Source of the DNA: a bacterium
Lineage (GTDB): Bacteria > Desulfobacterota > Desulfocorpusculales > Desulfocorpusculum
Direction of reading: 5' to 3'
Assembly: GCA_037481695.1 (NCBI GenBank)
Contig: JBBFLE010000010.1
Coordinates: 1 to 64,000, forward strand
Length of the DNA: 64,000 bases
In this document: one piece after another, positions 1 through 64,000 of the stretch
Position numbering within the stretch: the first letter of the stretch is position 1
Layout of the letters: every line of letters begins with the position of its first letter
The notes under the pieces: generated by a model
The model's input: the letters and a program-made list of their open reading frames with translations, nothing else
What the model was told of the DNA's origin: nothing
Databases searched by the model: none
Program-made: the position numbers and the translations under genes

Positions 1-651
1 TCCTCCAAGTGGTGGGAGGGGACCAATTATGCCATGTTTACCGGGGATTTTGACACCTGGGAATACACCTTGAGGGAGCAGGCCAAGCGTGTGGAGGAGC
101 TGGGCTGTAAGACCATGGCCTACACCGAATGAGGGCACGGACTTTGGGCTACCCAGGTTGGGTACCGGAGGTTCAAGATAGAGCACAAGTTTGATGTGGT
201 CAGCGTTGTGAATCTCTATGCCAAGTGGCTGAGGGAAGGCAGGCTGAAGGTTGATCCTGAGCGAAATGGGGATATTGTGGTCACGTTACACGATCCCTGC
301 AATGTGGTTCGCAAGGCCGCCCTGGATGGTTTTCCTGGCATAGCTGATGACGCCCGCTATGTGCTAAGCCGAGTGGTGAAGAATTTTGTGGAGATGGATC
401 CCAACAGGGAGAACAACATCTGTTGCAGCGGTGGTGGGGGTGCCCTCATAAACGGCTTTGCCAGGGCCAGAACCTATTACGGTAAGATCAAGGTGGACCA
501 GATCAAGCGATCCGGGGCCAGCAAGGTTTGCACTCCTTGTGTGAACTGCTTCGATGGAATAAACAATCTGGCCAGGGAATACAAGGACACCTATGAGTTC
601 GAGTCTGTGCATCTGTGGACCCTTTTGGCCAATGCCATAGTGCTGGAATGA
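1..651 (+). CDS. CCG-domain (HdrD/GlpC-like) Fe-S oxidoreductase, C-terminal part, probable selenoprotein
   Basis: The 5' end lies outside the window. Reading frame 1 runs from base 1 through a TGA at 130-132 and on to the stop at 649-651. Before the TGA the protein reads ...CKTMAYTE and after it GHGLW, which matches the ECGHA-type motif of the first CCG domain of HdrB/HdrD/GlpC/TmcB proteins, with the TGA at the conserved cysteine. The second CCG domain follows intact: HDPC, then CCSGGGG, then CTPCVNC. CCG cysteines in this family bind an unusual [4Fe-4S] centre for disulfide or electron transfer chemistry. A hairpin starts 14 nt after the TGA (separate entry). I therefore read it as Sec, not a broken gene. 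The physiological partner is not visible; the hdrA operon at 6 kb lacks an HdrB, so a link is possible but unproven. Confidence 0.8.
133..166 (+). promoter_or_regulatory. Putative bacterial SECIS element (CCG-domain gene)
   Basis: Starting 14 nt after the TGA at 130-132, bases 147-154 (GGCTACCC) pair with 160-166 (GGGTACC), leaving one bulged C at 149 and the loop AGGTT (155-159). A bulge low in the stem and an apical loop beginning AGG resemble the E. coli fdhF SECIS, whose loop is AGGUCU. The geometry fits SelB recruitment. No folding energy was calculated. Confidence 0.65.
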
Positions 652-736
652 GTGGACAACCGGGATAGGAGGCGGAAACGCCCCAGGTTTTTTTTGAATG
701 ATAAGGGCCGGATCAATTGGAACGGCCACCACAGAG

Positions 737-793
737 AGCCTCTCCAGGAAAGTTTGGGGCGGGGGGGAGCCCCTTTTCATGCCTGGAGAGGCT
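737..793. repeat. 12-bp inverted repeat with nested hairpin between the CCG gene and the kinase
   Basis: Arms AGCCTCTCCAGG (737-748) and CCTGGAGAGGCT (782-793) are perfectly complementary. Inside, GGGGC (756-760) pairs with GCCCC (769-773). A short T run follows at about 799-803. It could terminate the upstream gene, structure the leader of the kinase at 865, or bind a protein. The 213-nt interval holds no convincing gene. Confidence 0.5.
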
Positions 794-864
794 TCCATGT
801 TTTTGAAGGTCTTGTTATGAACTCAAGCCGGGTACTGAATCTATCTCGGAAATGAGACCTCCTG

Positions 865-2586
865 ATGAAGAGAGCCAAGCTTGGATCATCGAGCCATCTT
901 GAAGAGGGCCTGGATAGAGTGGCCAGATATTTGCTCCAATGGTCCAGGGACGGAGTGCTGGTCTGCGATGTTTCGGGTCGCATAGGCATGGCCAACCCTG
1001 CTGCAGCAGATCTCCTGGGATATGAGAGTCCTGAGGAGCTTTGTGAAGATAGAAATCTAGAAGAACTGTTCCAAGATCCCAAAGAGGTGGAGTTGCTTCG
1101 CTTAAAGGCGGAACCCCTGGGTTCGGTGAGGGAGTTCCACTGCTTTCTGAAAAAGAAGGAGGGTGGCTTATTGGAAGCCAGGGTCACCTTGGCTGCCATA
1201 GGGGGGGCAGACAGGCAGCTTCAGGGACACATGTTGATCCTGAGGGATGTTTCGGAAGAGATAAGAGCCAGAGAAGAGCTAAGCCAACAAAGCGCAAGGC
1301 TTGCCACCTTGAGCTCCATAGCCACAACCCTGACCAGCAGCCTTGAGCTGAAAGAGGTTTTGGAACACACCATAGACGAGCTCTTGAAGATGTTGAGCGG
1401 GGCCAGCATCCGCATATATATGCTGGATTCCAAGGGTGAATGGCTCAACCTGGTGGCCTGGAAGGGGGCCTCCATCAGATTCATAGACAGGCCGCACTTC
1501 CAGCGCCGAAAGGTGGGCGACGGGCTGCTGGGCAAGACCGTGCTTCATAAGAGGGCCATAGTGGTGGACAATTTCCTGAGAGCCGAGGATCCCTATGTAC
1601 AGGACATAGTGGAGGAGGGGTTGATCTCCTCTGTATATATTCCCCTCATGTCCAAGGACAAAGCCGTTGGGGCATTGTGTGTTTCCAGCTACAGCGAGTT
1701 TCGTTTCCCCCAGGATTTCGTGGATTTCTTGACCGCAGTGGGAAACCAGATAGGCGTGGCAATGGAGAACGCCAATCTTTATGAGGGGCTAAAGGAGGCC
1801 TACCAAGAACTTCGCAGGACTCAGGAGCAACTCATCAGAAGTGAGAAGCTGGCTTCCCTGGGGAAGCTGGCAGCAACCATAGCCCATGAGATCAATAACC
1901 CCCTTTCTGTGGTGCTCACATATACCAAGCTCATGAAGAACATGCTGAGGCGGGGGAGCTTCAACCCCAAGAGGCTTGCTGACATCTCCAGATTTCTGGA
2001 CACCATGGAGTCAGAGACAGCCCGCTGTGGAGAAATAGTCAGAAACCTCTTGGCCTTTGCACGGCACTCCACCTTGAATGTGGCCGAGCACAGGATAGAG
2101 GAGATCATCCAGAGGACCGTGGCCCTGGTCTCCCATGATTTGGAAATGAGAGAGATGAGGCTCAGGTGTTCCTGCGAGCCCGGGCTTCCCCCTGTGCGAT
2201 GTGATTTCCGCCAGATTCAGCAGGCCATCTTGAATCTGGTCATGAACGGCGTGGAAGCCATGGGGAAAGGGGGCCTGCTAAGCCTTGAGGCCAAGAAGGG
2301 AGACAGGGAGGGATTCTTGCTCTTGAGCGTGAAAGACACGGGTTGCGGCATACCCGAGGAGCATCTCTCGCAGATATTCGAGCCCTTTTTCACCACAAAG
2401 GAAGAGGCCAAGGGCGTGGGTCTTGGGCTGGCAGTGGTGTACGGTATCATCACCAGACATGGAGGCAGCATAGAGGTACAAAGCCGGGTAGGGGAGGGGA
2501 CAACTTTCAGAGTCTATCTTCCCTGTGTGTATGAGCCGTCAACGACTCTCCATGCCAACGGAAACCAGGAAAGGGATATCCCATGA
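865..2586 (+). CDS. Cytosolic PAS-GAF sensor histidine kinase
   Basis: 573 residues. A PAS domain lies at about 15-135 (GVLVCDVSGRIGMANPAA), a GAF domain at about 150-310, a short coiled coil, then HisKA with the phospho-acceptor His in ATIAHEINNP near residue 341, and a HATPase domain at about 450-560 with N box (LNLVMNGVEAM), G1 (DTGCGIP), F box (FEPFFTT) and G2 (GVGLGLAVVYGI). No membrane segment or signal peptide is seen, so it should sense an intracellular signal through PAS/GAF. Its end overlaps the response regulator start by 4 nt (ATGA), which makes the two a cognate, translationally coupled pair of the NtrB/NtrC or AtoS/AtoC kind. The start at 865 lacks a strong Shine-Dalgarno sequence and is tentative. 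The signal is unknown. Confidence 0.92.
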   Translation: MKRAKLGSSSHLEEGLDRVARYLLQWSRDGVLVCDVSGRIGMANPAAADLLGYESPEELCEDRNLEELFQDPKEVELLRLKAEPLGSVREFHCFLKKKEGGLLEARVTLAAIGGADRQLQGHMLILRDVSEEIRAREELSQQSARLATLSSIATTLTSSLELKEVLEHTIDELLKMLSGASIRIYMLDSKGEWLNLVAWKGASIRFIDRPHFQRRKVGDGLLGKTVLHKRAIVVDNFLRAEDPYVQDIVEEGLISSVYIPLMSKDKAVGALCVSSYSEFRFPQDFVDFLTAVGNQIGVAMENANLYEGLKEAYQELRRTQEQLIRSEKLASLGKLAATIAHEINNPLSVVLTYTKLMKNMLRRGSFNPKRLADISRFLDTMESETARCGEIVRNLLAFARHSTLNVAEHRIEEIIQRTVALVSHDLEMREMRLRCSCEPGLPPVRCDFRQIQQAILNLVMNGVEAMGKGGLLSLEAKKGDREGFLLLSVKDTGCGIPEEHLSQIFEPFFTTKEEAKGVGLGLAVVYGIITRHGGSIEVQSRVGEGTTFRVYLPCVYEPSTTLHANGNQERDIP

Positions 2587-3935
2587 CACGAAGGCCCAGG
2601 ATACTGGTGGTGGACGACGAGGCTCCCATGCGGGAGAGCCTCAAGGACTGGCTCACAGAGGACGGCTACGAGGTGGACTTGGCATCAGGAGGGGAGCAGG
2701 CTATTGCCATGGCCAGGCAGCGGGATTGGGATGTGATTCTCCTGGATCTGAAGATGCCTGGGATGGACGGTCTGGAAACCCTAAGAAGGCTCAAGGGGGA
2801 GGATGTGGGCACAGAGGCCCAGGTCATAATCATGACCGCATACGGAACCATCGACACGGCGGTTCAGGCCATGAAGGAGGGAGCATTTGATTATTTGTTA
2901 AAACCCTTTGACCCTGACCAGGTGGAGCTGGAGATACAGCGAATCATCTCTCACAGGGAACTCCTCATGGAGAACCTGCTGCTTAGGCAAAAGTTGGAGG
3001 ACAGGGCCGAGTTCGATGAGATCGTGGGTAGAAGTCAGCCCATGCAAAGGATCTATGAGCTCATAGAAAAGGTTGCTCCCACGGATTCCACTGTGCTCAT
3101 CACAGGAGAAAGCGGAACAGGAAAGGAATTAATAGCCAGGGCCATACACGCCAACAGTCCCAGGTGCTACAAGCCCTTCATAGCAGTAAGCTGCGGGGCT
3201 CTGCCTGATTCCATCCTGGAAAGCGAGCTTTTTGGTTATGAGAAAGGTGCCTTCACAGGAGCCATGCACACAAAGAGAGGCCGTTTCGAACTGGCCCACC
3301 AGGGCACGCTTTTCCTGGATGAGGTAGGGGAGATCAGCATTAAGACCCAGGTGGACCTGCTCAGGGTTCTCCAGGAGAAGGAATTTTGCAGGCTGGGGGG
3401 TCATGAACCCCTTAAGGTGGATGTGCGCATTTTGGCTGCCACCAACAGGGATCTCAAAAGAGCCATTGCAGAAAATCGCTTCAGGGAAGATCTATATTAC
3501 CGGCTAAATGTAATCTGTATCCAGGTGCCTCCTTTGAGGGAGCGCAAGGAGGATATTCCCCTTCTTGTGGAGAGCTTCATCAAGAAACACTCCCTGGTGA
3601 TGAACAGGGAGCCTGTGAGGATCTCTCCATCAGCCCTCAAGATGCTCATGGAATATGACTGGCCCGGCAATGTGAGGGAGTTGGAAAATGTCATAGAGAG
3701 GGCCCTGGTCATAGGCAAAGGAGGCCAGATCCTGCCTGAAGATCTGCCCTTCTACAAGAGGGAAGAACCCTGTGAGCCAAGACCCAAATCCCTAAAGGGA
3801 ATGGAGAAACTCCATATTGAACGTATACTGGAGGAAACAGGCTGGAACATCAGACAGGCGGCCCGTCTCTTGGAGATAGACAGGCAGACCCTTTACAACA
3901 AAATGAAACGCTACAAGATTGAGCCCAGGAGGTAA
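2583..3935 (+). CDS. Sigma54-dependent response regulator (NtrC/AtoC family)
   Basis: 450 residues with the full three-domain order: receiver (1-120) with phospho-acceptor Asp in LLDLKMPG near residue 56; AAA+ sigma54 activator domain (about 145-370) with Walker A GESGTGKE near 175 and the sigma54-contact loop GAFTGA near 222; and a C-terminal Fis-type helix-turn-helix (about 405-448, NIRQAARLLEIDRQTLYNKM). It should activate sigma54 promoters once phosphorylated by the kinase encoded just upstream. I found no convincing -24/-12 element in the gaps I checked by eye, so its targets are unknown. Confidence 0.95.
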   Translation: MTRRPRILVVDDEAPMRESLKDWLTEDGYEVDLASGGEQAIAMARQRDWDVILLDLKMPGMDGLETLRRLKGEDVGTEAQVIIMTAYGTIDTAVQAMKEGAFDYLLKPFDPDQVELEIQRIISHRELLMENLLLRQKLEDRAEFDEIVGRSQPMQRIYELIEKVAPTDSTVLITGESGTGKELIARAIHANSPRCYKPFIAVSCGALPDSILESELFGYEKGAFTGAMHTKRGRFELAHQGTLFLDEVGEISIKTQVDLLRVLQEKEFCRLGGHEPLKVDVRILAATNRDLKRAIAENRFREDLYYRLNVICIQVPPLRERKEDIPLLVESFIKKHSLVMNREPVRISPSALKMLMEYDWPGNVRELENVIERALVIGKGGQILPEDLPFYKREEPCEPRPKSLKGMEKLHIERILEETGWNIRQAARLLEIDRQTLYNKMKRYKIEPRR

Positions 3936-3940
3936 AGCCA

Positions 3941-4528
3941 ATTCACTACCTTTATATCACCCACCTGGGCCCTCCCCAGGAGGGAATCCTGGAGAGGCTT
4001 CAGGGCTCCATAGGATCCCGGATGGGGATCTCTTGCCGTGTCCTGAGTCCCTTGGGAAATCCTCACTTTGCTTATGACGAGCGAAGATCCCAGTATGAAT
4101 GCAGGGCCTTGCTGGAAAGGCTCAAGGCCAGCTGCCCTGAGGGAGGGCTGGGCATCTTGGGAGTGACCCGGGTGGATCTTTTCCTGCCCGCCCTCAAGTA
4201 CGTGTTTGGACTATCTGAGTTGGGGGGCCGTGCTGCAGTCATCTCAACCTACCGGCTGAGACCTGAGTTCTACGAGAAAGCCCAAGACTGGGATCTCTTG
4301 CTGGAGAGACTTGAAAAGACCGCGGTGCACGAAGTGGGACATCTTGTGGGTTTGACGCACTGCCGTGATCCTCACTGTGTGATGCATGCCTCGACCATCA
4401 TAGAACACACGGATGCCAAACTGGCCACCCTGTGCCCCACCTGTATGGAACTTTTAAGATGGGAGCTAAAACAAAGACCCAGTCTGAAGCCTACCTCTGA
4501 AATGCCGAAGAATTCTACAGGTAGCTGA
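3941..4528 (+). CDS. amzA: Archaemetzincin-type zinc metalloprotease, probable ATT start
   Basis: The zinc-binding signature is clear: HEVGHLVGLTHC supplies three His ligands, followed after four residues by C-V-M (Met turn) and about 16 residues later by CPTC, the second zinc site of archaemetzincins. The first ATG (4022) would remove the N-terminal strand. The frame is open upstream to about 3923 and reads IHYLYITHLGPP, a normal family N-terminus. That stretch has no ATG, GTG or TTG, but an ATT at 3941 sits 8 nt after a perfect AGGAGG (3927-3932), so I place the start there, giving 195 residues. The Shine-Dalgarno lies inside the last codons of the response regulator gene. Substrates of bacterial archaemetzincins are not known. 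Confidence 0.8.
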   Translation: MHYLYITHLGPPQEGILERLQGSIGSRMGISCRVLSPLGNPHFAYDERRSQYECRALLERLKASCPEGGLGILGVTRVDLFLPALKYVFGLSELGGRAAVISTYRLRPEFYEKAQDWDLLLERLEKTAVHEVGHLVGLTHCRDPHCVMHASTIIEHTDAKLATLCPTCMELLRWELKQRPSLKPTSEMPKNSTGS

Positions 4529-4766
4529 ACTTTTCTGCAACTACAGAAAAAGACTAAAATTCAATATGTTAGAAAGTATGAAGGAATTACCTCTTCGATA
4601 TATGTCGAGACATTCGACATCCATCCTTAAGGTTCTTTTGTCCAGGCGCTGGCTCTCGGCTGATTTAACCAATGATTTCAATATATTATTGCTTAAGCCA
4701 TCTGTTGGCATTCTAGTTGCTTTCTGTAAGGGCAGCATCTGCTAAAACCAACAAGGAGGGACCGCC
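4529..4766. other. AT-rich intergenic region with small inverted repeats
   Basis: No convincing gene. TTTTCTG (4531-4537) can pair with CAGAAAA (4544-4550) just after the archaemetzincin stop, a weak terminator candidate. A 7-bp inverted repeat, ATGTCGA (4602-4608) and TCGACAT (4614-4620), is a possible operator. The next gene has a good Shine-Dalgarno (AAGGAGG) near 4752-4758. Confidence 0.4.
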
Positions 4767-5690
4767 ATGACACCCAGAATCCAGAGCTCCATGAAGATAG
4801 TGCCTGCAGGCAAGAGGAAATGCATTTGGATGGAAGCAGGGGTCGTCTCTTTTAAGCTTTGTGACAACAACTATGATTGCCCTACCTGCGCTTATGACCA
4901 CGCAATGCAGGCCAGGACCGTGGAGACCAAGGCCAGCCAGCCTCCCCTGACGGTGGAGACCCCCAAGGAGCGCTTCACCCAGAGCTGGGTGCAAAAGATG
5001 ATGCAGTTACCTGCATCTCGTCGCAAGTGCAGGTACATGCTCACAGGAGAGGTCTCCAGCAAGATATGTCCTAATGCTTACGAGTGTGGCAACTGCTCTT
5101 TTGATCAGATGATGCAGGAGCGGCTCACATCCCAGGTATTGCCTGTGAGGGCCCAGACCCAGGTGGGAGGCTTCTTAGTGGCTGAAGATCTTTACTATCA
5201 TCAAGGCCATACCTGGGCCAGGCCCGAATACGGTGGGAGGGTTCGTGTGGGCATGGACGATTTTGGAAGAAGATTGGTGGGAAAGGTCAAGGCGGTGGGG
5301 CTTCCCCCTGTGGGAGCAGAGATACGTCAGGGAGAAGTGGCTTTTTCCCTAAGGAGAAACGGTCACACGGTCTCGGTTCTGTCGCCGGTTGATGGTATTG
5401 TGGTGCATCAAAACCCCCAGTTAAGCAAAGACCCCCTGGAGTTTCACAGCTCACCTTATGAGAGGGGCTGGTTTGTGGTGGTGGAGCCCACGGCCCTTCG
5501 CAAGAACCTAAAGGGCCTTCACTTCGGGCATGAAGCCCACGGCTTCATCCAGTCAGAAACAGACCAGCTCTTGGCCATGGCCGGAGGGGTTCCTTTGGCT
5601 GCAGACGGTGGTGTTGCAGCCGAGGATCTCTTCGAGGAGTTGGACGAGGCTAGCTGGCTCCAAGCCATAAAAACCTTCCTGAGAAGCTAA
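4767..5690 (+). CDS. GcvH-like protein with duplicated N-terminal cysteine motif, no lipoyl lysine
   Basis: 307 residues. Two copies of one cysteine pattern occur near residues 16-46 and 85-115: R-K-C, then G-x-V-S-x-K-x-C, then Y-x-C-x-x-C, ending in D-x-x-M. Four cysteines per copy suggest two metal or Fe-S sites. From about 140 to 250 the fold resembles glycine cleavage H protein (HTWARPEYGGRVRVGMDDFG, later VLSPVDGIV). Where GcvH has the lipoylated Lys in ESVKAVSD, this protein reads RRNGHTVS, so no obvious lipoyl site remains. A classical role in glycine cleavage is therefore unlikely. It stands alone, followed by a strong hairpin and then the hdrA operon. Function unknown; redox or scaffolding roles would be guesses. 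Confidence 0.75.
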   Translation: MTPRIQSSMKIVPAGKRKCIWMEAGVVSFKLCDNNYDCPTCAYDHAMQARTVETKASQPPLTVETPKERFTQSWVQKMMQLPASRRKCRYMLTGEVSSKICPNAYECGNCSFDQMMQERLTSQVLPVRAQTQVGGFLVAEDLYYHQGHTWARPEYGGRVRVGMDDFGRRLVGKVKAVGLPPVGAEIRQGEVAFSLRRNGHTVSVLSPVDGIVVHQNPQLSKDPLEFHSSPYERGWFVVVEPTALRKNLKGLHFGHEAHGFIQSETDQLLAMAGGVPLAADGGVAAEDLFEELDEASWLQAIKTFLRS

Positions 5691-5701
5691 GGACCTCTCT
5701 A

Positions 5702-5731
5702 GGTTGGGGGCCGGAAGCCCGGCCCCCAACC
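5702..5731 (+). terminator. Strong 13-bp hairpin after the GcvH-like gene
   Basis: GGTTGGGGGCCGG (5702-5714) pairs perfectly with CCGGCCCCCAACC (5719-5731) around a 4-nt loop, 12 nt after the stop codon. It is followed by six A rather than T, so it is not a textbook intrinsic terminator, but its position and strength suggest termination or mRNA 3'-end protection. Confidence 0.6.
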
Positions 5732-5897
5732 AAAAAAGGCCTTTTCCAGAACCCCAAGCTCCTTAAAATAACTCCTCATCATATGAAAGCTTCTTTTGCC
5801 ACAGGCGCAAGCTTGTGGGTATGCCATGGGTCATGCAGGCGTGGATGGGCAGCGCCGGGCCAGGCTTGACTTTTGTCCTCTTCTCGGGTAGATAAGC

Positions 5898-5926
5898 TTG
5901 AACACTTCAGCCTGCGAGCTTATAAT
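5898..5926 (+). promoter_or_regulatory. Sigma70-type promoter of the hdrA operon
   Basis: TTGAAC at 5898-5903 and a perfect TATAAT at 5921-5926 are separated by exactly 17 nt. Transcription would start near 5933, giving a leader of about 100 nt before the hdrA start at 6034. I saw no conserved riboswitch in that leader. Confidence 0.75.
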
Positions 5927-6033
5927 GAGGTGACTACCTCTGGAGAACCGCATTTGCCTCCCCCAGATTGATAACTGATTGGCAAGCCTTCCTCCAATGG
6001 AAAGCTCAATCACTTCTTGTAGGAGAGCGATAC

Positions 6034-9000
6034 ATGGCTAAGGGATGTGTTCTGGTAGTGGGCGGCGGCATAGGTGGCGTTCAAGCAGCCCTGGATCTCG
6101 CCGAAAGCGGCTTTCATGTGTACCTGGTGGAGAGTTCTGCTGCCATAGGCGGCACCATGAGCCAGTTGGACAAGACCTTTCCCACTAATGATTGCGCCAT
6201 GTGCATCCTTTCACCCAAGGTGGTGGAATGCGGCCGCAATCTCAACATCGAGCTGCTGACCAACTCAGAAGTCCTTGACATTCAAGGTGAACCCGGGGAT
6301 TTCAAGGTGGAGGTGGCTCAGTTTCCCCGTTATATTGATCTGTCCAGCTGTACCGCATGCGGGGAGTGTGCCAAAGTCTGTCCAGTGGAGAGGCCCAATG
6401 AATACGATTTAGGGCTTTCCAAGAGAAAGGCCACCTACAAACGTTATCCTCAGGCCATTCCCAGCGGTTACGCCATCCAAAAGCTGGATACTGCCCCCTG
6501 TCGCATGGCATGTCCGGCCAACCTCAATGTGCAAGCCTATGTGGCCATGGTGAAAGAGGGCAAATATAAAGAGGCCGTGCAGATCATCATGAGGGATCTG
6601 CCTTTCCCAGGCGTACTGGGAAGGGTTTGCCCTCACCGTTGCGAGGAGAGCTGTAGGCGCAAGCAGGTGGATCAGCCCATATCCATCAGGGAGATCAAGA
6701 GGGTGGCTGCTGATCATGCCCCGGTGGGAGAGCTTGAGGTTCCCCCCATAGACTTCAAAGAGGATCGGGTGGCTGTGGTGGGATCTGGCCCAGCTGGATT
6801 GACGGCCGCCTATTTCCTGGCCTTGGAAGGCTACAAGGTGACGGTCTATGACTCCATGCCAGAGCCGGGAGGAATGATGCGCTACGGCATACCCGAGCAT
6901 AGACTCCCCCGTTCTGTCCTGGATGCCGAGATAGAAAACCTGAAGCGATTTGGGGTGGAGATCCAGACCAATGTGCGCATAGGAAAAGACGTGACCCTCA
7001 AGGAGCTGAGGGAACATGGGGCCAAGGCCGTGTTTCTGGCCACCGGGGCCTGGAAGGGGCTCAAGCTGGGTATCCCAGGGGAAAAGGATGGGCCGGGGGT
7101 CCAGGATGTGACCAGCTTTCTAAGAGAGGTGCATCTGGGCCAGCTCAAGAAAGTCCAGGGCAAGGTGGTGGTCATCGGAGGCGGTCATTCGGCTCTGGAT
7201 GGGGCCAGGACAGCCCTTCGCTTGGGTGCAAGCGAGGTGAGCATTCTGTACAGGCGCTCCAGGGCAGAGATGCTGGCAGAGCCCGAGGAAATAGAGGAAG
7301 CAGAGGCCGAGGGAGTCAAGATCAACTTTCTGGCTGCTCCTTTGAGGGTGGTGCACGAGGGAGGCAGGCTCAAGGGTCTGGAGTGTATAAGGACCAGGCT
7401 CACTGAGCCTGACAGCACAGGCAGGCGAAAGCCCATCCCGGTGGAGGGTTCGGAGTTCTTCCTGGAGGCGGATCACATTATCCCGGCCATAGGCCAAGAG
7501 CCTGATTTGGAATTCCTGGGAGATGGGCTGCAGTTGGATGTTTCCAAGTGGAACTTGCTGGTGGTGAACCCTGAAACCCTTCAGACCAGCGTGCCCTGGA
7601 TATTCGCAGGAGGCGATGTGGTAACAGGTCCGGCCACCGTGATCGAAGCAGTAGCAGCGGGAAAGAGAGCTGCCCATTACATAGTCAAGTACTTGAAAGG
7701 CGAAGAACTTCCCAAGGAATGGGTGGAAGAACCTCCCATGGGGGACAACTGGACCGAAATTCCTGCAGATGTGGAACGCAGGGAGCGTATGAAGGTACCT
7801 GTGGTGCCTGCCCCGGAGAGGATAAAGGGATTCCAGGAGGTGAGACTCCAGGTGCAAGAGGAACTGGCACAGCAAGAGGCTGCCAGATGTCTGGATTGTG
7901 GTGGATGCTGCGAGTGCTACCAATGCGTGGCAGCCTGCAAGGCCGGCGCCGTTGTGCACGACATGGAGGAGCAAAGGCGGACTCTTGAGGTTGGGGCGGT
8001 GATCCTGGCTCCGGGCTTTGAAACCGTTGACGCCAGAAAGCTCAGGACTTACGGCTACGGTCGCATCAAGAACGTTGTTACCAGCAAAGAATTCGAGAGA
8101 ATTCTAAGTGCCTCAGGCCCATTTCAGGGCCACATGGTCAGGCTTTCGGATCACCAGGAGCCCAAGCGCATAGCTTGGATCCAGTGCGCCGGATCCAGGA
8201 ACATAAATGAGGGAGATCATCCTTACTGCTCCTCGGTGTGTTGCATGTACGCCATAAAACAGGCCGTCATAGCCAAGGAGCACGCCAAAGGGGATCTGGA
8301 TGCCACCATATTTTTCATGGACATGCGCACCTTTGGAAAGGATTTCGAGCGCTATTATGACAGGGCTCGCCAAGAGATAGGGGTGCGTTTCGTTCGCTCC
8401 CGAATCCATTCGGTGGTTGAGGATCCTGACACCAAGAGCCCCTTGATCCGTTACGTGGATGAAGAAGGGAAGGTCCACGAAGAGACCTTCGACATGGTGG
8501 TGCTCTCCGTGGGCATGGAGCCTTCTGCCTCTGCCGTGGAGCTGGCAAAGAAGGCGGGGGTGGAGCTGGATCCTTACGGCTTCTCCTCCTTAGGGGGGCT
8601 CGAGGCCGTGGCAACCTCCAGACCCGGTATCTTCGTGTGCGGAGCCTTCGAAGGGCCCAAGGACATCCCCGAAACAGTGATGCAGGCATCTTCTGCTGTG
8701 GGCAGGGCCGAGACCATCTTGGCCGAGGCCAGATACACGGAGATCCTGGAGCGCTCTTACCCAGAGGAGATAGATATTTCCAAGGAAGAGCCCAGGATTG
8801 GAGTCTTTGTATGCGATTGCGGCATCAACATAGCAAGCGTTGTGCGAGTGCCTGAGGTGAGGGACTATGCTGCCACATTGCCGGGGGTGGTCTATGCTGC
8901 AGAGAATCTATTCAGTTGCAGCCAGGACAACATCCAGCGCATGGTGGAGGTAATCAGGGAGCAGGGTCTAAACCGGGTTGTGGTGGCCTCCTGCAGCCCC

Positions 9001-10449
9001 AGGACTCATGAACCCCTCTTCAGGGAAACCATCAGACAGGCAGGGCTGAATCCATATCTCTTTGAGATGGCCAATATCCGGGACCAGGGCTCCTGGGTGC
9101 ACCAACAGGAGCCTGAGAAGGCAACTCAAAAAGCCAAGGATCTGGTGAGGATGGCCGTGGCCAAGGTCAGAAACGCCAAGCCTCTGCAACAGCTCACGGT
9201 GCCTGTGGAACAGACAGCCTTGGTGGTGGGAGGCGGTGTGGCAGGCATGAACTCGGCCCTGAACATAGCTGACCAGGGCTACGTTGTGCACTTGGTGGAA
9301 AAGACCGAACAGTTAGGCGGCATTGCTCAAAAGCTGCACACCACCATCGAGGGAGACGACATAAAGGCCTATCTGGAGAACCTGGTGGAGCGGGTGAAAA
9401 AGCATCCCAAAATCAAGCTTCACCTTGGCAGTCAGATCCTTTCCCACGCGGGTTTTGTGGGAAACTTCCAGACCCAGATCTCCAACTCCAAGGGCACAGA
9501 GGAGATTCGCCACGGTGTCACAGTCATAGCCACCGGCGCCAGGCCTTACGAGCCCAATGAATACCTTTATGGACAGGATCCCAAAGTCAAGACCTATTTT
9601 GAGATCTCTGACCTGCTGGCAAAGGGTGCTTCAGCCTTGGAAGGGGTGGACACCGTGGTCATGATACAGTGCGTGGGATCCCGAAACGAGCAAAATCCGT
9701 ACTGCAGCCGCATTTGCTGCCAGGGCTCTGTTAAGAGTGCACTGAAGATAAAGGAACTCAAGCCAGAGGCCAAGGTGTTCATCCTCTACAGAGATATCAG
9801 GACCTACGGTCTCATGGAGCTCTACTACCAGGAGGCCAGGAAAAAAGGAGTCAGTTTCATCAGGTTCAAGAAGGAGGAGCCCCCTGTTGTGGAAAAAACA
9901 GATCAGGGGCTGGTGGTGAGGGTCAAGGACCACGTGCTGGGGGAAGAAGTGGAGATTCACGCGGATCTTGTGGGCCTGGCCATAGGTGTGGAAGGGGAGA
10001 AAGATCAGCCTGTGGCTTTGCAGTTCAAGCTTCCTGTGAATGCGGACGGCTTTTTCATGGAAGCGCATATGAAACTCAGACCCGTGGACTTCGCCTCAGA
10101 AGGTAATTTCTTGGCGGGTCTGGCCCACGGTCCCAAACTCCTAAGAGACACCATAGCCCAGGCTCAGGCTGCTGCGGCCAGGGCCGTGACCGTGCTGGCC
10201 AAGGAAAGACTCTATCTGCCTGGAGAGAAGGCCTGGGTGGATGAGGGGCGTTGCGTGGCATGCCTCACCTGCGTCAGGGCCTGCCCCTATCATGTGCCCC
10301 AGGTGGGGACAAAAGGTGTGGCTGAGATCAATCCGGCTGCGTGCCAGGGCTGCGGGATCTGCACCTCGGCCTGTCCCAGGAAAGCCATTCAACTGGGAGG
10401 ATACACGGACCAGGAGATACTGGCCAAGGTGGCAGCCTTAGAGGGATAG
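6034..10449 (+). CDS. hdrA: Large HdrA (HdrL-like) iron-sulfur flavoprotein with inserted NfnB/GltD-like module
   Basis: 1471 residues from ATG 6034, chosen because AGGAGAG lies just upstream and the family start MAKGCVLVVGGGIGG follows. Order: an HdrA-type FAD motif and cysteine-rich segment (NDCAMC; CTACGECAKVC); from about 153 a glutamate synthase small subunit/NfnB-like part (APCRMACPANLN, then VAVVGSGPAGLTAA and VVVIGGGHSALDGA) with two nucleotide-binding folds; CLDCGGCCECYQC near 618; HdrA-like sequence; then from about 920 a second, canonical HdrA (VFVCDCGINI; ALVVGGGVAGMNSA near 1060) ending with two ferredoxin motifs near 1405. HdrA carries the bifurcating flavin in Hdr-type complexes. 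Followed directly by mvhD and metVF. Inference: an electron hub joining NAD(P)H, ferredoxin and the MetVF or formate modules. Confidence 0.9.
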   Translation: MAKGCVLVVGGGIGGVQAALDLAESGFHVYLVESSAAIGGTMSQLDKTFPTNDCAMCILSPKVVECGRNLNIELLTNSEVLDIQGEPGDFKVEVAQFPRYIDLSSCTACGECAKVCPVERPNEYDLGLSKRKATYKRYPQAIPSGYAIQKLDTAPCRMACPANLNVQAYVAMVKEGKYKEAVQIIMRDLPFPGVLGRVCPHRCEESCRRKQVDQPISIREIKRVAADHAPVGELEVPPIDFKEDRVAVVGSGPAGLTAAYFLALEGYKVTVYDSMPEPGGMMRYGIPEHRLPRSVLDAEIENLKRFGVEIQTNVRIGKDVTLKELREHGAKAVFLATGAWKGLKLGIPGEKDGPGVQDVTSFLREVHLGQLKKVQGKVVVIGGGHSALDGARTALRLGASEVSILYRRSRAEMLAEPEEIEEAEAEGVKINFLAAPLRVVHEGGRLKGLECIRTRLTEPDSTGRRKPIPVEGSEFFLEADHIIPAIGQEPDLEFLGDGLQLDVSKWNLLVVNPETLQTSVPWIFAGGDVVTGPATVIEAVAAGKRAAHYIVKYLKGEELPKEWVEEPPMGDNWTEIPADVERRERMKVPVVPAPERIKGFQEVRLQVQEELAQQEAARCLDCGGCCECYQCVAACKAGAVVHDMEEQRRTLEVGAVILAPGFETVDARKLRTYGYGRIKNVVTSKEFERILSASGPFQGHMVRLSDHQEPKRIAWIQCAGSRNINEGDHPYCSSVCCMYAIKQAVIAKEHAKGDLDATIFFMDMRTFGKDFERYYDRARQEIGVRFVRSRIHSVVEDPDTKSPLIRYVDEEGKVHEETFDMVVLSVGMEPSASAVELAKKAGVELDPYGFSSLGGLEAVATSRPGIFVCGAFEGPKDIPETVMQASSAVGRAETILAEARYTEILERSYPEEIDISKEEPRIGVFVCDCGINIASVVRVPEVRDYAATLPGVVYAAENLFSCSQDNIQRMVEVIREQGLNRVVVASCSPRTHEPLFRETIRQAGLNPYLFEMANIRDQGSWVHQQEPEKATQKAKDLVRMAVAKVRNAKPLQQLTVPVEQTALVVGGGVAGMNSALNIADQGYVVHLVEKTEQLGGIAQKLHTTIEGDDIKAYLENLVERVKKHPKIKLHLGSQILSHAGFVGNFQTQISNSKGTEEIRHGVTVIATGARPYEPNEYLYGQDPKVKTYFEISDLLAKGASALEGVDTVVMIQCVGSRNEQNPYCSRICCQGSVKSALKIKELKPEAKVFILYRDIRTYGLMELYYQEARKKGVSFIRFKKEEPPVVEKTDQGLVVRVKDHVLGEEVEIHADLVGLAIGVEGEKDQPVALQFKLPVNADGFFMEAHMKLRPVDFASEGNFLAGLAHGPKLLRDTIAQAQAAAARAVTVLAKERLYLPGEKAWVDEGRCVACLTCVRACPYHVPQVGTKGVAEINPAACQGCGICTSACPRKAIQLGGYTDQEILAKVAALEG

Positions 10450-10557
10450 GAATCTGCAAAAGCTTCCATGGGATCTCACAACTAAAACCGGCAGCGGGTG
10501 AAAAGGCAAGAAAGTGAAAGCAGGCTCCAGAGCGAAAAACAAGAGGAGGAAATCAGG

Positions 10558-10983
10558 ATGGAGTACGAACCCAAGATAGCGGCTTTCTGTTGCACTTATT
10601 GCGCGTATTCGGCTGCTGATCTGGCAGGTTCCATGAGACTTCAGTACCCGCCCAGTGTTCGCATGGTAAAGTTGCTATGTACGGGCAAGGTGGAACCCCT
10701 TCACCTTCTCAAGGCTTTTGAATCAGGGGCCGATGCGGTATTTGTGGCCGGGTGACTGGAGGGCGAATGCCATTTCCTGGAAGGAAATGTTAGGGCCAAA
10801 AGGTGGGTTCGCTTTACCAAGAAGCTACTGCAGGAAATAGGGATCGAGCCTGAGCGGTTGGAGATGTTCAACATGAGTTCCTCCATGGCTCCGGCTTTTG
10901 CAGAAGCAGTAACGGAAATGACAAGAAGGGCCAAGGAACTGGGCCCTTCTCCTCTGAAGAGAAAAAACAAGAATGCGGCCTGA
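10558..10983 (+). CDS. mvhD: MvhD electron-transfer subunit, probable selenoprotein (Sec66)
   Basis: ATG 10558 is preceded by AGGAGG. The frame contains a TGA at 10753-10755 and continues to TGA 10981-10983, giving 141 residues with Sec at 66. Before the TGA: FCCTYCAYSAADLAG and GADAVFVAG; after it: LEGECHFLEGN. This matches the MvhD/FrhD signature in which the TGA position is normally Cys, one of the cysteines around the [2Fe-2S] cluster that passes electrons to HdrA. A Sec in the homologous archaeal VhuD is known. A hairpin follows 15 nt after the TGA. A tool that stops at TGA would report an 85-residue fragment starting at GTG 10498. It sits between hdrA and metV, as in acetogen MetVF-Hdr-MvhD clusters. 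Confidence 0.88.
10756..10789 (+). promoter_or_regulatory. Putative bacterial SECIS element (mvhD)
   Basis: CATTTCC (10771-10777) pairs perfectly with GGAAATG (10783-10789) around the loop TGGAA; the stem starts 15 nt after the TGA. The loop carries the GG seen in bacterial SECIS apical loops. The spacing closely matches the hairpin after the TGA at 130. Confidence 0.7.
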
Positions 10984-11085
10984 AAGCTCCAAGCACCTCA
11001 AAACGGAATTGCGCCTCCAAATGGGGATAAGGGGTGGCCTCCGGAAAGGGGATGCAGTTTCCAGCCGTGAGACGGAGAAAGTGCC

Positions 11086-11757
11086 ATGATAGTAGGAGAG
11101 CGGAAACCCCTGGAAGAGATCAAATCTTACCTGGATGGCTGTCAGCGGATACTGGTCTTGGGCTGTGGTACTTGTGTTGCGGTTTGCATGGCCGGAGGTG
11201 AAAAGGAAGTGCAGCTTCTGGCCTCCCAACTCAGGATGGCCTTCAAGAAGGAAGGCAAGGATGTGATTGTGGAGGAAGATACCATCCAGCGCCAGTGCGA
11301 CAGGGAGTATTTCGAAACAGTAAAACACAAAATGGAGAATTACGATGTGGTGGTTTCCCTGGCCTGCGGGGCAGGAGTGCAGCTGGCAGCAGAACTGTTC
11401 CCCAAGCGGGTGATATTGCCAGGACTCAACACCACGTTCATAGGAGTGGCTGAAAAAGAGGGAGTCTGGAGTGAAAAGTGTAGGGCCTGCGCCAACTGCC
11501 TGCTGGCTGAAACTGGGGGTGTGTGCCCAATTACCATATGCCCCAAGGGTTTGGTCAACGGGCCCTGCGGAGGGACAAACCACGGAAAGTGTGAGGTAAG
11601 CAAGGAGAAAGATTGCGCTTGGACCTTGATTTACAAGAGGCTGGAGGGACAAGGCAGACTGGATAAGATCAAAGAGATTCATCCAGCCAAGAACTACAAG
11701 GTGCAGACCACTCCATCCACAATCTGGCACGCCGCTTACAAAGATGAGGAGGCTTGA
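11086..11757 (+). CDS. metV: MetV, zinc-binding partner subunit of methylenetetrahydrofolate reductase
   Basis: 223 residues of the MTHFR_C (MetV) family. Visible features are a glycine and cysteine-rich start (VLGCGTCVAVC), a central AAELFPKRVILPGLNTTF segment, and a cysteine cluster CRACANCLL...GGVCPITICPKGLVNGPCGG typical of the C-terminal half. In acetogens MetV binds MetF and carries Fe-S clusters that link it to HdrA/MvhD. A 102-nt gap separates it from mvhD; AGGAGG near its end serves metF. Confidence 0.9.
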   Translation: MIVGERKPLEEIKSYLDGCQRILVLGCGTCVAVCMAGGEKEVQLLASQLRMAFKKEGKDVIVEEDTIQRQCDREYFETVKHKMENYDVVVSLACGAGVQLAAELFPKRVILPGLNTTFIGVAEKEGVWSEKCRACANCLLAETGGVCPITICPKGLVNGPCGGTNHGKCEVSKEKDCAWTLIYKRLEGQGRLDKIKEIHPAKNYKVQTTPSTIWHAAYKDEEA

Positions 11758-11759
11758 TC

Positions 11760-12644
11760 ATGCCCATGCCCTTTGCCGAAGCACTTGAGAAGAAGGATTT
11801 CGTGATAACAGCGGAGATAGGGCCTCCTAAAGGTGTGGACATAGAAGAGATGCTTCATAACATAGAGCTTCTCAAGGACAAGGTGGATGCCTTGAACGTC
11901 ACCGATAACCAGAGTTCGGTGATGCGCATAGGTAGCCTTCCTGTTTGCAAGCTGATCAAAGAGGCTGGAGGGGAGCCCATTCTTCAGATGACCTGCCGGG
12001 ACAGAAACCGGGTTGCGCTGCAGTCAGAGCTTCTCGGGGCCTATGTGCTGGGTATCAGAAACGTGCTGGCACTCACCGGAGATTACATAACAGTAGGGGA
12101 TCACATAGAGGCCAAGCCCGTATTTGATCTGGATTCGGTCCTTTTGGTGAAGCTTATACGCCAGTTGGAGCAGGGCAAGGACTTTGCAGGCAATGACCTC
12201 AAGGGCTCCCCCAAGTTCTGCGTGGGGGCCATAGTCACACCCGAGGCAGATCCCATAGAGCCCCAGCTTCTCAAATTTGAAAAAAAGATCAAAGCAGGGG
12301 CTGAGTTCATCCAGACCCAGGCCATATACGATCTAGACAACTTCAAGAAGTTCATGGGCTACGCCAGGAAGTTCAACGTAAAGATACTGGCAGGCATAGT
12401 GCTTCTGGCCTCTGCTGGTATGGCAAGGTTCATGAATGCCAACGTGCCTGGGATCTTTGTTCCCCAAGAACTCATAGACGAGTTGGCGGGCGCTCCCAAG
12501 GGCAAGGCTCTGCAAAAGGGAATTGAGATCGCAGGTAGAATGGTGAGACAGCTGAAAGAGGAAAAAATTTGTGACGGGGTTCACATAATGGCCATAGGTA
12601 GAGAGCACGTTGTGCCTGAAATCCTGGCGGCTGCTGGCATGTGA
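11760..12644 (+). CDS. metF: Methylenetetrahydrofolate reductase
   Basis: 294 residues, TIM-barrel FAD enzyme reducing methylene-THF to methyl-THF. Family motifs are present near the N-terminus (VITAEIGPPKG), at DALNVTDNQSS, in the folate-binding region (LLGAYVLGIRNVLALTGDY) and at GAEFIQTQAIYDL. Start chosen at ATG 11760, 7 nt after AGGAGG; the TTG at 11754 is too close to that site. It lies 2 nt after metV. With metV, mvhD and hdrA it should form the methyl-branch reductase of the Wood-Ljungdahl pathway, running in either direction depending on metabolism. Confidence 0.95.
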   Translation: MPMPFAEALEKKDFVITAEIGPPKGVDIEEMLHNIELLKDKVDALNVTDNQSSVMRIGSLPVCKLIKEAGGEPILQMTCRDRNRVALQSELLGAYVLGIRNVLALTGDYITVGDHIEAKPVFDLDSVLLVKLIRQLEQGKDFAGNDLKGSPKFCVGAIVTPEADPIEPQLLKFEKKIKAGAEFIQTQAIYDLDNFKKFMGYARKFNVKILAGIVLLASAGMARFMNANVPGIFVPQELIDELAGAPKGKALQKGIEIAGRMVRQLKEEKICDGVHIMAIGREHVVPEILAAAGM

Positions 12645-12723
12645 TACGTACAATGAATTGGTCTGAGTCCCTTGGAATTCTAGGTTCTGAGGAAAAACCA
12701 TAACTCACGGAGCGGACTACCCA

Positions 12724-13512
12724 ATGAAAATTGCCATTGGAGGCAAAGGTGGAGTGGGCAAGACCACCATTGCCGCTTCCCTTTCCAAAGCTTTTGCCGC
12801 AAAAGGTTACCAGGTTTTAGCCATAGATGCAGATCCCAACGCTACCTTGGCCAGTGCTTTTGGTCTTCAAGATGCCTCGGACATTCTGCCTATTGTGAAG
12901 ATGGAGAAACTCATTCATGAGCGCACCGGTGCCAAGCCCGGTACCACAGGGGGCATGTTCAATATGAATCCCCGTGTGGAGGATATTCCAGAGAGGTTCT
13001 CCAAGATCGTTGAACCCGGGATTCGGCTAATGGTGATGGGTGCCTTCAAGAGCGGGGGCGGCGGGTGCTACTGCCCGGAGAACGCCATGCTCAAAGCACT
13101 TGTGACACATCTTCTCTTGGACCGCAGGGAAGTTGTGATCATGGATATGGAGGCCGGCATAGAGCATCTAGGTCGGGCTACTGCCGGGGCTGTGGACAGA
13201 CTTCTCGTAGTGGTGGAACCTGGCAGAAGAAGTATAGAGACTGCACGCACCATCAAGAGATTGGCTGCTGATATAGGACTGACCCGCCTGGGAATCCTAG
13301 CAAATAAGGTTAGAGGTCCCCAAGACATGGTTTTTCTCCAAGAACAGCTAAACGACTTGGAATTTTTTGGAATTGTTCCCCAATCAGAAGGAGTCAGGGA
13401 TGCTGACATTAATGGCTTGGCTCCTTATTTAGCTGCACCTGAGTTGTTGGAGGAAATGTTGAAGGTTGTAGACAGGTTGATAGAAGGCGAAGGTTCGGGG
13501 GCAAAAAAATGA
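12724..13512 (+). CDS. cooC: CooC/AcsF-type nickel-insertion ATPase
   Basis: 262 residues, P-loop NTPase of the MinD/CooC group. Deviant Walker A is GGKGGVGKTT at residues 7-16, with DADPN for Walker A' and a C-Y-C motif within GGGGCYCPEN near residues 115-117, which in CooC dimers binds nickel. MDMEAGIEHLGRAT follows, a family hallmark. CooC/AcsF matures the nickel clusters of CO dehydrogenase/acetyl-CoA synthase. No cdh/acs gene is in the window, so those should lie elsewhere. Its stop overlaps the next start (ATGA). Confidence 0.92.
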   Translation: MKIAIGGKGGVGKTTIAASLSKAFAAKGYQVLAIDADPNATLASAFGLQDASDILPIVKMEKLIHERTGAKPGTTGGMFNMNPRVEDIPERFSKIVEPGIRLMVMGAFKSGGGGCYCPENAMLKALVTHLLLDRREVVIMDMEAGIEHLGRATAGAVDRLLVVVEPGRRSIETARTIKRLAADIGLTRLGILANKVRGPQDMVFLQEQLNDLEFFGIVPQSEGVRDADINGLAPYLAAPELLEEMLKVVDRLIEGEGSGAKK

Positions 13513-14006
13513 ATCAGGCCAGGTTGAGGGAGAGGTTGCTGGAGGAGTTCAGTGAGGAAGACTTGGAAAGGGTAGGAAGGGTTTTGGAACGTTATCGGGG
13601 CAAACCCGGCGCCCTGATCCCAGTGCTGGAAGAGGTCCAGGCAGTCACAGGGTATTTGCCGGATGTGCTTCAGGAGTGGATTGCGGTTGGAATGAATGTG
13701 CCGATGGCGCGAGTGTTTGGAGTAGTCACCTTTTATAGTTTTTTCTCAAGGGTCCCCAAAGGCAAACATCAGATCAAGGTGTGCCTGGGCACTGCTTGTT
13801 ACGTAAGAGGAGCGAACAAGATCCTTGAACGTTTGGAAAGCGAACTGGGCATCCATGATGGTGGTGTGACCCCGGATCGTAAATTCTCGCTTCAAAGTTT
13901 GAGATGTGTTGGGGCTTGCGGTTTGGCTCCGGTCATGATGGTAGGTGAGGATACATACGGACAGGTGCAACCGGACAAGGTAAAGGAAATTCTGGCTACT
14001 TATTGA
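13509..14006 (+). CDS. NuoE/HndA-like [2Fe-2S] thioredoxin-fold subunit
   Basis: 165 residues. The four cluster ligands are in CLGTACY and CVGACG, the C-x4-C and C-x3-C pattern of NuoE, HndA and HoxE. The N-terminus (YRGKPGALIPVLEEVQAVTGYLP) is the usual helical bundle. It forms the NADH-oxidising module with the next gene and couples NAD(H) to the formate dehydrogenase subunit downstream. ATGA overlap with cooC indicates translational coupling. Confidence 0.95.
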   Translation: MNQARLRERLLEEFSEEDLERVGRVLERYRGKPGALIPVLEEVQAVTGYLPDVLQEWIAVGMNVPMARVFGVVTFYSFFSRVPKGKHQIKVCLGTACYVRGANKILERLESELGIHDGGVTPDRKFSLQSLRCVGACGLAPVMMVGEDTYGQVQPDKVKEILATY

Positions 14007-14035
14007 TGCTCTAGAATGAAAAAAGGGGTGGAGAG

Positions 14036-15928
14036 ATGGAGCGGTTAAATCCGCAGACACTCATAGAGATGGCTGAGAAGATAGCACCATCTTTGGCAGT
14101 GCGCTTTAGCGACGAGGTGATGGCAGGTGAACCGGCGAAGCAGTATCACCTGCTGGTGTGCGGTGGCACAGGGTGCCATGCCACAAGAAGCCTACAAGTC
14201 ATAGATAGGCTCAGGGAGGAAATAAGACTTCGGCAACTGGCAGACAAGGCACTGGTTGTGGAGACCGGCTGCAACGGGTTTTGCGCCCAGGGTCCAGTGA
14301 TGACAGTGTACCCAGGAGGGATCTTTTATCAATACCTAAAACCAGAAGATGCAGGGGAGATCATCGAAGAACACGTTTTGAAAGGTGTCCCAGTAGAACG
14401 TTTGATGTACAAAGATCAGGTTACGGGCCGTGCCATACCAAAGATGAAAGACATCCCATTTTTCTCTCTTCAGAAAACCATAGCTTTGCGCCATCGGGGT
14501 CTTATTGATCCGGAGAAAATAGAGGATTACATAGGCAGAGGGGGCTATCAGGCAGCGGCCAAAGCACTAACGGAAATGACCTCTGAAGAAATAATCGCAG
14601 AGCTGAAAGCCTCGGGGTTAAGGGGAAGGGGCGGAGCTGGTTTCCCTACGGGCGTCAAGTGGGAGTTCGCCTCCAAGTCCCAAGGACCTGTCAAGTATGT
14701 TTGCTGTAACGCGGACGAGGGTGACCCGGGTGCCTTCATGGACAGGAGTGTGCTTGAGGCAGATCCTCATGCTGTGTTGGAGGGAATGATAATCGCAGCC
14801 AAGGCCATTGGTGCCCATCATGGATACATCTACTGCAGGGCCGAATATCCTTTGGCACTCAGAAGATTGAGTATAGCCATGGAACAAGCCAAGGCCCTAG
14901 GGCTTTTGGGAGAGGACATACTTTGTACCGGATTTCGCTTAGACCTGGAGATCTACCAGGGGGCTGGGGCCTTTGTTTGTGGTGAGGAGACTGCTCTCAT
15001 GACCTCCATTGAGGGGAAAAGAGGCATGCCTAGGCCTAGGCCTCCTTTCCCTGCTCAAAAGGGTCTTTGGGGAAAACCCACGGTTCTCAACAATGTTGAA
15101 ACCTACGCCAACGTGCCTCAGATCATAGCTAATGGTGGACTTTGGTATGCTTCCCTGGGTACAGAAAAGAGCAAAGGGACAAAGGTCTTTGCCCTGACCG
15201 GGAACGTGAACAACGTGGGGCTTGTGGAGGTGCCCATGGGTACCCCACTGTCAACGGTGGTCTTGGAGATTGGTGGAGGCATCAAGAAGGGAAAGAAATT
15301 CAAGGCAGCACAATTGGGTGGACCTTCTGGGGGTTGTATACCAGCTCAACACATGGATGTTGGGCTGGATTTTGAGTCTGTTACAGCAGCGGGCGCCATC
15401 ATGGGATCCGGCGGTCTCATCGTCATGGATGAGGATGCCTGCATGGTTGATGTGGCAAGGTTCTTTATGGATTTTTGCAAAGACGAATCCTGTGGCAAGT
15501 GTACACCATGCCGGGAGGGCACCAGGCGCATGCTTCAGGTGTTGGAAAGGATAACCAAGGGACAAGGGCAGCAAGGAGACATAGAGCTGCTGGAGGAGTT
15601 GGCTTTTTTTGTTAAGGACGCTTCTTTATGTGGCCTGGGACAGACCGCTCCGAATCCGGTTCTCAGTACACTGAGGTACTTCCGCTCCGAATATGAGGCC
15701 CATATAGGCCAGCAGAGATGCCCGGCCGGGGTTTGCACAGCATTGGTGCATTACGAGATTGACCCCGAGAAGTGCAAGGCATGCGGTATGTGCAAGAAGA
15801 AATGTCCGGTTGATGCCATCGAAGGAGCCCCTAAAGTTGTGCACAGGATAATTCAAGAGAAATGTATCAGATGTGGGACCTGCTATGAGGTCTGTCCCAA
15901 GAAATTCAGTGCCATTATGAGGACTTGA
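14036..15928 (+). CDS. NuoF/HndC-like NADH-binding flavoprotein subunit
   Basis: 630 residues. A thioredoxin-like [2Fe-2S] domain is fused at the N-terminus (CGGTGCHAT...TGCNGFCAQGPV, residues 40-95). The NADH/FMN site follows (GRGGAGFPTGVKW, then NADEGDPGAFMDR), then the SLBB domain, the [4Fe-4S] motif ESCGKCTPCREG, and a C-terminal two-cluster ferredoxin domain (CKACGMCKKKC and CIRCGTCYEVC). This architecture is that of HndC/HydB-type subunits of bifurcating or NAD-linked hydrogenases and formate dehydrogenases. Preceded by GGGGTGGAGAG as ribosome binding site. Confidence 0.95.
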   Translation: MERLNPQTLIEMAEKIAPSLAVRFSDEVMAGEPAKQYHLLVCGGTGCHATRSLQVIDRLREEIRLRQLADKALVVETGCNGFCAQGPVMTVYPGGIFYQYLKPEDAGEIIEEHVLKGVPVERLMYKDQVTGRAIPKMKDIPFFSLQKTIALRHRGLIDPEKIEDYIGRGGYQAAAKALTEMTSEEIIAELKASGLRGRGGAGFPTGVKWEFASKSQGPVKYVCCNADEGDPGAFMDRSVLEADPHAVLEGMIIAAKAIGAHHGYIYCRAEYPLALRRLSIAMEQAKALGLLGEDILCTGFRLDLEIYQGAGAFVCGEETALMTSIEGKRGMPRPRPPFPAQKGLWGKPTVLNNVETYANVPQIIANGGLWYASLGTEKSKGTKVFALTGNVNNVGLVEVPMGTPLSTVVLEIGGGIKKGKKFKAAQLGGPSGGCIPAQHMDVGLDFESVTAAGAIMGSGGLIVMDEDACMVDVARFFMDFCKDESCGKCTPCREGTRRMLQVLERITKGQGQQGDIELLEELAFFVKDASLCGLGQTAPNPVLSTLRYFRSEYEAHIGQQRCPAGVCTALVHYEIDPEKCKACGMCKKKCPVDAIEGAPKVVHRIIQEKCIRCGTCYEVCPKKFSAIMRT

Positions 15929-16020
15929 AAAAGGCAACCCTTTGATGCGGATTTGATGATAGTGGTGAGCTGCTGATGCCCCAGATTTAAGCAATATTAT
16001 CATCTGTTGAGGAGACCTCT

Positions 16021-18714
16021 ATGGCCGGAGTGAAGCTTACGATTGATGGTAAAGAGTTGGTAACTGCGCAGGACAACACCATCCTCATGGCAGCAAGGCA
16101 GGCCAAAATACATATCCCAACCCTTTGTTACCATCCCAGGCTGCCCATCTCAGGGGCCTGCCGGGTTTGTGTGGTGGAAGTGGAGGGAAGGCCGGCACTT
16201 GTGGCCTCATGTGCCATGCCCGTGGCAGAGGGAATGGTGGTTCACACTAAGAGCGAGAGGGTGCTTAGGGCAAGGAGGCTGGTTGTGGACTTGCTCTTGG
16301 CAAGCGGGGATCACAACTGTCTGCTTTGTCAATCCAATGGGTCATGCGAGCTGCAGGAGCTGGCATACGAGCTAGGTATCGAGAGCTTCCGGTTCCCTGT
16401 TGATTCACCGGGTTACGCCAAGGACACCTCCAATGCCATGATCGAGCGGGACCTCAACAAGTGCATCCTGTGCGGCAGATGTGTAAGGGCTTGTAACGAG
16501 GTCCAGGTAAACGAGGTCATAGACTTTGGTTACAGGGGGGGTAAGGCCAAGATAGTCACTGCATGGGATCTTCCTTATGGAGAGTCCAATTGCGTGTTCT
16601 GCGGAGAGTGCGTCTCTGTATGTCCCACAGGGGCTCTCACAGAGCGACAGGCCAAGTTCCAGGCCAGGCCATGGAGGCTCAAGAAGGTGCGCACCACCTG
16701 CACTTACTGCGGGGTCGGCTGCCAACTGGATCTGAATGTGTCCGATGGAAAGGTGGTCAAGGTCACATCAGATTACAGATATGGCCCACCTAATTTCGGA
16801 AGCCTGTGTGTAAAAGGACGATTTGGCTATGATTTTATTCACCATCCCGACAGGCTCACGCAGCCCTTGATCAAGGACCAGGGGAGCTTCAGGGAGGCCA
16901 GCTGGGACGAGGCTCTGGATCTGGTGGCAAGTAAGCTCTCGGAGATCAAGTCCAAGTATGGATCTCATGCCCTGGCCGGGCTTACCTCTGCCCGCTGCAC
17001 CAACGAGGAGAACTACCTCTTCCAAAAATTCTTCAGAGGAGCCCTCGGAACCAACAATGTAGATCACTGTGCCCGTCTTTGACACAGCTCCACGGTGGCA
17101 GGTCTTGCCGCCGCGTTTGGAAGTGGGGCCATGACCAACTCCATTTCAGAGATGGAGAGGGCCGAGGTTATACTGCTTACGGGCAGCAATACCACTGAGA
17201 TGCACCCTGTCATAGCTGGTTACATAAAAAGAGCGGTGCGCCAAAGGGGAGCCAAGCTGATTGTTGTAGACCCCAGGAGGATAGATCTGGTCTCGTACTC
17301 GGAGCTTTGGCTCAATCCCAAACCAGGGACAGATGTGGCATGGATAAATGGATTGATCCACGTGATCCTAAGGGATGGAATGGAAGATCGCACTTACATT
17401 GAGCAGCGCACAGAGGGCTTTGAAGCCCTGAAAAATGTGGTCCAGAAATACACTCCCAAGAAGGTGGAGTCCATCACAGGAATCCCTGCCAGTGATCTGG
17501 AGAAAGCAGCCAGGCTCTATGCCCAGGCCAATTGTGCCTCCATCGTTTATGCCATGGGTATCACCCAGCACACCTCCGGGACCGACAACGTGAAGGCTCT
17601 GGCCAACCTTGCAATGATCTGCGGAAATGTTGGGGTTCCCAACGGCGGTGTAAATCCTTTGAGAGGTCAGAACAATGTTCAGGGTGCCTGCGACATGGGC
17701 GGGCTTCCCAATGTTTTCAGCGGCTACCAGCCTGTGGGTGACGAGGCCATCAGGGAAAAGATGGCCCGGGCCTGGGCAGTGGAATCTCTGCCCGACAAAC
17801 CGGGCCTGACTCTAATGGAAATGATGGATGGTGCGGCCAAGGGTGAAATCAAAGGCATGTTCATAATGGGCGAAAACCCCATGCTTTCTGACCCGGATCT
17901 GCACCATGTGGAGGAGGCCCTGAAAAATCTGGAGTTCCTGGTGGTGCAGGATATTTTCCTAACAGAGACCGCAAGACTGGCCCACGTGGTCTTACCAGGG
18001 GTTTCTTTTGCAGAAAAAGAAGGCACCTTCACAAATACGGAGAGGCGGGTCCAGCGCGTGAGGAAAGCGGTTGAGCCCCCAGGCCTAGCTAGGCAGGACT
18101 GGGAGATCCTGTGCTCCCTTTCCACCCGTATGGGACTTCCCATGGTTTACAAAGACCCTGAGGCTGTGATGGATGAGATCAGGCAGGTTACTCCCAGCTA
18201 TGGGGGTATCACCTATGCCAGGATAGAAAAGATAGGGCTGCAATGGCCTTGTCCCACACTGGATCATCCGGGCACTGCTTTCTTGCACAAAGACCGATTC
18301 ACCAGGGGTAGGGGGCTCTTTCACCCGGTCGAATACACCAAGCCGCCAGAGCTTCCTGACGAGGAGTATCCATTTTACCTCTCCACAGGCCGGATCCTTT
18401 ACCAATATCACGGGGCCAGCATGAGCAGGCGCTCCAAGGGCTTATCCGAAAGGGCGCCAAGATGCGAGGTGGAAATCTCCCCTCAGGATGCAAAGAGGAT
18501 GGGCCTCAAGGAGGGCTCCACGGTAAGGGTGCTATCCAGGAGAGGGCAGATAAATGCTGTGGCCAGAATAACGGATAAGGCCGTAGAGGGCACTGTGTTC
18601 GTTCCATTTCATTATGCTGAGGCAGCAGCCAACCTGCTGACCCATTCCAAACTGGACCCGGTCTCCAAGATCCCGGGTTACAAGGTTTGCGCTGTGAGGG
18701 TGGAGCCCCTATGA
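16021..18714 (+). CDS. fdhA: Formate dehydrogenase catalytic subunit, selenoprotein (Sec354), NuoG-type N-terminus
   Basis: 897 residues when the TGA at 17080-17082 is read as Sec. N-terminus: [2Fe-2S] ferredoxin ([15 protein letters not shown]), a His/Cys [4Fe-4S] motif ([14 protein letters not shown]), two further clusters ([22 protein letters not shown]). Then the molybdopterin/tungstopterin enzyme with [10 protein letters not shown]. The junction DHCARL[12 protein letters not shown] is the active site of formate dehydrogenases; E. coli FdhF has Sec at the same place. Later, molybdopterin-binding segments ([26 protein letters not shown]) are intact. Gene tools would split it into 353- and 539-residue pieces. 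With the two genes upstream it forms a soluble NAD-linked, possibly bifurcating, formate dehydrogenase. No signal peptide, so cytoplasmic. Confidence 0.95.
17083..17112 (+). promoter_or_regulatory. Bacterial SECIS element (fdhA)
   Basis: GGTGGC (17094-17099) pairs with GCCGCC (17107-17112) around loop AGGTCTT. The stem begins 11 nt after the TGA. Both the loop (AGGUCU plus U) and the 11-nt spacing are almost identical to the E. coli fdhF SECIS. Confidence 0.85.
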
Positions 18715-18754
18715 TTCCAGGACCGTTTTCTAATCACGGATCAAATGGCGGCTT

Positions 18755-20107
18755 GTGGCCATGAGGGGAAGACTACACTTCCAGCCTGAGATAGAGACCA
18801 TGCCTGGGGAAAGACTCCGGGAGCTCCAGCTGGAAAGATTTCGCCATGCAGTAGCCCGGGTCATGTCTCACAGTCAGTTCTACAGGGATCTATATGCCAG
18901 CGCAGGTGTGGATCCAGATGAGATCACCAACTTCGAAGACATAAGGAAGGTGCCTCTTCTGGACAGGGAGAAGATAGAATCCTTTTATCCTTTTCAAGGG
19001 CTTTGTTCTGATCCGGTCAGGGTTCGGGAGATCCACTCCACAGCCGGCAGCAGGAGCAGAAAGAGCTTCTTGGTGGCAGCAACACAGCATGACATAGACT
19101 ACTGGGCTGATCTCAATGCCAGGGCCTTGTGGATGGTGGGACTGAGGCCCGGAGACGTATTGCTCAATGCCTTTCCCACGGGAATAACCACCTGGGGCTT
19201 TGGACTTCACTATGGGGCCCTTAAACTGGGTATGACCAGTGTTCCGGCAGGAGATATCCCAGCAGAACAGCTTCTGGATTTGCTCCTGGGGGCAGAGGCC
19301 ACGGCTTTCTGTGCCACTCCCAGCAAGGCCTTGAACCTGGCCAAGCTCCTGGAGAGAAAGAAAATGGATCTGCGGGAGGGAGCCCGCTGTAGGGTTGCGC
19401 TCTTGGGAGCCGAACCCTGGAGCCGCGCCATAAGGGAAAGAATTGAGAACGCCCTGGGCTTGAGGGCTTTCGATCTATACGGAATGAGCGAACTGTTGGG
19501 ACCGGCCATGGGATGTGAGTGTGAGGTGCGGGATCGTCAGTTTGGAATGCATGTCTGGGCCGACGCTTTTCTGTGCGAGTGTATAGATCCCCGCACAGGA
19601 TTGCCCATGGGAGAGGGCGAGGAGGGGGAGCTGGTTTGGACCTCCCTGGTTTGGGAAGGGACCCCCCTCATAAGGTACCGAAGCAGGGATCTCTCGGCCA
19701 TAACATGGGCCAGCTGTGATTGCGGCCGGACCCATCCCAGAATCGCTGCCATAAAAGGCCGTGCCGAAGATGCTGTCAGCCTAGAAGGAATAATTGTGTA
19801 CCCGAGTCAGGTGGAGGAGACAGTTCTTAGCTTCGAGGAGGCTGGCTCCCAAACAAGGATCATCCTGGATAAAGACAAAAGAGGCTTGGATTACCTAAGC
19901 GTGATGGTGGAACTCAAAGACAAGGCTTATTTGCAGGACCAGAGCTTATGTCAGAGCCTGGCTCGCCGCATGAAAGAGGCAGTTCGCCAGGCCACCGGCA
20001 TACTTCCCAAGGAAGTGGAGTTGCTCCCGCCTGGAGGCCTGAAAAAGGCTACTGGCTCAGAAGGCAAGACGGCCGTGGTGCGCTTAGAAGACAGAAGGTC
20101 CAAGTGA
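18755..20107 (+). CDS. Phenylacetate-CoA ligase-like AMP-forming enzyme
   Basis: 450 residues. Resembles PaaK/coenzyme F390 synthetase-type adenylate-forming enzymes: N-terminal HSQFYRDLYASAGVDPDEI, a central FDLYGMSELLGPAMGCEC block, YRSRDLS, and GRAEDAVSLEGIIVYPSQVEE at the C-terminal domain. The phosphate loop is unusual (HSTAGSRSRK instead of the usual SSGTTGKP-like form), so activity or substrate may differ. GTG 18755 and ATG 18761 are both possible starts; neither has a clear Shine-Dalgarno. It follows fdhA by 40 nt and may be cotranscribed. Substrate unknown. Confidence 0.85.
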   Translation: MAMRGRLHFQPEIETMPGERLRELQLERFRHAVARVMSHSQFYRDLYASAGVDPDEITNFEDIRKVPLLDREKIESFYPFQGLCSDPVRVREIHSTAGSRSRKSFLVAATQHDIDYWADLNARALWMVGLRPGDVLLNAFPTGITTWGFGLHYGALKLGMTSVPAGDIPAEQLLDLLLGAEATAFCATPSKALNLAKLLERKKMDLREGARCRVALLGAEPWSRAIRERIENALGLRAFDLYGMSELLGPAMGCECEVRDRQFGMHVWADAFLCECIDPRTGLPMGEGEEGELVWTSLVWEGTPLIRYRSRDLSAITWASCDCGRTHPRIAAIKGRAEDAVSLEGIIVYPSQVEETVLSFEEAGSQTRIILDKDKRGLDYLSVMVELKDKAYLQDQSLCQSLARRMKEAVRQATGILPKEVELLPPGGLKKATGSEGKTAVVRLEDRRSK

Positions 20108-20121
20108 GGTAAAAGGAGGCT

Positions 20122-20598
20122 ATGGCGGCAATGGGCAAGCTGGATCTGGGGAAGGTGTTGGACTTGGCCATAGCAGAGGAACTGGCAGCCCATGAGCTTT
20201 ACACCGAGCTGGCTTCCAAGGTGAAAGATCAGGCAGCTAAGGATACCCTTCTTTTCCTGGCCTCAGAGGAGTTATCCCATAGGGATCTGCTCATGGCTTA
20301 CAGGGAAGGAAGGCTCGAGGCCCAAGGCCTGGGAATGAAGGAAGCGGTTGATGCCCACATTGTGGAGAGCTTTGGGACGCCTCAGTGGGATCCGGCCTGG
20401 GGACTCAAGGAGGTATTCCTGGCAGCGGCCAAGAAGGAGCAGATCTCACACCAGTTCTATGGGGAGTTGGCTGCCAAGCACCCAGCCGGGCCAGTTCGGG
20501 AACTTCTACTCAGGCTGGCCCGAGAGGAACTCTCCCACAAGGAGAAAATGGAATATCTGTACGCCAACACCGCATTTCCTCAAACAGACGGCGGATGA
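20122..20598 (+). CDS. Ferritin-like (rubrerythrin-fold) diiron protein
   Basis: 158 residues forming two repeats of a helical pair with diiron ligands: AIAEELAAHELY and ASEELSHRDL in the first half, AAKKEQISHQFY and AREELSHKEKM in the second. There is no C-terminal rubredoxin domain, unlike classical rubrerythrin. Likely role in peroxide or oxygen protection or iron handling. AGGAGG is only 2 nt before ATG 20122 and 11 nt before ATG 20131, so the start could be either. Confidence 0.85.
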   Translation: MAAMGKLDLGKVLDLAIAEELAAHELYTELASKVKDQAAKDTLLFLASEELSHRDLLMAYREGRLEAQGLGMKEAVDAHIVESFGTPQWDPAWGLKEVFLAAAKKEQISHQFYGELAAKHPAGPVRELLLRLAREELSHKEKMEYLYANTAFPQTDGG

Positions 20599-20621
20599 GA
20601 ACTTGGATGGGGGATTTAAAA

Positions 20622-21197
20622 ATGCAAGGTATTGAGGAGGCTGGCTCCTTTTGGTCTGTTATAAGAAAAAGAAGAAGTATCCGCAAGTATAACAGCCAGA
20701 AAATAGAGCCCGAGAAGATAGATAGCTTGGCAGAGGCCGCTCTCATGGCTCCTTCTTCCAGAGGGATAAATCCCTGGGAATTTGTACTGGTGACTGACTC
20801 AAAGGTTCTGGAGGAGCTTTCCCAGTGTAAACCACACGGGGCGGCCTTTCTCAAGGAAGCACCTCTGGGGATAGTGGTCTGCGCAGATTCCAGCAAATCA
20901 GATGTCTGGATGGAGGACGCCTCTATTGCAACCACCTTCATCCTGTTGGCCGCGGTCTCCATGGGTTTGGGGGCTTGTTGGATTCAGGTAAGGGGCAGGA
21001 TGTACGACGAGAAGACCACAGCAGGCAAAAGAGTGGCTCAAATACTCGGACTTCCTGAAACAGTTGAAGTTGAGGCCATTGTGGCAGTGGGGTACCCGGA
21101 TGAATCCAAAGCCCCTCGCCAAAGCCATAGCCTTCTTTGGGAAAGACTCCACAAGGACAGGTATGGAAATCCCTACAATAGGGGTTCTAAGCTCTGA
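20622..21197 (+). CDS. Nitroreductase family FMN oxidoreductase
   Basis: 191 residues from ATG 20622, preceded by ATGGGGGA at a good distance. In-frame ATGs at 20595 and 20607 are alternatives. N-terminal RKRRSIRKYNSQKI and LMAPSSRGINPWEFVLV are the FMN-binding signature; SMGLGACWIQ and AIVAVGYPDE complete the fold. It reduces nitro compounds, quinones or flavins with NAD(P)H; the true substrate is unknown. Last gene of the first plus-strand block, facing cspA. Confidence 0.9.
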   Translation: MQGIEEAGSFWSVIRKRRSIRKYNSQKIEPEKIDSLAEAALMAPSSRGINPWEFVLVTDSKVLEELSQCKPHGAAFLKEAPLGIVVCADSSKSDVWMEDASIATTFILLAAVSMGLGACWIQVRGRMYDEKTTAGKRVAQILGLPETVEVEAIVAVGYPDESKAPRQSHSLLWERLHKDRYGNPYNRGSKL

Positions 21198-21372
21198 GCT
21201 CCAACGTGTGTCTGGGCTACACTAAGATCTCTTCCAAGCAATCAAAGGTTCTTCGGAAAGACAGGCCTCAATAAGTGCCCATGATAAGAGCATTTTGACC
21301 GGATAAACTTTGGTTTGAATCTGGCAAGTATAGAGGCCGCCCCTCTCCTGCGGCCTCACAACAGAAGCTAGC
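21198..21372. terminator. Convergent intergenic region with 8-bp hairpin
   Basis: Between the nitroreductase (+) and cspA (-). GAGGCCGC (21333-21340) pairs with GCGGCCTC (21350-21357) with a 9-nt loop, 15 nt beyond the cspA stop. No clear T run on either strand, but the position fits a shared transcript end. Confidence 0.45.
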
Positions 21373-21570
21373 TCAGACGGCTCTCACGTTTTTTGCCTGC
21401 GGCCCCTTGCGGCCCTCCTCCACGTCGAACTCCACCCGCTGACCTTCGGTCAAGGTACGAAATCCCGCGCCGACGATGTCCGTATAATGGACAAAAGCAT
21501 CCCCTCCATCGTCTTTCTGCACGAAACCATAACCCTTCTTTTCATTGAACCATTTAACTGTACCTTTCAT
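21373..21570 (-). CDS. cspA: Cold-shock domain protein
   Basis: 65 residues, complete CSD fold with RNP1 (GYGFVQ) and RNP2 (DAFVHYTDI) RNA-binding motifs after MKGTVKWFNEKK. Acts as RNA chaperone. The AT-rich stretch of about 190 nt upstream (21571-21758) has no gene and is long enough for the structured leader common in cold-shock mRNAs, but I could not pick a certain promoter. Ribosome site GGTAGAG precedes the ATG. Confidence 0.96.
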   Translation of the reverse strand: MKGTVKWFNEKKGYGFVQKDDGGDAFVHYTDIVGAGFRTLTEGQRVEFDVEEGRKGPQAKNVRAV

Positions 21571-21758
21571 TAATCTCTACCTTTCTTCTTTTTTGATTTC
21601 GTTGGGATTCGACTTGGAGTGAGCCTTTCCAAAGGAGAGGGACAAATACAATGGAATGGGCTCCAACCGTCCAACCTATATCACCAACTTTTTTAGTCTA
21701 TCCTACCTGTTCCTCTTATGCAACAAAAATTTTTGCCTTGTAGAAAATTACACTGAGC

Positions 21759-22454
21759 TCAAAGTTGCGGATGTTTGAGCCTGCGATAATAAGAACCAGC
21801 CAGGTAAATGGCTGCCAGGGGGTTGTGTCCTGTTACCCTGTCCTTGACTGCCAGAACCGTGGTCGGGGCCTGGGCGTATTTGAAAAAAAGAGAGTCATGC
21901 CCCACGCAAAGCCCCAGAAGCACGTTCATATGGGTTTTTTTCTCGTTGAGGAGCATGGCCTGGTAAATGGGGTTGCACATGGACTCGTCCGTGTTGCGAT
22001 AGATCTTCTCCTCATCCTGGATTCCGATGATTTCTTTGGGGGTCCTTCCGGCCTTGCACACCACCGAGACAACCTCAAAGCCATGCACCTCCAATATCTC
22101 TGAGACGATTCGAGCCTCTTGGGCAAGCCCTATGCAAAAGGCAAGTCCCAGTCTCTGGTATCCCATTTTCTTTCCAAACTCGCAGATCTCCACGATCCTG
22201 GGTTTGGTGGGTTGCATGATGTAGGGGCTCTGGTGCCTGTTGGCATAACACTCGGCTTCCTGCCTGGAGGCCTGCCTTGCAAATTCTTTGGTTTCAGGAT
22301 CCTCGTAACAACTTATGGCTCTCTTGAGCACTTCCTTGTTGAGGTGGGTAGGGCATCCCTTGGCCCCTGGCCCTCCCTTGACACGGCAGGCCCGGCTTGA
22401 TGTGTCCTCATCGCAATGAGCACAGGAGGGCAAGACTTGGGTCTTCTTATCCAT
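21759..22454 (-). CDS. DUF1847 family metal-binding protein
   Basis: 231 residues. N-terminal cysteines (CAHCDEDTSSRAC and GCPTH) and later LGLAFCIGLAQEARIV, VVCKAG, ESMCNPIYQAMLLNE and GLCVGHDSLFFKY match DUF1847, a cysteine-rich family of anaerobes presumed to bind metal. Function unknown. Its start lies 13 nt after the fabF stop on the same strand, so it is probably cotranscribed with fabF. Confidence 0.85.
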   Translation of the reverse strand: MDKKTQVLPSCAHCDEDTSSRACRVKGGPGAKGCPTHLNKEVLKRAISCYEDPETKEFARQASRQEAECYANRHQSPYIMQPTKPRIVEICEFGKKMGYQRLGLAFCIGLAQEARIVSEILEVHGFEVVSVVCKAGRTPKEIIGIQDEEKIYRNTDESMCNPIYQAMLLNEKKTHMNVLLGLCVGHDSLFFKYAQAPTTVLAVKDRVTGHNPLAAIYLAGSYYRRLKHPQL

Positions 22455-22467
22455 TGGTATCCTCTCA

Positions 22468-23709
22468 CTATTCCTTCAGCCTGGAGAAGATCAGACTGGC
22501 ATTGGTGCCCCCGAAACCAAAGGAGTTGGAAAGGGCATATCTGATGGCCATGGCTCTGGCCTTGTTGGGCACATAGTCCAGATCACAATCAGGGTCGGGA
22601 TTTTCGTAATTGATGGTGGGGGGCGCCATTTGATCTCTTATGGCAAGACAGGTAAAGGCCGCTTCTGCTGCTCCTGCAGCTCCCAGTAAATGGCCGGTCA
22701 TGGATTTAGTGGAGCTTACTGCCAGGCTGTAAGCGTGTTTTCCGAAGACCTTCTTGATAGCCTGGGTCTCTATGACATCATTGAGAGGTGTGGATGTGCC
22801 GTGGGCATTGATGTAATCCACCTGTTCGGGGGCAATATTGGCGTCCTCCAAGGCCATGCGCATACAAAGGGCAGCCCCTTTGCCTTCGGGATCAGGAGCG
22901 GTGAAATGGTGGGCATCATTGCTCATCCCATAGCCCAAAACCTCCGCATAGATCTTGGCCCCTCTGGCCTTGGCGTGTTGCAGCTCCTCCAGGATAAGAA
23001 TCGCTGCTCCCTCGGCAGGCACAAAACCATCCCTTTGCTTGTCAAAGGGACGGCTGGCTCCTTGAGGATCCTGGTTGCGGGTGGAGGTGGCCTTCATGAC
23101 ATCAAACCCCCCCAACATGAGTGCAGTAAGGGAAGCCTCTGTGCCTCCGGCAAACATGACATCTGCCTGCCCCCGCTGGATGACCTTGAAGGCATCCCCC
23201 AAGGCATGACTGCTGGCAGCGCAGGCCGTAACCGTACAGGTGTTGGGACCCCTGATCCCGTAACGTATGGCCACCAACCCAGAGGCCATGTTAGCGATCA
23301 TCATGGGGATGAAAAAGGGGGATAACTTCCGGGGTCCTCCATCCAGAAATGCCTTGAAATTCCTCTCAAAGGTCTCAAGCCCCCCAAAACCGGTTCCCAC
23401 TATTACCCCTGCCCTATCCCTGAGCTCCTCTGTTATCTGAAGACCTGAGTCTGACAGTGCCATCTCAGCCGCTACCAAGGCAAACTGACAGAAATCATCG
23501 TAACGTCTGGCCTCCTTGGCATCCAGGTACTTGGAGCGATCAAACTCCTGGAGCTGGCCTGCCACCTGGGTCTTGAAAGGAGACGGGTCGAATTTGTGTA
23601 TTCTGCTTACCCCGGAACGCCCTTCCAAACAGGCTTTCCACGATGCCTCCATCCCTATGCCCAAAGGAGTGAGCATTCCGATCCCTGTTACCACCACGCG
23701 CTTTGACAT
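22468..23709 (-). CDS. fabF: 3-oxoacyl-[acyl-carrier-protein] synthase II
   Basis: 413 residues from the ATG at 23709, where GGAGG precedes MSKRVVVTGIGMLTPLG. The catalytic triad is visible: Cys in TVTACAASSHA, His in NAHGTSTPLND and His in KSMTGHLLGAAGA. Elongates fatty acids by condensing malonyl-ACP with acyl-ACP. No acpP or fabG lies beside it, so it is a stand-alone copy next to a DUF1847 gene. Confidence 0.96.
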   Translation of the reverse strand: MSKRVVVTGIGMLTPLGIGMEASWKACLEGRSGVSRIHKFDPSPFKTQVAGQLQEFDRSKYLDAKEARRYDDFCQFALVAAEMALSDSGLQITEELRDRAGVIVGTGFGGLETFERNFKAFLDGGPRKLSPFFIPMMIANMASGLVAIRYGIRGPNTCTVTACAASSHALGDAFKVIQRGQADVMFAGGTEASLTALMLGGFDVMKATSTRNQDPQGASRPFDKQRDGFVPAEGAAILILEELQHAKARGAKIYAEVLGYGMSNDAHHFTAPDPEGKGAALCMRMALEDANIAPEQVDYINAHGTSTPLNDVIETQAIKKVFGKHAYSLAVSSTKSMTGHLLGAAGAAEAAFTCLAIRDQMAPPTINYENPDPDCDLDYVPNKARAMAIRYALSNSFGFGGTNASLIFSRLKE

Positions 23710-24006
23710 GCCGCGACCTCCAGCCTTATTCCAAAGTTGAAGTATTGTATCAGAACTTCCCTGCATAACAAAACAGCATCATGAGACACTGTGCAGATCA
23801 CCTGCATCCACCATTTGCCCCAGCCAGGCCATGGGGACTAACTTCATTATAACTAAGAGAAATCCACTTGCGATCAAAAACGCCCTAGTTTTCATCTTGG
23901 TATCTGGCCGGGGTTTGAGCCTGGGACCGCTTGTGGGTTGGATGGGCTTGGAGGACCAAAGCCCCCAAGCACCCACAGGAAAATCAGGCTGGGTTTGAAT
24001 TTGAGG
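23710..24006. other. Intergenic region between dnaA and fabF
   Basis: About 297 nt. A 65-codon minus-strand ORF (23779-23976) with a hydrophobic stretch is present but has no clear ribosome site or recognisable homology. Probably contains the fabF promoter; none was confidently located. Confidence 0.3.
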
Positions 24007-25353
24007 TCAGCTATCTTTCAAGATCTGCTGAGACAAAAAGGCCAACTGGTGCCTTGTGGTTGTGTCTGCCAGACACCTTTTTTGAATCACGGCCAATGAA
24101 TGAATCACAGATGCGTGGTCCCTTTTGAAGGCCTTGCCTATGCTAGTCAGGGTGGCGTCTGTGTGCTGGCGACAAAGATACATGGCCACCTGTCTTGGAT
24201 AGTACACAGCCTTTTTCCTGGATCTGGACAAAAGGGCTTCCCTTTCTATCTTGAAATGGTGGCAGACGCAATCCAATATCTGCTCTATGGTAGGTTTCGA
24301 AGGCAGAGCGCTTTCCCTCAGAAGATCCCTCGTCACCTCCCTGGCCAATTCCAAATCCACGGGTCTCCTCAACAGGGAGGCCTTGGCAAGAAGATGAATA
24401 AGACCACTTTCCAGTTGCCTGACATTGTCTGTAAATCGTCTGGCCAGGTAGTCGGTGACTTCCTCGGGAAGTTCCACCCCTTCTTGTTTTGATTTATGTT
24501 GCAGGATTCTGCAGCGTGTATCCAGATCCGGGGGCTTTATGTCCACCACCAGACCGCTGGTGATCCTGGATCTCAGTATCTCTTCCATTTCAGGGATGTC
24601 TTTGGGAGGCAGATTGCTGGTAAGCACTATCCTCTTGCGAGCACTGGTCAGGGCGTCTAGAGTGTGAGAAAGTTCGATCTGAGTGTGGGCCTTGCCGCTC
24701 AAAAACTCTATGCCGTCTATGACCAGCACATCACACTGGCGCCTGTACTTCTCTTTGAAGCTTTCCAGGTGTTTGTTCTTCAAACCCTTTACCATCTCTG
24801 TCATGAAGCCTTCGGCAGTGGTGTAGCACACCCTCTGTTGAGGTCCGTGTTCCACTACATGGTTACCTATGGCGCTGGATAGATGGCTCTTGCCCAAGCC
24901 CACATTGGCCAAGAGCAAAAGCGGATTGTAACGGGTCCTTTGGGATCTGGCTACTTCCAAGGCTGCGCTGTAAGCGAACTCATTGCATGGACCCACCACA
25001 AAACGATCAAATGTATAATCCCCGTTCAATCCTGACTGCCACAAAGGGGACGGACTTAAGTCCCCGAAGCGCATCTGGACAGCTCTTTTCTCCTTGGGGG
25101 AGGGCTCATCAGGGCGCTTCTGTACCAGAAACTTCAATGGCCTGTCCACACCGGCAACTTTTCTTAGGGCCTTCTCCAGCTGTTCTCGATGATGCCTCTC
25201 CACCCAATCCTTGAAGAACCCACTGGGGCACTCCAGCAACAAATGGTCCCCCTCACCCTCCACCAGACGCAGAGGAGCTATCCAGCGCTGAAAGCCCTCA
25301 GGATCCATGGATTCCTTTACCACTTCCTTGGCTTGATCCCAGATGGCCTGCAT
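24007..25353 (-). CDS. dnaA: Chromosomal replication initiator protein DnaA
   Basis: 448 residues from the ATG at 25353, preceded by AAGGAGT at 7 nt. Domain I (AIWDQAKEVVKESMDPEGFQRW), AAA+ domain with Walker A in ANVGLGKSH (Ser instead of the usual Thr; Asn before VGLGK instead of Gly), Walker B LVIDGIEFL, and domain IV with the DnaA signature FKRDHASVIHSL. Binds DnaA boxes and opens oriC. dnaN, recF and gyrB are not adjacent. An extended start at 25452 would add an unrelated N-terminus and was not used. Confidence 0.95.
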   Translation of the reverse strand: MQAIWDQAKEVVKESMDPEGFQRWIAPLRLVEGEGDHLLLECPSGFFKDWVERHHREQLEKALRKVAGVDRPLKFLVQKRPDEPSPKEKRAVQMRFGDLSPSPLWQSGLNGDYTFDRFVVGPCNEFAYSAALEVARSQRTRYNPLLLLANVGLGKSHLSSAIGNHVVEHGPQQRVCYTTAEGFMTEMVKGLKNKHLESFKEKYRRQCDVLVIDGIEFLSGKAHTQIELSHTLDALTSARKRIVLTSNLPPKDIPEMEEILRSRITSGLVVDIKPPDLDTRCRILQHKSKQEGVELPEEVTDYLARRFTDNVRQLESGLIHLLAKASLLRRPVDLELAREVTRDLLRESALPSKPTIEQILDCVCHHFKIEREALLSRSRKKAVYYPRQVAMYLCRQHTDATLTSIGKAFKRDHASVIHSLAVIQKRCLADTTTRHQLAFLSQQILKDS

Positions 25354-25544
25354 GCCCAAACTCCTTGGTTTACAATGGTGATGTGAAAGAGGGAATTGGA
25401 TCAATGTGTGCAAACGCGCAGTATGTTGCCCCCTGATACCTGGTGAAGTCAAACCTGCATTAGGCCTAATCAGCCGGATTCGGTCCAGGAGGAAATCATC
25501 TTAAAGGGGCAAACTAGAAACCTTTGATATCTCTAGGTCATTAG

Positions 25545-25640
25545 GAGAGGATTTCTGAAAACCCTTGAAACGGCAATTTAACTTAAAAAATCTGTGATTT
25601 TAAATATATGGATTAGTTATCAACAATCTATCAAAAACTC
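25545..25640. other. Candidate origin region upstream of dnaA
   Basis: An AT-rich segment stands out from its GC-rich surroundings. TTATCAACA (25617-25625) matches the DnaA box TTATCCACA at 8 of 9 positions; TATGGATTA (25607-25615) matches the reverse box at 7 of 9. Position next to dnaA supports oriC, but two boxes are too few for certainty. Confidence 0.35.
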
Positions 25641-25804
25641 ATCCTACCCCAGAGATCTTCTATTTTCTCTCTAAAACTCATTTTTTCTCCTTCTGGCCCT
25701 TCTCACTTTAGAAAACTTTGATGGGATCCAACCCATTGGCTCTTTACAGATGTGAAAGTTGGTCTCTTTTTGACTTTTTTGAGGCCCCGGGGTATATAAG
25801 AAAC

Positions 25805-26356
25805 ATGAACCCCTTAGACATAGTCTTCTTGGGAATCTTGGGCGTGAGCCTGCTGTACAGCACCTGGAAGGGTTTTGTAAGGGATGTTTTTTCCCTGGTG
25901 GGGATCCTGGGAGGATTCCTTTTGGCCGCGCGTTATTATCCATTTGTGGCAACCTGGCTCAGGCCCTGGCTCAAGACCGAGTGGGTGGCGGCCTTGGTGG
26001 CATGTGGGGTGTTGTTCTTGGCTGCGTACGTGGGGGTGTCCTTGGTGGGCAGGATGCTGGGAAGGAGCCTGAGGCTCCTCAAGCTGGGATGGTTGGATAG
26101 AACCGTGGGTTTCGGCTTTGGACTCTTAAAGGGGCTGGTGCTGTGTCTGGGGCTTTTTGTGGCCCTGGTAAACATTCTGCCGTCCAAGACAGCGGTCTTG
26201 CAAGAATCTAGGCTGGCCCCTGTGCTTGTTGAGCTCGTCAAAGATTTAGGGGAAAAGCTGCCCGGCCAGGCAGGAAAGTGGTTGCAAGAACTGACAAGGC
26301 CAGGTGGGAAGCGGGAAGGCTGGAAGCAGGCGCAAAGCAATGGAAAGCAAACCTGA
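25805..26356 (+). CDS. CvpA family membrane protein
   Basis: 183 residues with four predicted membrane helices (DIVFLGILGVSLLYSTWKG, FSLVGILGGFLLAARYY, WVAALVACGVLFLAAYVGVSLVG, GFGFGLLKGLVLCLGLFVALVNILP). The FVRDVFSLVGILGGFLLA pattern is typical of CvpA. The start at ATG 25805 is the family start. Family members affect colicin V production and purine or envelope phenotypes; the exact role is uncertain. Its TGA overlaps the next ATG (TGATG). Confidence 0.85.
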   Translation: MNPLDIVFLGILGVSLLYSTWKGFVRDVFSLVGILGGFLLAARYYPFVATWLRPWLKTEWVAALVACGVLFLAAYVGVSLVGRMLGRSLRLLKLGWLDRTVGFGFGLLKGLVLCLGLFVALVNILPSKTAVLQESRLAPVLVELVKDLGEKLPGQAGKWLQELTRPGGKREGWKQAQSNGKQT

Positions 26357-26514
26357 TGGGTAAGAGATCTTTCATTTCCAGAATCATCCGCCTGATCATG
26401 AAAAAAAACAGGGGCCCAAGAGCCTCCAGGGGTGCTTTGTCCCAAGAGCAAGCCCCGGGTGTGCGCTCTTCGGCCGAGAAGTTGCTTCTGGAGATGAAAT
26501 TCGGTAAACGTTGA
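26356..26514 (+). CDS. Small basic protein, hypothetical
   Basis: 52 codons starting at an ATG that overlaps the cvpA stop (TGATG), ending 25 nt before the dapA start. The product is strongly basic (MGKRSFISRIIRLIMKKNRG at the start, EMKFGKR at the end). No homology recognised. Overlap and tight spacing make translation plausible, not proven. Confidence 0.4.
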   Translation: MGKRSFISRIIRLIMKKNRGPRASRGALSQEQAPGVRSSAEKLLLEMKFGKR

Positions 26515-26539
26515 AGAAAAACAATTGGGGAGGAACAGG

Positions 26540-27430
26540 ATGGACCTAAGGGGATGTCACATACCATTGGTGACGCCGTTTCTGGAGGATGGAAGCATAG
26601 ATGAACCTGGGCTTAGGAAGTTGGTGAATCATCTCATAGAGGTGGAGGGTGTAGACGGGCTTGTGCCTTGTGGGACCACAGGGGAGTCGCCCACCCTCAC
26701 ACATGAGGAGCACGGCCGGGTCATAGAGATCGTGGTTCAAGAGGCCAGGGGCAGGGTTCCTGTGATTGCGGGAACCGGTTCCAACAGCACTGCTGAGGCC
26801 ATAGAGATGACTAGGCACGCAGAGCGGGTTGGGGCAGATGCCACTCTTCAGGTTTGTCCATATTACAATAAACCCATGCAGGGGGGGTTGCTGGCCCATT
26901 TCAGGGCCATAGCCCAAAGCACCAGGCTTCCCGTGGTGCTATATAATATTCCCGGCCGCACAGGTCGCAACATAGAGCCCGAGACGGTCATAGAGCTGGC
27001 CAAGCTGGATGGCATAATAGGGATAAAGGATGCTTGCGGGGATCTTACCCAGACCATGCGCATCCTGGAGGCCACCCGCCAAGGCAAGAAACCCTTCTAT
27101 GTGCTTTCCGGGGAAGATGCCCTGACCTTCCCCATGATGGCTCTGGGGGGTCATGGGGTGATATGTGCGGTGGGCAACGTGATAGGAAGGGAATACAGGG
27201 AAATGGTTCACCTCATGCTGGAAGGCCGTGTGGAAGAAGCCAGGGAGATCCATTTCCGAACCCTTCCTGTGGTAAGAGCCCTCTTTATGGAAACCAACCC
27301 GGTGCCTGTGAAAGAAGCCCTCAACATGATGGGCCTTCCGGCTGGGCCCCTGAGGCTTCCCCTGACTCCCATGAGCCAGGCCAATAGGGAAATCTTGAGA
27401 AAGGCTCTGCAGGCAATAGGCCGATTGTGA
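26540..27430 (+). CDS. dapA: 4-hydroxy-tetrahydrodipicolinate synthase
   Basis: 296 residues from ATG 26540 after GGGGAGGAAC. Condenses pyruvate with aspartate semialdehyde in lysine and diaminopimelate synthesis. The Schiff-base Lys is in GIIGIKDACGD near residue 162, the catalytic Tyr in VLYNIPGRTG, and the substrate loop is CGTTGESPT. Full-length for the family. dapB and other dap genes are not in the window. Confidence 0.95.
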   Translation: MDLRGCHIPLVTPFLEDGSIDEPGLRKLVNHLIEVEGVDGLVPCGTTGESPTLTHEEHGRVIEIVVQEARGRVPVIAGTGSNSTAEAIEMTRHAERVGADATLQVCPYYNKPMQGGLLAHFRAIAQSTRLPVVLYNIPGRTGRNIEPETVIELAKLDGIIGIKDACGDLTQTMRILEATRQGKKPFYVLSGEDALTFPMMALGGHGVICAVGNVIGREYREMVHLMLEGRVEEAREIHFRTLPVVRALFMETNPVPVKEALNMMGLPAGPLRLPLTPMSQANREILRKALQAIGRL

Positions 27431-27848
27431 GGTGTGATAAGGCGGTGGTTGGGCCATGATCTTTGAGGATTGGAGGCTCTGGAGTCCAACAGGTTAAGGC
27501 TGATCCAAGATCCCTTGGTCTTTTCCTCAGAATGTACCGTGGAAATATGGCCTCAGGTACATGGGCCCAATGTTCCATTGGGTTGAATTAAAATATTTTT
27601 TGGAATTTTTGCCCGGCACCGATACCCTAAAAAACATACAGAAACAAAAGCCGGGCTACTTGCCACACACCTCAAACCCCCTGTGGAGTTGATTATAAAG
27701 ATTTTTTTGGCCATGTTCATGAAAAGGTCTGTGGGGCAGAAAAAAGGGGGGGACACCAACAACAGGGCAGGCCACTGGTATTGGGGACAGAGGGCTCCTT
27801 GTGGAGCCAGGGGCTTAGGATGAAACAAGAGTGTAATTGACTCCAAGG
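27431..27848. other. Intergenic region upstream of hsp20
   Basis: Over 400 nt without a convincing gene on either strand. It contains several A/T tracts. No tRNA, CIRCE element or consensus sigma32 promoter could be identified by eye. It presumably holds the promoter of the hsp20-lon unit. Confidence 0.35.
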
Positions 27849-27890
27849 AAGGCCAAAACATTGGTCTGGCCTTTTCCTGGAGGGAGGGAG
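27849..27890 (+). promoter_or_regulatory. Possible fourU-type RNA thermometer in the hsp20 leader
   Basis: CTTTTCC (27871-27877) can pair through seven positions (three G-U) with GGGAGGG (27882-27888), which is the Shine-Dalgarno of hsp20, around a TGGA loop. Four consecutive U face the Shine-Dalgarno, the fourU pattern. A competing hairpin, AAGGCCA (27849-27855) with TGGCCTT (27867-27873), uses part of the same U/C strand and would free the site. Fold not calculated. Confidence 0.4.
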
Positions 27891-27897
27891 AATTCCC

Positions 27898-28341
27898 ATG
27901 GATGTCATAAAGAAGATAGGAATCCGAAGAGGTCTGGAAGACATGCAGGACCAGATGGAGCGAATGATGGAAGAGGTGGCCCAACACCTCTCTCGTTCTT
28001 TTTTCCCCAGGTCCTCTCCAGGATTTGCCCCGCCCATGGATCTGTACGAGACTCCTGAGGAGATCCTGATACTGGTGGAGATGGCCGGTATGCGCAGCGA
28101 GGAGATTCAGGTGATCATGGATCGTGGGGTGCTTAGGATCTCAGGGGTGCGCACAAATCCAGTCTGCGATCCCCAAAGAAGGGTCCATCAAATGGAAATT
28201 GATTTTGGTCCTTTTGAGAGAAGTGTTCGCATCCGCGTGCCCGTGCAGGAGGAAAAGATTCAGGCTGTTTATCGAGATGGCTTCCTGATGATTCGGGTTC
28301 CTAAGGGGCCTGAGCTGAGCCGGGAGATCCTGGTCAAGTAA
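27898..28341 (+). CDS. Hsp20/alpha-crystallin small heat-shock protein
   Basis: 147 residues. Alpha-crystallin domain from about residue 45 ([20 protein letters not shown] ... VLRISGVR ... [10 protein letters not shown] ... [12 protein letters not shown]). The C-terminal I-x-I/V anchor is seen as REILVK. ATP-independent holdase. It lies 50 nt upstream of lon, so chaperone and protease are likely cotranscribed as a stress unit. Confidence 0.93.
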
Positions 28342-28391
28342 GGAACTCTGAAGCAGCCAAGCTGACGTTGCGGCATATAAGGAGGACAAGG

Positions 28392-30824
28392 ATGAGCGAG
28401 GAACCCACCGTAGAGAACTCAGTGGAGCAGGAGGCTCCAGGCGCTCTGCCCGAGGAAGTCCCCATAATGCCCCTGAAGGAGATGGTGGCTTTCCCCAAGA
28501 TGATGCTTCCCATGATCGTGGCAGACGAGCGGCTTGTGAGGCTTGTGGACGAAGCCGTGGTGCGCGATAGGTTCATGGGACTGGTGGCCTTGAGAGAAGG
28601 TGCTGAAGAAAAGGATCCTTCAGGCCTTTACCAGGTTGGGGTACTGGTCCTAATACAAAAGATGTTGAAAATGCCTGATGGAAGCCTTCGATTATTGGTC
28701 CAGGCTCTGGCCAGGATGCAGGTGATGGAATACATCCAGCAGGAGCCTTACCTGAGGGCAAAGATCAGGGTCCTGGAAGACCAGCTGGTGGAGGATCTGG
28801 AGACTCAGGCTTTGATGTCCAACATCAAGGGTCTTTTCAAGAGGCTTCTGGATATGTCTCCCCATCTGCCCTCAGAGTTGGGCATCATAGCCTTGAACGT
28901 GGAAAACCCAGGTAACCTGGCTGACCTGGTGGCTGCCAATCTGAATGTGAAGGTTGAGGAAAAACAGGAGGTTCTAGAGGCTCTGGAGGTCAAAGACAGA
29001 CTCCAAAAGGTGCTTAGACTGCTCAACAGGGAGGTCCAGATCCTGGAATTGGGAAGTAAGATCCAAAACGAGATCAAGGGGCAGATGGACAAGGTTCAGA
29101 GGGATTTTTACCTCAGGGAGCAGCTAAAGGCCATCCAGAGAGAGCTTGGGGAAACGGATGAAAAGACCGCCGAGATCCAAGAATTGAGAGAAAAGATAGA
29201 GAAGGCCCAAATGCCCCAGGAAGCCAAGGAAGTGGCGCTCAAGGAATTGGACAGGCTCTCCAAGATGCCCCCCGCTGCGGCAGAATACACGGTCTCGCGC
29301 ACCTATCTGGATTGGCTGGTGGATCTGCCCTGGTCCATCTTCACCCAGGACAACATGGACATAGATAGAGCCAGGGCGGTCTTGGATGAAGATCATTATG
29401 ATCTGGAAAAGGTCAAGAAACGCATAATAGAGTACCTTGCGGTGAGAAAGCTCAAACCCGATGCCAAGGGGCCCATCCTTTGCTTTGTGGGGCCTCCAGG
29501 CACTGGCAAGACATCTTTGGGCCAATCCATAGCAAGGGCTCTGGGCAGGAAGTTCGTCAGGCTTTCCCTGGGCGGTGTGAGGGACGAGGCAGAGATCAGG
29601 GGTCACCGCAGGACTTATGTAGGGGCCTTGCCCGGGCGAATCATCCAAGGCATACGCAAGGCTAGATCCTCAAATCCCATCTTCATGCTGGACGAAGTGG
29701 ACAAACTGGGGATGGACTTCAGGGGTGATCCATCCTCGGCCCTCTTGGAAGTGTTGGACCCGGAGCAAAATCACTCCTTCTCTGATCATTACCTGGAGGT
29801 GCCCTATGATCTTTCCAGGGTCATGTTTATAACCACAGCCAATGTGCTGGAAACCATTCCAGCACCACTGAGGGACAGGATGGAGGTGTTGGAGCTACCC
29901 GGGTACACCTTGGAGGAAAAGGCCATGATAGCCCAGCAGTATCTCATACCCAGACAGCTGGAAGCCCACGGCCTGCCCCATGATGCCATTTCTTTCGACA
30001 AGAGGGCTATCAGGAGAATCATTCAGGAATATACAAAGGAAGCCGGGGTGCGAAATCTGGAAAGGGAGATAGCTGCAATTTGCAGGGCTGTGGCCAGCGA
30101 GCACGCCTCGGGCAGGTCCAAGAAGGTCCATGTGACTCCGGCCAGTGTGATGTCCTATCTGGGACAAGCCAAGTTCTATTCTGAGGTGGCAGAGAGGACC
30201 TCCCAGGCAGGTGTGGCCACAGGCCTCGCCTGGACTCCCGTGGGAGGCGACATCCTCTTTGTGGAGGCCACCAAGATGCCGGGCAAGAAATCCTTGATCC
30301 TGACAGGGCAACTGGGCGATGTGATGAAGGAATCTGCACAGGCAGCCCTGAGCTTCATCAGAGCCAATGCAGAAAGTCTCAAGATCGACCCAGAGTTCTT
30401 TGAGAAATATGACATACATGTGCATGTGCCTGCAGGAGCTATTCCCAAAGACGGTCCATCTGCGGGTGTGACCATACTGGCAGCCTTGATCTCGCTGTTG
30501 ACAGATCGTCCTGTACGGCCGGATGTGGCCATGACCGGGGAGATAACCCTAAGGGGCCTGGTCCTGCCCGTAGGCGGCATAAAGGAAAAGGTGCTGGCTG
30601 CACACAGAGCCGGGATACAGACGGTCATTCTGCCTGAAAAAAACCGCAAGGATCTGGAAGAGGTTCCACAGAAGGTTCGAAAAGAGATGCGCTTTCATCT
30701 GATCAGACGCATGGAGGAGGTGGCACGCCTTGCTCTTAGGCCTGCCCCTCGAAAGTCAAAGGCTCAGCGTGTGAGGCCTGGTGATCAAAGGGAGCCCAGG
30801 GCGGCCATGCCCCAGGAGCCCTGA
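28392..30824 (+). CDS. lon: ATP-dependent protease Lon (LonA)
   Basis: 810 residues from ATG 28392 after AGGAGG; the TTG at 28368 lies upstream of that site. LonN substrate domain (about 20-215), coiled-coil region ([15 protein letters not shown]), AAA+ with Walker A GPPGTGKT near 366 and Walker [10 protein letters not shown], and the P domain with catalytic Ser in KDGPSAGVT near 690 and Lys in [12 protein letters not shown] near 732. Degrades damaged proteins in the cytosol. Cotranscription with hsp20 is likely. Confidence 0.97.
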
Positions 30825-30832
30825 GCAGGGCC

Positions 30833-31564
30833 TCATTGTTGTTCTTGTGTGAAGAGCTCTTGCTCCTCCTGGGTGAGCTCTTCGGGGAGGGGCAGGCTTC
30901 GGCGTTCCTCAGCAGAGGCTTGCTTCCAGAACCTCTGGAATTCCTCCAGAGCCATCTCCCTGTCCGCCTTTCTCCAATAGAGCATTCCCAGGTGGTAATG
31001 GGCCGGTGCGTACCCGGGGTCCACCTCCAGTGCCTTGAGATACATCTCCATCTCTTGCTCTGGATCATCTACCAACTCCCTGGCACGATCCACCCATTCC
31101 TGGGCAGCCCACCTCTTGAGCTGCACCTCCGGATCGGATTCCATGATCTGAGGCGATGGGGGAGGGCCTTGTGAGGAAGAAGGGGTTTTGGACTCTGCTT
31201 CAGAGCCTGAGGTCCCTGTAGGGGGCCTGCTCTTTTTGGAAGCAGTTACATTTTTCTGGGAAGGGGCGGGGCGGGTCTGCTTCTGAGGACGGCCTTCAGG
31301 TCCTGGCAGGGGAGGAGCTGGCTGGATACGCGGGATGGACTGCCTTTCCTCAGAGGGCCCCAGGAGTTCTGGCTCTGTGGCCGGGCGTTGTTTCAACCAC
31401 CAGGTGGCTGTTGCTGCCCCAAGCAATAAGAAGGCCAAGACAGATACAGCCAGGCCCGCCAGAGTCCTTCTCCTTTGCCTTTTCAGGGCGCTGGGGATGT
31501 GAACTCCACATCTGGCGCAATAGAGTTCCTCAGGCTGTCTGAATCCACACTTGGGGCATTCCAT
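30833..31564 (-). CDS. Zinc-ribbon membrane-anchored TPR protein
   Basis: 243 residues. An N-terminal zinc ribbon (CPKCGFRQPEELYCARCG) is followed by a basic patch and one membrane helix (LAGLAVSVLAFLLLGAATATWW, about 35-57), a long Pro/Ser-rich linker, and a C-terminal TPR-like pair (EMYLKALEVDPGYAPAHYHLGMLYWRK). The topology suggests the ribbon in the cytosol and TPR outside. Function unknown. Converges with lon with only 8 nt between the stops. Confidence 0.75.
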   Translation of the reverse strand: MECPKCGFRQPEELYCARCGVHIPSALKRQRRRTLAGLAVSVLAFLLLGAATATWWLKQRPATEPELLGPSEERQSIPRIQPAPPLPGPEGRPQKQTRPAPSQKNVTASKKSRPPTGTSGSEAESKTPSSSQGPPPSPQIMESDPEVQLKRWAAQEWVDRARELVDDPEQEMEMYLKALEVDPGYAPAHYHLGMLYWRKADREMALEEFQRFWKQASAEERRSLPLPEELTQEEQELFTQEQQ

Positions 31565-32038
31565 GGGTTTTTCCCTGTCAGCCTTCCCTTATCATACCAG
31601 TCTTGAGCATATCAAGGGTCTGCTTTTTTTCTCTTGACATCGGCCCCTGGATGGGCTACAGGAGAGGACCGGTAATCATGACATGTTTGATTTTCCGAGA
31701 CCGGCTATCCATGTGTTGGCCCTCCAGGGTCTACTTTTAGCCCAAGCTGCCCTTGAAGCTGGTCTCCAGGACAAGAGTATTGGCCTCTTTCCCGTAAAGA
31801 CCTTGGGAATCCTGGCCAAGGGTCTCATGGGATAGGGGTGGTAGGGCTTAGAATCCCCTTGCCTGGTTCGCAGCAGGGGATTTGATTGGTTCCATCTTAG
31901 GGAATGATTCCTGAGATCTCTAGAGGGTGGTATCGTGATTCTCGGGATGAGATGTTGATGGGGGCCGAAAAAGGAGGCTTTGTGGCCAGGCTCAATTTTT
32001 TCATTGAGAAATGCTAAGCCCTGAAAGGAGGAAACAAG
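31565..32038. other. Divergent intergenic region before TRAP operon 1
   Basis: 474 nt with no convincing gene. TTGACA at 31634-31639 has a weak TACAGG 17 nt downstream. An 11-nt palindrome, GGAATGATTCC, starts at 31901. Near the dctP start, CTCAAT (31991-31996) can pair with ATTGAG (32003-32008). None is strong enough to name a regulator. Confidence 0.35.
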
Positions 32039-33082
32039 ATGAAACGTTTGGGGTCAAGTGCAAAATTAATAGGCTTTTTGCTGGCCAGTATGTTCTTGGG
32101 GTGGAGCGGTATTTGCGAGGCCCAGGGCAAGGCTTCCCAGCCGCAGGTGATAAAGATATCCCACCAGTGGCCGGGTGGGACCCTGGAGAAAGGTGATTTC
32201 AGGGATCGGCTGTGTAGGCTTTTTGCAAAGAAGGCAGAGCAGATGACTTCTGGGGCACTCAAATTCGAGGTGTACCCGGCCTCGGTGCTTTTCAAACCCC
32301 AGGCCCAATATGATGCCATGCTCAAGGGTGCCCTGGATATGAGCGTATTTCCCCTGGACTATGCTGCTGGCAAAGTCCCCCAGTTTTCCATAACCCTCAT
32401 GCCCTGTATCGTAAAAGATCACCAGCAGGCCATGAGGTGGAAAGATTCGGCCATAGGCAAGAAGATCGAGAGCATATGTGAAGAAAACGGCATCAAGATC
32501 CTCACATGGGCATGGTGCGGTGGCGGGATAGCCAGCCGTGGCAAGCCGGTGAGGCTTCCGGAAGATATGAAAGGCCTCAAAGCCAGGGCCGCGGGCAAGA
32601 TGTTCGAGAAGATGCTTCATGAGGGAGCTGGCGCAGCCATCACCAGCATGCCTTCCTCTGAGATATATTTTGCTCTTCAGACAGGGGTGCTGGATGTCTG
32701 TCTGACTTCATCTTCCTCTTTTGAGTCATACAGGCTCTATGAACAGGTTCAACACTACACCTCCCCCAGAAAGACCACCATCTGGTACATGCTGGAGCCC
32801 CTTGTGATCTCCATGGCTTCGTGGAAGAAACTTTCTGCCGAGCACCAGAAAGTGCTGATGGAGGTTGGCAGGGAGCTGGAGAAGTTTGCCTTGGAAGAGG
32901 CCATAAAGGACGACACCGAGGTGGCGCAGTTGTTTCAGGAAAAAGGAGTCAAGGTCTATGACATGACTCCGGAGGACTTCCAGGTCTGGCTAGAGGTCTC
33001 CAAGAAGACAGCCTGGAAGGAGTTTGCCGAAAAGGTAAAGGAGGGTAAGGAACTTCTGGAGATGGCCTTGGCTGTGAAGTGA
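32039..33082 (+). CDS. TRAP transporter substrate-binding protein (DctP family), transporter 1
   Basis: 347 residues with a Sec signal peptide (MKRLGSSAKLIGFLLASMFL, cleaved near CEAQG). The mature part has DctP features: VIKISHQWPGGT, LKFEVYPASVLFKPQAQYDAM, EDMKGLKARAAGKMFEKML and the C-terminal long helix. Binds an organic anion in the periplasm and delivers it to the DctQM permease encoded next. AAAGGAGG precedes the start. The ligand is unknown. Confidence 0.93.
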   Translation: MKRLGSSAKLIGFLLASMFLGWSGICEAQGKASQPQVIKISHQWPGGTLEKGDFRDRLCRLFAKKAEQMTSGALKFEVYPASVLFKPQAQYDAMLKGALDMSVFPLDYAAGKVPQFSITLMPCIVKDHQQAMRWKDSAIGKKIESICEENGIKILTWAWCGGGIASRGKPVRLPEDMKGLKARAAGKMFEKMLHEGAGAAITSMPSSEIYFALQTGVLDVCLTSSSSFESYRLYEQVQHYTSPRKTTIWYMLEPLVISMASWKKLSAEHQKVLMEVGRELEKFALEEAIKDDTEVAQLFQEKGVKVYDMTPEDFQVWLEVSKKTAWKEFAEKVKEGKELLEMALAVK

Positions 33083-33108
33083 GCCTTTTGTGCCCAGGGA
33101 GGAGGTAC

Positions 33109-33618
33109 ATGGAGCTGTTGATGAGGCTTGCCAGGTGGGTGGAGGGATTCAACAGGGTGCTCTACTGGATAAGTGCGGTGGCCATATTGGTATCCTCCCT
33201 CATACTCAGCTACGAAGTACTCATGCGTTACGTTTTCAAGATTCCCACCATCTGGGAAATAGAGTCGGCCATCTACCTGGGGGTGATGGCTACCTTCCTG
33301 GGCTCTGCATATGGGCTCAAAGACGGAGCCCACATAAACATAGATGTGGTCATAAGGGCCTTGCGCCCAGAGGTAAGAGACAAGATGGAAAGGATCACCT
33401 CATGCATGGCCTTGCTCTTCACCTCATATGTGGCCTACAAGGGTTGGGGTCTCTTCTGGGAGGCCTTCAGCAAGGGATGGCGTTCCGAGTCCCTCTGGGG
33501 GCCTCCCCTGGCAATTCCCTATCTTTTCCTGCCCCTTGGCATGACCATGCTCTCACTGCAGTTGTTGATCCAGATTCTGGGCTTGAGTGGGAGGGCCTGC
33601 ACAGGTCATACCCATTGA
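33109..33618 (+). CDS. TRAP transporter small permease (DctQ family), transporter 1
   Basis: 169 residues from ATG 33109, preceded by GGAGGAGG. Four membrane helices, including VLYWISAVAILVSSLILSYEVLMRY and LGVMATFLGSAYGLKDGAHINIDVV, the DctQ hallmark. It forms the membrane complex with DctM and uses a sodium or proton gradient. It starts 26 nt after dctP. Confidence 0.93.
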   Translation: MELLMRLARWVEGFNRVLYWISAVAILVSSLILSYEVLMRYVFKIPTIWEIESAIYLGVMATFLGSAYGLKDGAHINIDVVIRALRPEVRDKMERITSCMALLFTSYVAYKGWGLFWEAFSKGWRSESLWGPPLAIPYLFLPLGMTMLSLQLLIQILGLSGRACTGHTH

Positions 33619-33650
33619 CACCCATCATGTGCAACGAGTAGGAGGGATTC

Positions 33651-35018
33651 ATGCTCCAGGATCCCATAACATTGGGGATCATCATCATAGGAGTTCTTTT
33701 CGTGGCCCTTTTCAGCGGCATGCCCATAGCCTTTGGCCTGGGAGTGCCTTCTCTGGTTTTCATGTACCTTTTCCTGGATCCTGCCCAGTTCGACATGACG
33801 GCACTTGTGATGTTCGATGGAGTGAACGACTTCGGCCTTCTGGCCATACCTCTTTTCGTGCTCATGGGGGCCATAGTGGCCGTGACTCCTTGCGGTGCAG
33901 ACCTGTATGAGGGGATTCATCGGTGGATATATAAGCTCCCAGGAGGCCTTGCCATCAGCAATGTGCTTGCCTGCGCCATCTTTTCGGCCCTGTGCGGATC
34001 CAGCCCTGCCACAGCTGCGGCCATAGGAACCATGGGCATACCCGAGATGCGCAAGCGAGGATACCCAGAATCATTGGCCTGTGGCTCCATAGTGGGGGGC
34101 GGAGCCCTGGGCAACCTGATTCCCCCTGGTGTGGTGCCCATTGTTTATGGGATAGCAACCCAGACTTCCATTGGAAAGCTCTTTATCGGAAGCGTGATCC
34201 CCGGGATAGTGGTAACGGCCATGATGTGCGCCTGGGTGGTGCTATATGCCAGATGGGCCCGCAACAGGCAGGCCATACCCACTGCGGTCCAGGCAGGGGC
34301 AGGAGGTGGTCCTACGGGAAGGGAGTTTTACGGGGAGGTCTCTTACAGCTTTCAGGAAAGAATGGCAGGCATTCTCAAGGTGAGCCCTTTCATGCTCCTG
34401 GTTGTATTTCTCCTGGTGGTTCTCTACGGTGGATACGCCACACCCAGTGAGGCTGCGGGAGTATGCGCCATAGCAACCTTTGTCATGGTCATCCTCATCT
34501 ACAGGCTACGCTCCTTCAAGGCGTACAAAGATATCCTGGAGATGACAGTTAGGGAAAGCGTGATGATCATGCTCATAATCGCCAGTTCATTTCTTTTCAC
34601 CACGCTTCTAACAAAGCTTTACATAACTCAGGCCATCACCCAGTCTCTGGTGAGCTGGGGTCTGAATAGGTGGGTCTTGATGGGAACCATCAACTTCTTT
34701 TTTCTGATACTGGGCTGTTTGCTCCCACCCGTGGCCATAGTGCTCATAGCCTGTCCCATTCTCCATCCTGTTATCACCGCATATGGATTCGATCCAGTAT
34801 GGTTCGGTATCATCATCACCATGAACATGGAGGTGGGCATGATCACCCCGCCTTTTGGGCTTAATCTCTTTGTGGTCAAGGGCATAGCCCCCAGCATACC
34901 CTTGGAGAAGATCCTGGCAGGATCAACTCCTTTTGCCCTGTGCCTGGCCCTGGGCATTGTGGTCTGTTCTGTCTGGCCGGAGCTCATCACATGGCTTCCG
35001 AGCCAGATGATCCGTTGA
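33651..35018 (+). CDS. TRAP transporter large permease (DctM family), transporter 1
   Basis: 455 residues, about 12 membrane helices. Family motifs: FSGMPIAFGLGVPSLV, IFSALCGSSPATAAAIGTMGIPEM, GGGALGNLIPPGVVPIVYG and MNMEVGMITPPFGLNLFV. The last 32 nt overlap, tail to tail, the end of the EcfT gene on the other strand. Confidence 0.95.
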   Translation: MLQDPITLGIIIIGVLFVALFSGMPIAFGLGVPSLVFMYLFLDPAQFDMTALVMFDGVNDFGLLAIPLFVLMGAIVAVTPCGADLYEGIHRWIYKLPGGLAISNVLACAIFSALCGSSPATAAAIGTMGIPEMRKRGYPESLACGSIVGGGALGNLIPPGVVPIVYGIATQTSIGKLFIGSVIPGIVVTAMMCAWVVLYARWARNRQAIPTAVQAGAGGGPTGREFYGEVSYSFQERMAGILKVSPFMLLVVFLLVVLYGGYATPSEAAGVCAIATFVMVILIYRLRSFKAYKDILEMTVRESVMIMLIIASSFLFTTLLTKLYITQAITQSLVSWGLNRWVLMGTINFFFLILGCLLPPVAIVLIACPILHPVITAYGFDPVWFGIIITMNMEVGMITPPFGLNLFVVKGIAPSIPLEKILAGSTPFALCLALGIVVCSVWPELITWLPSQMIR

Positions 35019-35658
35019 GGCTTCCAGGCAGGTACGCCCTGGCCCTGAGGGCTCGGCTCACCTGCTCGGCCCGACGAAAGACCCCCTCCAACAGAAGCTG
35101 GCCCATAAGGAGAAGGTGTTTGAAACGCTCTTTCCATGAAAGCCTGCGTGGAGAAAAGGCCCTGGCCCTTTGAGCCTTGAGCAGACTCTTTATCTCTTCC
35201 TGCATCAATGGCAGAAAGCGTATGGAGATAAGCAGCATGATTCCCACGTCTCTGGATGAGATCCCCAGCCATCTCAAGGGGAAGGGTCTCAAGATCCGCT
35301 CCAGAAGCTTGAGAAATTCTCCTGAAGAAGTGCAGGCTGCCACCAGGTGGGCAATCCAAAGAAGCAGGCAGAGCCTCCACAGAAGCAGTAAGCCCGAGAG
35401 CCAATGCCCACCCAGCCCATGGGTCAGGCCTATTGCCCCCACCAGGGGAAGCGCTGGCCAGCAGGAACGCATGGTTTTCCAGGGATTCTGCTTTGCCAGA
35501 GCTTGAAGGATCAACCAGATGAGGGTTGAAAGTGCTGGCACCAGGGGATGGGAAAGGCTTGCCAGCGTGATTCCAAGTAAAAAGCCCAAGCCCAGTTTGA
35601 GCCAGGCAGGCGCTCTATGAAGCGTAGAGGAGGCCTCTTGTAAGAGCGGGCCTGACAT
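34987..35658 (-). CDS. bioN: EcfT/BioN-type transmembrane subunit of an ECF transporter
   Basis: 223 residues, hydrophobic, with about five membrane segments and the cytosolic coupling helices containing two A-R-A/A-R motifs (KAQRARAFSPRR and SRALRARAYLPGS), the EcfT signature for contact with the ATPases. Directly follows bioM and bioY, so it serves biotin uptake. Its stop lies within the end of the convergent dctM gene. Confidence 0.88.
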   Translation of the reverse strand: MSGPLLQEASSTLHRAPAWLKLGLGFLLGITLASLSHPLVPALSTLIWLILQALAKQNPWKTMRSCWPALPLVGAIGLTHGLGGHWLSGLLLLWRLCLLLWIAHLVAACTSSGEFLKLLERILRPFPLRWLGISSRDVGIMLLISIRFLPLMQEEIKSLLKAQRARAFSPRRLSWKERFKHLLLMGQLLLEGVFRRAEQVSRALRARAYLPGSLNGSSGSEAM

Positions 35659-35661
35659 TTC

Positions 35662-36474
35662 TTAAGCTCCGAGTCCCAGGAGCTCCATGGAGCGCCTTCG
35701 CACAAAATGGGCTGCCTCCTCCATGCCCTGCCTCTTGAGCATGCGCTCCAGCTCCATGCTCAAGGGAGGATCAAGGCCCAGGGCAGCCAGAACCTCTGGT
35801 TTTTCCATGAGCTTATCGGGGAAACCCTCCAAGGCTATCCGCCCTTCTGACAGCACCAGGGCCCTGGTGGCTCCCCGCATTTCCTCCATGTCCTGGGTGA
35901 TCCACAATACTGCACAGCCTCTTGAAGCATGGAGGTTTTTTACCACATTTCTGATCCTGCGTTTGGATGGGGGATCCAGCATGGCCGTGGGTTCGTCCAG
36001 GATCAGATACTCGGGTTCCATGGCAAGGATTCCCGCTATGGCCACCAGTTGCTTTTGTCCTCCAGATAACTGTTGAGGGGAATGTTCTGCCAGTTCCTCT
36101 ATGCCCACCTCTTTGAGAACCCGCTCCACCCTGTGCTTTACCTGAGCGCTTGAAAGTCCCAGGTTCTCGGGTCCAAAAGCCACATCTGCACTCACAGTGT
36201 CATGAAAAAACTGGTGCTCCGGATTCTGGAACACCAATCCCACCTTGCCCGTCAGGTGTGCGGGGTTGTGTCTTGAGTCCAGACCATCTACCTTGACATG
36301 ACCTGAAGTTGGCACAAGCAAGCCGGCCAACAAATCGGCCAGGGTGGACTTGCCAGAACCGTTGGGTCCAAGAAGTACGGTGAACTCGCCCCTTGGGATC
36401 TCCAGATTCAGCCCATTGAGGATCCAGGGTTTGTCCTTGGCATATCTAAAGCTAAGCTGCTGAATCTGGATCAT
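35662..36474 (-). CDS. bioM: BioM/EcfA ATP-binding subunit of biotin ECF transporter
   Basis: 270 residues. ABC ATPase with Walker A GPNGSGKST, Q loop VFQNPEHQFF, signature LSGGQKQ, Walker B YLILDEPTAML. The Q-loop sequence and the C-terminal extension (EVLAALGLDPPLSMELERML) are typical of cobalt/biotin-type ECF ATPases. The start overlaps the 3' end of bioY by 23 nt. Confidence 0.92.
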   Translation of the reverse strand: MIQIQQLSFRYAKDKPWILNGLNLEIPRGEFTVLLGPNGSGKSTLADLLAGLLVPTSGHVKVDGLDSRHNPAHLTGKVGLVFQNPEHQFFHDTVSADVAFGPENLGLSSAQVKHRVERVLKEVGIEELAEHSPQQLSGGQKQLVAIAGILAMEPEYLILDEPTAMLDPPSKRRIRNVVKNLHASRGCAVLWITQDMEEMRGATRALVLSEGRIALEGFPDKLMEKPEVLAALGLDPPLSMELERMLKRQGMEEAAHFVRRRSMELLGLGA

Positions 36475-37048
36475 ATTTTTTGACCCTGACCCTCCATCTG
36501 GCTATGAGCAAGGCAGCTAAAGAGGCTTTAACCAGATCTCCTGGCAGAAAGGGCATCACCCCCAAGGCAATGGCATTTTCCATGGAGATTCTGCTCACCA
36601 GTGAAAGCCACACAGACCCCAGAGAGTATATGAGAGCCAAGCCGGCCAGACAGGCCAGAAACAGGTAGATCTTTCCTTGGAACCTATGGGTCAGGAATCC
36701 CACCAGAGCTGCCGAGATTACAAATCCCAAGAGATATCCACCACTGGGCCCAAGGATCTTTCCAATCCCCGATGTTCCTCCAGCAAACACAGGAAGGCCG
36801 GCCATTCCCATGAGCAGATAAAGACTCATGCTCACAGCTCCCCAACGGGCTCCCAGAATACCTCCTGCAGCCAATACGAAAAGGCTCTGGAGGGTTATGG
36901 GCACAGGCCCTAAGGGAATGGCCAAGAGGCTGCTGGCGGCTGTCAGAGATGCCATCAATGATGCCAGGACCATCCTGTTGATGAATGAAGCCACCTGGCC
37001 CCCAGGCCGTGCCTGGGCAAAGACCTTGTCTTGGCACTCATCGCACAT
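36452..37048 (-). CDS. bioY: BioY biotin-binding S component
   Basis: 198 residues with six membrane helices. The family motif is clear: IPLGPVPITLQSLFVLAAGGILGARWG and GLPVFAGGTSGIGKILGPSGGYLLGF. Captures biotin in the membrane for the ECF module. The ATG overlaps the end of birA; its Shine-Dalgarno GAGGTGA lies inside birA. Confidence 0.95.
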   Translation of the reverse strand: MCDECQDKVFAQARPGGQVASFINRMVLASLMASLTAASSLLAIPLGPVPITLQSLFVLAAGGILGARWGAVSMSLYLLMGMAGLPVFAGGTSGIGKILGPSGGYLLGFVISAALVGFLTHRFQGKIYLFLACLAGLALIYSLGSVWLSLVSRISMENAIALGVMPFLPGDLVKASLAALLIARWRVRVKKYDPDSAA

Positions 37049-38027
37049 GAATCACCTCGCCATGGGTCACTCTGTGGGGGTGGCCCCCTTGATCCGTCAG
37101 GAGAAGGGCTCCCTGTTCGTCTATGTCTTGGGCTCTTCCAACCACCACACCCCCTTCTGTTTCAACCCCTACCAACCTGCCCAGGGTGACGCTCATATGC
37201 CTCCAGGCATCCGCAATGGGGCCAAAGCCTTCCTTGAGAAGCCTTTTCCATGACTCCTCCACTTCCCAGAGGATCCTGGCCAGGATCTGGGCCCTGGATT
37301 GACGCTTTCCTGTCTCGAGCATCAGGGAGGTAGCCTTCAGGGTGGCAGGTAGATCGCAATTCTCCATGTTAACATTGACCCCGAAGCCCAGGATGAGGTG
37401 GTGTATAGCATCGGCTTCAGCTTCCATTTCAGTTAGGATACCGCCTACTTTTCTGTTTCTTACCATCACGTCATTGGGCCATTTTATCCCAGCTTTTACC
37501 CCCGTCAGTTCCCGGATGGCAAGGCACAGGGCCACACCTCCCAGAAGGGTGATTCGAGGAGCCAGATGGGGGGCGAAATCCGGTCTCAGGACCAAAGAGA
37601 AGTAGAGCCCGCTGCCCAAGGGAGAATGCCAAGATCTGCCAAGCCTTCCCCTGCCCGCTGTTTGAGCTTCAGCCACAACCAAGGTGCCTTCGGCACACCC
37701 CTCAGCAGCCAGGATTTTGGCTTTGTCGTTTGTGGAGCTGAGCTCCTTGAAGTGGTGGTACCCAACCCTTCCCATCACCTTGGTTCGCAAGTAAGGCTCC
37801 ACCTCATGAGCTGTCAGAAGATCCGGGGGCTCCACAAGCCTGTATCCTCTTCGGGGTGACCCTGAAATCTTGTATCCGTTTTTTCTAAGGCTTGTCACAG
37901 CCTTCCAAACAGCGGCCCGGCTGACCCCTTCTCCCTGGGCCAGGGCCTCTCCGGAAAGGAAACAAGGGGACATTTCCCTGAGCTTCTTGAGAACCTTCTC
38001 TTTGAGAACCACGTTATTGCCTCCCAT
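37038..38027 (-). CDS. birA: Bifunctional biotin-protein ligase and biotin repressor
   Basis: 329 residues from the ATG at 38027. An N-terminal winged helix (GEALAQGEGVSRAAVWKAVTSLRKNGYKI) marks the DNA-binding, bifunctional type. Ligase core: STNDKAK, GRGRLGRSWHSPLG (biotinyl-AMP loop), GIKWPNDV, GFGVNVN; then the C-terminal SH3-like domain. Attaches biotin to carboxylases and represses the biotin genes when biotin-AMP is bound. An ATG at 38111 would lie inside the candidate operator, so I prefer 38027. First gene of birA-bioY-bioM-bioN. Confidence 0.93.
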   Translation of the reverse strand: MGGNNVVLKEKVLKKLREMSPCFLSGEALAQGEGVSRAAVWKAVTSLRKNGYKISGSPRRGYRLVEPPDLLTAHEVEPYLRTKVMGRVGYHHFKELSSTNDKAKILAAEGCAEGTLVVAEAQTAGRGRLGRSWHSPLGSGLYFSLVLRPDFAPHLAPRITLLGGVALCLAIRELTGVKAGIKWPNDVMVRNRKVGGILTEMEAEADAIHHLILGFGVNVNMENCDLPATLKATSLMLETGKRQSRAQILARILWEVEESWKRLLKEGFGPIADAWRHMSVTLGRLVGVETEGGVVVGRAQDIDEQGALLLTDQGGHPHRVTHGEVIHVR

Positions 38028-38091
38028 GGTGGAATTGGAAAACGGCCTCCCAGAGCCGAGGCCAAAAGATTTTAGACCCTTTTGATGGAAA

Positions 38092-38131
38092 TCGTCAACA
38101 GGAAAAATCATATCAGGTTTACAAAAACCTG
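38092..38131 (-). promoter_or_regulatory. Candidate BirA operator upstream of birA
   Basis: On the plus strand, GGTTTACAA (38116-38124) equals the right half of the known BirA operator. A degenerate left half, TCGTCAACA (38092-38100, 6 of 9 matches to TTGTAAACC), lies 15 nt away, within the known 14-16 spacing. A perfect overlapping 7-bp inverted repeat, CAGGTTT (38114-38120) and AAACCTG (38125-38131), is centred on ACAA. Confidence 0.5.
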
Positions 38132-38428
38132 AAAGATCATTCCTGCCTGATGATCAGGAGGCTTAAGCAGGCAATGGAGTTCTATCCCTGAGCACTCAAC
38201 AGGGTTTTCGGTGGGGAAGGCCACCCCTTCCCAAACACCCTACAGGTTCAAGCTTTTTCCACATAGATGGGGCAAGGATCCAGCAGGAAAGTCACTGGGC
38301 ACTTGAACACAGATCAGTTCATCCCGGAGGTCTTGGAGTTGAACTCAGTTATTCACTGAGCCTGAAAAATCAGGGCCATCTCCTGGGAGATCAAAGCCTG
38401 GGCACAACTCTGCCTGTTTGCCCGTGGC
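38132..38428. other. Intergenic region between fmdB-like gene and birA
   Basis: Nearly 300 nt without a convincing gene. Small hairpins are present near 38361-38374 (CCTGA/TCAGG with AAAA loop) and near 38378-38391 (ATCTCC/GGAGAT), possibly ending the fmdB-like transcript, which runs in this direction. Confidence 0.35.
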
Positions 38429-38926
38429 TCAAAGGCTGTACAGGGTATCGTCAAACCTGGGGGCAGGTCTTTTGGGTTTCCCACCCTTCTTGGATGAGGC
38501 TGCGAAAGGATCCGCTTCTTCCAGCAGGTCTCCCATCTGAGCCTCGATCTCCTCTGGATCCTGGCCTGCCTCCATGCGCTGGATGGCCTCTTCCATGGCA
38601 GGGCCCAGATTCAGCCCCGTCATGTCAGAGAGCTTTCTCATGAGCTGGGCGGCCTGGCGGGGATCTTCCTCGTCCAGGGATTCTGCCTCCTGGGCCAAGG
38701 CAGCCATGGCCCTCTCCATCTTATCCTCGTCTATGTCAGCAAGGGGGTAATCCTCATCCTCTGTGCCCCCCTTGCTTTTTCGCAAAGTGGAAAAAGGAGA
38801 AAGCCATCTTTCCAATTCCTGCCTTGGACATTTGGGACAAGCGGGTTTTTTTTGTGTATCCACCTTTGGGGAAAAGAAGTTGTAGATGGTGTTACAATCA
38901 GGGCAAAAGAACTCGTAAATGGGCAT
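38429..38926 (-). CDS. FmdB-type zinc-ribbon protein
   Basis: 165 residues. N-terminus MPIYEFFCPDCNTIYNF, with a second pair CPKC, is the FmdB_1 zinc ribbon (about 1-45). The remainder is acidic and helical and ends in a basic tail (SSKKGGKPKRPAPRFDD). FmdB-like proteins are assumed to be regulatory but targets are unknown. Start taken at the ATG preceded by AAGAGGTG. Confidence 0.85.
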   Translation of the reverse strand: MPIYEFFCPDCNTIYNFFSPKVDTQKKPACPKCPRQELERWLSPFSTLRKSKGGTEDEDYPLADIDEDKMERAMAALAQEAESLDEEDPRQAAQLMRKLSDMTGLNLGPAMEEAIQRMEAGQDPEEIEAQMGDLLEEADPFAASSKKGGKPKRPAPRFDDTLYSL

Positions 38927-39053
38927 GGTCTGCACCTCTTAGAAGAGCTTTTCCTGAACCCATCTATGGGTGCCAAAAAGATATTATTCAGGCAAGCCCC
39001 CCTGCGGTCAATACAGCGTGGGCTGCAAGAGACAGGACCCTGTGCTTTTGGAC

Positions 39054-39083
39054 TTGACCTTTTGCCTCAAACAGGGGCAGAAT
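39054..39083 (+). promoter_or_regulatory. Candidate sigma70 promoter of the ABC importer genes
   Basis: TTGACC (39054-39059), an 18-nt spacer, then CAGAAT (39078-39083). The -35 is good, the -10 matches four of six. It is followed by a 10-bp hairpin before the gene at 39166. Confidence 0.4.
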
Positions 39084-39106
39084 TCTTCAAAGCCATGTTA
39101 GGCCCA

Positions 39107-39138
39107 GGGGCCACCCAGGCTGAAGCTCGGGTGGCCCC
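39107..39138 (+). repeat. 10-bp hairpin in the leader of the ABC importer
   Basis: GGGGCCACCC (39107-39116) pairs perfectly with GGGTGGCCCC (39129-39138) around a 12-nt loop, followed by TTTG. It ends 27 nt before the first start codon and downstream of the candidate promoter, so attenuation or operator function is possible. Confidence 0.5.
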
Positions 39139-39165
39139 TTTGAATTTCAGAGCAAGGAGTCTTTC

Positions 39166-40350
39166 ATGAGCCTGATGGGTAAGAGAATGATCTTGGTGAG
39201 TTTGGCAGTTGGCCTTCTCCTGGGGAACCTGGGCCAGGCAGATGAGCTGCGAATCGGAGCCACCATCTCCCAGACAGGGCATTTTGCCTCTGAGGTGGGC
39301 CCCTTCGGGGATTTCTTGAATACCTGGGCCCGGGAGCTAAACAGCCAGGGAGGGGTCTTCTGGGCTGGGAGGAGAGTGCCTGTTCGACTCTTTATCTATG
39401 ATGACAGAAGCGACGAGGCCACTTCTAGACGCCTGTACGAAAAGATGGCCACGATGGACAGGGTTCACCTCATGCTGGGACCCTACTCCAGCCCCCTTAC
39501 CTTTGCAGCCTCCACGGCCGCCGAAATCCACAAGGTCCCCTTCCTGGCCATATGCGCCAACTCCCCCAGGATCTATCAGAGGGGGTACCAATGGATAGCA
39601 TGCCTCATAGACGAGGCACCCAGGTACACCCATCGCTACTGGGAGATGATAAAGGCAGAAGGGCTTGCCAAGAGCGTCTCCTTTGTGGTGGAAGACACCC
39701 TGCACCCCAAAGGAGTGTCCCAAGGGGCCACGGTGCTGGCAAGAGAGGCCGGGCTGGAAGTTCTTTCCACCCACGTGGCCCCCAGGGACACGCGGGATTT
39801 CACTCCAATTCTTCTCAAGCTCAAGGCTGAGGACCCCGACATCCTCTTCGTTTCAGCCAATATTGCTTTTGCGACCCTGTTCATGGGCCAGGCTCGGGAG
39901 CATGGCCTTAGGCCCCGTGAGTTCCACGTCATTCATCATGGAGGAGCTTTTCACAGGGCCCTGGGTTGGGCAGCTGAGGGGGTTACGGGGCAGTCCTACT
40001 GGTCTGTGGGCATGGGTGGTCCTGGAAGCCAACGCTTTCTTGATCTTCTCTCCAAGAGCAGGATCTCCCTGGAAGACTATCCTTGGGTCCCGGCGTACAT
40101 GATGGCCATCCAGGTGGTGGAGGATGTCATGGCCAGAAGCAAGAGCCTAGAACCAAGCGAGCTGTTGAAGGCCCTAAAGAGCAGCCAAACAGAAACAATA
40201 GGCGGCAGGGTCTATTTCAGACAAGACGGAGTGGGCTCCATAAACACATATCCTTCTCAGATCCAGGAGGGCTCTTACCAGATCATATGGCCACCGGGCC
40301 TGGCCACAGCCTCCCACAGATACCCCTCCAAACATGGAGCAGGGAACTGA
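39166..40350 (+). CDS. Branched-chain amino acid-type ABC substrate-binding protein
   Basis: 394 residues with a signal peptide (KRMILVSLAVGLLLGNLGQA) and a LivK/periplasmic-binding fold (LRIGATISQTGHFASEVGPFG, VHLMLGPYSSPLTFAAS, PDILFVSANIAFATLF). Should bind an amino acid, amide or aromatic acid in the periplasm. AAGGAGT precedes ATG 39166. Its stop overlaps the permease start (TGATG). Confidence 0.9.
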   Translation: MSLMGKRMILVSLAVGLLLGNLGQADELRIGATISQTGHFASEVGPFGDFLNTWARELNSQGGVFWAGRRVPVRLFIYDDRSDEATSRRLYEKMATMDRVHLMLGPYSSPLTFAASTAAEIHKVPFLAICANSPRIYQRGYQWIACLIDEAPRYTHRYWEMIKAEGLAKSVSFVVEDTLHPKGVSQGATVLAREAGLEVLSTHVAPRDTRDFTPILLKLKAEDPDILFVSANIAFATLFMGQAREHGLRPREFHVIHHGGAFHRALGWAAEGVTGQSYWSVGMGGPGSQRFLDLLSKSRISLEDYPWVPAYMMAIQVVEDVMARSKSLEPSELLKALKSSQTETIGGRVYFRQDGVGSINTYPSQIQEGSYQIIWPPGLATASHRYPSKHGAGN

Positions 40351-41204
40351 TGCTGGTTCAATTTCAAGTGGTTCTCCAGGGTGTGGCCACTGGTAGCCTC
40401 TATGGTGTCTTGGCCTTGGGACTGCAGCTCATACTTGGATCCACGGGAAAAGTTCACCTGGGAGTGGGCCAGCTTGCAGTGGTAGCGGCCTTGGCATCCG
40501 TGGAGCTGTCTCAAACATATGGCAGTTATCCCTTGCCTTATGCCTTGGGAGGGGCCCTTTTCCTGGGACTCATCTCTGTCTTGGCTCATCCTCCTGCCTT
40601 TTGGAGGCTCTTGAGCCATGGCCATGCAGAAAGATCCATCTTGCTCATCACCCTGGGGGGGGCCATGAGCCTAGAGGGGCTCACCCAGTGGGTATGGCCC
40701 CTTCCTCTGACGGCTTTACCAGTGTCTGGAGAAATCTTTTCCCAGGCTGAATTGATCCCTTTTCCCAAGACCAAGGCCATGGCTTTCTTGGGTTCCTTGG
40801 GGATTTCTGCGTTTCTGTGGGGAATTCTCAGGTGGAGCAGAAGGGGAAAGGCATTGAGGGCCTGGAACATGGGGGCCGAAGAGCTGAGGCTGGTGGGAAT
40901 CGATCCCACAGGCTTGGGGAAATGGGTCACCTCCATGGGGCTGGCCACGGTTGGAGTTGGGGGGGTGCTGCTGGGAGCCACCCAGGTGGTGACCGTTCAG
41001 GATGGTCTGGGTTGGACCATAAAAGCACTTTGCCTTGCGGTCCTGGGCCGAGGTCTGAGCCCCCTTAGGACTATGGGCCTTGGATGGGCCATGGGTGGGG
41101 GGGAGGCCCTGGTGTCTTATTGGTTGGGAGCTCAATGGCATCCACTCTTGGCCCCAGGCCTGCTATTTCTGGTCTTGTCCTCTCGAAACAGGCGCCTACA
41201 ATGA
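40350..41204 (+). CDS. LivH-type ABC permease
   Basis: 284 residues, mostly hydrophobic. VVLQGVATGSLYGVLALGLQLILGSTGKVHLGVG is the typical LivH start, and NMGAEELRLVGIDPTGLGKWVTSMG is the cytoplasmic EAA-like loop that contacts the ATPase. The in-frame ATG at 40083 lies deep inside the previous gene and is not a real start. Confidence 0.88.
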   Translation: MLVQFQVVLQGVATGSLYGVLALGLQLILGSTGKVHLGVGQLAVVAALASVELSQTYGSYPLPYALGGALFLGLISVLAHPPAFWRLLSHGHAERSILLITLGGAMSLEGLTQWVWPLPLTALPVSGEIFSQAELIPFPKTKAMAFLGSLGISAFLWGILRWSRRGKALRAWNMGAEELRLVGIDPTGLGKWVTSMGLATVGVGGVLLGATQVVTVQDGLGWTIKALCLAVLGRGLSPLRTMGLGWAMGGGEALVSYWLGAQWHPLLAPGLLFLVLSSRNRRLQ

Positions 41205-42136
41205 GATATTTGGGAAGCATCCTTGTGTGGCTTTCGGGGGCAGCCCTCTTGGCTTTGGGGCTTTTTTTTCTTGGGCCTTATGGATCACTGATAGTTTGGA
41301 GCTTGTGCCAACAGGTGATCTTGGCCTTGAGCTACAGCTTCATAGGAGGCATGGGTGGGGAGATTCACCTGGGCCACGGTGCCTTCTTTGGCTTGGGTGC
41401 TTACAGCAGTGCCATCTTTCTTCAGGCTGGACAACCTTGGTGGCTGGCTCTTTTTATGGCCTGGGCATCGGGCATGCTCATGTGTGTGATGACGGCCCCG
41501 TTTCTCGTCAAGATGAGGGGGGCTGATTTTGCTGTTGGTTCTTTTTGCCTGGCATTGTTTCTAAATACACTGGCTAGAAATCTACAGGAATTTACTGGGG
41601 GTACGGCTGGGATCTCGGTTTCCATGCTTTCCAAGGAGATCCCTTATGTGTGCACTTTGGTGCTCTTGGGGGTAACTCTGTGGACTCACCAAAAACTCAT
41701 GGGCTCTGGCTGGGGCAGGTCGCTTCGGGCAGTGGGGATGGATCCCTTGGCAGCCCGGCACTTGGGCATAAATGACGAATCCTTGAGGACTCAGGCCCTG
41801 CTTTTGGGATCAGCCTTGGCCTCTTGGGCCGGGGGGATCTATCCGCTCCAAAGCGGTTACGTGAGTCCGGATTCGGCCTTGGGCACAGAGGTTCTTTTGA
41901 CACCTGTGGTTTCGGTTCTACTGGGTGGATCCAGATCCACTTGGGGTCCTGTTTTGGGGGCCGCCACGATCTTTTTGGCTCAGGAGCTTATCTTGACAAG
42001 GTTCCAGGGTTGGACCCTCTTGGCCTTCGGCCTCATCATTGCTACCACAGGCTTTCACGTCTCAGAAGGACTGGACTCCTGGCTTGACTCCAAAATACTC
42101 AGATATTTCAGGCACTCCAGAGCCGATGCTTCTTGA
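41201..42136 (+). CDS. LivM-type ABC permease
   Basis: 311 residues. [29 protein letters not shown] is the LivM hallmark; [17 protein letters not shown] is the ATPase-contact loop. It overlaps the previous stop (ATGA). The last 29 nt overlap the end of mnmG on the other strand. No LivG or LivF ATPase follows, so the importer would need ATPases from another locus. Confidence 0.9.
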
Positions 42137-43976
42137 GGTGGATCATCAAGGCGGCAATGGCAGCCGGGGTGACCCCTGAGATCCGTGAGGCCTGTCCAAG
42201 GCTCAAGGGTTTGATCCTGCTCAGTTTTTCCACCACCTCCTTGGACAGCCCATGCACCGCTTTGTAATCCAAATCCGGTGGAATCCTGCGGTATTCCATG
42301 GATTTGAACCGTTCGACCTCCCTTAGCTGCCTCTCTATGTAACCGTCATACTTGACCTGGATCTCCACTTCCTCCTCAACTTCTTGGGGCAGGGGGGCTC
42401 TGTTGGGATCAAGAGGGGCCAGATCCCTATACCTGATCCCAGGGCGCCGAAGCAGGGCTTTTAGGCTGAGAGGCTCTTCCAGAGCAGCAGATCCTAGCTC
42501 CTCCAGCACATGGTCCACCTCCCTGGAGGGCTTCACCCTGGTTTTCTCCAACCTTTCCAGCTCCAGGGCTATGGCCTCTTTCTTCCTGCAAAAACTTTCG
42601 TACTCCTGGGCTGTGACAAGCCCCACATGAAACCCCTTGTCCCTGAGGCGCAGATCAGCATTGTCTTCCCTGAGAAGCAGCCTGTATTCGGCCCTGGAGG
42701 TGAACATGCGATAGGGTTCCTGTGTGGACTTGGTAATCAGGTCATCTATCAACACCCCGATGTAGGCTTCCGAGCGGTCCAGCACAAGGGAATCTTTTCC
42801 CTCCAAAGCCAAAGCAGCGTTTATACCAGCCACCAATCCCTGAGCTGCGGCTTCTTCATAGCCCGAGGTGCCGTTGATCTGGCCAGCCAGGTAAAGCCCC
42901 CGGATCTCTTTCATCTCCAGCGTAGGCCAAAGATGGGTGGGGTCCACGAAGTCATATTCTATGGCGTATCCGGGTTTGATGATCTCGGCCTGCTCCAGAC
43001 CCGGTATGGATCTGACCATTCTCAACTGGATGTCCAGGGGAAGGCTGGTGGATATGCCGTTGGGATATATCTCCAGGGTGTCCAGACCTTCGGGTTCCAG
43101 GAATATCTGGTGCCTTTCCTTCTCCGGGAACCTGACCACCTTGTCCTCTACAGAAGGGCAGTACCTGGCTCCTACGCCTCGGATCAGACCCTGATAGAGG
43201 GGGGAGCGCTCCAGTCCCTCTCTGATGATTTCGTGGGTCTGCTCAGTGGTGTAAGTGATGTGGCATGGCACCTGCGGCAAGGGTATCTTCTTGGTGGAAA
43301 AAGAAAAGGGCATGGGTGGATCATCCCCCCACTGCACCTGGAGCCGTGATGTGTCCACGGTCTTGCCATCCAGCCTTGGGGTGGTTCCGGTTTTCAACCT
43401 GCCCATGCGAAGGCCCAGTGAACGCAAGAACTCCGAGAGGCCCACAGAGGGTAGATCCCCCATGCGCCCTGCCGGGAAGCTCTTGAGGCCTATGTGAACC
43501 AGTCCTTGCAGGAAGGTGCCTGTGGTTACTATGACTGCCCTTGCACCTATTTTCTCTCCCAGGGAGGTCTCCACACCCTCAACTCTATCCCCCTTGAGCA
43601 GGATCTTTTCCACCAAAGCCTGCCTAATGGAGAGCCCTGGCTGGCCTTCCAACACCCTTCTCATGCGCCTTGCGTACCTGAACATGTCCGCCTGGGCCCT
43701 GGAGGACCATACTGCAGGACCCTTTTTTGTGTTGAGACGCCTAAACTGGATACCCGTGAGATCTATGTTCCTGGCCATCTCTCCGCCCAGGGCATCTATC
43801 TCTTTGACCAACTGCCCCTTGGCCAATCCTCCTATGGCCGGATTGCAGGACATCCAGGCTATGTGGTCCACATTCATTGTTAGAAGAAGAGTCTTGTGGG
43901 CCTTCCTGGCACAGGCCAGTGCAGCCTCGCAGCCGGCATGGCCTCCCCCGATGATTATGACTTCATATTGCTCCAA
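42108..43976 (-). CDS. mnmG: tRNA uridine-5-carboxymethylaminomethyl(34) synthesis enzyme, TTG start
   Basis: 622 residues when started at the TTG at 43976, which has GGAGAGG upstream and gives the normal N-terminus [18 protein letters not shown]. The ATG at 44123 would add 49 unrelated residues. FAD-binding site at the start, [35 protein letters not shown], and the C-terminal helical domain ([20 protein letters not shown]-like) are all present. With MnmE it modifies U34 of certain tRNAs. mnmE is not in the window. Confidence 0.94.
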
Positions 43977-44147
43977 AAAAGCCTCTCCCTTCTTGATCTC
44001 TCCAAAATATGATAACACAAACCTCACCCTGGCCCGATGATCAATGAAATCCCAAAGACCCGGGAGATGATATGCTTTGCTGCCATCTGGCCAGCCTCTC
44101 CAATCTTGAGGCTTGGGTTCCATGGGGCAATGGACTCATGGAATTGC

Positions 44148-44176
44148 TTGAACCAGATGGCCTGGACTGCTAGAAT
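44148..44176 (+). promoter_or_regulatory. Sigma70-type promoter of the 44-52 kb catabolic operon
   Basis: TTGAAC (44148-44153), a 17-nt spacer and TAGAAT (44171-44176). The -35 is identical to the one before hdrA. Start of transcription near 44183, leaving a leader of about 80 nt. Confidence 0.6.
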
Positions 44177-44263
44177 CCCGGCCGAACCCCCAAGAGCAAC
44201 TCTAACAGGAAGGGCCGTGGATTTAGATTTTCTCACCCATATTGGCAAGAGAGGAATTGTCCC

Positions 44264-45097
44264 ATGGGAGAGCTGGAGGGCAAGACAGCTATAATCACAG
44301 GGGCTGGCAGCAGGGAGGGGATCGGGTTTGCCGTGGCCAGGGCCTTGGCTCAGGAGGGGGCTAGGGTGGCCTTGGCAGATCTTTGTAGAGATCTGGATTC
44401 TCCGGGTTACTACAAGCTTCCCACTCGGGAGGATCTGGATAAGACGGCCTGGGAGCTAAGCTCCTTAGGGGTCAAGACAATGGCGGTGCAGCTGGATGTG
44501 ACATCTCAGGAATCGGTTCAAGAAATGGTCCGCTCTGTGGTGGAGGAGTTGGGGGGGATACACATACTGGTCAACAACGCAGGGGGCGCTCCAGGGCCAG
44601 GACCACTTCATCTCATGGAGGAGTCTGCCTGGAGAAAAACCCTGGAGATAAATCTTCACGGCACCTTTCTGGTATCCAGGGCCGTGGTGGCTCAGATGCT
44701 TCAACAGGGAAAGGGAGGGGCCATCGTGAACGTGGCCTCCAAGGCCGGCAAGGTGCCCAGAGCCTTTGCAGGCGCCTACTGTGTTGCCAAGGCCGCGGTG
44801 ATAATGCTTACAAGGGTCCAGGCTCTGGAGCTGGCAGCCCATGGCATAAGGGTCAATGCAGTGTGCCCTGCCCAGATAGAGACCCCTTTGGAGCGTTGGA
44901 GCTGGGAGCTGGAGGCCAGAGTATTGGGAAAACAACTGGATCAGGTACGCCAAGAAAAGCTCTCCCAGATACCTGTGGGGAGATTGGGTGCTCCCAGGGA
45001 TGTGGCCGAGGCCGTACGGTTCCTCGTCTCTGATCGGGCCTCTTATATGACCGGCCAGGCCATAAACATAACAGGCGGCCAGCTCATGATCCTTTGA
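44264..45097 (+). CDS. Short-chain dehydrogenase/reductase
   Basis: 277 residues. NAD(P) site TGAGSREGIGFAVA, NNAG in VNNAGGAPG, catalytic Ser in VNVASKAGK and Y-x-x-x-K in YCVAK; C-terminal MTGQAINITGGQ. An insert after the second strand (LDSPGYYKLPTREDLDKTAWE) is longer than in FabG. Probably oxidises a secondary alcohol or hydroxy acid. First gene of the operon. Confidence 0.92.
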   Translation: MGELEGKTAIITGAGSREGIGFAVARALAQEGARVALADLCRDLDSPGYYKLPTREDLDKTAWELSSLGVKTMAVQLDVTSQESVQEMVRSVVEELGGIHILVNNAGGAPGPGPLHLMEESAWRKTLEINLHGTFLVSRAVVAQMLQQGKGGAIVNVASKAGKVPRAFAGAYCVAKAAVIMLTRVQALELAAHGIRVNAVCPAQIETPLERWSWELEARVLGKQLDQVRQEKLSQIPVGRLGAPRDVAEAVRFLVSDRASYMTGQAINITGGQLMIL

Positions 45098-45105
45098 CAA
45101 GATCC

Positions 45106-46620
45106 ATGCTGCTTCACCGAGGAAAAAGGGACTTGTGCATCCTGGGCACAGCCGTGGTGCTCTACTGGCTGGTGGGGCACCTATGGAATCCTCCTTTGCT
45201 TTACACGCCCTCCGGGGAGGCCATAGATCTGAGTCCCCAGGCACAAAGGGCAATGGGAGTGCTGGTTGCTACCATCCTGCTTTGGATCACCGAGGCAATC
45301 CCATTTGCGGTCACGGCTCTTCTTGCACTGATTTTGACACCGGTTCTGGGGGTTACAGAAGGGCTCAGTGCAGGAGGCGCTGGCTCCACAGTCCATGGGA
45401 TCCCCCAGGGGCTGGACATACTTCTTCAATGGGGCTTTGGGAATCGTATAGTCATCTTCTTCCTGGGCGTTTTTCTCATAACTGCTGCCATTCAGAGATC
45501 TGACCTGGGAAAGAGAATGGCTCTGAGCCTCCTGATTCTGGTGGGACCATCCACATCCAGAGTTCTCATGGCCTTTTTGGTTGGGGGCACGCTCTTGTCC
45601 ATGTGGATCACGGACATGGCGGTATCAGCTCTTCTTTTACCCATAGGGGTGGGGCTCCTGGAGAGGGCCGGCATGAGACCCCATGAGAGCAGTTTTGGGA
45701 AGGCCCTCATGATCTCTTGCTCCTGGGGGGCCACCTTTGGGGGCATAGGCACTCCTGCAGGCTGCGGGCCCAACCCCATAGCCATTGCTTTCTTGAATGA
45801 TCTGGCCGGGGTCAGGGTGAGTTTTCTGGACTGGATGAAGCTGGGTGTTCCCAGCGCCTTGATACTTGTTCCCATGGGCTGGTGGGTTCTCATGATGTTG
45901 TTCCCGCCCGAGACCAAGAAGCTTCCTTTTTCCAGGGAGGAACTCAGGGCCGAAAAACGGGCCATGGGGGCCATGGGGTCCAAGGAAAAGAGGACACTGA
46001 TGGTTTTCCTGGTGGTGGCCATCCTCTGGGTCATGGAAGAGCCATTGGGGGACATCACTGGTGTAACCCTTCCCATGGAATGGGTCTCCATGGCAGGGGG
46101 AATTGCCCTCTTTCTTCCCGGACTAAGGGTACTTTCCTGGAAAGAGGCCGAGGAGCTTGTGCCATGGGGGGCCATACTCCTTGTTCTGGCAAGTCTATCC
46201 ATAGGCATGATCACTTACAGGACAGGCGCTGCTCGTTGGATGGCATGGATGGTGCTGGGCTGGATCCAGAACGTAATCCCTGCAGTGCAGGTGGCAGTGG
46301 TCTTGGCAGGAGTCATGGGCATGAAAGTCTTTTTGGCCAGCAACACCGTAAGCGGCATCATATTGATTCCCCTTCTCATCCAGCTCTCCAAGGATCTGGG
46401 TGTGGACCCATGGCTGCTGGTAGCCCCTGCTGCCTTCAGCTCCTCTTTGGGGCTCGTGCTGGTGACACAGACTCCCACTCATGTGATTCCTTACACATCC
46501 GGTTACTTCACCATGCGGGAGTTCGCGTGGGCAGGAGCCATCATGAGCCTGTTGATGGTTATAACCCTGACCTTCACTCTGGTGGCTGCAGGAGCATTGT
46601 GGGGAGTGTACAGGATCTGA
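45106..46620 (+). CDS. SLC13/DASS-type sodium-coupled anion symporter
   Basis: 504 residues from ATG 45106; a TTG at 45094 overlapping the previous stop is the alternative. Twelve or so membrane segments. The ion and carboxylate motifs are seen as MWITDMAVSALLLPIG (SNT-like), GIGTPAGCGPNPIA, and near the end MKVFLASNTVSGIILIP and VTQTPTHVIPY. Likely imports dicarboxylate or another organic anion used by the enzymes encoded next to it. Confidence 0.9.
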   Translation: MLLHRGKRDLCILGTAVVLYWLVGHLWNPPLLYTPSGEAIDLSPQAQRAMGVLVATILLWITEAIPFAVTALLALILTPVLGVTEGLSAGGAGSTVHGIPQGLDILLQWGFGNRIVIFFLGVFLITAAIQRSDLGKRMALSLLILVGPSTSRVLMAFLVGGTLLSMWITDMAVSALLLPIGVGLLERAGMRPHESSFGKALMISCSWGATFGGIGTPAGCGPNPIAIAFLNDLAGVRVSFLDWMKLGVPSALILVPMGWWVLMMLFPPETKKLPFSREELRAEKRAMGAMGSKEKRTLMVFLVVAILWVMEEPLGDITGVTLPMEWVSMAGGIALFLPGLRVLSWKEAEELVPWGAILLVLASLSIGMITYRTGAARWMAWMVLGWIQNVIPAVQVAVVLAGVMGMKVFLASNTVSGIILIPLLIQLSKDLGVDPWLLVAPAAFSSSLGLVLVTQTPTHVIPYTSGYFTMREFAWAGAIMSLLMVITLTFTLVAAGALWGVYRI

Positions 46621-46635
46621 AAGAGGGGGCGGGGA

Positions 46636-47664
46636 ATGCTGGCTGCTGTCTATAGAAAGGAGATGAGGGGACTCAGAATCGAAGAGCTTCCTGAGCCTGC
46701 CTTGGGGCCTGGGCAGGTCAGGGTGAGAGTTTGTTACGCCTCCATATGCGGCTCTGATCTTTTTCTTGTGGGCTCAGGCCAGTTACCCGAGGGCACCATC
46801 CTGGGCCACGAGATGAGCGGGCAGGTAGATGGCCTGGGAGAGGCAGTACAGGGGCTCTCATTGGGTGATAATGTAATAGTCAGACCCATTGGTTGCGGTG
46901 TGTGCCCTGCCTGCTCCAGGCAAGAGGAGAATCTCTGCCCCAAGAGGCTGGCCATAGGCCTCGGGGTCCTACCTGGGGCCTTTGCCGAGAGGCTGGTTGT
47001 CCCCCAGGGGATGGTCATTCCAGTTCCAGAGGGCCTGGACCTGGCCATGGCAGCCCTGGCAGAGCCCCTTGCCACGGCTCTTCACGGGATTCGCCTGGCT
47101 GGAATAGGGCCTGGGGAGAGGGTTGCGGTCCTGGGAGCAGGCGGCATAGGACTGTGCGCAGTGGCCGTGTTGGGAGCCATGGGAGTGGAGAAGATCCTGG
47201 TTTCCGAGCCGCAGGAAGGCCGAAGGAGAAGGGCGCTGGCCCTGGGTGCCTCCCGGGTCGTTGACCCAATCAAGGAAGACCTGTACAGGGCGGTTTCTTC
47301 CTGGTGTGATGGCCAGGAACTGGGGGCAGCCCTGGAGTGCGCTGGGAGCCTGGATGCTTTGAGACAGGCCATGGAGATGGTGAGTCCCGGAGGAAAGGTA
47401 GTGCTCATAGGGCTCCCCAAGGGGAAAATGGAATGGGCCCCTGCCATGGCGATGCTCAAACAGCTGAGATTTCAGGGCTCATACGCCAATACTCAGAGGG
47501 AGTGCAGAGAATGTCTGGAGATGCTCTCAGCCGGGCGGCTGCAGGTAAGGGAGGTGATCCAGGGCATGATAACCCTGGAGGAGCTCCCGGTCAAAATAGA
47601 GAGCTTGCTTCAAAGGCCTGGGGACGGGAAGGTGCTGGTAGAGCTCAGAGCAAGACCAGGTTGA
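46636..47664 (+). CDS. Zinc-dependent alcohol dehydrogenase (threonine/sorbitol dehydrogenase-like)
   Basis: 342 residues, MDR family. Catalytic zinc ligands Cys in ASICGSDLFL and His-Glu in GHEMSG; structural zinc site GCGVCPACSRQEENLC; Rossmann motif VLGAGGIGLCAVAVLGAMG. Substrate unknown, probably a polyol or hydroxy acid. Preceded by a purine-rich site, 15 nt after the symporter. Confidence 0.92.
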   Translation: MLAAVYRKEMRGLRIEELPEPALGPGQVRVRVCYASICGSDLFLVGSGQLPEGTILGHEMSGQVDGLGEAVQGLSLGDNVIVRPIGCGVCPACSRQEENLCPKRLAIGLGVLPGAFAERLVVPQGMVIPVPEGLDLAMAALAEPLATALHGIRLAGIGPGERVAVLGAGGIGLCAVAVLGAMGVEKILVSEPQEGRRRRALALGASRVVDPIKEDLYRAVSSWCDGQELGAALECAGSLDALRQAMEMVSPGGKVVLIGLPKGKMEWAPAMAMLKQLRFQGSYANTQRECRECLEMLSAGRLQVREVIQGMITLEELPVKIESLLQRPGDGKVLVELRARPG

Positions 47665-47749
47665 GGGAAGGCGGTCTGGGAGGGCTCATTGGAACAAGGC
47701 AATGGTCTTGACAGGACCGGGAAGTCTAGAGCCTTGAGGAGGAGATGAG

Positions 47750-49447
47750 ATGGCAGAAAGAATTGCTGGTGAGGTCCTAATGGAGACTCTGGCAGAGATG
47801 GGTGTTCGGAGAATCTTCGCGATTCCCGACGGGACTTACAACATATGTTTCAAGTGGGTCCAAGAGCATGGAGAGGCAAAGGACGTTAAGTTCATAACCC
47901 CAAGACACGAGGCAGCAGGAGCCCACATGGCTGACGGCTGGTTTCGGGTCACGGGAACTCCCACGGTGGTAATGGCAGGGGCCGGTCCTGGGGCGGCTAA
48001 TCTCATATCAGGGGTCATTGCCGCCCAGGTGGAGGAGGTGCCCATGGTTGTCATCACATCCCAGAGAAGGACCTCGGTGATCCAACCTCCGCGTGGGGCC
48101 ATGCAGGTCTTCGACCAGGGGGGGGCTTACTCGGCCGTTACAAAGGCCAGCTTTCAGGTCTTGAAGCCAGAGAGGTTGCCAGAGCTGCTTCACAAGGCTT
48201 TTTCTTTGGCGCAAAGCGATGTCCCGGGTCCGGTTCACCTGGACATACCCGAAGACATCCTAAATGGAACCTTCAACTGGCAGCAAGAGAAACCCCTGCC
48301 AGTGCAACCTGTTATTCCAGGGGGGGATCCTCAGGCCATAAAAGAGGCCGCCCGCCTTCTGTGGGAAGCCAATACCCCAATGATCCATGCTGGTGGGGCT
48401 GTCTTGAAGTCAGGAGCCTGGGAGGAGCTCAGGGAGCTGGCAGAGTACCTTGGGGCTCCTGTGAGCACTTCCCCGGCAGGCCGAGGAGCCATTGCCGAGG
48501 ACCATCCCCTCTGTGTGCCCACCCTGTGCATAGGGGCCAGGGTGGCCCTGGCCCAGTCGGATCTTTGCCTGGCCCTGGGATGCCGTTTTGGGGAACTGGA
48601 GTTCTGGGGCAGGCCGCCTCTGTGGGCCCAGCCGGAGTCCCAAAAGCTGATTCATGTGCATATAGCGGCCCAGAGGCTGGGGGAGAACAGGAAGCCTGAT
48701 ATCGCAATCTTGGGACATTTGAAGCCTGTGCTCAGAGGCTTGCTGCTGGAGCTGGAGCGGCTGGGACCTCCTAGACCCCAACAGGAACGTATGGCGGCAA
48801 TAAGGCAGACCATCCAGGCCTGGGAAAAAGACCTGAAAGCACGTTACTTCCAGGACAAGGTTCCCTTGATCCCGGGCAGGGTCATCCAGGAGGTGCGCTC
48901 TTTTTTCCCAAGGGAGGCAATCATGGTGATGGATGGTGGGAACACATGTCTTTGGTGCGTGCATCTCCACCCTGTGTTGGAGCCCAGAACCTTCCTCTGG
49001 ACCTCTGAGTTCGGGCACCTGGGAACAGGGCTCCCATACGCCATAGGGGCAAAGTTAGCCCAGCCTCAAAAAACGGTTTACCTGATATCCGGAGACAGCG
49101 CCTTTGGCTTCAACCTGCAGGAACTGGAGACCGCAAAAAGAGTTGGCGCCTCCATAGTGGCTGTGGTCATGGTGGACGGAGCCTGGGGGATGGAAAAGGC
49201 ATCCCAAAGAAGGGTGTTCGGAAACGACTCTTTTCTCAACTGTGACCATGAGCCCCTTCGTTATGATCTAGTGGCCCAGGCCATGGGCTGTTTTGGAGCA
49301 TATGTGAGGGAGCCGGGAGAGATAAGGCCGGCACTGGAGGCTGCGGTGGCCAGCGCGCTGCCGGCGGTGCTCCACGTGGAGGTGGATCCTGCGGCCAATG
49401 TTGATCCACCAGGAATGGAGCTTTGGGTTGGAAGCCATGCCGGCTGA
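47750..49447 (+). CDS. Thiamine diphosphate-dependent enzyme, acetolactate synthase-like
   Basis: 565 residues with the Pyr, central and PP domains of the ALS/benzoylformate decarboxylase family. The catalytic Glu is in TPRHEAAGAHMADG; the ThDP-binding motif starts at SGDSAFGFNLQELETAKR and, about 30 residues on, has DGAWGM where most members have N-N. No acetolactate synthase small subunit is nearby and the context is catabolic, so a decarboxylase or acyltransferase is more likely than valine synthesis. AGGAGGAG precedes the start. Confidence 0.85.
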   Translation: MAERIAGEVLMETLAEMGVRRIFAIPDGTYNICFKWVQEHGEAKDVKFITPRHEAAGAHMADGWFRVTGTPTVVMAGAGPGAANLISGVIAAQVEEVPMVVITSQRRTSVIQPPRGAMQVFDQGGAYSAVTKASFQVLKPERLPELLHKAFSLAQSDVPGPVHLDIPEDILNGTFNWQQEKPLPVQPVIPGGDPQAIKEAARLLWEANTPMIHAGGAVLKSGAWEELRELAEYLGAPVSTSPAGRGAIAEDHPLCVPTLCIGARVALAQSDLCLALGCRFGELEFWGRPPLWAQPESQKLIHVHIAAQRLGENRKPDIAILGHLKPVLRGLLLELERLGPPRPQQERMAAIRQTIQAWEKDLKARYFQDKVPLIPGRVIQEVRSFFPREAIMVMDGGNTCLWCVHLHPVLEPRTFLWTSEFGHLGTGLPYAIGAKLAQPQKTVYLISGDSAFGFNLQELETAKRVGASIVAVVMVDGAWGMEKASQRRVFGNDSFLNCDHEPLRYDLVAQAMGCFGAYVREPGEIRPALEAAVASALPAVLHVEVDPAANVDPPGMELWVGSHAG

Positions 49448-49503
49448 GAAGGATTCCCCAGGATGAGCCCAGAGTCTCATCGTAAAGCCAGAAGGGAGGG
49501 ATC

Positions 49504-50811
49504 GTGAGCCAGGACAGCGAGATCCGTGCGGCCGAGAGCAAAGAGAGGCTCTACAGGCTCGAGGGTGGCAGAGCCCTTTATCTTCTGATCCTTCTTTGCC
49601 TCACTTACCTCTTTGATTACGCGGACAGGATGGTGGTGGGTTCCCTGATCCCCTTCATCAAGAGGGATTGGGGCCTTTCGGACCAGGAGCTGGGCTCCTT
49701 GACGAGCGTGATCTACGTGACCATAGCTCTTTTTGTTCTTCCACTCTCCTTGGTTGTTGACCGCTGGAGCCGAAGGAAGATGATTTCCATCATGGTCTTC
49801 TTTTGGAGCATGGCCACACTGGCCTGCGCCTTTGCCCGCAACTACGGGGAGCTCATCTGGGCCAGGGCCATGGTGGGACTGGGAGAGGCAGGTTATGCTC
49901 CTGCGGGAACGGCCGTATTGGCTGCTGCATACCCGGTGCAGGTCAGGGCCAGGACCATGGGAATCTGGAATGCCTTCATACCCCTTGGAGCTGCCGTGGG
50001 CTTCCTGGTTGGAGGCTACATTGGCCAGAACTGGGGGTGGCGACACGCCTTCGGGCTGGTGGCCCTGCCAGGACTAGTCCTGGCAGTCTTGTTTTGGTTC
50101 ACCAAGGACTACAGGACAGTGGCACTCGCCGAACAGGAGATGGGAGCTAAGCCCGTTGCCGTGGCAGGACTCTGGCCTTCTGTCAAGGAGCTGGTGGCAA
50201 TTCCCACCCTCTGGTTCGTGTACCTGGCCTTTGCCATGAACACTGCCATAACCACCTGCATGATGACCTGGCTGCCATCCTACTTTCACAGGTTCCACAA
50301 CATGAGTGAACAGAAGGCAGGCACCATGGCAGCAGGGCTTGCGCTGCTGGTGTTGGTGGGAGCCCCACTGGGAGGGTTTCTGGCAGACAGGTGGAGAAAG
50401 ACCAGGCTGGATGCCAGGATGGTATTTTCGGGGATCACCTCACTGGTCTCGGCGATTCTCCTGGCTCTGGCCTTTATACTGCCTAACACACCGGCTTTTG
50501 CCCCTCTTCTTGTGGCCTTCGGGATCTTGACGGTTTGTTACGTGGCCCCTTCTGCGGCCGTGACACAGGACGTGGTGCACCCGGGATTGAGGGCCCTTTC
50601 ATACGGGCTGTGCGTCATTTGCCAGCACCTCCTGGGTGGAGCATGGTCGCCCATGCTCATAGGAAGGGTTTCGGATGAGATTGGTCTTGACAAAGCTTTG
50701 CTGGTCATACCCTTGTTTGGCCTTGTGGCATCTGCTCTTCTGCTTGTGGGATCCAAGGGCTATGTGAGGGACCTCCATCGGGTAAAGAGCGTAGAGCTTC
50801 TGGAGGAATGA
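49504..50811 (+). CDS. Major facilitator superfamily transporter
   Basis: 435 residues from GTG 49504 after GGGAGGGATC. Twelve membrane helices; the MFS loop motif is seen as DRWSRRKMISIMVFFWS and again in DRWRKTRLDARM. Resembles Spns/hexuronate-type anion carriers (FDYADRMVVGSLIPFIKRDW). Overlaps the next gene by 4 nt (ATGA). It gives the operon a second carrier besides the SLC13 protein. Confidence 0.9.
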   Translation: MSQDSEIRAAESKERLYRLEGGRALYLLILLCLTYLFDYADRMVVGSLIPFIKRDWGLSDQELGSLTSVIYVTIALFVLPLSLVVDRWSRRKMISIMVFFWSMATLACAFARNYGELIWARAMVGLGEAGYAPAGTAVLAAAYPVQVRARTMGIWNAFIPLGAAVGFLVGGYIGQNWGWRHAFGLVALPGLVLAVLFWFTKDYRTVALAEQEMGAKPVAVAGLWPSVKELVAIPTLWFVYLAFAMNTAITTCMMTWLPSYFHRFHNMSEQKAGTMAAGLALLVLVGAPLGGFLADRWRKTRLDARMVFSGITSLVSAILLALAFILPNTPAFAPLLVAFGILTVCYVAPSAAVTQDVVHPGLRALSYGLCVICQHLLGGAWSPMLIGRVSDEIGLDKALLVIPLFGLVASALLLVGSKGYVRDLHRVKSVELLEE

Positions 50812-52028
50812 ATCTGATGCAACCCAAGCTCTGGGATGTGGTAGTGGTGGGAGGGGGGATAGTGGGCGTATCTACGGCCATGGCCCTCCTTGGTGGTCAA
50901 AACTTGAGCCTTCTGCTCATGGAGGCAGAGGATGGCTTGGCAGCCCATCAGACAGGACACAACAGCGGTGTTATCCACTCAGGGCTTTATTACAGACCAG
51001 GCTCTCTAAAGGCGCTCAATTGCACAAGGGGAAGAGAGGCCATGTACCGCTTCTGCCAAGAGCAAGGGATTCCCTACGAGCGCTGTGGAAAGCTGGTTGT
51101 GGCAGTGGAGCCAAGGGAGATCCCTCGCCTGGAGGAACTGGAGAGAAGGGGTAAAGCCAATGGGCTGGTGGACCTAAAGAGAATAGGGCCAGAGCAAATC
51201 CGGGAATATGAACCCCATGCAAGTGGAATGGCCGCCTTGTGGGTGGGGGAAACAGGAATAGTGGATTTCTCGCAGGTCACCAAGCGATTCGCTTCCGTGG
51301 TGCAGGAGCTAGGTGGTGAGATAAGAACCTCCACACGGCTCCTGGGGGTGAGAAAGAGCGGCTCCCTTATGATTTTGGAGACAACAAAGGGGGAGGTCCA
51401 TTGCAAGGGGCTTGTCAACTGCGCGGGGTTGCAGTCGGATCGCATAGCCAGGATGTGCGGCTTGCGCCCAGGGCTTCGCATAGTGCCCTTCAGGGGGGAG
51501 TACTATGAGATATGCCCAGAAAAGAAAGATCTCCTCAGAGGGCTCATCTACCCGGTTCCAGATCCCAGGTTCCCCTTTCTGGGAGTGCACTTCACCCGCA
51601 CGATCCACGGAGTCAGGGAGGCTGGGCCCAATGCTGTCTTGGCCCTCAAGAGAGAGGGATACACCAAGACTTCCATAAGTATCAGGGATGCAGCTGAAAG
51701 CCTGATGTACATGGGCTTTTGGAGGTTGGCCTTGCGTTACTGGAAGACCGGCTTGGGTGAGATGTACAGGTCCTTTTGCAAGGCCGGCTTTGTCAAAGCA
51801 CTCCAGAGGCTCATGCCCGAGATAAGATCTGAAGATCTAAGAGCCGGGGGCTCTGGGGTAAGGGCCCAGGCTTTGAGTCCAGAGGGCAATCTCTTGGATG
51901 ATTTCTTCATCCAAGAGGCCCCTGGGATGATCCATGTGCTCAATGCGCCATCCCCTGCAGCCACGGCCTCCATAAGCATAGGCCAGAGCATTGCTTCCAG
52001 GGTGGGTCGGGTCTTGGGTCTTGAATGA
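50808..52028 (+). CDS. lhgO: L-2-hydroxyglutarate oxidase-like FAD oxidoreductase
   Basis: 406 residues. FAD site VVVVGGGIVGVSTAMALL, then the LhgO signature QTGHNSGVIHSGLYYRPGSLKA, RCGKLVVA, and C-terminal GGSGVRAQALSPEGNLLDDF. Family members oxidise L-2-hydroxyglutarate and pass electrons to quinone; related 2-hydroxy acids are possible here. Last gene of the operon. Confidence 0.9.
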   Translation: MNLMQPKLWDVVVVGGGIVGVSTAMALLGGQNLSLLLMEAEDGLAAHQTGHNSGVIHSGLYYRPGSLKALNCTRGREAMYRFCQEQGIPYERCGKLVVAVEPREIPRLEELERRGKANGLVDLKRIGPEQIREYEPHASGMAALWVGETGIVDFSQVTKRFASVVQELGGEIRTSTRLLGVRKSGSLMILETTKGEVHCKGLVNCAGLQSDRIARMCGLRPGLRIVPFRGEYYEICPEKKDLLRGLIYPVPDPRFPFLGVHFTRTIHGVREAGPNAVLALKREGYTKTSISIRDAAESLMYMGFWRLALRYWKTGLGEMYRSFCKAGFVKALQRLMPEIRSEDLRAGGSGVRAQALSPEGNLLDDFFIQEAPGMIHVLNAPSPAATASISIGQSIASRVGRVLGLE

Positions 52029-52046
52029 TCCTGAGGCTGTGGGCAC

Positions 52047-52406
52047 TCAGGAAGGCTTTACCACCGCCATGTGGATGCACCCCACAAGACAGCCCCCTGA
52101 TCTTAGCGGCGAGAAGCTTATGAGCAGCCTTCTTCCGAATCTTTCTATTTCCCAGTGAAAAGGCTCCTGCCTGCCTTCTCGGAAGGAGACCATCATTTCC
52201 TGGATCCTTTGGATGGTATCTTGTTTTTTGTGACAATGCGTCACTTCCTGGCCGATATATTCGGGCTTTCGGTCCAGAATGCGGGCCGCCTCCCTGTTGT
52301 AGTATCTTATTTTTCCATCCAGATCCAGCACTGTTATGCCTGCACAGATCTGCTCCAGAAGTTCCAGTTGGGTTTGCTCCAACTCCCAATTCTTCGAGGC
52401 TCTCAT
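52047..52406 (-). CDS. Small stand-alone PAS-domain protein
   Basis: 119 residues from the ATG at 52406, which has GGGGAGAG upstream. One PAS domain: LLEQICAGITVLDLDGKIRYYNREAARILDRKPEYIGQEV. A conserved His-Cys pair (THCHKK) suggests haem or metal sensing but this is speculative. It contains no output domain, so it would act through partner proteins. Downstream of and collinear with the SDR gene. Confidence 0.75.
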   Translation of the reverse strand: MRASKNWELEQTQLELLEQICAGITVLDLDGKIRYYNREAARILDRKPEYIGQEVTHCHKKQDTIQRIQEMMVSFREGRQEPFHWEIERFGRRLLISFSPLRSGGCLVGCIHMAVVKPS

Positions 52407-52474
52407 GGACGACTCTCCCCAGAATATCATTGGTCAAGGACCCTGGCCCAAAGGATCAGGCCCAGGGGTTGCTC

Positions 52475-53221
52475 TCATGGCATGAAGGCCCCCCCGTTTA
52501 CATCCAGGGTGATTCCAGTGACAAAAGGGGAGTCCAGGAAAAACTCGAAAGCCCTTACCACATCCTCCACAAGCCCCAGGCGTGGCACCACAACCTTCTG
52601 GAGCAGGGCCTTTTTCTGCTGGTGGCTCCAGGAGGTGAAGATGCCTGCGTCTTCTATGAAGGCCGGGGCAATGGCATTTACGGTGATTCCTCTGGGGCCC
52701 AGCTCTTTGGCCAGGTACTTGGTAAAGCCAAGCAATGCTGCCTTGGAGGCAGCGTAGTGGGCTCCCACCACTCCCCCGCCCCTGGCGGCTATGGAGGAGA
52801 TGTTTACTATGCGGCCGAATCCCATGGCTTCCATGTCCCCCACAACCCCTGATGTCCAGTAAAAGGCTCCTGAGAGATTGGTGCGCAAAGTCATCTCCCA
52901 TTCCTCCAGGCCTATGTCACCAAAGCTCCTTGGAGTCATGACTCCGGCATTGTTCACAAGCACCGAAACCTTGCCCAGCTCATCCCTGACTCTGTTGCAA
53001 TGGCTTCTCACAACATCTGGGTCTCCCACATCCCCCTGAAGGAGAAGGGCCTTTCTGCCGGACTCAAGGAAGGGCTCTAATCTCTCCATGGCCTTGCGGG
53101 CCCAAACATGGTCCTTGTGGTATGTAAGGGCCACTGAAGCTCCTCGCCGGGCCAAAGCTTCAGCTATACCAAGCCCGATTCCTCTGGTACCTCCTGTTAC
53201 CACAGCCACCATCTCATCCAT
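52475..53221 (-). CDS. Short-chain dehydrogenase (FabG-like)
   Basis: 248 residues from the ATG at 53221 (GGGGGA upstream); an ATG at 53269 is an alternative. TGGTRGIGLGIAEAL, VNNAGVMTP, catalytic SSIAARG and YAASKAALLGFTKYLA, and VTGITLDVNGG at the end. Substrate unknown; it is divergent from the M20 gene. Confidence 0.9.
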   Translation of the reverse strand: MDEMVAVVTGGTRGIGLGIAEALARRGASVALTYHKDHVWARKAMERLEPFLESGRKALLLQGDVGDPDVVRSHCNRVRDELGKVSVLVNNAGVMTPRSFGDIGLEEWEMTLRTNLSGAFYWTSGVVGDMEAMGFGRIVNISSIAARGGGVVGAHYAASKAALLGFTKYLAKELGPRGITVNAIAPAFIEDAGIFTSWSHQQKKALLQKVVVPRLGLVEDVVRAFEFFLDSPFVTGITLDVNGGAFMP

Positions 53222-53471
53222 GTCCCCCAACACCGCCTTCCCCTCTTGTATTTGCCCGCATGACACCATGGATCCAGGATATGGAAAAGAGTGCTTTTAC
53301 TCAATACCCACAAACCCACTTGGAGCCCTGCTCCTGGCTCCAAGGAGCAACTCTCTTGGATGAAGTGGGAGCCAAAGGGCTCAGGTGGCTTTAATCACAG
53401 ATGGAAAAGTGGAAAAATGTCCCCCTGGGTGCAAGGGTTGTGTGGTGCAAATCCTGCAGTGGGAGGTACAA

Positions 53472-54649
53472 ATGGAGCTCAAGGAAGTAGTTGGTTCTCA
53501 AAGGCAGTGGATATTTGATGTGAGAAGGGCCCTCCACAAGATCCCCGAGGTGGCTTTCTGCGAAGAGAAGACCTCTGGTTTTGTGGCTGGATGCCTCAGG
53601 GAATTGGGCTTGGAGGTAAGAACAGGTGTGGCTCGCTGGGGGGGGTCGTGGGGCTTCTTAGGGGCGCCAGGCCTGGCCCCACGGTCATGCTGAGGGCGGA
53701 CATGGATGCTCTGCCCATTGAAGAGGAAACGGGCTTGGAGTTTGCCTCCCTTAATCCGGGGGTGATGCATGCCTGCGGTCATGATGGGAACATGGCCATG
53801 GCCTTGGGTGCAGCCAAGGTCCTGTCCTCATTTACAGATGGCCTCCAGGGCAATGTGAAATTTGTATTCCAGCCTGCAGAGGAGGGCGCCAGCGGGGCAA
53901 AGCCCATGATCCAGGAGGGGGTGATGGAGAACCCCAAGGTGCAATGGGCCCTGGGATGCCATCTTTGGCCCGGCCTGCCCCAGGGGAGTGTGGGGGTCAA
54001 GGCAGGCCCTCTCATGGCAGCCATGGACAGGTTCGATATAAGGATCCTGGGCCGCGGTGGACACGGAGCCATGCCTCATCTTTGCGTTGACGCCCTGGAG
54101 GTGGGCTCTCAGGTGGTGGGGGCTCTCCAGCGCATAGTGAGCCGGCAGATGAACCCCATGTGTCCTGCAGTGGTCACAGTGGGTACGTTCCACGCAGGGA
54201 CAGCCTTCAACATAATCCCTGAGGTGGCAGAGCTAAGCGGCACTACCCGGACCTTTGATAGTGGGGTTTGGGAGAGCTGGCCAGAAAGGATGGAGAGGGT
54301 AGTGGATGGGGTTTGCCGGGCCATGGGGGCCCATTACGAGTTCAGGTACTCCAAGGGATGCCCGCCCCTTGTCAATGATCAGGAAGTGGCAAAGCTGATT
54401 GCTGAGGTTGCGGCCCAGGTGGTGGGAAAACAGAGGGTGTTGGAGCCAGAGCCTACCACAACGGGCGAGGACATGTCCTGGTACCTGGAAAAGGTTCCTG
54501 GCTGCTATTTCTTCCTGGGGATCGGCCAAGAGGGTTGCGCCCCGCTTCATAACCCCAGGTTCCAGTTCCAGGAGGATGTCATGCTGACTGGAGTGGAGAT
54601 CCTCTGCAGGGGGGCATTGGAGCTGCTGGCACGTAGCCCTAAGGCCTAG
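53472..54649 (+). CDS. M20 family amidohydrolase, frameshifted at a G8 tract
   Basis: Two overlapping frames together make one aminoacylase/IAA-amino acid hydrolase-like protein of about 390 residues. The first part (ATG 53472, GGGAGG upstream) reads QRQWIFDVRRALHKIPEVAF...LGLEVRTGVARWG; the second resumes with VVGLLRGARPGPTVMLRADMDALPIEE. The break is at eight G in a row (53638-53645); six G or nine G would restore the frame, and six gives the usual family length. Metal motifs HACGHDG and PAEEGASGA are intact. Either a sequencing or assembly error or a true slip-prone mutation. It cleaves N-acyl amino acids if functional. Confidence 0.8.
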
Positions 54650-54727
54650 GAGGCCGTTTTTTCTGAAAAAACTCATAGCACTAATTTCGGCCCTGCAAAT
54701 CAGGCCCCTCCCACATCATGCATGGAC

Positions 54728-54756
54728 TTGACCTGGAGAGGATGCGGTCCTAAACT
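54728..54756 (+). promoter_or_regulatory. Candidate sigma70 promoter of the secreted CARDB protein
   Basis: TTGACC (54728-54733), 17 nt, TAAACT (54751-54756), about 100 nt before the ATG at 54856. Confidence 0.5.
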
Positions 54757-54855
54757 TCGGATCCCGATGGTGAGTTGGCTTTGAGCCCACCAGTGATATT
54801 AGAAGACTTGCCCACCAGATGGCAGAATGGATCAGAAAGGAGGAGAGGAAGAACT

Positions 54856-56391
54856 ATGGCGAGTAGGAAGGTAGCTTTGGCTTTGGCCGCCATGGCAGGG
54901 GCCGCTCTTTTGGCAGGGAAGATGGAAATTGCTATGGCTCAGCCGCCCCAAGAGCTTCTTGGCAAATGGGGATACATAGTTTTGGGAAAAGGCGGCAAAG
55001 GTTCCTGGTTTGGTTACAAGACAGAGGCCGGGACCATGAACTTCAATGAAAATTACACCATAGTTAACAATTACAAGGAAAGTGCAGATAGGTGCCCAGA
55101 TGAGAATTACTGTATGAAGAGTGCTCACGAGACCCTAAGCTACTCTGTGGGAGAAAGTGGAGTGATCGTTATTGGGGAGACGGTCAAGTGCTTTCTTAGC
55201 GAGAGCAAGACCGTAATTCTTTGCGACGGCACAACCGGGATGGAAAGAAGTGGTGAGAAGTTCTTCATAGCCGGGCTGAAGTTGGATACACAGACTCAAT
55301 ATGAAGACTCTGCCCTCCTGGGTGAATATTTCACTGCATATTATGAGAAGGACTTGCTTGGCGAGGATAGGGGAAAGAATCGCCTCGGCTCTGTGATCGG
55401 GACAATCGAGTCCTCAGAAGATGGTCTTGAGATCACATCTGCCTCTGGATGGGAAAATGATGAGAAAGGAGGGGATAAGATCCATAGGGTGAATTTTGGT
55501 CCAATACCCCTTCAATTTAGTCCTGACGGATCTTTCCAGTTGGGTGGATTCGCAACCGGGTACCTGGGCATTCAAAGGAACATGGCTGTGGTATCAAATC
55601 CTTCCCAATTTTACCCCGACTTGGGGGATGATTTTGCGGTGCACGTGCTGCTAAGAAGGAATGACAGGGATTATTCGCAACAGGATCTTTCGGGAAGATG
55701 GGCATTTGTAGGCTTTGGGGACAAGGCCGCGCAAACTTACAGGGCAGAAATTGGGATCATAAACTGTGACTCTAATGGCTCGTGCGTTTTTTCCAGTAAG
55801 GTTACACCTGTAAACGGGACCTCCAAGTTCCACGTGGCAACAAGAACCATCACCGTCTCCTCAACAGGTGAGCTAAACGGCTTCCACCTAAGCACAAACA
55901 AGCCTCATATCTCAGGAGCCATAGGAGACAATGGCAACACCATGATCCTTCTCATGAATGAGGATAGCCAAAGCATAAACGACAGGCTCCTGGCAGTGGC
56001 GGTCAGGTACCCGGATGGCAACCTGCCTGGCTTTTCAGATCTGGAGTTGAAGGAGGTTTTAGCCCCTGATACCGCCAGCCCAGGAGAGAAGATCACGATC
56101 TCTTACACCGTAGAGAACAAGGGTGAAGAAGCGGCAACCAAAAGCGCCAGGGTTTCTTTCAGGCTAGTAAAGCAGGATGGATCAGAGGATATGGTGCTGG
56201 GGACTCAAAGAGTTCCCAAGCTGGATCATGGTGAGCTCTTCAATGGTTCCAAGAACCTCAGGCTAAAAAAGACCCTCACCCCGGGGAACTATTCTCTGAG
56301 GGTCTCGCTGGACCCAACAAATGCCATTTTTGAGAGCAGAGAGGACAACAATGAAAAGATCCTCGAGATCTCCATTACATCCGGATCCTAA
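54856..56391 (+). CDS. Secreted protein with C-terminal CARDB domain
   Basis: 511 residues from ATG 54856, with AGGAGAGGAAG upstream. Signal peptide MASRKVALALAAMAGAALL to about AMAQ. The middle (30-400) is unfamiliar and seems to hold two related beta-rich units, each opening with a similar phrase (LLGKWGYIVLGKGGKG and LSGRWAFVGFGDKA). The C-terminal 100 residues (LKEVLAPDTASPGEKITISYTVENKG ... IFESREDNNEK) are a CARDB-like adhesive fold. Codon use is more AT-rich than neighbours. Probably periplasmic or cell-surface; function unknown. Confidence 0.75.
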   Translation: MASRKVALALAAMAGAALLAGKMEIAMAQPPQELLGKWGYIVLGKGGKGSWFGYKTEAGTMNFNENYTIVNNYKESADRCPDENYCMKSAHETLSYSVGESGVIVIGETVKCFLSESKTVILCDGTTGMERSGEKFFIAGLKLDTQTQYEDSALLGEYFTAYYEKDLLGEDRGKNRLGSVIGTIESSEDGLEITSASGWENDEKGGDKIHRVNFGPIPLQFSPDGSFQLGGFATGYLGIQRNMAVVSNPSQFYPDLGDDFAVHVLLRRNDRDYSQQDLSGRWAFVGFGDKAAQTYRAEIGIINCDSNGSCVFSSKVTPVNGTSKFHVATRTITVSSTGELNGFHLSTNKPHISGAIGDNGNTMILLMNEDSQSINDRLLAVAVRYPDGNLPGFSDLELKEVLAPDTASPGEKITISYTVENKGEEAATKSARVSFRLVKQDGSEDMVLGTQRVPKLDHGELFNGSKNLRLKKTLTPGNYSLRVSLDPTNAIFESREDNNEKILEISITSGS

Positions 56392-56573
56392 GGCATGGCT
56401 CCTGGCTGTGGGGGGCTGGGTCTGCTCCAAGCAGTAGATTTGTCATTTTTACCATAGGCATTCTCTTAGGCCTTTCCAGGCTTGGGGATCTGGCCGGTTT
56501 TTCTTGGACTGGCATTTAGAAGGTTTCGAGGGCAGAGGGCAGATTTTTCTTTAAGATGCGGGGGATCTCAGAG

Positions 56574-56927
56574 ATGCTTTGTCAAAGGTGCCAAAAACAG
56601 GTTGATGAGTCCGATTTGCGCTGTCACGCAGGCAAAAGCTTGTGCGAGGATTGCTATATGGATGCCCTCAGCCCTCCTCGCACCTGTGACCCTTGGGCCA
56701 CTTACACTGCACGGCGCCTCAAGGATCAGGCCGTAAGCCCTGCCGGGCAGAAGATATTGGAACGCATCGGCCGGGAGCCAAGGCCCAGCTTTGAAGAGCT
56801 CCTGGAGGTGACGGGTCTTGACCCAGGGGATCTGGAAAGGGAGATCGCAGCCCTTCGTCACGCAGAACTTCTAAGGGCAGTGATGCTGCCAGGAGGTAAG
56901 AAGGGCTTTGCCCCCTTTGATCAATGA
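56574..56927 (+). CDS. Small Cys-rich protein with winged-helix-like C-terminus, hypothetical
   Basis: 117 residues from ATG 56574 (GGGGGA upstream; ATG 56556 is possible). N-terminal zinc-binding pattern MLCQRCQKQV...CHAGKSLCEDCYMDALSPPRTCDPWA with three CxxC-like pairs, then a helical region (SFEELLEVTGLDPGDLEREIAALRHAELL) resembling a winged helix. I recall similar proteins in other deltaproteobacteria, without known function. Possibly a regulator. Confidence 0.65.
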   Translation: MLCQRCQKQVDESDLRCHAGKSLCEDCYMDALSPPRTCDPWATYTARRLKDQAVSPAGQKILERIGREPRPSFEELLEVTGLDPGDLEREIAALRHAELLRAVMLPGGKKGFAPFDQ

Positions 56928-57058
56928 AGGGCAGGTGCCTTCAAGTGCTTAAGAAGGGTCTGGTCATAGGGGACCCGGCCAAGGCAATGGACATGGGGGT
57001 GATCCAGCACGGCTTTGAGGAAGGGTTTTTCTGGAAACCTGGGGGAGTTGAGGTTTGC

Positions 57059-57088
57059 TTGACACTTGCTATGGTGGATTCGTATACT
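57059..57088 (+). promoter_or_regulatory. Sigma70 promoter of TRAP operon 2
   Basis: Consensus TTGACA (57059-57064), an 18-nt spacer and TATACT (57083-57088). Leader of about 80 nt before the ATG at 57177, which has AAGGAGG upstream. Confidence 0.75.
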
Positions 57089-57176
57089 TAGCCAATCTTC
57101 TCGGTGACCCAACCCCAAGCCACGGGTCCCAGGAAATGCCGCTTCACAATCAGTTCTACAAGGAGGAATTTAAAGC

Positions 57177-58271
57177 ATGAAGAGACTCGCCTGTCTGTTC
57201 TTTGTGGCGGCCTTGGCCCTTGTCACCACCCAAGAGGCCTGGGCCAAGGTGGTCATCAAGCTGGCCAATGCAGGGCCTGCAAACCCTGATAACCGCACGG
57301 TCAAGGCTGTTGAGATCTTCAAGGCCATGGTGGAAACAGGCACCAAAGGTGAGGTGGAAGTGCAGGCCTACCACGCCTCTGCCCTGGGCAATGAAAGAGA
57401 AGCCCTGGAAGGGGTGAAGATGGGCACCATTCAGATGGGAACCCTCTCCTCTGGTCCTGTGGCAGGCTTCTTCCAGCCGGTCATGGTCTTTGGGATTCCT
57501 TATCTTTTCTCCAGTGCTCCTGCGGCATGGCAGGCTTACAACGGGGAGTTCGGGCAGGAATTCTCCCAGGCATTTCTGAAGGCTACAGGGGTGCGCATCC
57601 TGGGGATAACCGAGAATGGCTACAGGCACTTCACCAACAATGTCAGGGAGATCAAGTCCCCTGCGGATATGAAGGGCCTCAAGGTCCGCACCATGGAGAA
57701 CCCGGTGCACATGGAAATGGTCAAGAGCATGGGCGGATCTCCTACTCCCATTGCCTTTGGGGAGCTCTACACCGCACTTCAGCAGAAGGTGGTGGATGCC
57801 ATGGAGTGCCCCATAGTGCTTATCCACGACATGAAGTTTTACGAGGTCCAGAAGTACCTGGTTCTGGATGGACATCTCTATGATCCTCTTTTCATCTTCA
57901 TAAATGAGGAGTTCTATCAGAAGAAGCTTACCCCAGAGCAGCAGAAGGTGGTGGCCGAGGCCGCCAAGGTGCTGGCAGCTGCTCACAATGGATTCTCCCA
58001 GGAAGCCAACATCCAAGGGCTTCAGAAGCTCAAGGACAAGGGCATGGTGGTTTATCAACCCACCAAGGAGGAGATGGCCAAGTTCAGAGATGTGGCTCAA
58101 CCGGCTACCTTAGGTTACCTGAAGGAGAAGGTAGGAGAGCAGTGGGTCCAAAAGGCCCTTGATGCTGCCAAAAAGGGTGAGCAGGCAGTGGGGGACAAGG
58201 CCGATCAGATAGTGCAGGAGCACGTCAAGATGGCCAACCAGAAGTACGGCGAGTGGGTAAAGAAGAAGTAA
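57177..58271 (+). CDS. TRAP transporter substrate-binding protein (DctP family), transporter 2
   Basis: 364 residues; signal peptide MKRLACLFFVAALALVTTQ cleaved near EAWA. DctP fold with VVIKLANAGPANPDNRTVKA, GEVEVQAYHASALGNEREALEGV, MKGLKVRTMENPVHMEM (the Arg that binds the ligand carboxylate) and PIAFGELYTALQQKVVDAME. Diverged from the first DctP in this window, so probably a different ligand. Followed by a hairpin that could raise its level over the permeases. Confidence 0.95.
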   Translation: MKRLACLFFVAALALVTTQEAWAKVVIKLANAGPANPDNRTVKAVEIFKAMVETGTKGEVEVQAYHASALGNEREALEGVKMGTIQMGTLSSGPVAGFFQPVMVFGIPYLFSSAPAAWQAYNGEFGQEFSQAFLKATGVRILGITENGYRHFTNNVREIKSPADMKGLKVRTMENPVHMEMVKSMGGSPTPIAFGELYTALQQKVVDAMECPIVLIHDMKFYEVQKYLVLDGHLYDPLFIFINEEFYQKKLTPEQQKVVAEAAKVLAAAHNGFSQEANIQGLQKLKDKGMVVYQPTKEEMAKFRDVAQPATLGYLKEKVGEQWVQKALDAAKKGEQAVGDKADQIVQEHVKMANQKYGEWVKKK

Positions 58272-58313
58272 TTGCCTGGTTCCAGCTTGAGCTGAGTCAT
58301 TAGGGCTTTCATG

Positions 58314-58342
58314 AGGCGGGAAAAGCTGTATCCCGCCTTTTC
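58314..58342 (+). terminator. Intercistronic hairpin between dctP and dctQ of transporter 2
   Basis: AGGCGGGA (58314-58321) pairs with TCCCGCCT (58331-58338), followed by TTTCT. It lies 42 nt after the dctP stop and 23 nt before the dctQ start. Partial termination or mRNA stabilisation would give excess binding protein. Confidence 0.6.
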
Positions 58343-58360
58343 TCCATACAGGGACCCCGC

Positions 58361-58891
58361 ATGAGGGAAATAGCAAAAGCCATGGCACGGATCTGTGAAG
58401 GGTTCAGAAGAGTATCCATAGCGGCCTTGGTGGTCATCGGAGCCGTTATGTCAGTCATAGTGCTTCTTCAGATCATATTTCGTTTCTTGATCCATGTGCC
58501 CTTTCCCTGGTCAGAGGAACTGGCCCGTTATCTCATGATCTGGATGGGCATGTTGGGTGCCTTTGTGGCCCTCAGAGAAGGCAGACACATAGGGGTGAGC
58601 CTCTTTGTGGACAGGCTGCCTCCTGCTTGGGCCGCAAGGGTGATGCTGCTGGTACAGGTGGCCACCATAGTCTTTCTGGGTATAGTGGCCAAGCAGGGAT
58701 TCTCCTTGGCCCTGTTCAATGCGAGTCAGCTTTCCCCGGCCATGCAAATTCCCATGATCTTCCCTTATATGGCGGTACCGGTGGGTGCAAGCCTCATGAT
58801 ACTGGAGCTGGTGGCCAGCGTGTTGGGAGAGCTTTTCCAGGTACAGCAACTCAAGACAAGGCGGCTGACCGCTGCCACTTTGGATGGATGA
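58361..58891 (+). CDS. TRAP transporter small permease (DctQ family), transporter 2
   Basis: 176 residues, four membrane helices. RVSIAALVVIGAVMSVIVLLQIIFRF, PWSEELARYLMIWMGMLGAFVALREGRHIGVS is the strongly conserved DctQ core. Shine-Dalgarno before ATG 58361 is weak. Confidence 0.93.
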   Translation: MREIAKAMARICEGFRRVSIAALVVIGAVMSVIVLLQIIFRFLIHVPFPWSEELARYLMIWMGMLGAFVALREGRHIGVSLFVDRLPPAWAARVMLLVQVATIVFLGIVAKQGFSLALFNASQLSPAMQIPMIFPYMAVPVGASLMILELVASVLGELFQVQQLKTRRLTAATLDG

Positions 58892-59011
58892 TCAAGAAGA
58901 TGGTGCAAGTTGCCGCAAGTTTGAGAAAGTCAGTGGCCTTCACCGGGGTCCTTGCGGGAAAAGAGAGCCTGGGTCCTGAAACAGCCACAGGCTTCATGTA
59001 GAGGTGCAAAG

Positions 59012-60292
59012 ATGCTCCTGCTCATGGCAGTGGCTTTCACCATCACCCTTGTCATGGGATTTCCCATCGCCTTTTGCCTGGGCATTACCTCCCTGGCCGT
59101 GCTCTTGGCTTCGGATGTTCCCCTCAATCTGATGGCTCAGCGCATCTTCACCGGTATGGATTCATTTCCACTGATGGCAGTGCCTTTTTTTGTGCTGGCC
59201 GGAGAGATGATGAACGTGGGGGGCACCACCCAGAGGCTGATCTCCCTGGCCCATGTCTTGGTGGGAAAGATAAGAGGTGGACTGGCCCACACCACTGTGG
59301 TATCCGCCATGTTCTTGAGCGGCATCTCGGGATCTGCTGTGGCAGATGCATCTGCTCTTGGTTCGGTGCTCATCCCGGGCATGGTGCAAAGAGGATATGG
59401 TAGGGGTTTTTCTGCTGCCATCACTGCCTCGGCTGCGGTGATGGGGCCTACAATCCCGCCTTCCATTCTCATGGTCATCCTGGGGGTCACAACAGGCATC
59501 TCCATAGGGGCTCTTTTTGCTGCGGGCATGATCCCTGGTATTCTGCAGGGTCTGGCCATGATGGGCATGGCCTATTACTTTGCAGTAAAGCACAAGTACC
59601 CCAGGGACGAGGAGCCTCTGTCTTTGGGACGGATCTGGAGGGAGTTGCTGGGTGCAGGTCCGGCCCTCTTGGCTCCTGTGATCATAATAGGGGGCATACT
59701 GGCAGGGGCCTTCACGCCCACGGAGGCGGCAGTTGTGGCAGTATTCTATGCCCTGATCCTGGGGCTTTGGGTGTACAGGGAGCTCAAGTGGAAGGACCTG
59801 GTCAAGATCCTGGTCAACACAGGGATCACCACCTCGGTGCTTCTGCTCATCATCGGGATGGCCAATATCTTCGCATGGGTGCTCACTGCCGAGCAGGTTC
59901 CCCAAAAGATTGCCGCTGCCTTGCTAGGGATCACCAAGGATCCTTATCTGATCCTTTTGATGATCAATGTGGTGCTTTTGCTGGTGGGGATGTTCATGGA
60001 GGCCGGGGCGGCCATCGTCATTCTCTCGCCTACCTTGCTGGCCGTGGCCCAGGCCGTGGGCATCCATCCTCTGCATTTTGGTTTTGTGATGATCTTGAAC
60101 CTCTCCATTGGGCTCATAACTCCTCCTGTGGGGGTCCTGCTTTTTGTGGTGTGCGGCATAACAGGATACCCTTTCGGCCTGGTCACCAGGTGGGCCATGC
60201 CCTTTCTGGGAGCCAATCTGGTAACTCTGGCCCTGGTTACATATGTGCCTGCCCTGATCATGTGGGTACCCAAATTGTTCGGTTATGTGTGA
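59012..60292 (+). CDS. TRAP transporter large permease (DctM family), transporter 2
   Basis: 426 residues from ATG 59012 after GAGGTG; the longer reading from 58952 adds a non-homologous tail. Motifs: MGFPIAFCLGITSLAVLL, MAVPFFVLAGEMM, SGISGSAVADASALGSVLIPGM, VMGPTIPPSILMVILG and LSIGLITPPVGVLLFV. A 120-nt gap separates it from dctQ. Confidence 0.95.
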   Translation: MLLLMAVAFTITLVMGFPIAFCLGITSLAVLLASDVPLNLMAQRIFTGMDSFPLMAVPFFVLAGEMMNVGGTTQRLISLAHVLVGKIRGGLAHTTVVSAMFLSGISGSAVADASALGSVLIPGMVQRGYGRGFSAAITASAAVMGPTIPPSILMVILGVTTGISIGALFAAGMIPGILQGLAMMGMAYYFAVKHKYPRDEEPLSLGRIWRELLGAGPALLAPVIIIGGILAGAFTPTEAAVVAVFYALILGLWVYRELKWKDLVKILVNTGITTSVLLLIIGMANIFAWVLTAEQVPQKIAAALLGITKDPYLILLMINVVLLLVGMFMEAGAAIVILSPTLLAVAQAVGIHPLHFGFVMILNLSIGLITPPVGVLLFVVCGITGYPFGLVTRWAMPFLGANLVTLALVTYVPALIMWVPKLFGYV

Positions 60293-60337
60293 GGTTGTGG
60301 CTTGGGGCTTGCAAGGGGTTAAAGGGGGTTTTTCCTG

Positions 60338-61510
60338 ATGGCAGAACAGCAAAGATGGGTTGCCAGGGCTGTCAAAGAGCTGATGCCATCCAAGATAAGG
60401 GAAATGAGCCTTCGGGCCTCTGGTCTGAAAGGTGTGATTTCTCTGGGCATAGGGGAGCCGGACTTTCCCACCTCCCAGGAGGTGTGCCGACGGGCCTTGG
60501 AAGATGCCCTGGCCGGAGCCACCCATTATGCGCCCTCCCAGGGAGACCCAGAGCTTCTGGCTGCTCTTAGGGATTATATCCAGGAGCGCTATGGGATTTC
60601 TTTACAGGAGGAGAACTTGCTCATCACCTCCGGGGGGATGGGCGCCCTTACGGGTTTTTTCAGGACCGTTTTGAACCCTGGAGATGAGGTGCTGGTTCCG
60701 GAACCTCACTTCCCGGAATACCGGGCACACATAGAGCTGGCTGGGGGGAAGCTGGTGCATGTGCCCACCCGCCTGGAAGACGACTACGTGCCCCAGCCTG
60801 AGCAGGTGGAAAAGGCCCTGGGCTCCAAGAGCAAGGTGTTGCTCATCAACTCGCCCAACAACCCCACGGGCTCGGTCATCCCGGCTGGGGTCATGGACAG
60901 GCTGGCCTCTTTGGCCAAGGAGGCGGATCTGCTTGTTGTGTGTGACGAGGTGTACGACAGGCTTGTGTTCGACGGGCATGCCCACCAGTCCATGGTCACT
61001 CGGCCTGGAATGAGTGAACGCACGGTGGTCATAGGGTCTTTTTCCAAGGCCTTTGCCATGACAGGGTGGCGCCTCGGCTATGCATTCGGACCCGCTGAAC
61101 TCATCAGGGAGATGACCAAGGTGGTGACCTACTACACCTCCTGCGCCTCTTCTGTTTCCCAGAGGGCTGGTCTGGCAGCCTTGAGATCCGGCCAGGCCCT
61201 GGTGGAGGGCATGGTGGCCGAATTCCAGAAAAGAAGAGATCTGGTGTACGAGAGTCTCTGCCAGATCCCAGGGATTAGAGTTTCAAGACCTGCCGGAGCC
61301 TTTTATATCTTTCCCAACCTGGAATCCATCACCCAGGACACAGAGGAATTCGCCATACGCCTCCTTGAGCAGGAAAGGGTTGTGGTGGTGCCTGGGGAGC
61401 CTTTTGGACCCTCTGGGAGGTCCTGCGTTAGGATGGCCTTTACGGTGGGGATGGAGGATCTTGGGGAAGCCATGAAAAGATTCAAGAGGTTTGCCTTGAG
61501 TTTTTCCTGA
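60338..61510 (+). CDS. Class I/II PLP-dependent aminotransferase
   Basis: 390 residues of the aspartate aminotransferase I-gamma type. GIGEPDFPTS, SPNNPTGSV, DEVYDRL and the PLP Lys in GSFSKAFAMTGWRLGY; the carboxylate-binding Arg is in CVRMAF. Amino donor and acceptor not determined. It lies 45 nt behind TRAP transporter 2, so the two may share a transcript and a substrate. Confidence 0.93.
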   Translation: MAEQQRWVARAVKELMPSKIREMSLRASGLKGVISLGIGEPDFPTSQEVCRRALEDALAGATHYAPSQGDPELLAALRDYIQERYGISLQEENLLITSGGMGALTGFFRTVLNPGDEVLVPEPHFPEYRAHIELAGGKLVHVPTRLEDDYVPQPEQVEKALGSKSKVLLINSPNNPTGSVIPAGVMDRLASLAKEADLLVVCDEVYDRLVFDGHAHQSMVTRPGMSERTVVIGSFSKAFAMTGWRLGYAFGPAELIREMTKVVTYYTSCASSVSQRAGLAALRSGQALVEGMVAEFQKRRDLVYESLCQIPGIRVSRPAGAFYIFPNLESITQDTEEFAIRLLEQERVVVVPGEPFGPSGRSCVRMAFTVGMEDLGEAMKRFKRFALSFS

Positions 61511-61760
61511 AAAGGCCTGAGCGTCCAGATCCATAGAAGGCCATTGCCGGGACTCTCTGGCTTGCATTATTGGGTATGGGCAGATAACACAGACCAACTT
61601 CACGATAGGTTTGGACCAACTCTTTTATGCTTCGCAGCCACCTTGATTCTCTCTATGGGGTCCTTGCCCGGTCCAGATCTGAAAATAAATGAATCCAGCA
61701 AGGCTTTGGGGGCTCGCCCCCAACCCGACCTGTGTTGGAGAATAATTCAGGCCAGAGGTA
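61511..61760. other. Intergenic region with G/C hairpin
   Basis: TTGGGGG (61706-61712) pairs with CCCCCAA (61717-61723) around CTCG. It lies about 200 nt after the aminotransferase and has no T run behind it. No gene recognised in this stretch. Confidence 0.4.
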
Positions 61761-61793
61761 TTGCGACATACCCTACCAGTTTTATAAAATGGT
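61761..61793 (+). promoter_or_regulatory. Promoter and overlapping inverted repeat before the Rrf2 gene
   Basis: TTGCGA (61761-61766), 16 nt, TATAAA (61783-61788). Overlapping the -10 is ACCA-G-TTTTATAAAA-TGGT (61775-61793), an A/T-rich inverted repeat of the sort Rrf2 regulators bind. Its place over the -10 suggests autorepression. Confidence 0.55.
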
Positions 61794-61817
61794 AAAAAAC
61801 TCAGGGAGGAATATCAG

Positions 61818-62264
61818 ATGCGACTTTCTACCCGCGGCAGATATGGTGCAAGGTTCATGTTGGATCTAGCCATTCATCAAGGCCAGGGGCCGGTTCTTCT
61901 AAAGGATTTGGCACAGCGGCAAAACCTCTCTGTAAAGTATCTGGAGCAGCTTGTGGGCCCTCTTCGCAAGGCCGGCCTGGTCAAGAGCAAAAGAGGTGTC
62001 AAGGGGGGATTCCAGCTATCTAGAGCTCCTGAGGAGATAAAAATGCTGGAAATAGTGGAGGCCGTGGAGGGCTCCTTGAGCCTGGTGGAATGCGTGGCCC
62101 ATCCCAGGGGGTGTCCCAGGTCCGAAGAGTGTGCCACCAAGGAAGTCTGGGGAAAGGCTGCAGATGCGGTCAGAGAAGTACTGGCTGGAATCACCCTGGC
62201 AGACATGATAGGCCTTCATTCCTCAAAAAAGAAAAGGAGGACATCCCCCCATGCGCATCCATGA
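61818..62264 (+). CDS. Rrf2 family regulator with IscR-like cysteines
   Basis: 148 residues. Winged helix [20 protein letters not shown] with [30 protein letters not shown], the Rrf2 DNA-binding unit. Three cysteines in the pattern C-x6-C-x5-C (positions near 92-105, [15 protein letters not shown]) could hold a [2Fe-2S] cluster as in IscR. The neighbouring cysK, which it overlaps by 14 nt, points to control of cysteine supply, as for CymR. GGGAGG precedes the start. Confidence 0.92.
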
Positions 62265-63189
62265 AAGCATCGCCCAGACCATAGGTCAAACACCCCTCGT
62301 GCGGCTTCGAAGGGTGGCCCGAGATCTTCATGCACAGGTAGTGGCCAAGCTAGAGTCCTTTAATCCTTGTCACAGCGTAAAGGACAGGATAGGGGTCAGC
62401 ATGATAGAGGCAGCGGAGAAGGCCGGTAAGCTGGGGCCTGAAACAATCGTGCTTGAGCCCACAAGTGGCAACACCGGTATTGCCTTGGCCATGGCTTGTG
62501 CGGCCAAGGGCTATCCATTGGTTCTGACCATGCCCGATTCCATGAGCGTGGAGCGCAGGATTCTGCTTAGGGCTTTGGGGGCCAAACTGGTCCTGACACC
62601 TGCTGCCGAAGGCATGAGAGGGGCGGTGCGGAAGGCCGAGGAGATGGCCGCAGAGGATCCCCGGTACTTCATCCCGCAGCAGTTTCAAAATCCGGCCAAT
62701 CCTGAGATTCACAGAAGAACCACGGCCGAGGAGATATGGCAGGACACAGAAGGGCGGGTGGATGTGTTGGTCTCAGGGGTAGGCACAGGCGGGACCATAA
62801 CCGGTGTTTCGGAGGTGATCAAGGCCAGAAAACCACAGTTTCGGGCTGTGGCCGTGGAGCCTGAGGAATCCCCGGTTCTCTCAGGCGGGAAGCCGGGCCC
62901 GCACAAGATACAAGGCATAGGGGCAGGGTTTGTGCCGGAGGTCCTGAACCTTTCGGTGGTGGACGAGATCATTCGGGTGAAGAGCGAAGACGCTGGGAAG
63001 ATGGCCAAGCGGCTGGCCAGGGAAGAGGGGATTCTGGCTGGCATCTCCAGCGGAGCCGCGGCCTGGGCTGCCTTGGAGGTGGCTCGCAGGCCCGAGTCCA
63101 AAGGCAAGCTGATAGTGGTGGTGCTGCCTGATACAGGCGAGAGGTACTTGAGCACCTGGCTTTTTGAGGAGGAAAGAAAAGGGGATTGA
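62251..63189 (+). CDS. cysK: Cysteine synthase (O-acetylserine sulfhydrylase)
   Basis: 312 residues. PLP Lys in [11 protein letters not shown], substrate loop [15 protein letters not shown] phosphate loop [11 protein letters not shown], and [12 protein letters not shown]. Makes cysteine from O-acetylserine and sulfide. Start overlaps the regulator end by 14 nt. cysE is not nearby. Confidence 0.95.
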
Positions 63190-63445
63190 CTTGTGGGCTA
63201 TGCCCATCGCCCGATTGCGAGAAGAGTTTGACACCAGGATGAGGCCCAACTAAAATGGTCAGATATTCGGGTTCCCCTGGAACCTGACAGCTTCCAGGAA
63301 AGAGAGGTGATGGCAATGGGATGGATCATGCGCAGCCCCGTACAGGGGCACCCACGGTCTTTGCCCTCGAGGAGGGCAAAAATTTCAAGGCCGGGGGACA
63401 TGCGCGGTCCCATCGGCCCAGATCCTAATATGCCTGGAGGCAAAG
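63190..63445. other. Leader of the DUF39 gene with a 9-bp hairpin
   Basis: 256 nt with no convincing gene. TTTGCCCTC (63360-63368) pairs perfectly with GAGGGCAAA (63372-63380) around a 3-nt loop. A smaller GGTTCC/GGAACC hairpin lies near 63270-63284. No SAM or T-box motif was recognised. GGAGG precedes the ATG at 63446. Confidence 0.4.
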
Positions 63446-64000
63446 ATGGGAAAGACCATTGAAGAGATAAACGAGAGGATTCGAAGCGGCAAGGCCGTGG
63501 TGGTCACGGCCGAGGAGATCATAGATCTGGCCAAGCAAAAGGGGGCCAAGCAGACTGCCCGGGAAGTGGATGTGGTCACCACCGGCACCTTTGCCCCCAT
63601 GTGTTCTTCAGGGGCCTATTTCAACATAGGGCATACAAAGCCGAGGATAAAACTGGGAGGAGGTCAGGTAACCCTAAACGGGATTCCCGCGTACACGGGT
63701 TTCGCAGCTGTTGACATCCTGGTGGGTGCCACGGCCATCCCCGATGATGACCCAAGAAATCAGGTGTACCCGGGTGAATTTCGCTACGGTGGCGGACACC
63801 TTATTCAAGATCTCCTGGCAGGCAAGGCCGTCAGGCTGGAGGCCAGGGCCTATGGCACGGACTGCTATCCCAAGAAAAAACTCCAGATAATGATTCGTCT
63901 GGAGGACATGAACGAGGCTGTTCTTTTCAACCCCAGGAACTGCTATCAAAATTACAACGTTGCCGTTAACCTTTCAGACAGGGTCATCTACACTTACATG
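63446..64000 (+). CDS. DUF39 homocysteine-biosynthesis protein, N-terminal part
   Basis: 185 codons, open at the right window edge. MGKTIEEINERIRSGKAVVV, TTGTFAPMCSSGAYFN with Cys 53, GGGQVTLNGIPAYTGFAAVDILVGATA, and GTDCYPKKK with Cys 140 match the DUF39 family of anaerobes. An archaeal member is an L-aspartate semialdehyde sulfurtransferase that makes homocysteine from sulfide. The placement after cysK fits a sulfide-assimilation group. Whether a C-terminal CBS or ferredoxin domain follows cannot be seen. Confidence 0.9.
   Translation, partial: MGKTIEEINERIRSGKAVVVTAEEIIDLAKQKGAKQTAREVDVVTTGTFAPMCSSGAYFNIGHTKPRIKLGGGQVTLNGIPAYTGFAAVDILVGATAIPDDDPRNQVYPGEFRYGGGHLIQDLLAGKAVRLEARAYGTDCYPKKKLQIMIRLEDMNEAVLFNPRNCYQNYNVAVNLSDRVIYTYM

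Follow-up and report, generated by a model that had tools for sequence, protein, structure and literature searches.

The window, that is the whole stretch of 64,000 nucleotides analysed here, opens inside a gene whose TGA at 130-132 is, judging from the sequence, decoded as selenocysteine (Sec) with near certainty. Model and sequence together point to a soluble HdrC-HdrB fusion with the shape of HdrD. The predicted Sec adjoins, and is not among, the canonical ligands of a non-cubane cluster. The explanation that we find best as a whole, and hold to be probable, is a Sec-containing HdrCB-like unit in which cluster and Sec form a redox pair within a Wood-Ljungdahl assembly. The features of the gene are as follows.

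1-648, plus strand: C-terminal 216 residues of a fused HdrC-HdrB (HdrD-like) selenoprotein with a CCG domain, related to HmcF, TmcB, DsrK and HdrB; stop codon TGA at 649-651.
130-132, plus strand: TGA almost certainly read as Sec (U44) in the motif T-E-U-G-H; the column is invariably Cys or Sec in alignment A1, and close orthologues have TGA.
136-138, plus strand: His of E-U-G-H, aligned by hmmsearch and hhalign with EtfD His583, a ligand of the non-cubane cluster D2 (PMC13083937).
139-174 (core 147-166), plus strand: bacterial SECIS-like hairpin with apical loop AGGTT, its GG invariant, indicated by folding and covariation.
298-549, plus strand: intact CCG motif C100-X40-C141-C142-X37-C180-X2-C183 (codons at 298, 421, 424, 538 and 547), predicted ligands of a non-cubane [4Fe-4S] cluster.

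The frame 1-651 comprises 217 codons and is open from base 1 apart from the TGA at 130-132. The 43-residue piece upstream of this TGA and the part downstream form one protein, as homologues align across both. Ordinary gene calling splits such Sec proteins in two. The earlier note had placed the TGA in the Cys column of an E-C-G-H motif with conserved flanks, and both points held. Orthologues have TGA at this column, and TGC or TGT is found elsewhere. In alignment A1, E231, G233 and H234 are invariant and position 232 is only Cys or Sec; among HdrD/DsrK/TmcB/HmcF-like relatives the Sec column is otherwise invariant Cys. No relative carries a third residue there.

TGA occupies the same column in L024 (genome G001; 90-91% identity), L025 (G002; 86%) and L073 (G211; 76%). 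L024 and L025 come from the two other genomes of the family, which are sister genera, and L073 from another family. The class and family searches amounted to three genomes only, the further homologues being drawn from a sampling of the phylum. TGC is present in L026-L029 (64-67% identity). In a second clade, at 44-53% identity, most phylum homologues carry TGA, with scattered TGC members (L085, L094 and L097). Dozens of more distant homologues also have TGA, and others have TGC or TGT. A tree of 41 sequences requires five changes between Sec and Cys, each forced by well supported branches. In this tree, a supported Sec clade made up of the window protein, L024, L025 and L073 stands next to a Cys group.

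The genome is known from a single assembly and the gene lies at a contig end, so that the TGA might be a sequencing error for TGC or TGT, or the disabling mutation of a pseudogene. The chance of this is negligible. Independent genomes share the TGA, the SECIS is conserved, and most differences that separate the window from L024, L025 and L073 fall on the third base of a codon, before the TGA as well as after it. A sequencing error was rejected on these grounds.

A SECIS-like hairpin had been proposed at 147-166; it is borne out as the apical part of a longer stem. Region 130-190 folds with -19.9 kcal/mol (z = -2.31) into a single stem, 139-174. Every TGA homologue has a collinear apical stem and loop, and the loop GG is invariant (29/29 distinct sequences). 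Across 22 distinct 23-mers from TGA homologues, 93.5% of the pair cells are standard. Four of the seven stem pairs have changed on both sides, including A-U to G-C and C-G to U-A. The covariation score was reached by none of 500 shuffles, a test that carries no correction for relatedness; a control that does correct for it, with the partner slid by one base, lowers the pairing to 37-48%. In Cys homologues the stem pairing is lost, and local folding weakens from a mean of -11.7 (TGA) to -4.1 kcal/mol (Cys). Suppression at synonymous sites in the hairpin is not clear, third positions being changed in 3/12, 6/12 and 8/12 cases inside versus 14/36, 17/36 and 24/36 outside. The support for the hairpin is covariation, not synonymous-site suppression, and the predicted structure is far above chance.

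Decoding genes are present. The genome contains a tRNA-Sec with anticodon UCA, SelA (595 bits) and SelB (370 bits), the latter being the only SelB above the cut-off. Two more Sec-type genes, MvhD/FlpD and FdhA, lie in the window. UGA130 would be decoded by tRNA-Sec(UCA) and SelB via the hairpin just downstream. Reading of UGA130 as cysteine by a selC*-type tRNA-Cys was considered, because the genome has a tRNA-Cys shaped like tRNA-Sec and selC* tRNA-Cys with a UCA anticodon is known in Desulfobacterales (PMC7609411). The anticodon of the tRNA found here is GCA and would not read UGA. Moreover, of the eight loci that most resemble tRNA-Sec, only tRNA-Sec itself carries a UCA anticodon, and a single SelB exceeds the cut-off. 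The cysteine reading was rejected on the anticodon and keeps a very slight probability. The selC*-like tRNA-Cys (L034 1500-1593, minus strand) is located near YedE-transporter-like and TusA-like open frames.

Because contig C10 begins inside the Sec gene, the N-terminal half of the protein is absent from the window. The full-length orthologues L024 and L025 have an N-terminal HdrC-type [4Fe-4S] motif pair and a C-terminal CCG domain; HdrC matches their N-terminal part in a profile comparison. The HdrC-HdrB fusion is read from L024, the 90% orthologue, and the window holds the HdrB part only, with the Pfam CCG (cysteine-rich) domain downstream of the TGA. A phmmer search of the 217-aa piece against the PDB gave no match, and a profile of full-length relatives did match. 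The AlphaFold2 model of L024, built from 25 aligned sequences and with cofactors outside the model, has a pLDDT of 88.8. Search with Foldseek gave EtfD (9ojn) as its best PDB match (TM 0.68 by query), followed by a LutA-LutB model and then HdrB. An HdrCB-type fold with one non-cubane cluster is very likely. No membrane helices were seen in the orthologues.

The NCBIfam relatives of the window protein are HmcF, TmcB and DsrK, all far below cut-offs. Authentic DsrK, TmcB and HmcF were rejected, with L024 scoring 144, 216 and 248 bits against cut-offs of 400, 735 and 750. Authentic GlpC was rejected as well (34.8 bits for L024 against 279.9 for TIGR03379). The DsrK/TmcB/HmcF-type homologues of the same genome (L012 and L013) are 31-42% identical. 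Like the window protein, DsrK, TmcB and HmcF have one intact CCG and the invariant ECGH position, but with Cys in place of Sec; a literature search found no solved structure of DsrK. HdrD of HdrDE shares with L024 the fusion of an HdrC-type dicluster part with an HdrB-type CCG part. However, it has two complete CCG cluster sites and the window protein has one.

The location of Sec44 was deduced from EtfD of M. smegmatis (9ojn). Both hmmsearch and hhalign align E-C/U-G-H with T-C581-P-H583 of EtfD, placing Sec on Cys581. In EtfD, Cys581 is a ligand of the linear [3Fe-4S] cluster D1 together with Cys503, 538 and 584, and the non-cubane cluster D2 is held by His583 and Cys637, 672, 673, 709 and 712 (PMC13083937). 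The CCG2 ligand cysteines and the motif His of EtfD and of HdrB (5odc) align with the window protein, in which all five CCG ligands are still Cys. At the first site, EtfD keeps its linear cluster and HdrB a second non-cubane one, whereas the window protein has lost those ligands. Since the equivalents of EtfD C503, C538 and C584 are not conserved and only one CCG is complete, we predict that the first cluster is missing and that Sec44 is all that is left of its site. By homology, Sec44 would lie near the remaining non-cubane cluster, two residues before the His that touches it.

The earlier note had described the substituted residue as a CCG-domain cysteine that binds the catalytic [4Fe-4S] centre. 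The invariant Cys column stands, but ECGH belongs to a vestigial first CCG half, outside the intact CCG motif. Binding of the catalytic cluster by this column is not supported, as the five CCG ligands are all Cys located elsewhere and Sec corresponds to a D1 ligand. The note had also suggested that Sec, as a likely ligand or redox partner of such a centre, would alter its potential. In the ligand version, a selenolate would bind the catalytic non-cubane [4Fe-4S] cluster directly and tune it. Sec is two residues from the equivalent of the D2-ligating His and could therefore reach an open iron, and in HdrB the catalytic iron carries a bridging Cys that can be displaced (PMC13083937). Nevertheless, the conservation of the five canonical cysteines and the attachment of Cys581 to the other cluster in EtfD make direct ligation unlikely. 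For Sec as a redox partner beside the cluster rather than a ligand, we put the chances at about even.

The genome measures 4.1 Mb in 52 contigs, and the window starts at base 1 of C10. N-terminal halves of the Sec gene are found at two contig ends, C7:171809-172336 and C18:2-325 (genome G000). A second C-terminal half, at C32:1-277, encodes a protein 95% identical to that of the window. Four halves are thus found at four contig ends (the pieces on C7, C18 and C32 are L100, L101 and L102). The assembly was probably broken by two closely similar copies of the gene. From synteny with the gene orders of L024 and L025, C18 would join C10 and C7 would join C32, the C18-C10 join being drawn from L024 only.

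Downstream of the Sec gene are found, in this order, a histidine kinase, a sigma-54 regulator, a GcvH-like protein, HdrA, Sec-containing MvhD, MetV, MetF, a CbiA-type ATPase, which we take to be CooC-like, a NuoF-like protein and Sec-containing FdhA. The main features are:

865-3935, plus strand: PAS/GAF histidine kinase (865-2586) and sigma-54 response regulator (2583-3935), both kept downstream in L024.
5968-10449, plus strand: HdrA-type subunit (1493 aa; HdrL-like) into which an NAD(P)H-type Fer4_20/Pyr_redox_2 unit is inserted, adjoining MetVF; likely partner.
10558-10983, plus strand: MvhD/FlpD with an in-frame TGA at 10753-10755 (VAG-U-LEGEC); likely partner.
11086-12644, plus strand: MetV (11086-11757) and MetF (11754-12644), methylene-tetrahydrofolate reductase; possible partner.
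TGA at 17080-17082 (ARLUHSST): molybdopterin formate dehydrogenase alpha subunit, which brings the selenoproteins of the window to three and belongs, with the NuoF-like subunit, to an NADH-type FDH set.

A hairpin can also form after the TGA of MvhD/FlpD, the second selenoprotein of the window. HdrA and MvhD are 5-11 kb downstream of the Sec gene and MetVF about 10 kb, with the two-component system and other genes in between. The C18 side carries CODH (634 bits), the ACS gamma (corrinoid) subunit (599 bits), a pterin-binding protein and a DRTGG protein; synteny would place CODH/ACS upstream of the window gene. In L024 the order is a DRTGG-like gene, the Sec gene, kinase and regulator. In L025, FlpD and Flx-like genes precede the Sec gene, and rubrerythrin follows. 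Among the Cys orthologues, the order at L027 is an FlpD-fused protein, the orthologue itself, DsrC, MetV and MetF, and at L026 an FlpD-fused protein, the orthologue itself and DsrC. L028 is preceded by two FAD-dependent dehydrogenases resembling GlpA/GlpB. No DsrC was found beside the window copy; the DsrC that scores above the cut-off sits on contig C7.

MetVF, HdrA and MvhD in the window, with CODH/ACS by synteny, are the context from which we propose a Wood-Ljungdahl role. DsrC with MetVF at L027 and DsrC at L026 give further context. MetFV-HdrABC is known from Moorella, and metF-HdrABC has been proposed in sulfate reducers (PMC10553843). Within a MetVF-HdrA(HdrL)-MvhD assembly, the protein would act as the HdrBC-like unit, a tentative assignment that we place a little short of even chances. 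Its HdrC part would hold two cubane [4Fe-4S] clusters, and the protein as a whole would serve as a soluble electron-transfer or disulfide-reductase subunit. The second, intact CCG would bind one non-cubane [4Fe-4S], and the first site, devoid of a cluster, would retain one Cys or Sec. Electrons delivered by HdrA/MvhD could then pass along the HdrC clusters and reach the non-cubane cluster. With the adjacent Sec acting as its redox partner, this cluster may cleave or form a disulfide. A DsrC-type protein is a possible disulfide partner.

Alternatively, Sec might serve only fast electron transfer or protection from oxidation, in an electron wire without disulfide substrate. Indeed, the closest solved fold, EtfD, is such a wire without disulfide chemistry, and L028 follows its two GlpA/GlpB-like dehydrogenases. 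But EtfD closes its clusters with His and further CCG1 cysteines that are absent here, and DsrC genes adjoin L026 and L027. We consider a pure wire rather doubtful. A bolder reading would have Sec in the functional place of the lost catalytic iron-sulfur cluster, creating a new disulfide-cleaving site. In HdrB, the two disulfide halves go to two non-cubane clusters; here, the single remaining cluster would take one half, and Sec would hold the other as a selenenyl sulfide. This idea is improbable as it stands. If true, a cluster-selenol site would couple the reduction of methylene-THF to a disulfide in a protein, DsrC for example.

Sec-containing Fe-S oxidoreductases had been named in the earlier note as known from deltaproteobacteria, which the literature confirms (PMC1794560, PMC13188914 and PMC2702500). 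By its motif, SECIS and decoding genes, the window protein is classed in the known 'Fe-S oxidoreductase-like/GlpC' selenoprotein family (motif UGH) and is not a new kind; PTHR43551 members were compared by description only. It shares with this family an in-frame UGA in U-G-H, the SECIS, the Sec decoding genes, the Fe-S oxidoreductase character and a Desulfobacterota setting, in which hdrA and frhD/mvhD are often close by (Zhang 2006, PMC1794560; PMC13188914). The family has been listed since 2006, and our literature search found neither a function nor a structural placement of its Sec. The recent EtfD structure, which by alignment locates Sec at what remains of the first CCG cluster site, beside the cluster-touching His, makes its role testable. 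The protein hence offers a handle on the role of selenium next to an odd iron-sulfur cluster.

The window protein belongs to a clade apart, and its locus is not the one described for the family. There, the published operon reads glpC-hdrA-frhD-frhG-frhA and includes a hydrogenase, whereas the locus of the window clade is a Wood-Ljungdahl one; this unusual setting among carbon-fixation genes is the new element. No frhG or frhA was seen between 1 and 12,700, the upstream side being on another contig. The locus also makes the protein testable, as it links the Sec clade to MetVF/HdrA/MvhD, a system for which sulfate reducers have no settled electron partner of methylene-THF reductase. According to PMC2702500, HdrD4 and HdrF2 of the Wood-Ljungdahl sulfate reducer Desulfobacterium autotrophicum are likewise fused HdrC-HdrB Sec proteins. 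The same paper describes an HdrL and gives HdrD as soluble and HdrF as having membrane helices, unlike the window orthologues. The second genomic copy of the window Sec gene also differs from the described operon in that it accompanies an HdrA/FlpD/Flx-like set. The genome has a further, more remote Sec paralogue (47%), L010 1429-2700 on the minus strand, which is placed between an HdrA-like gene and response regulators.
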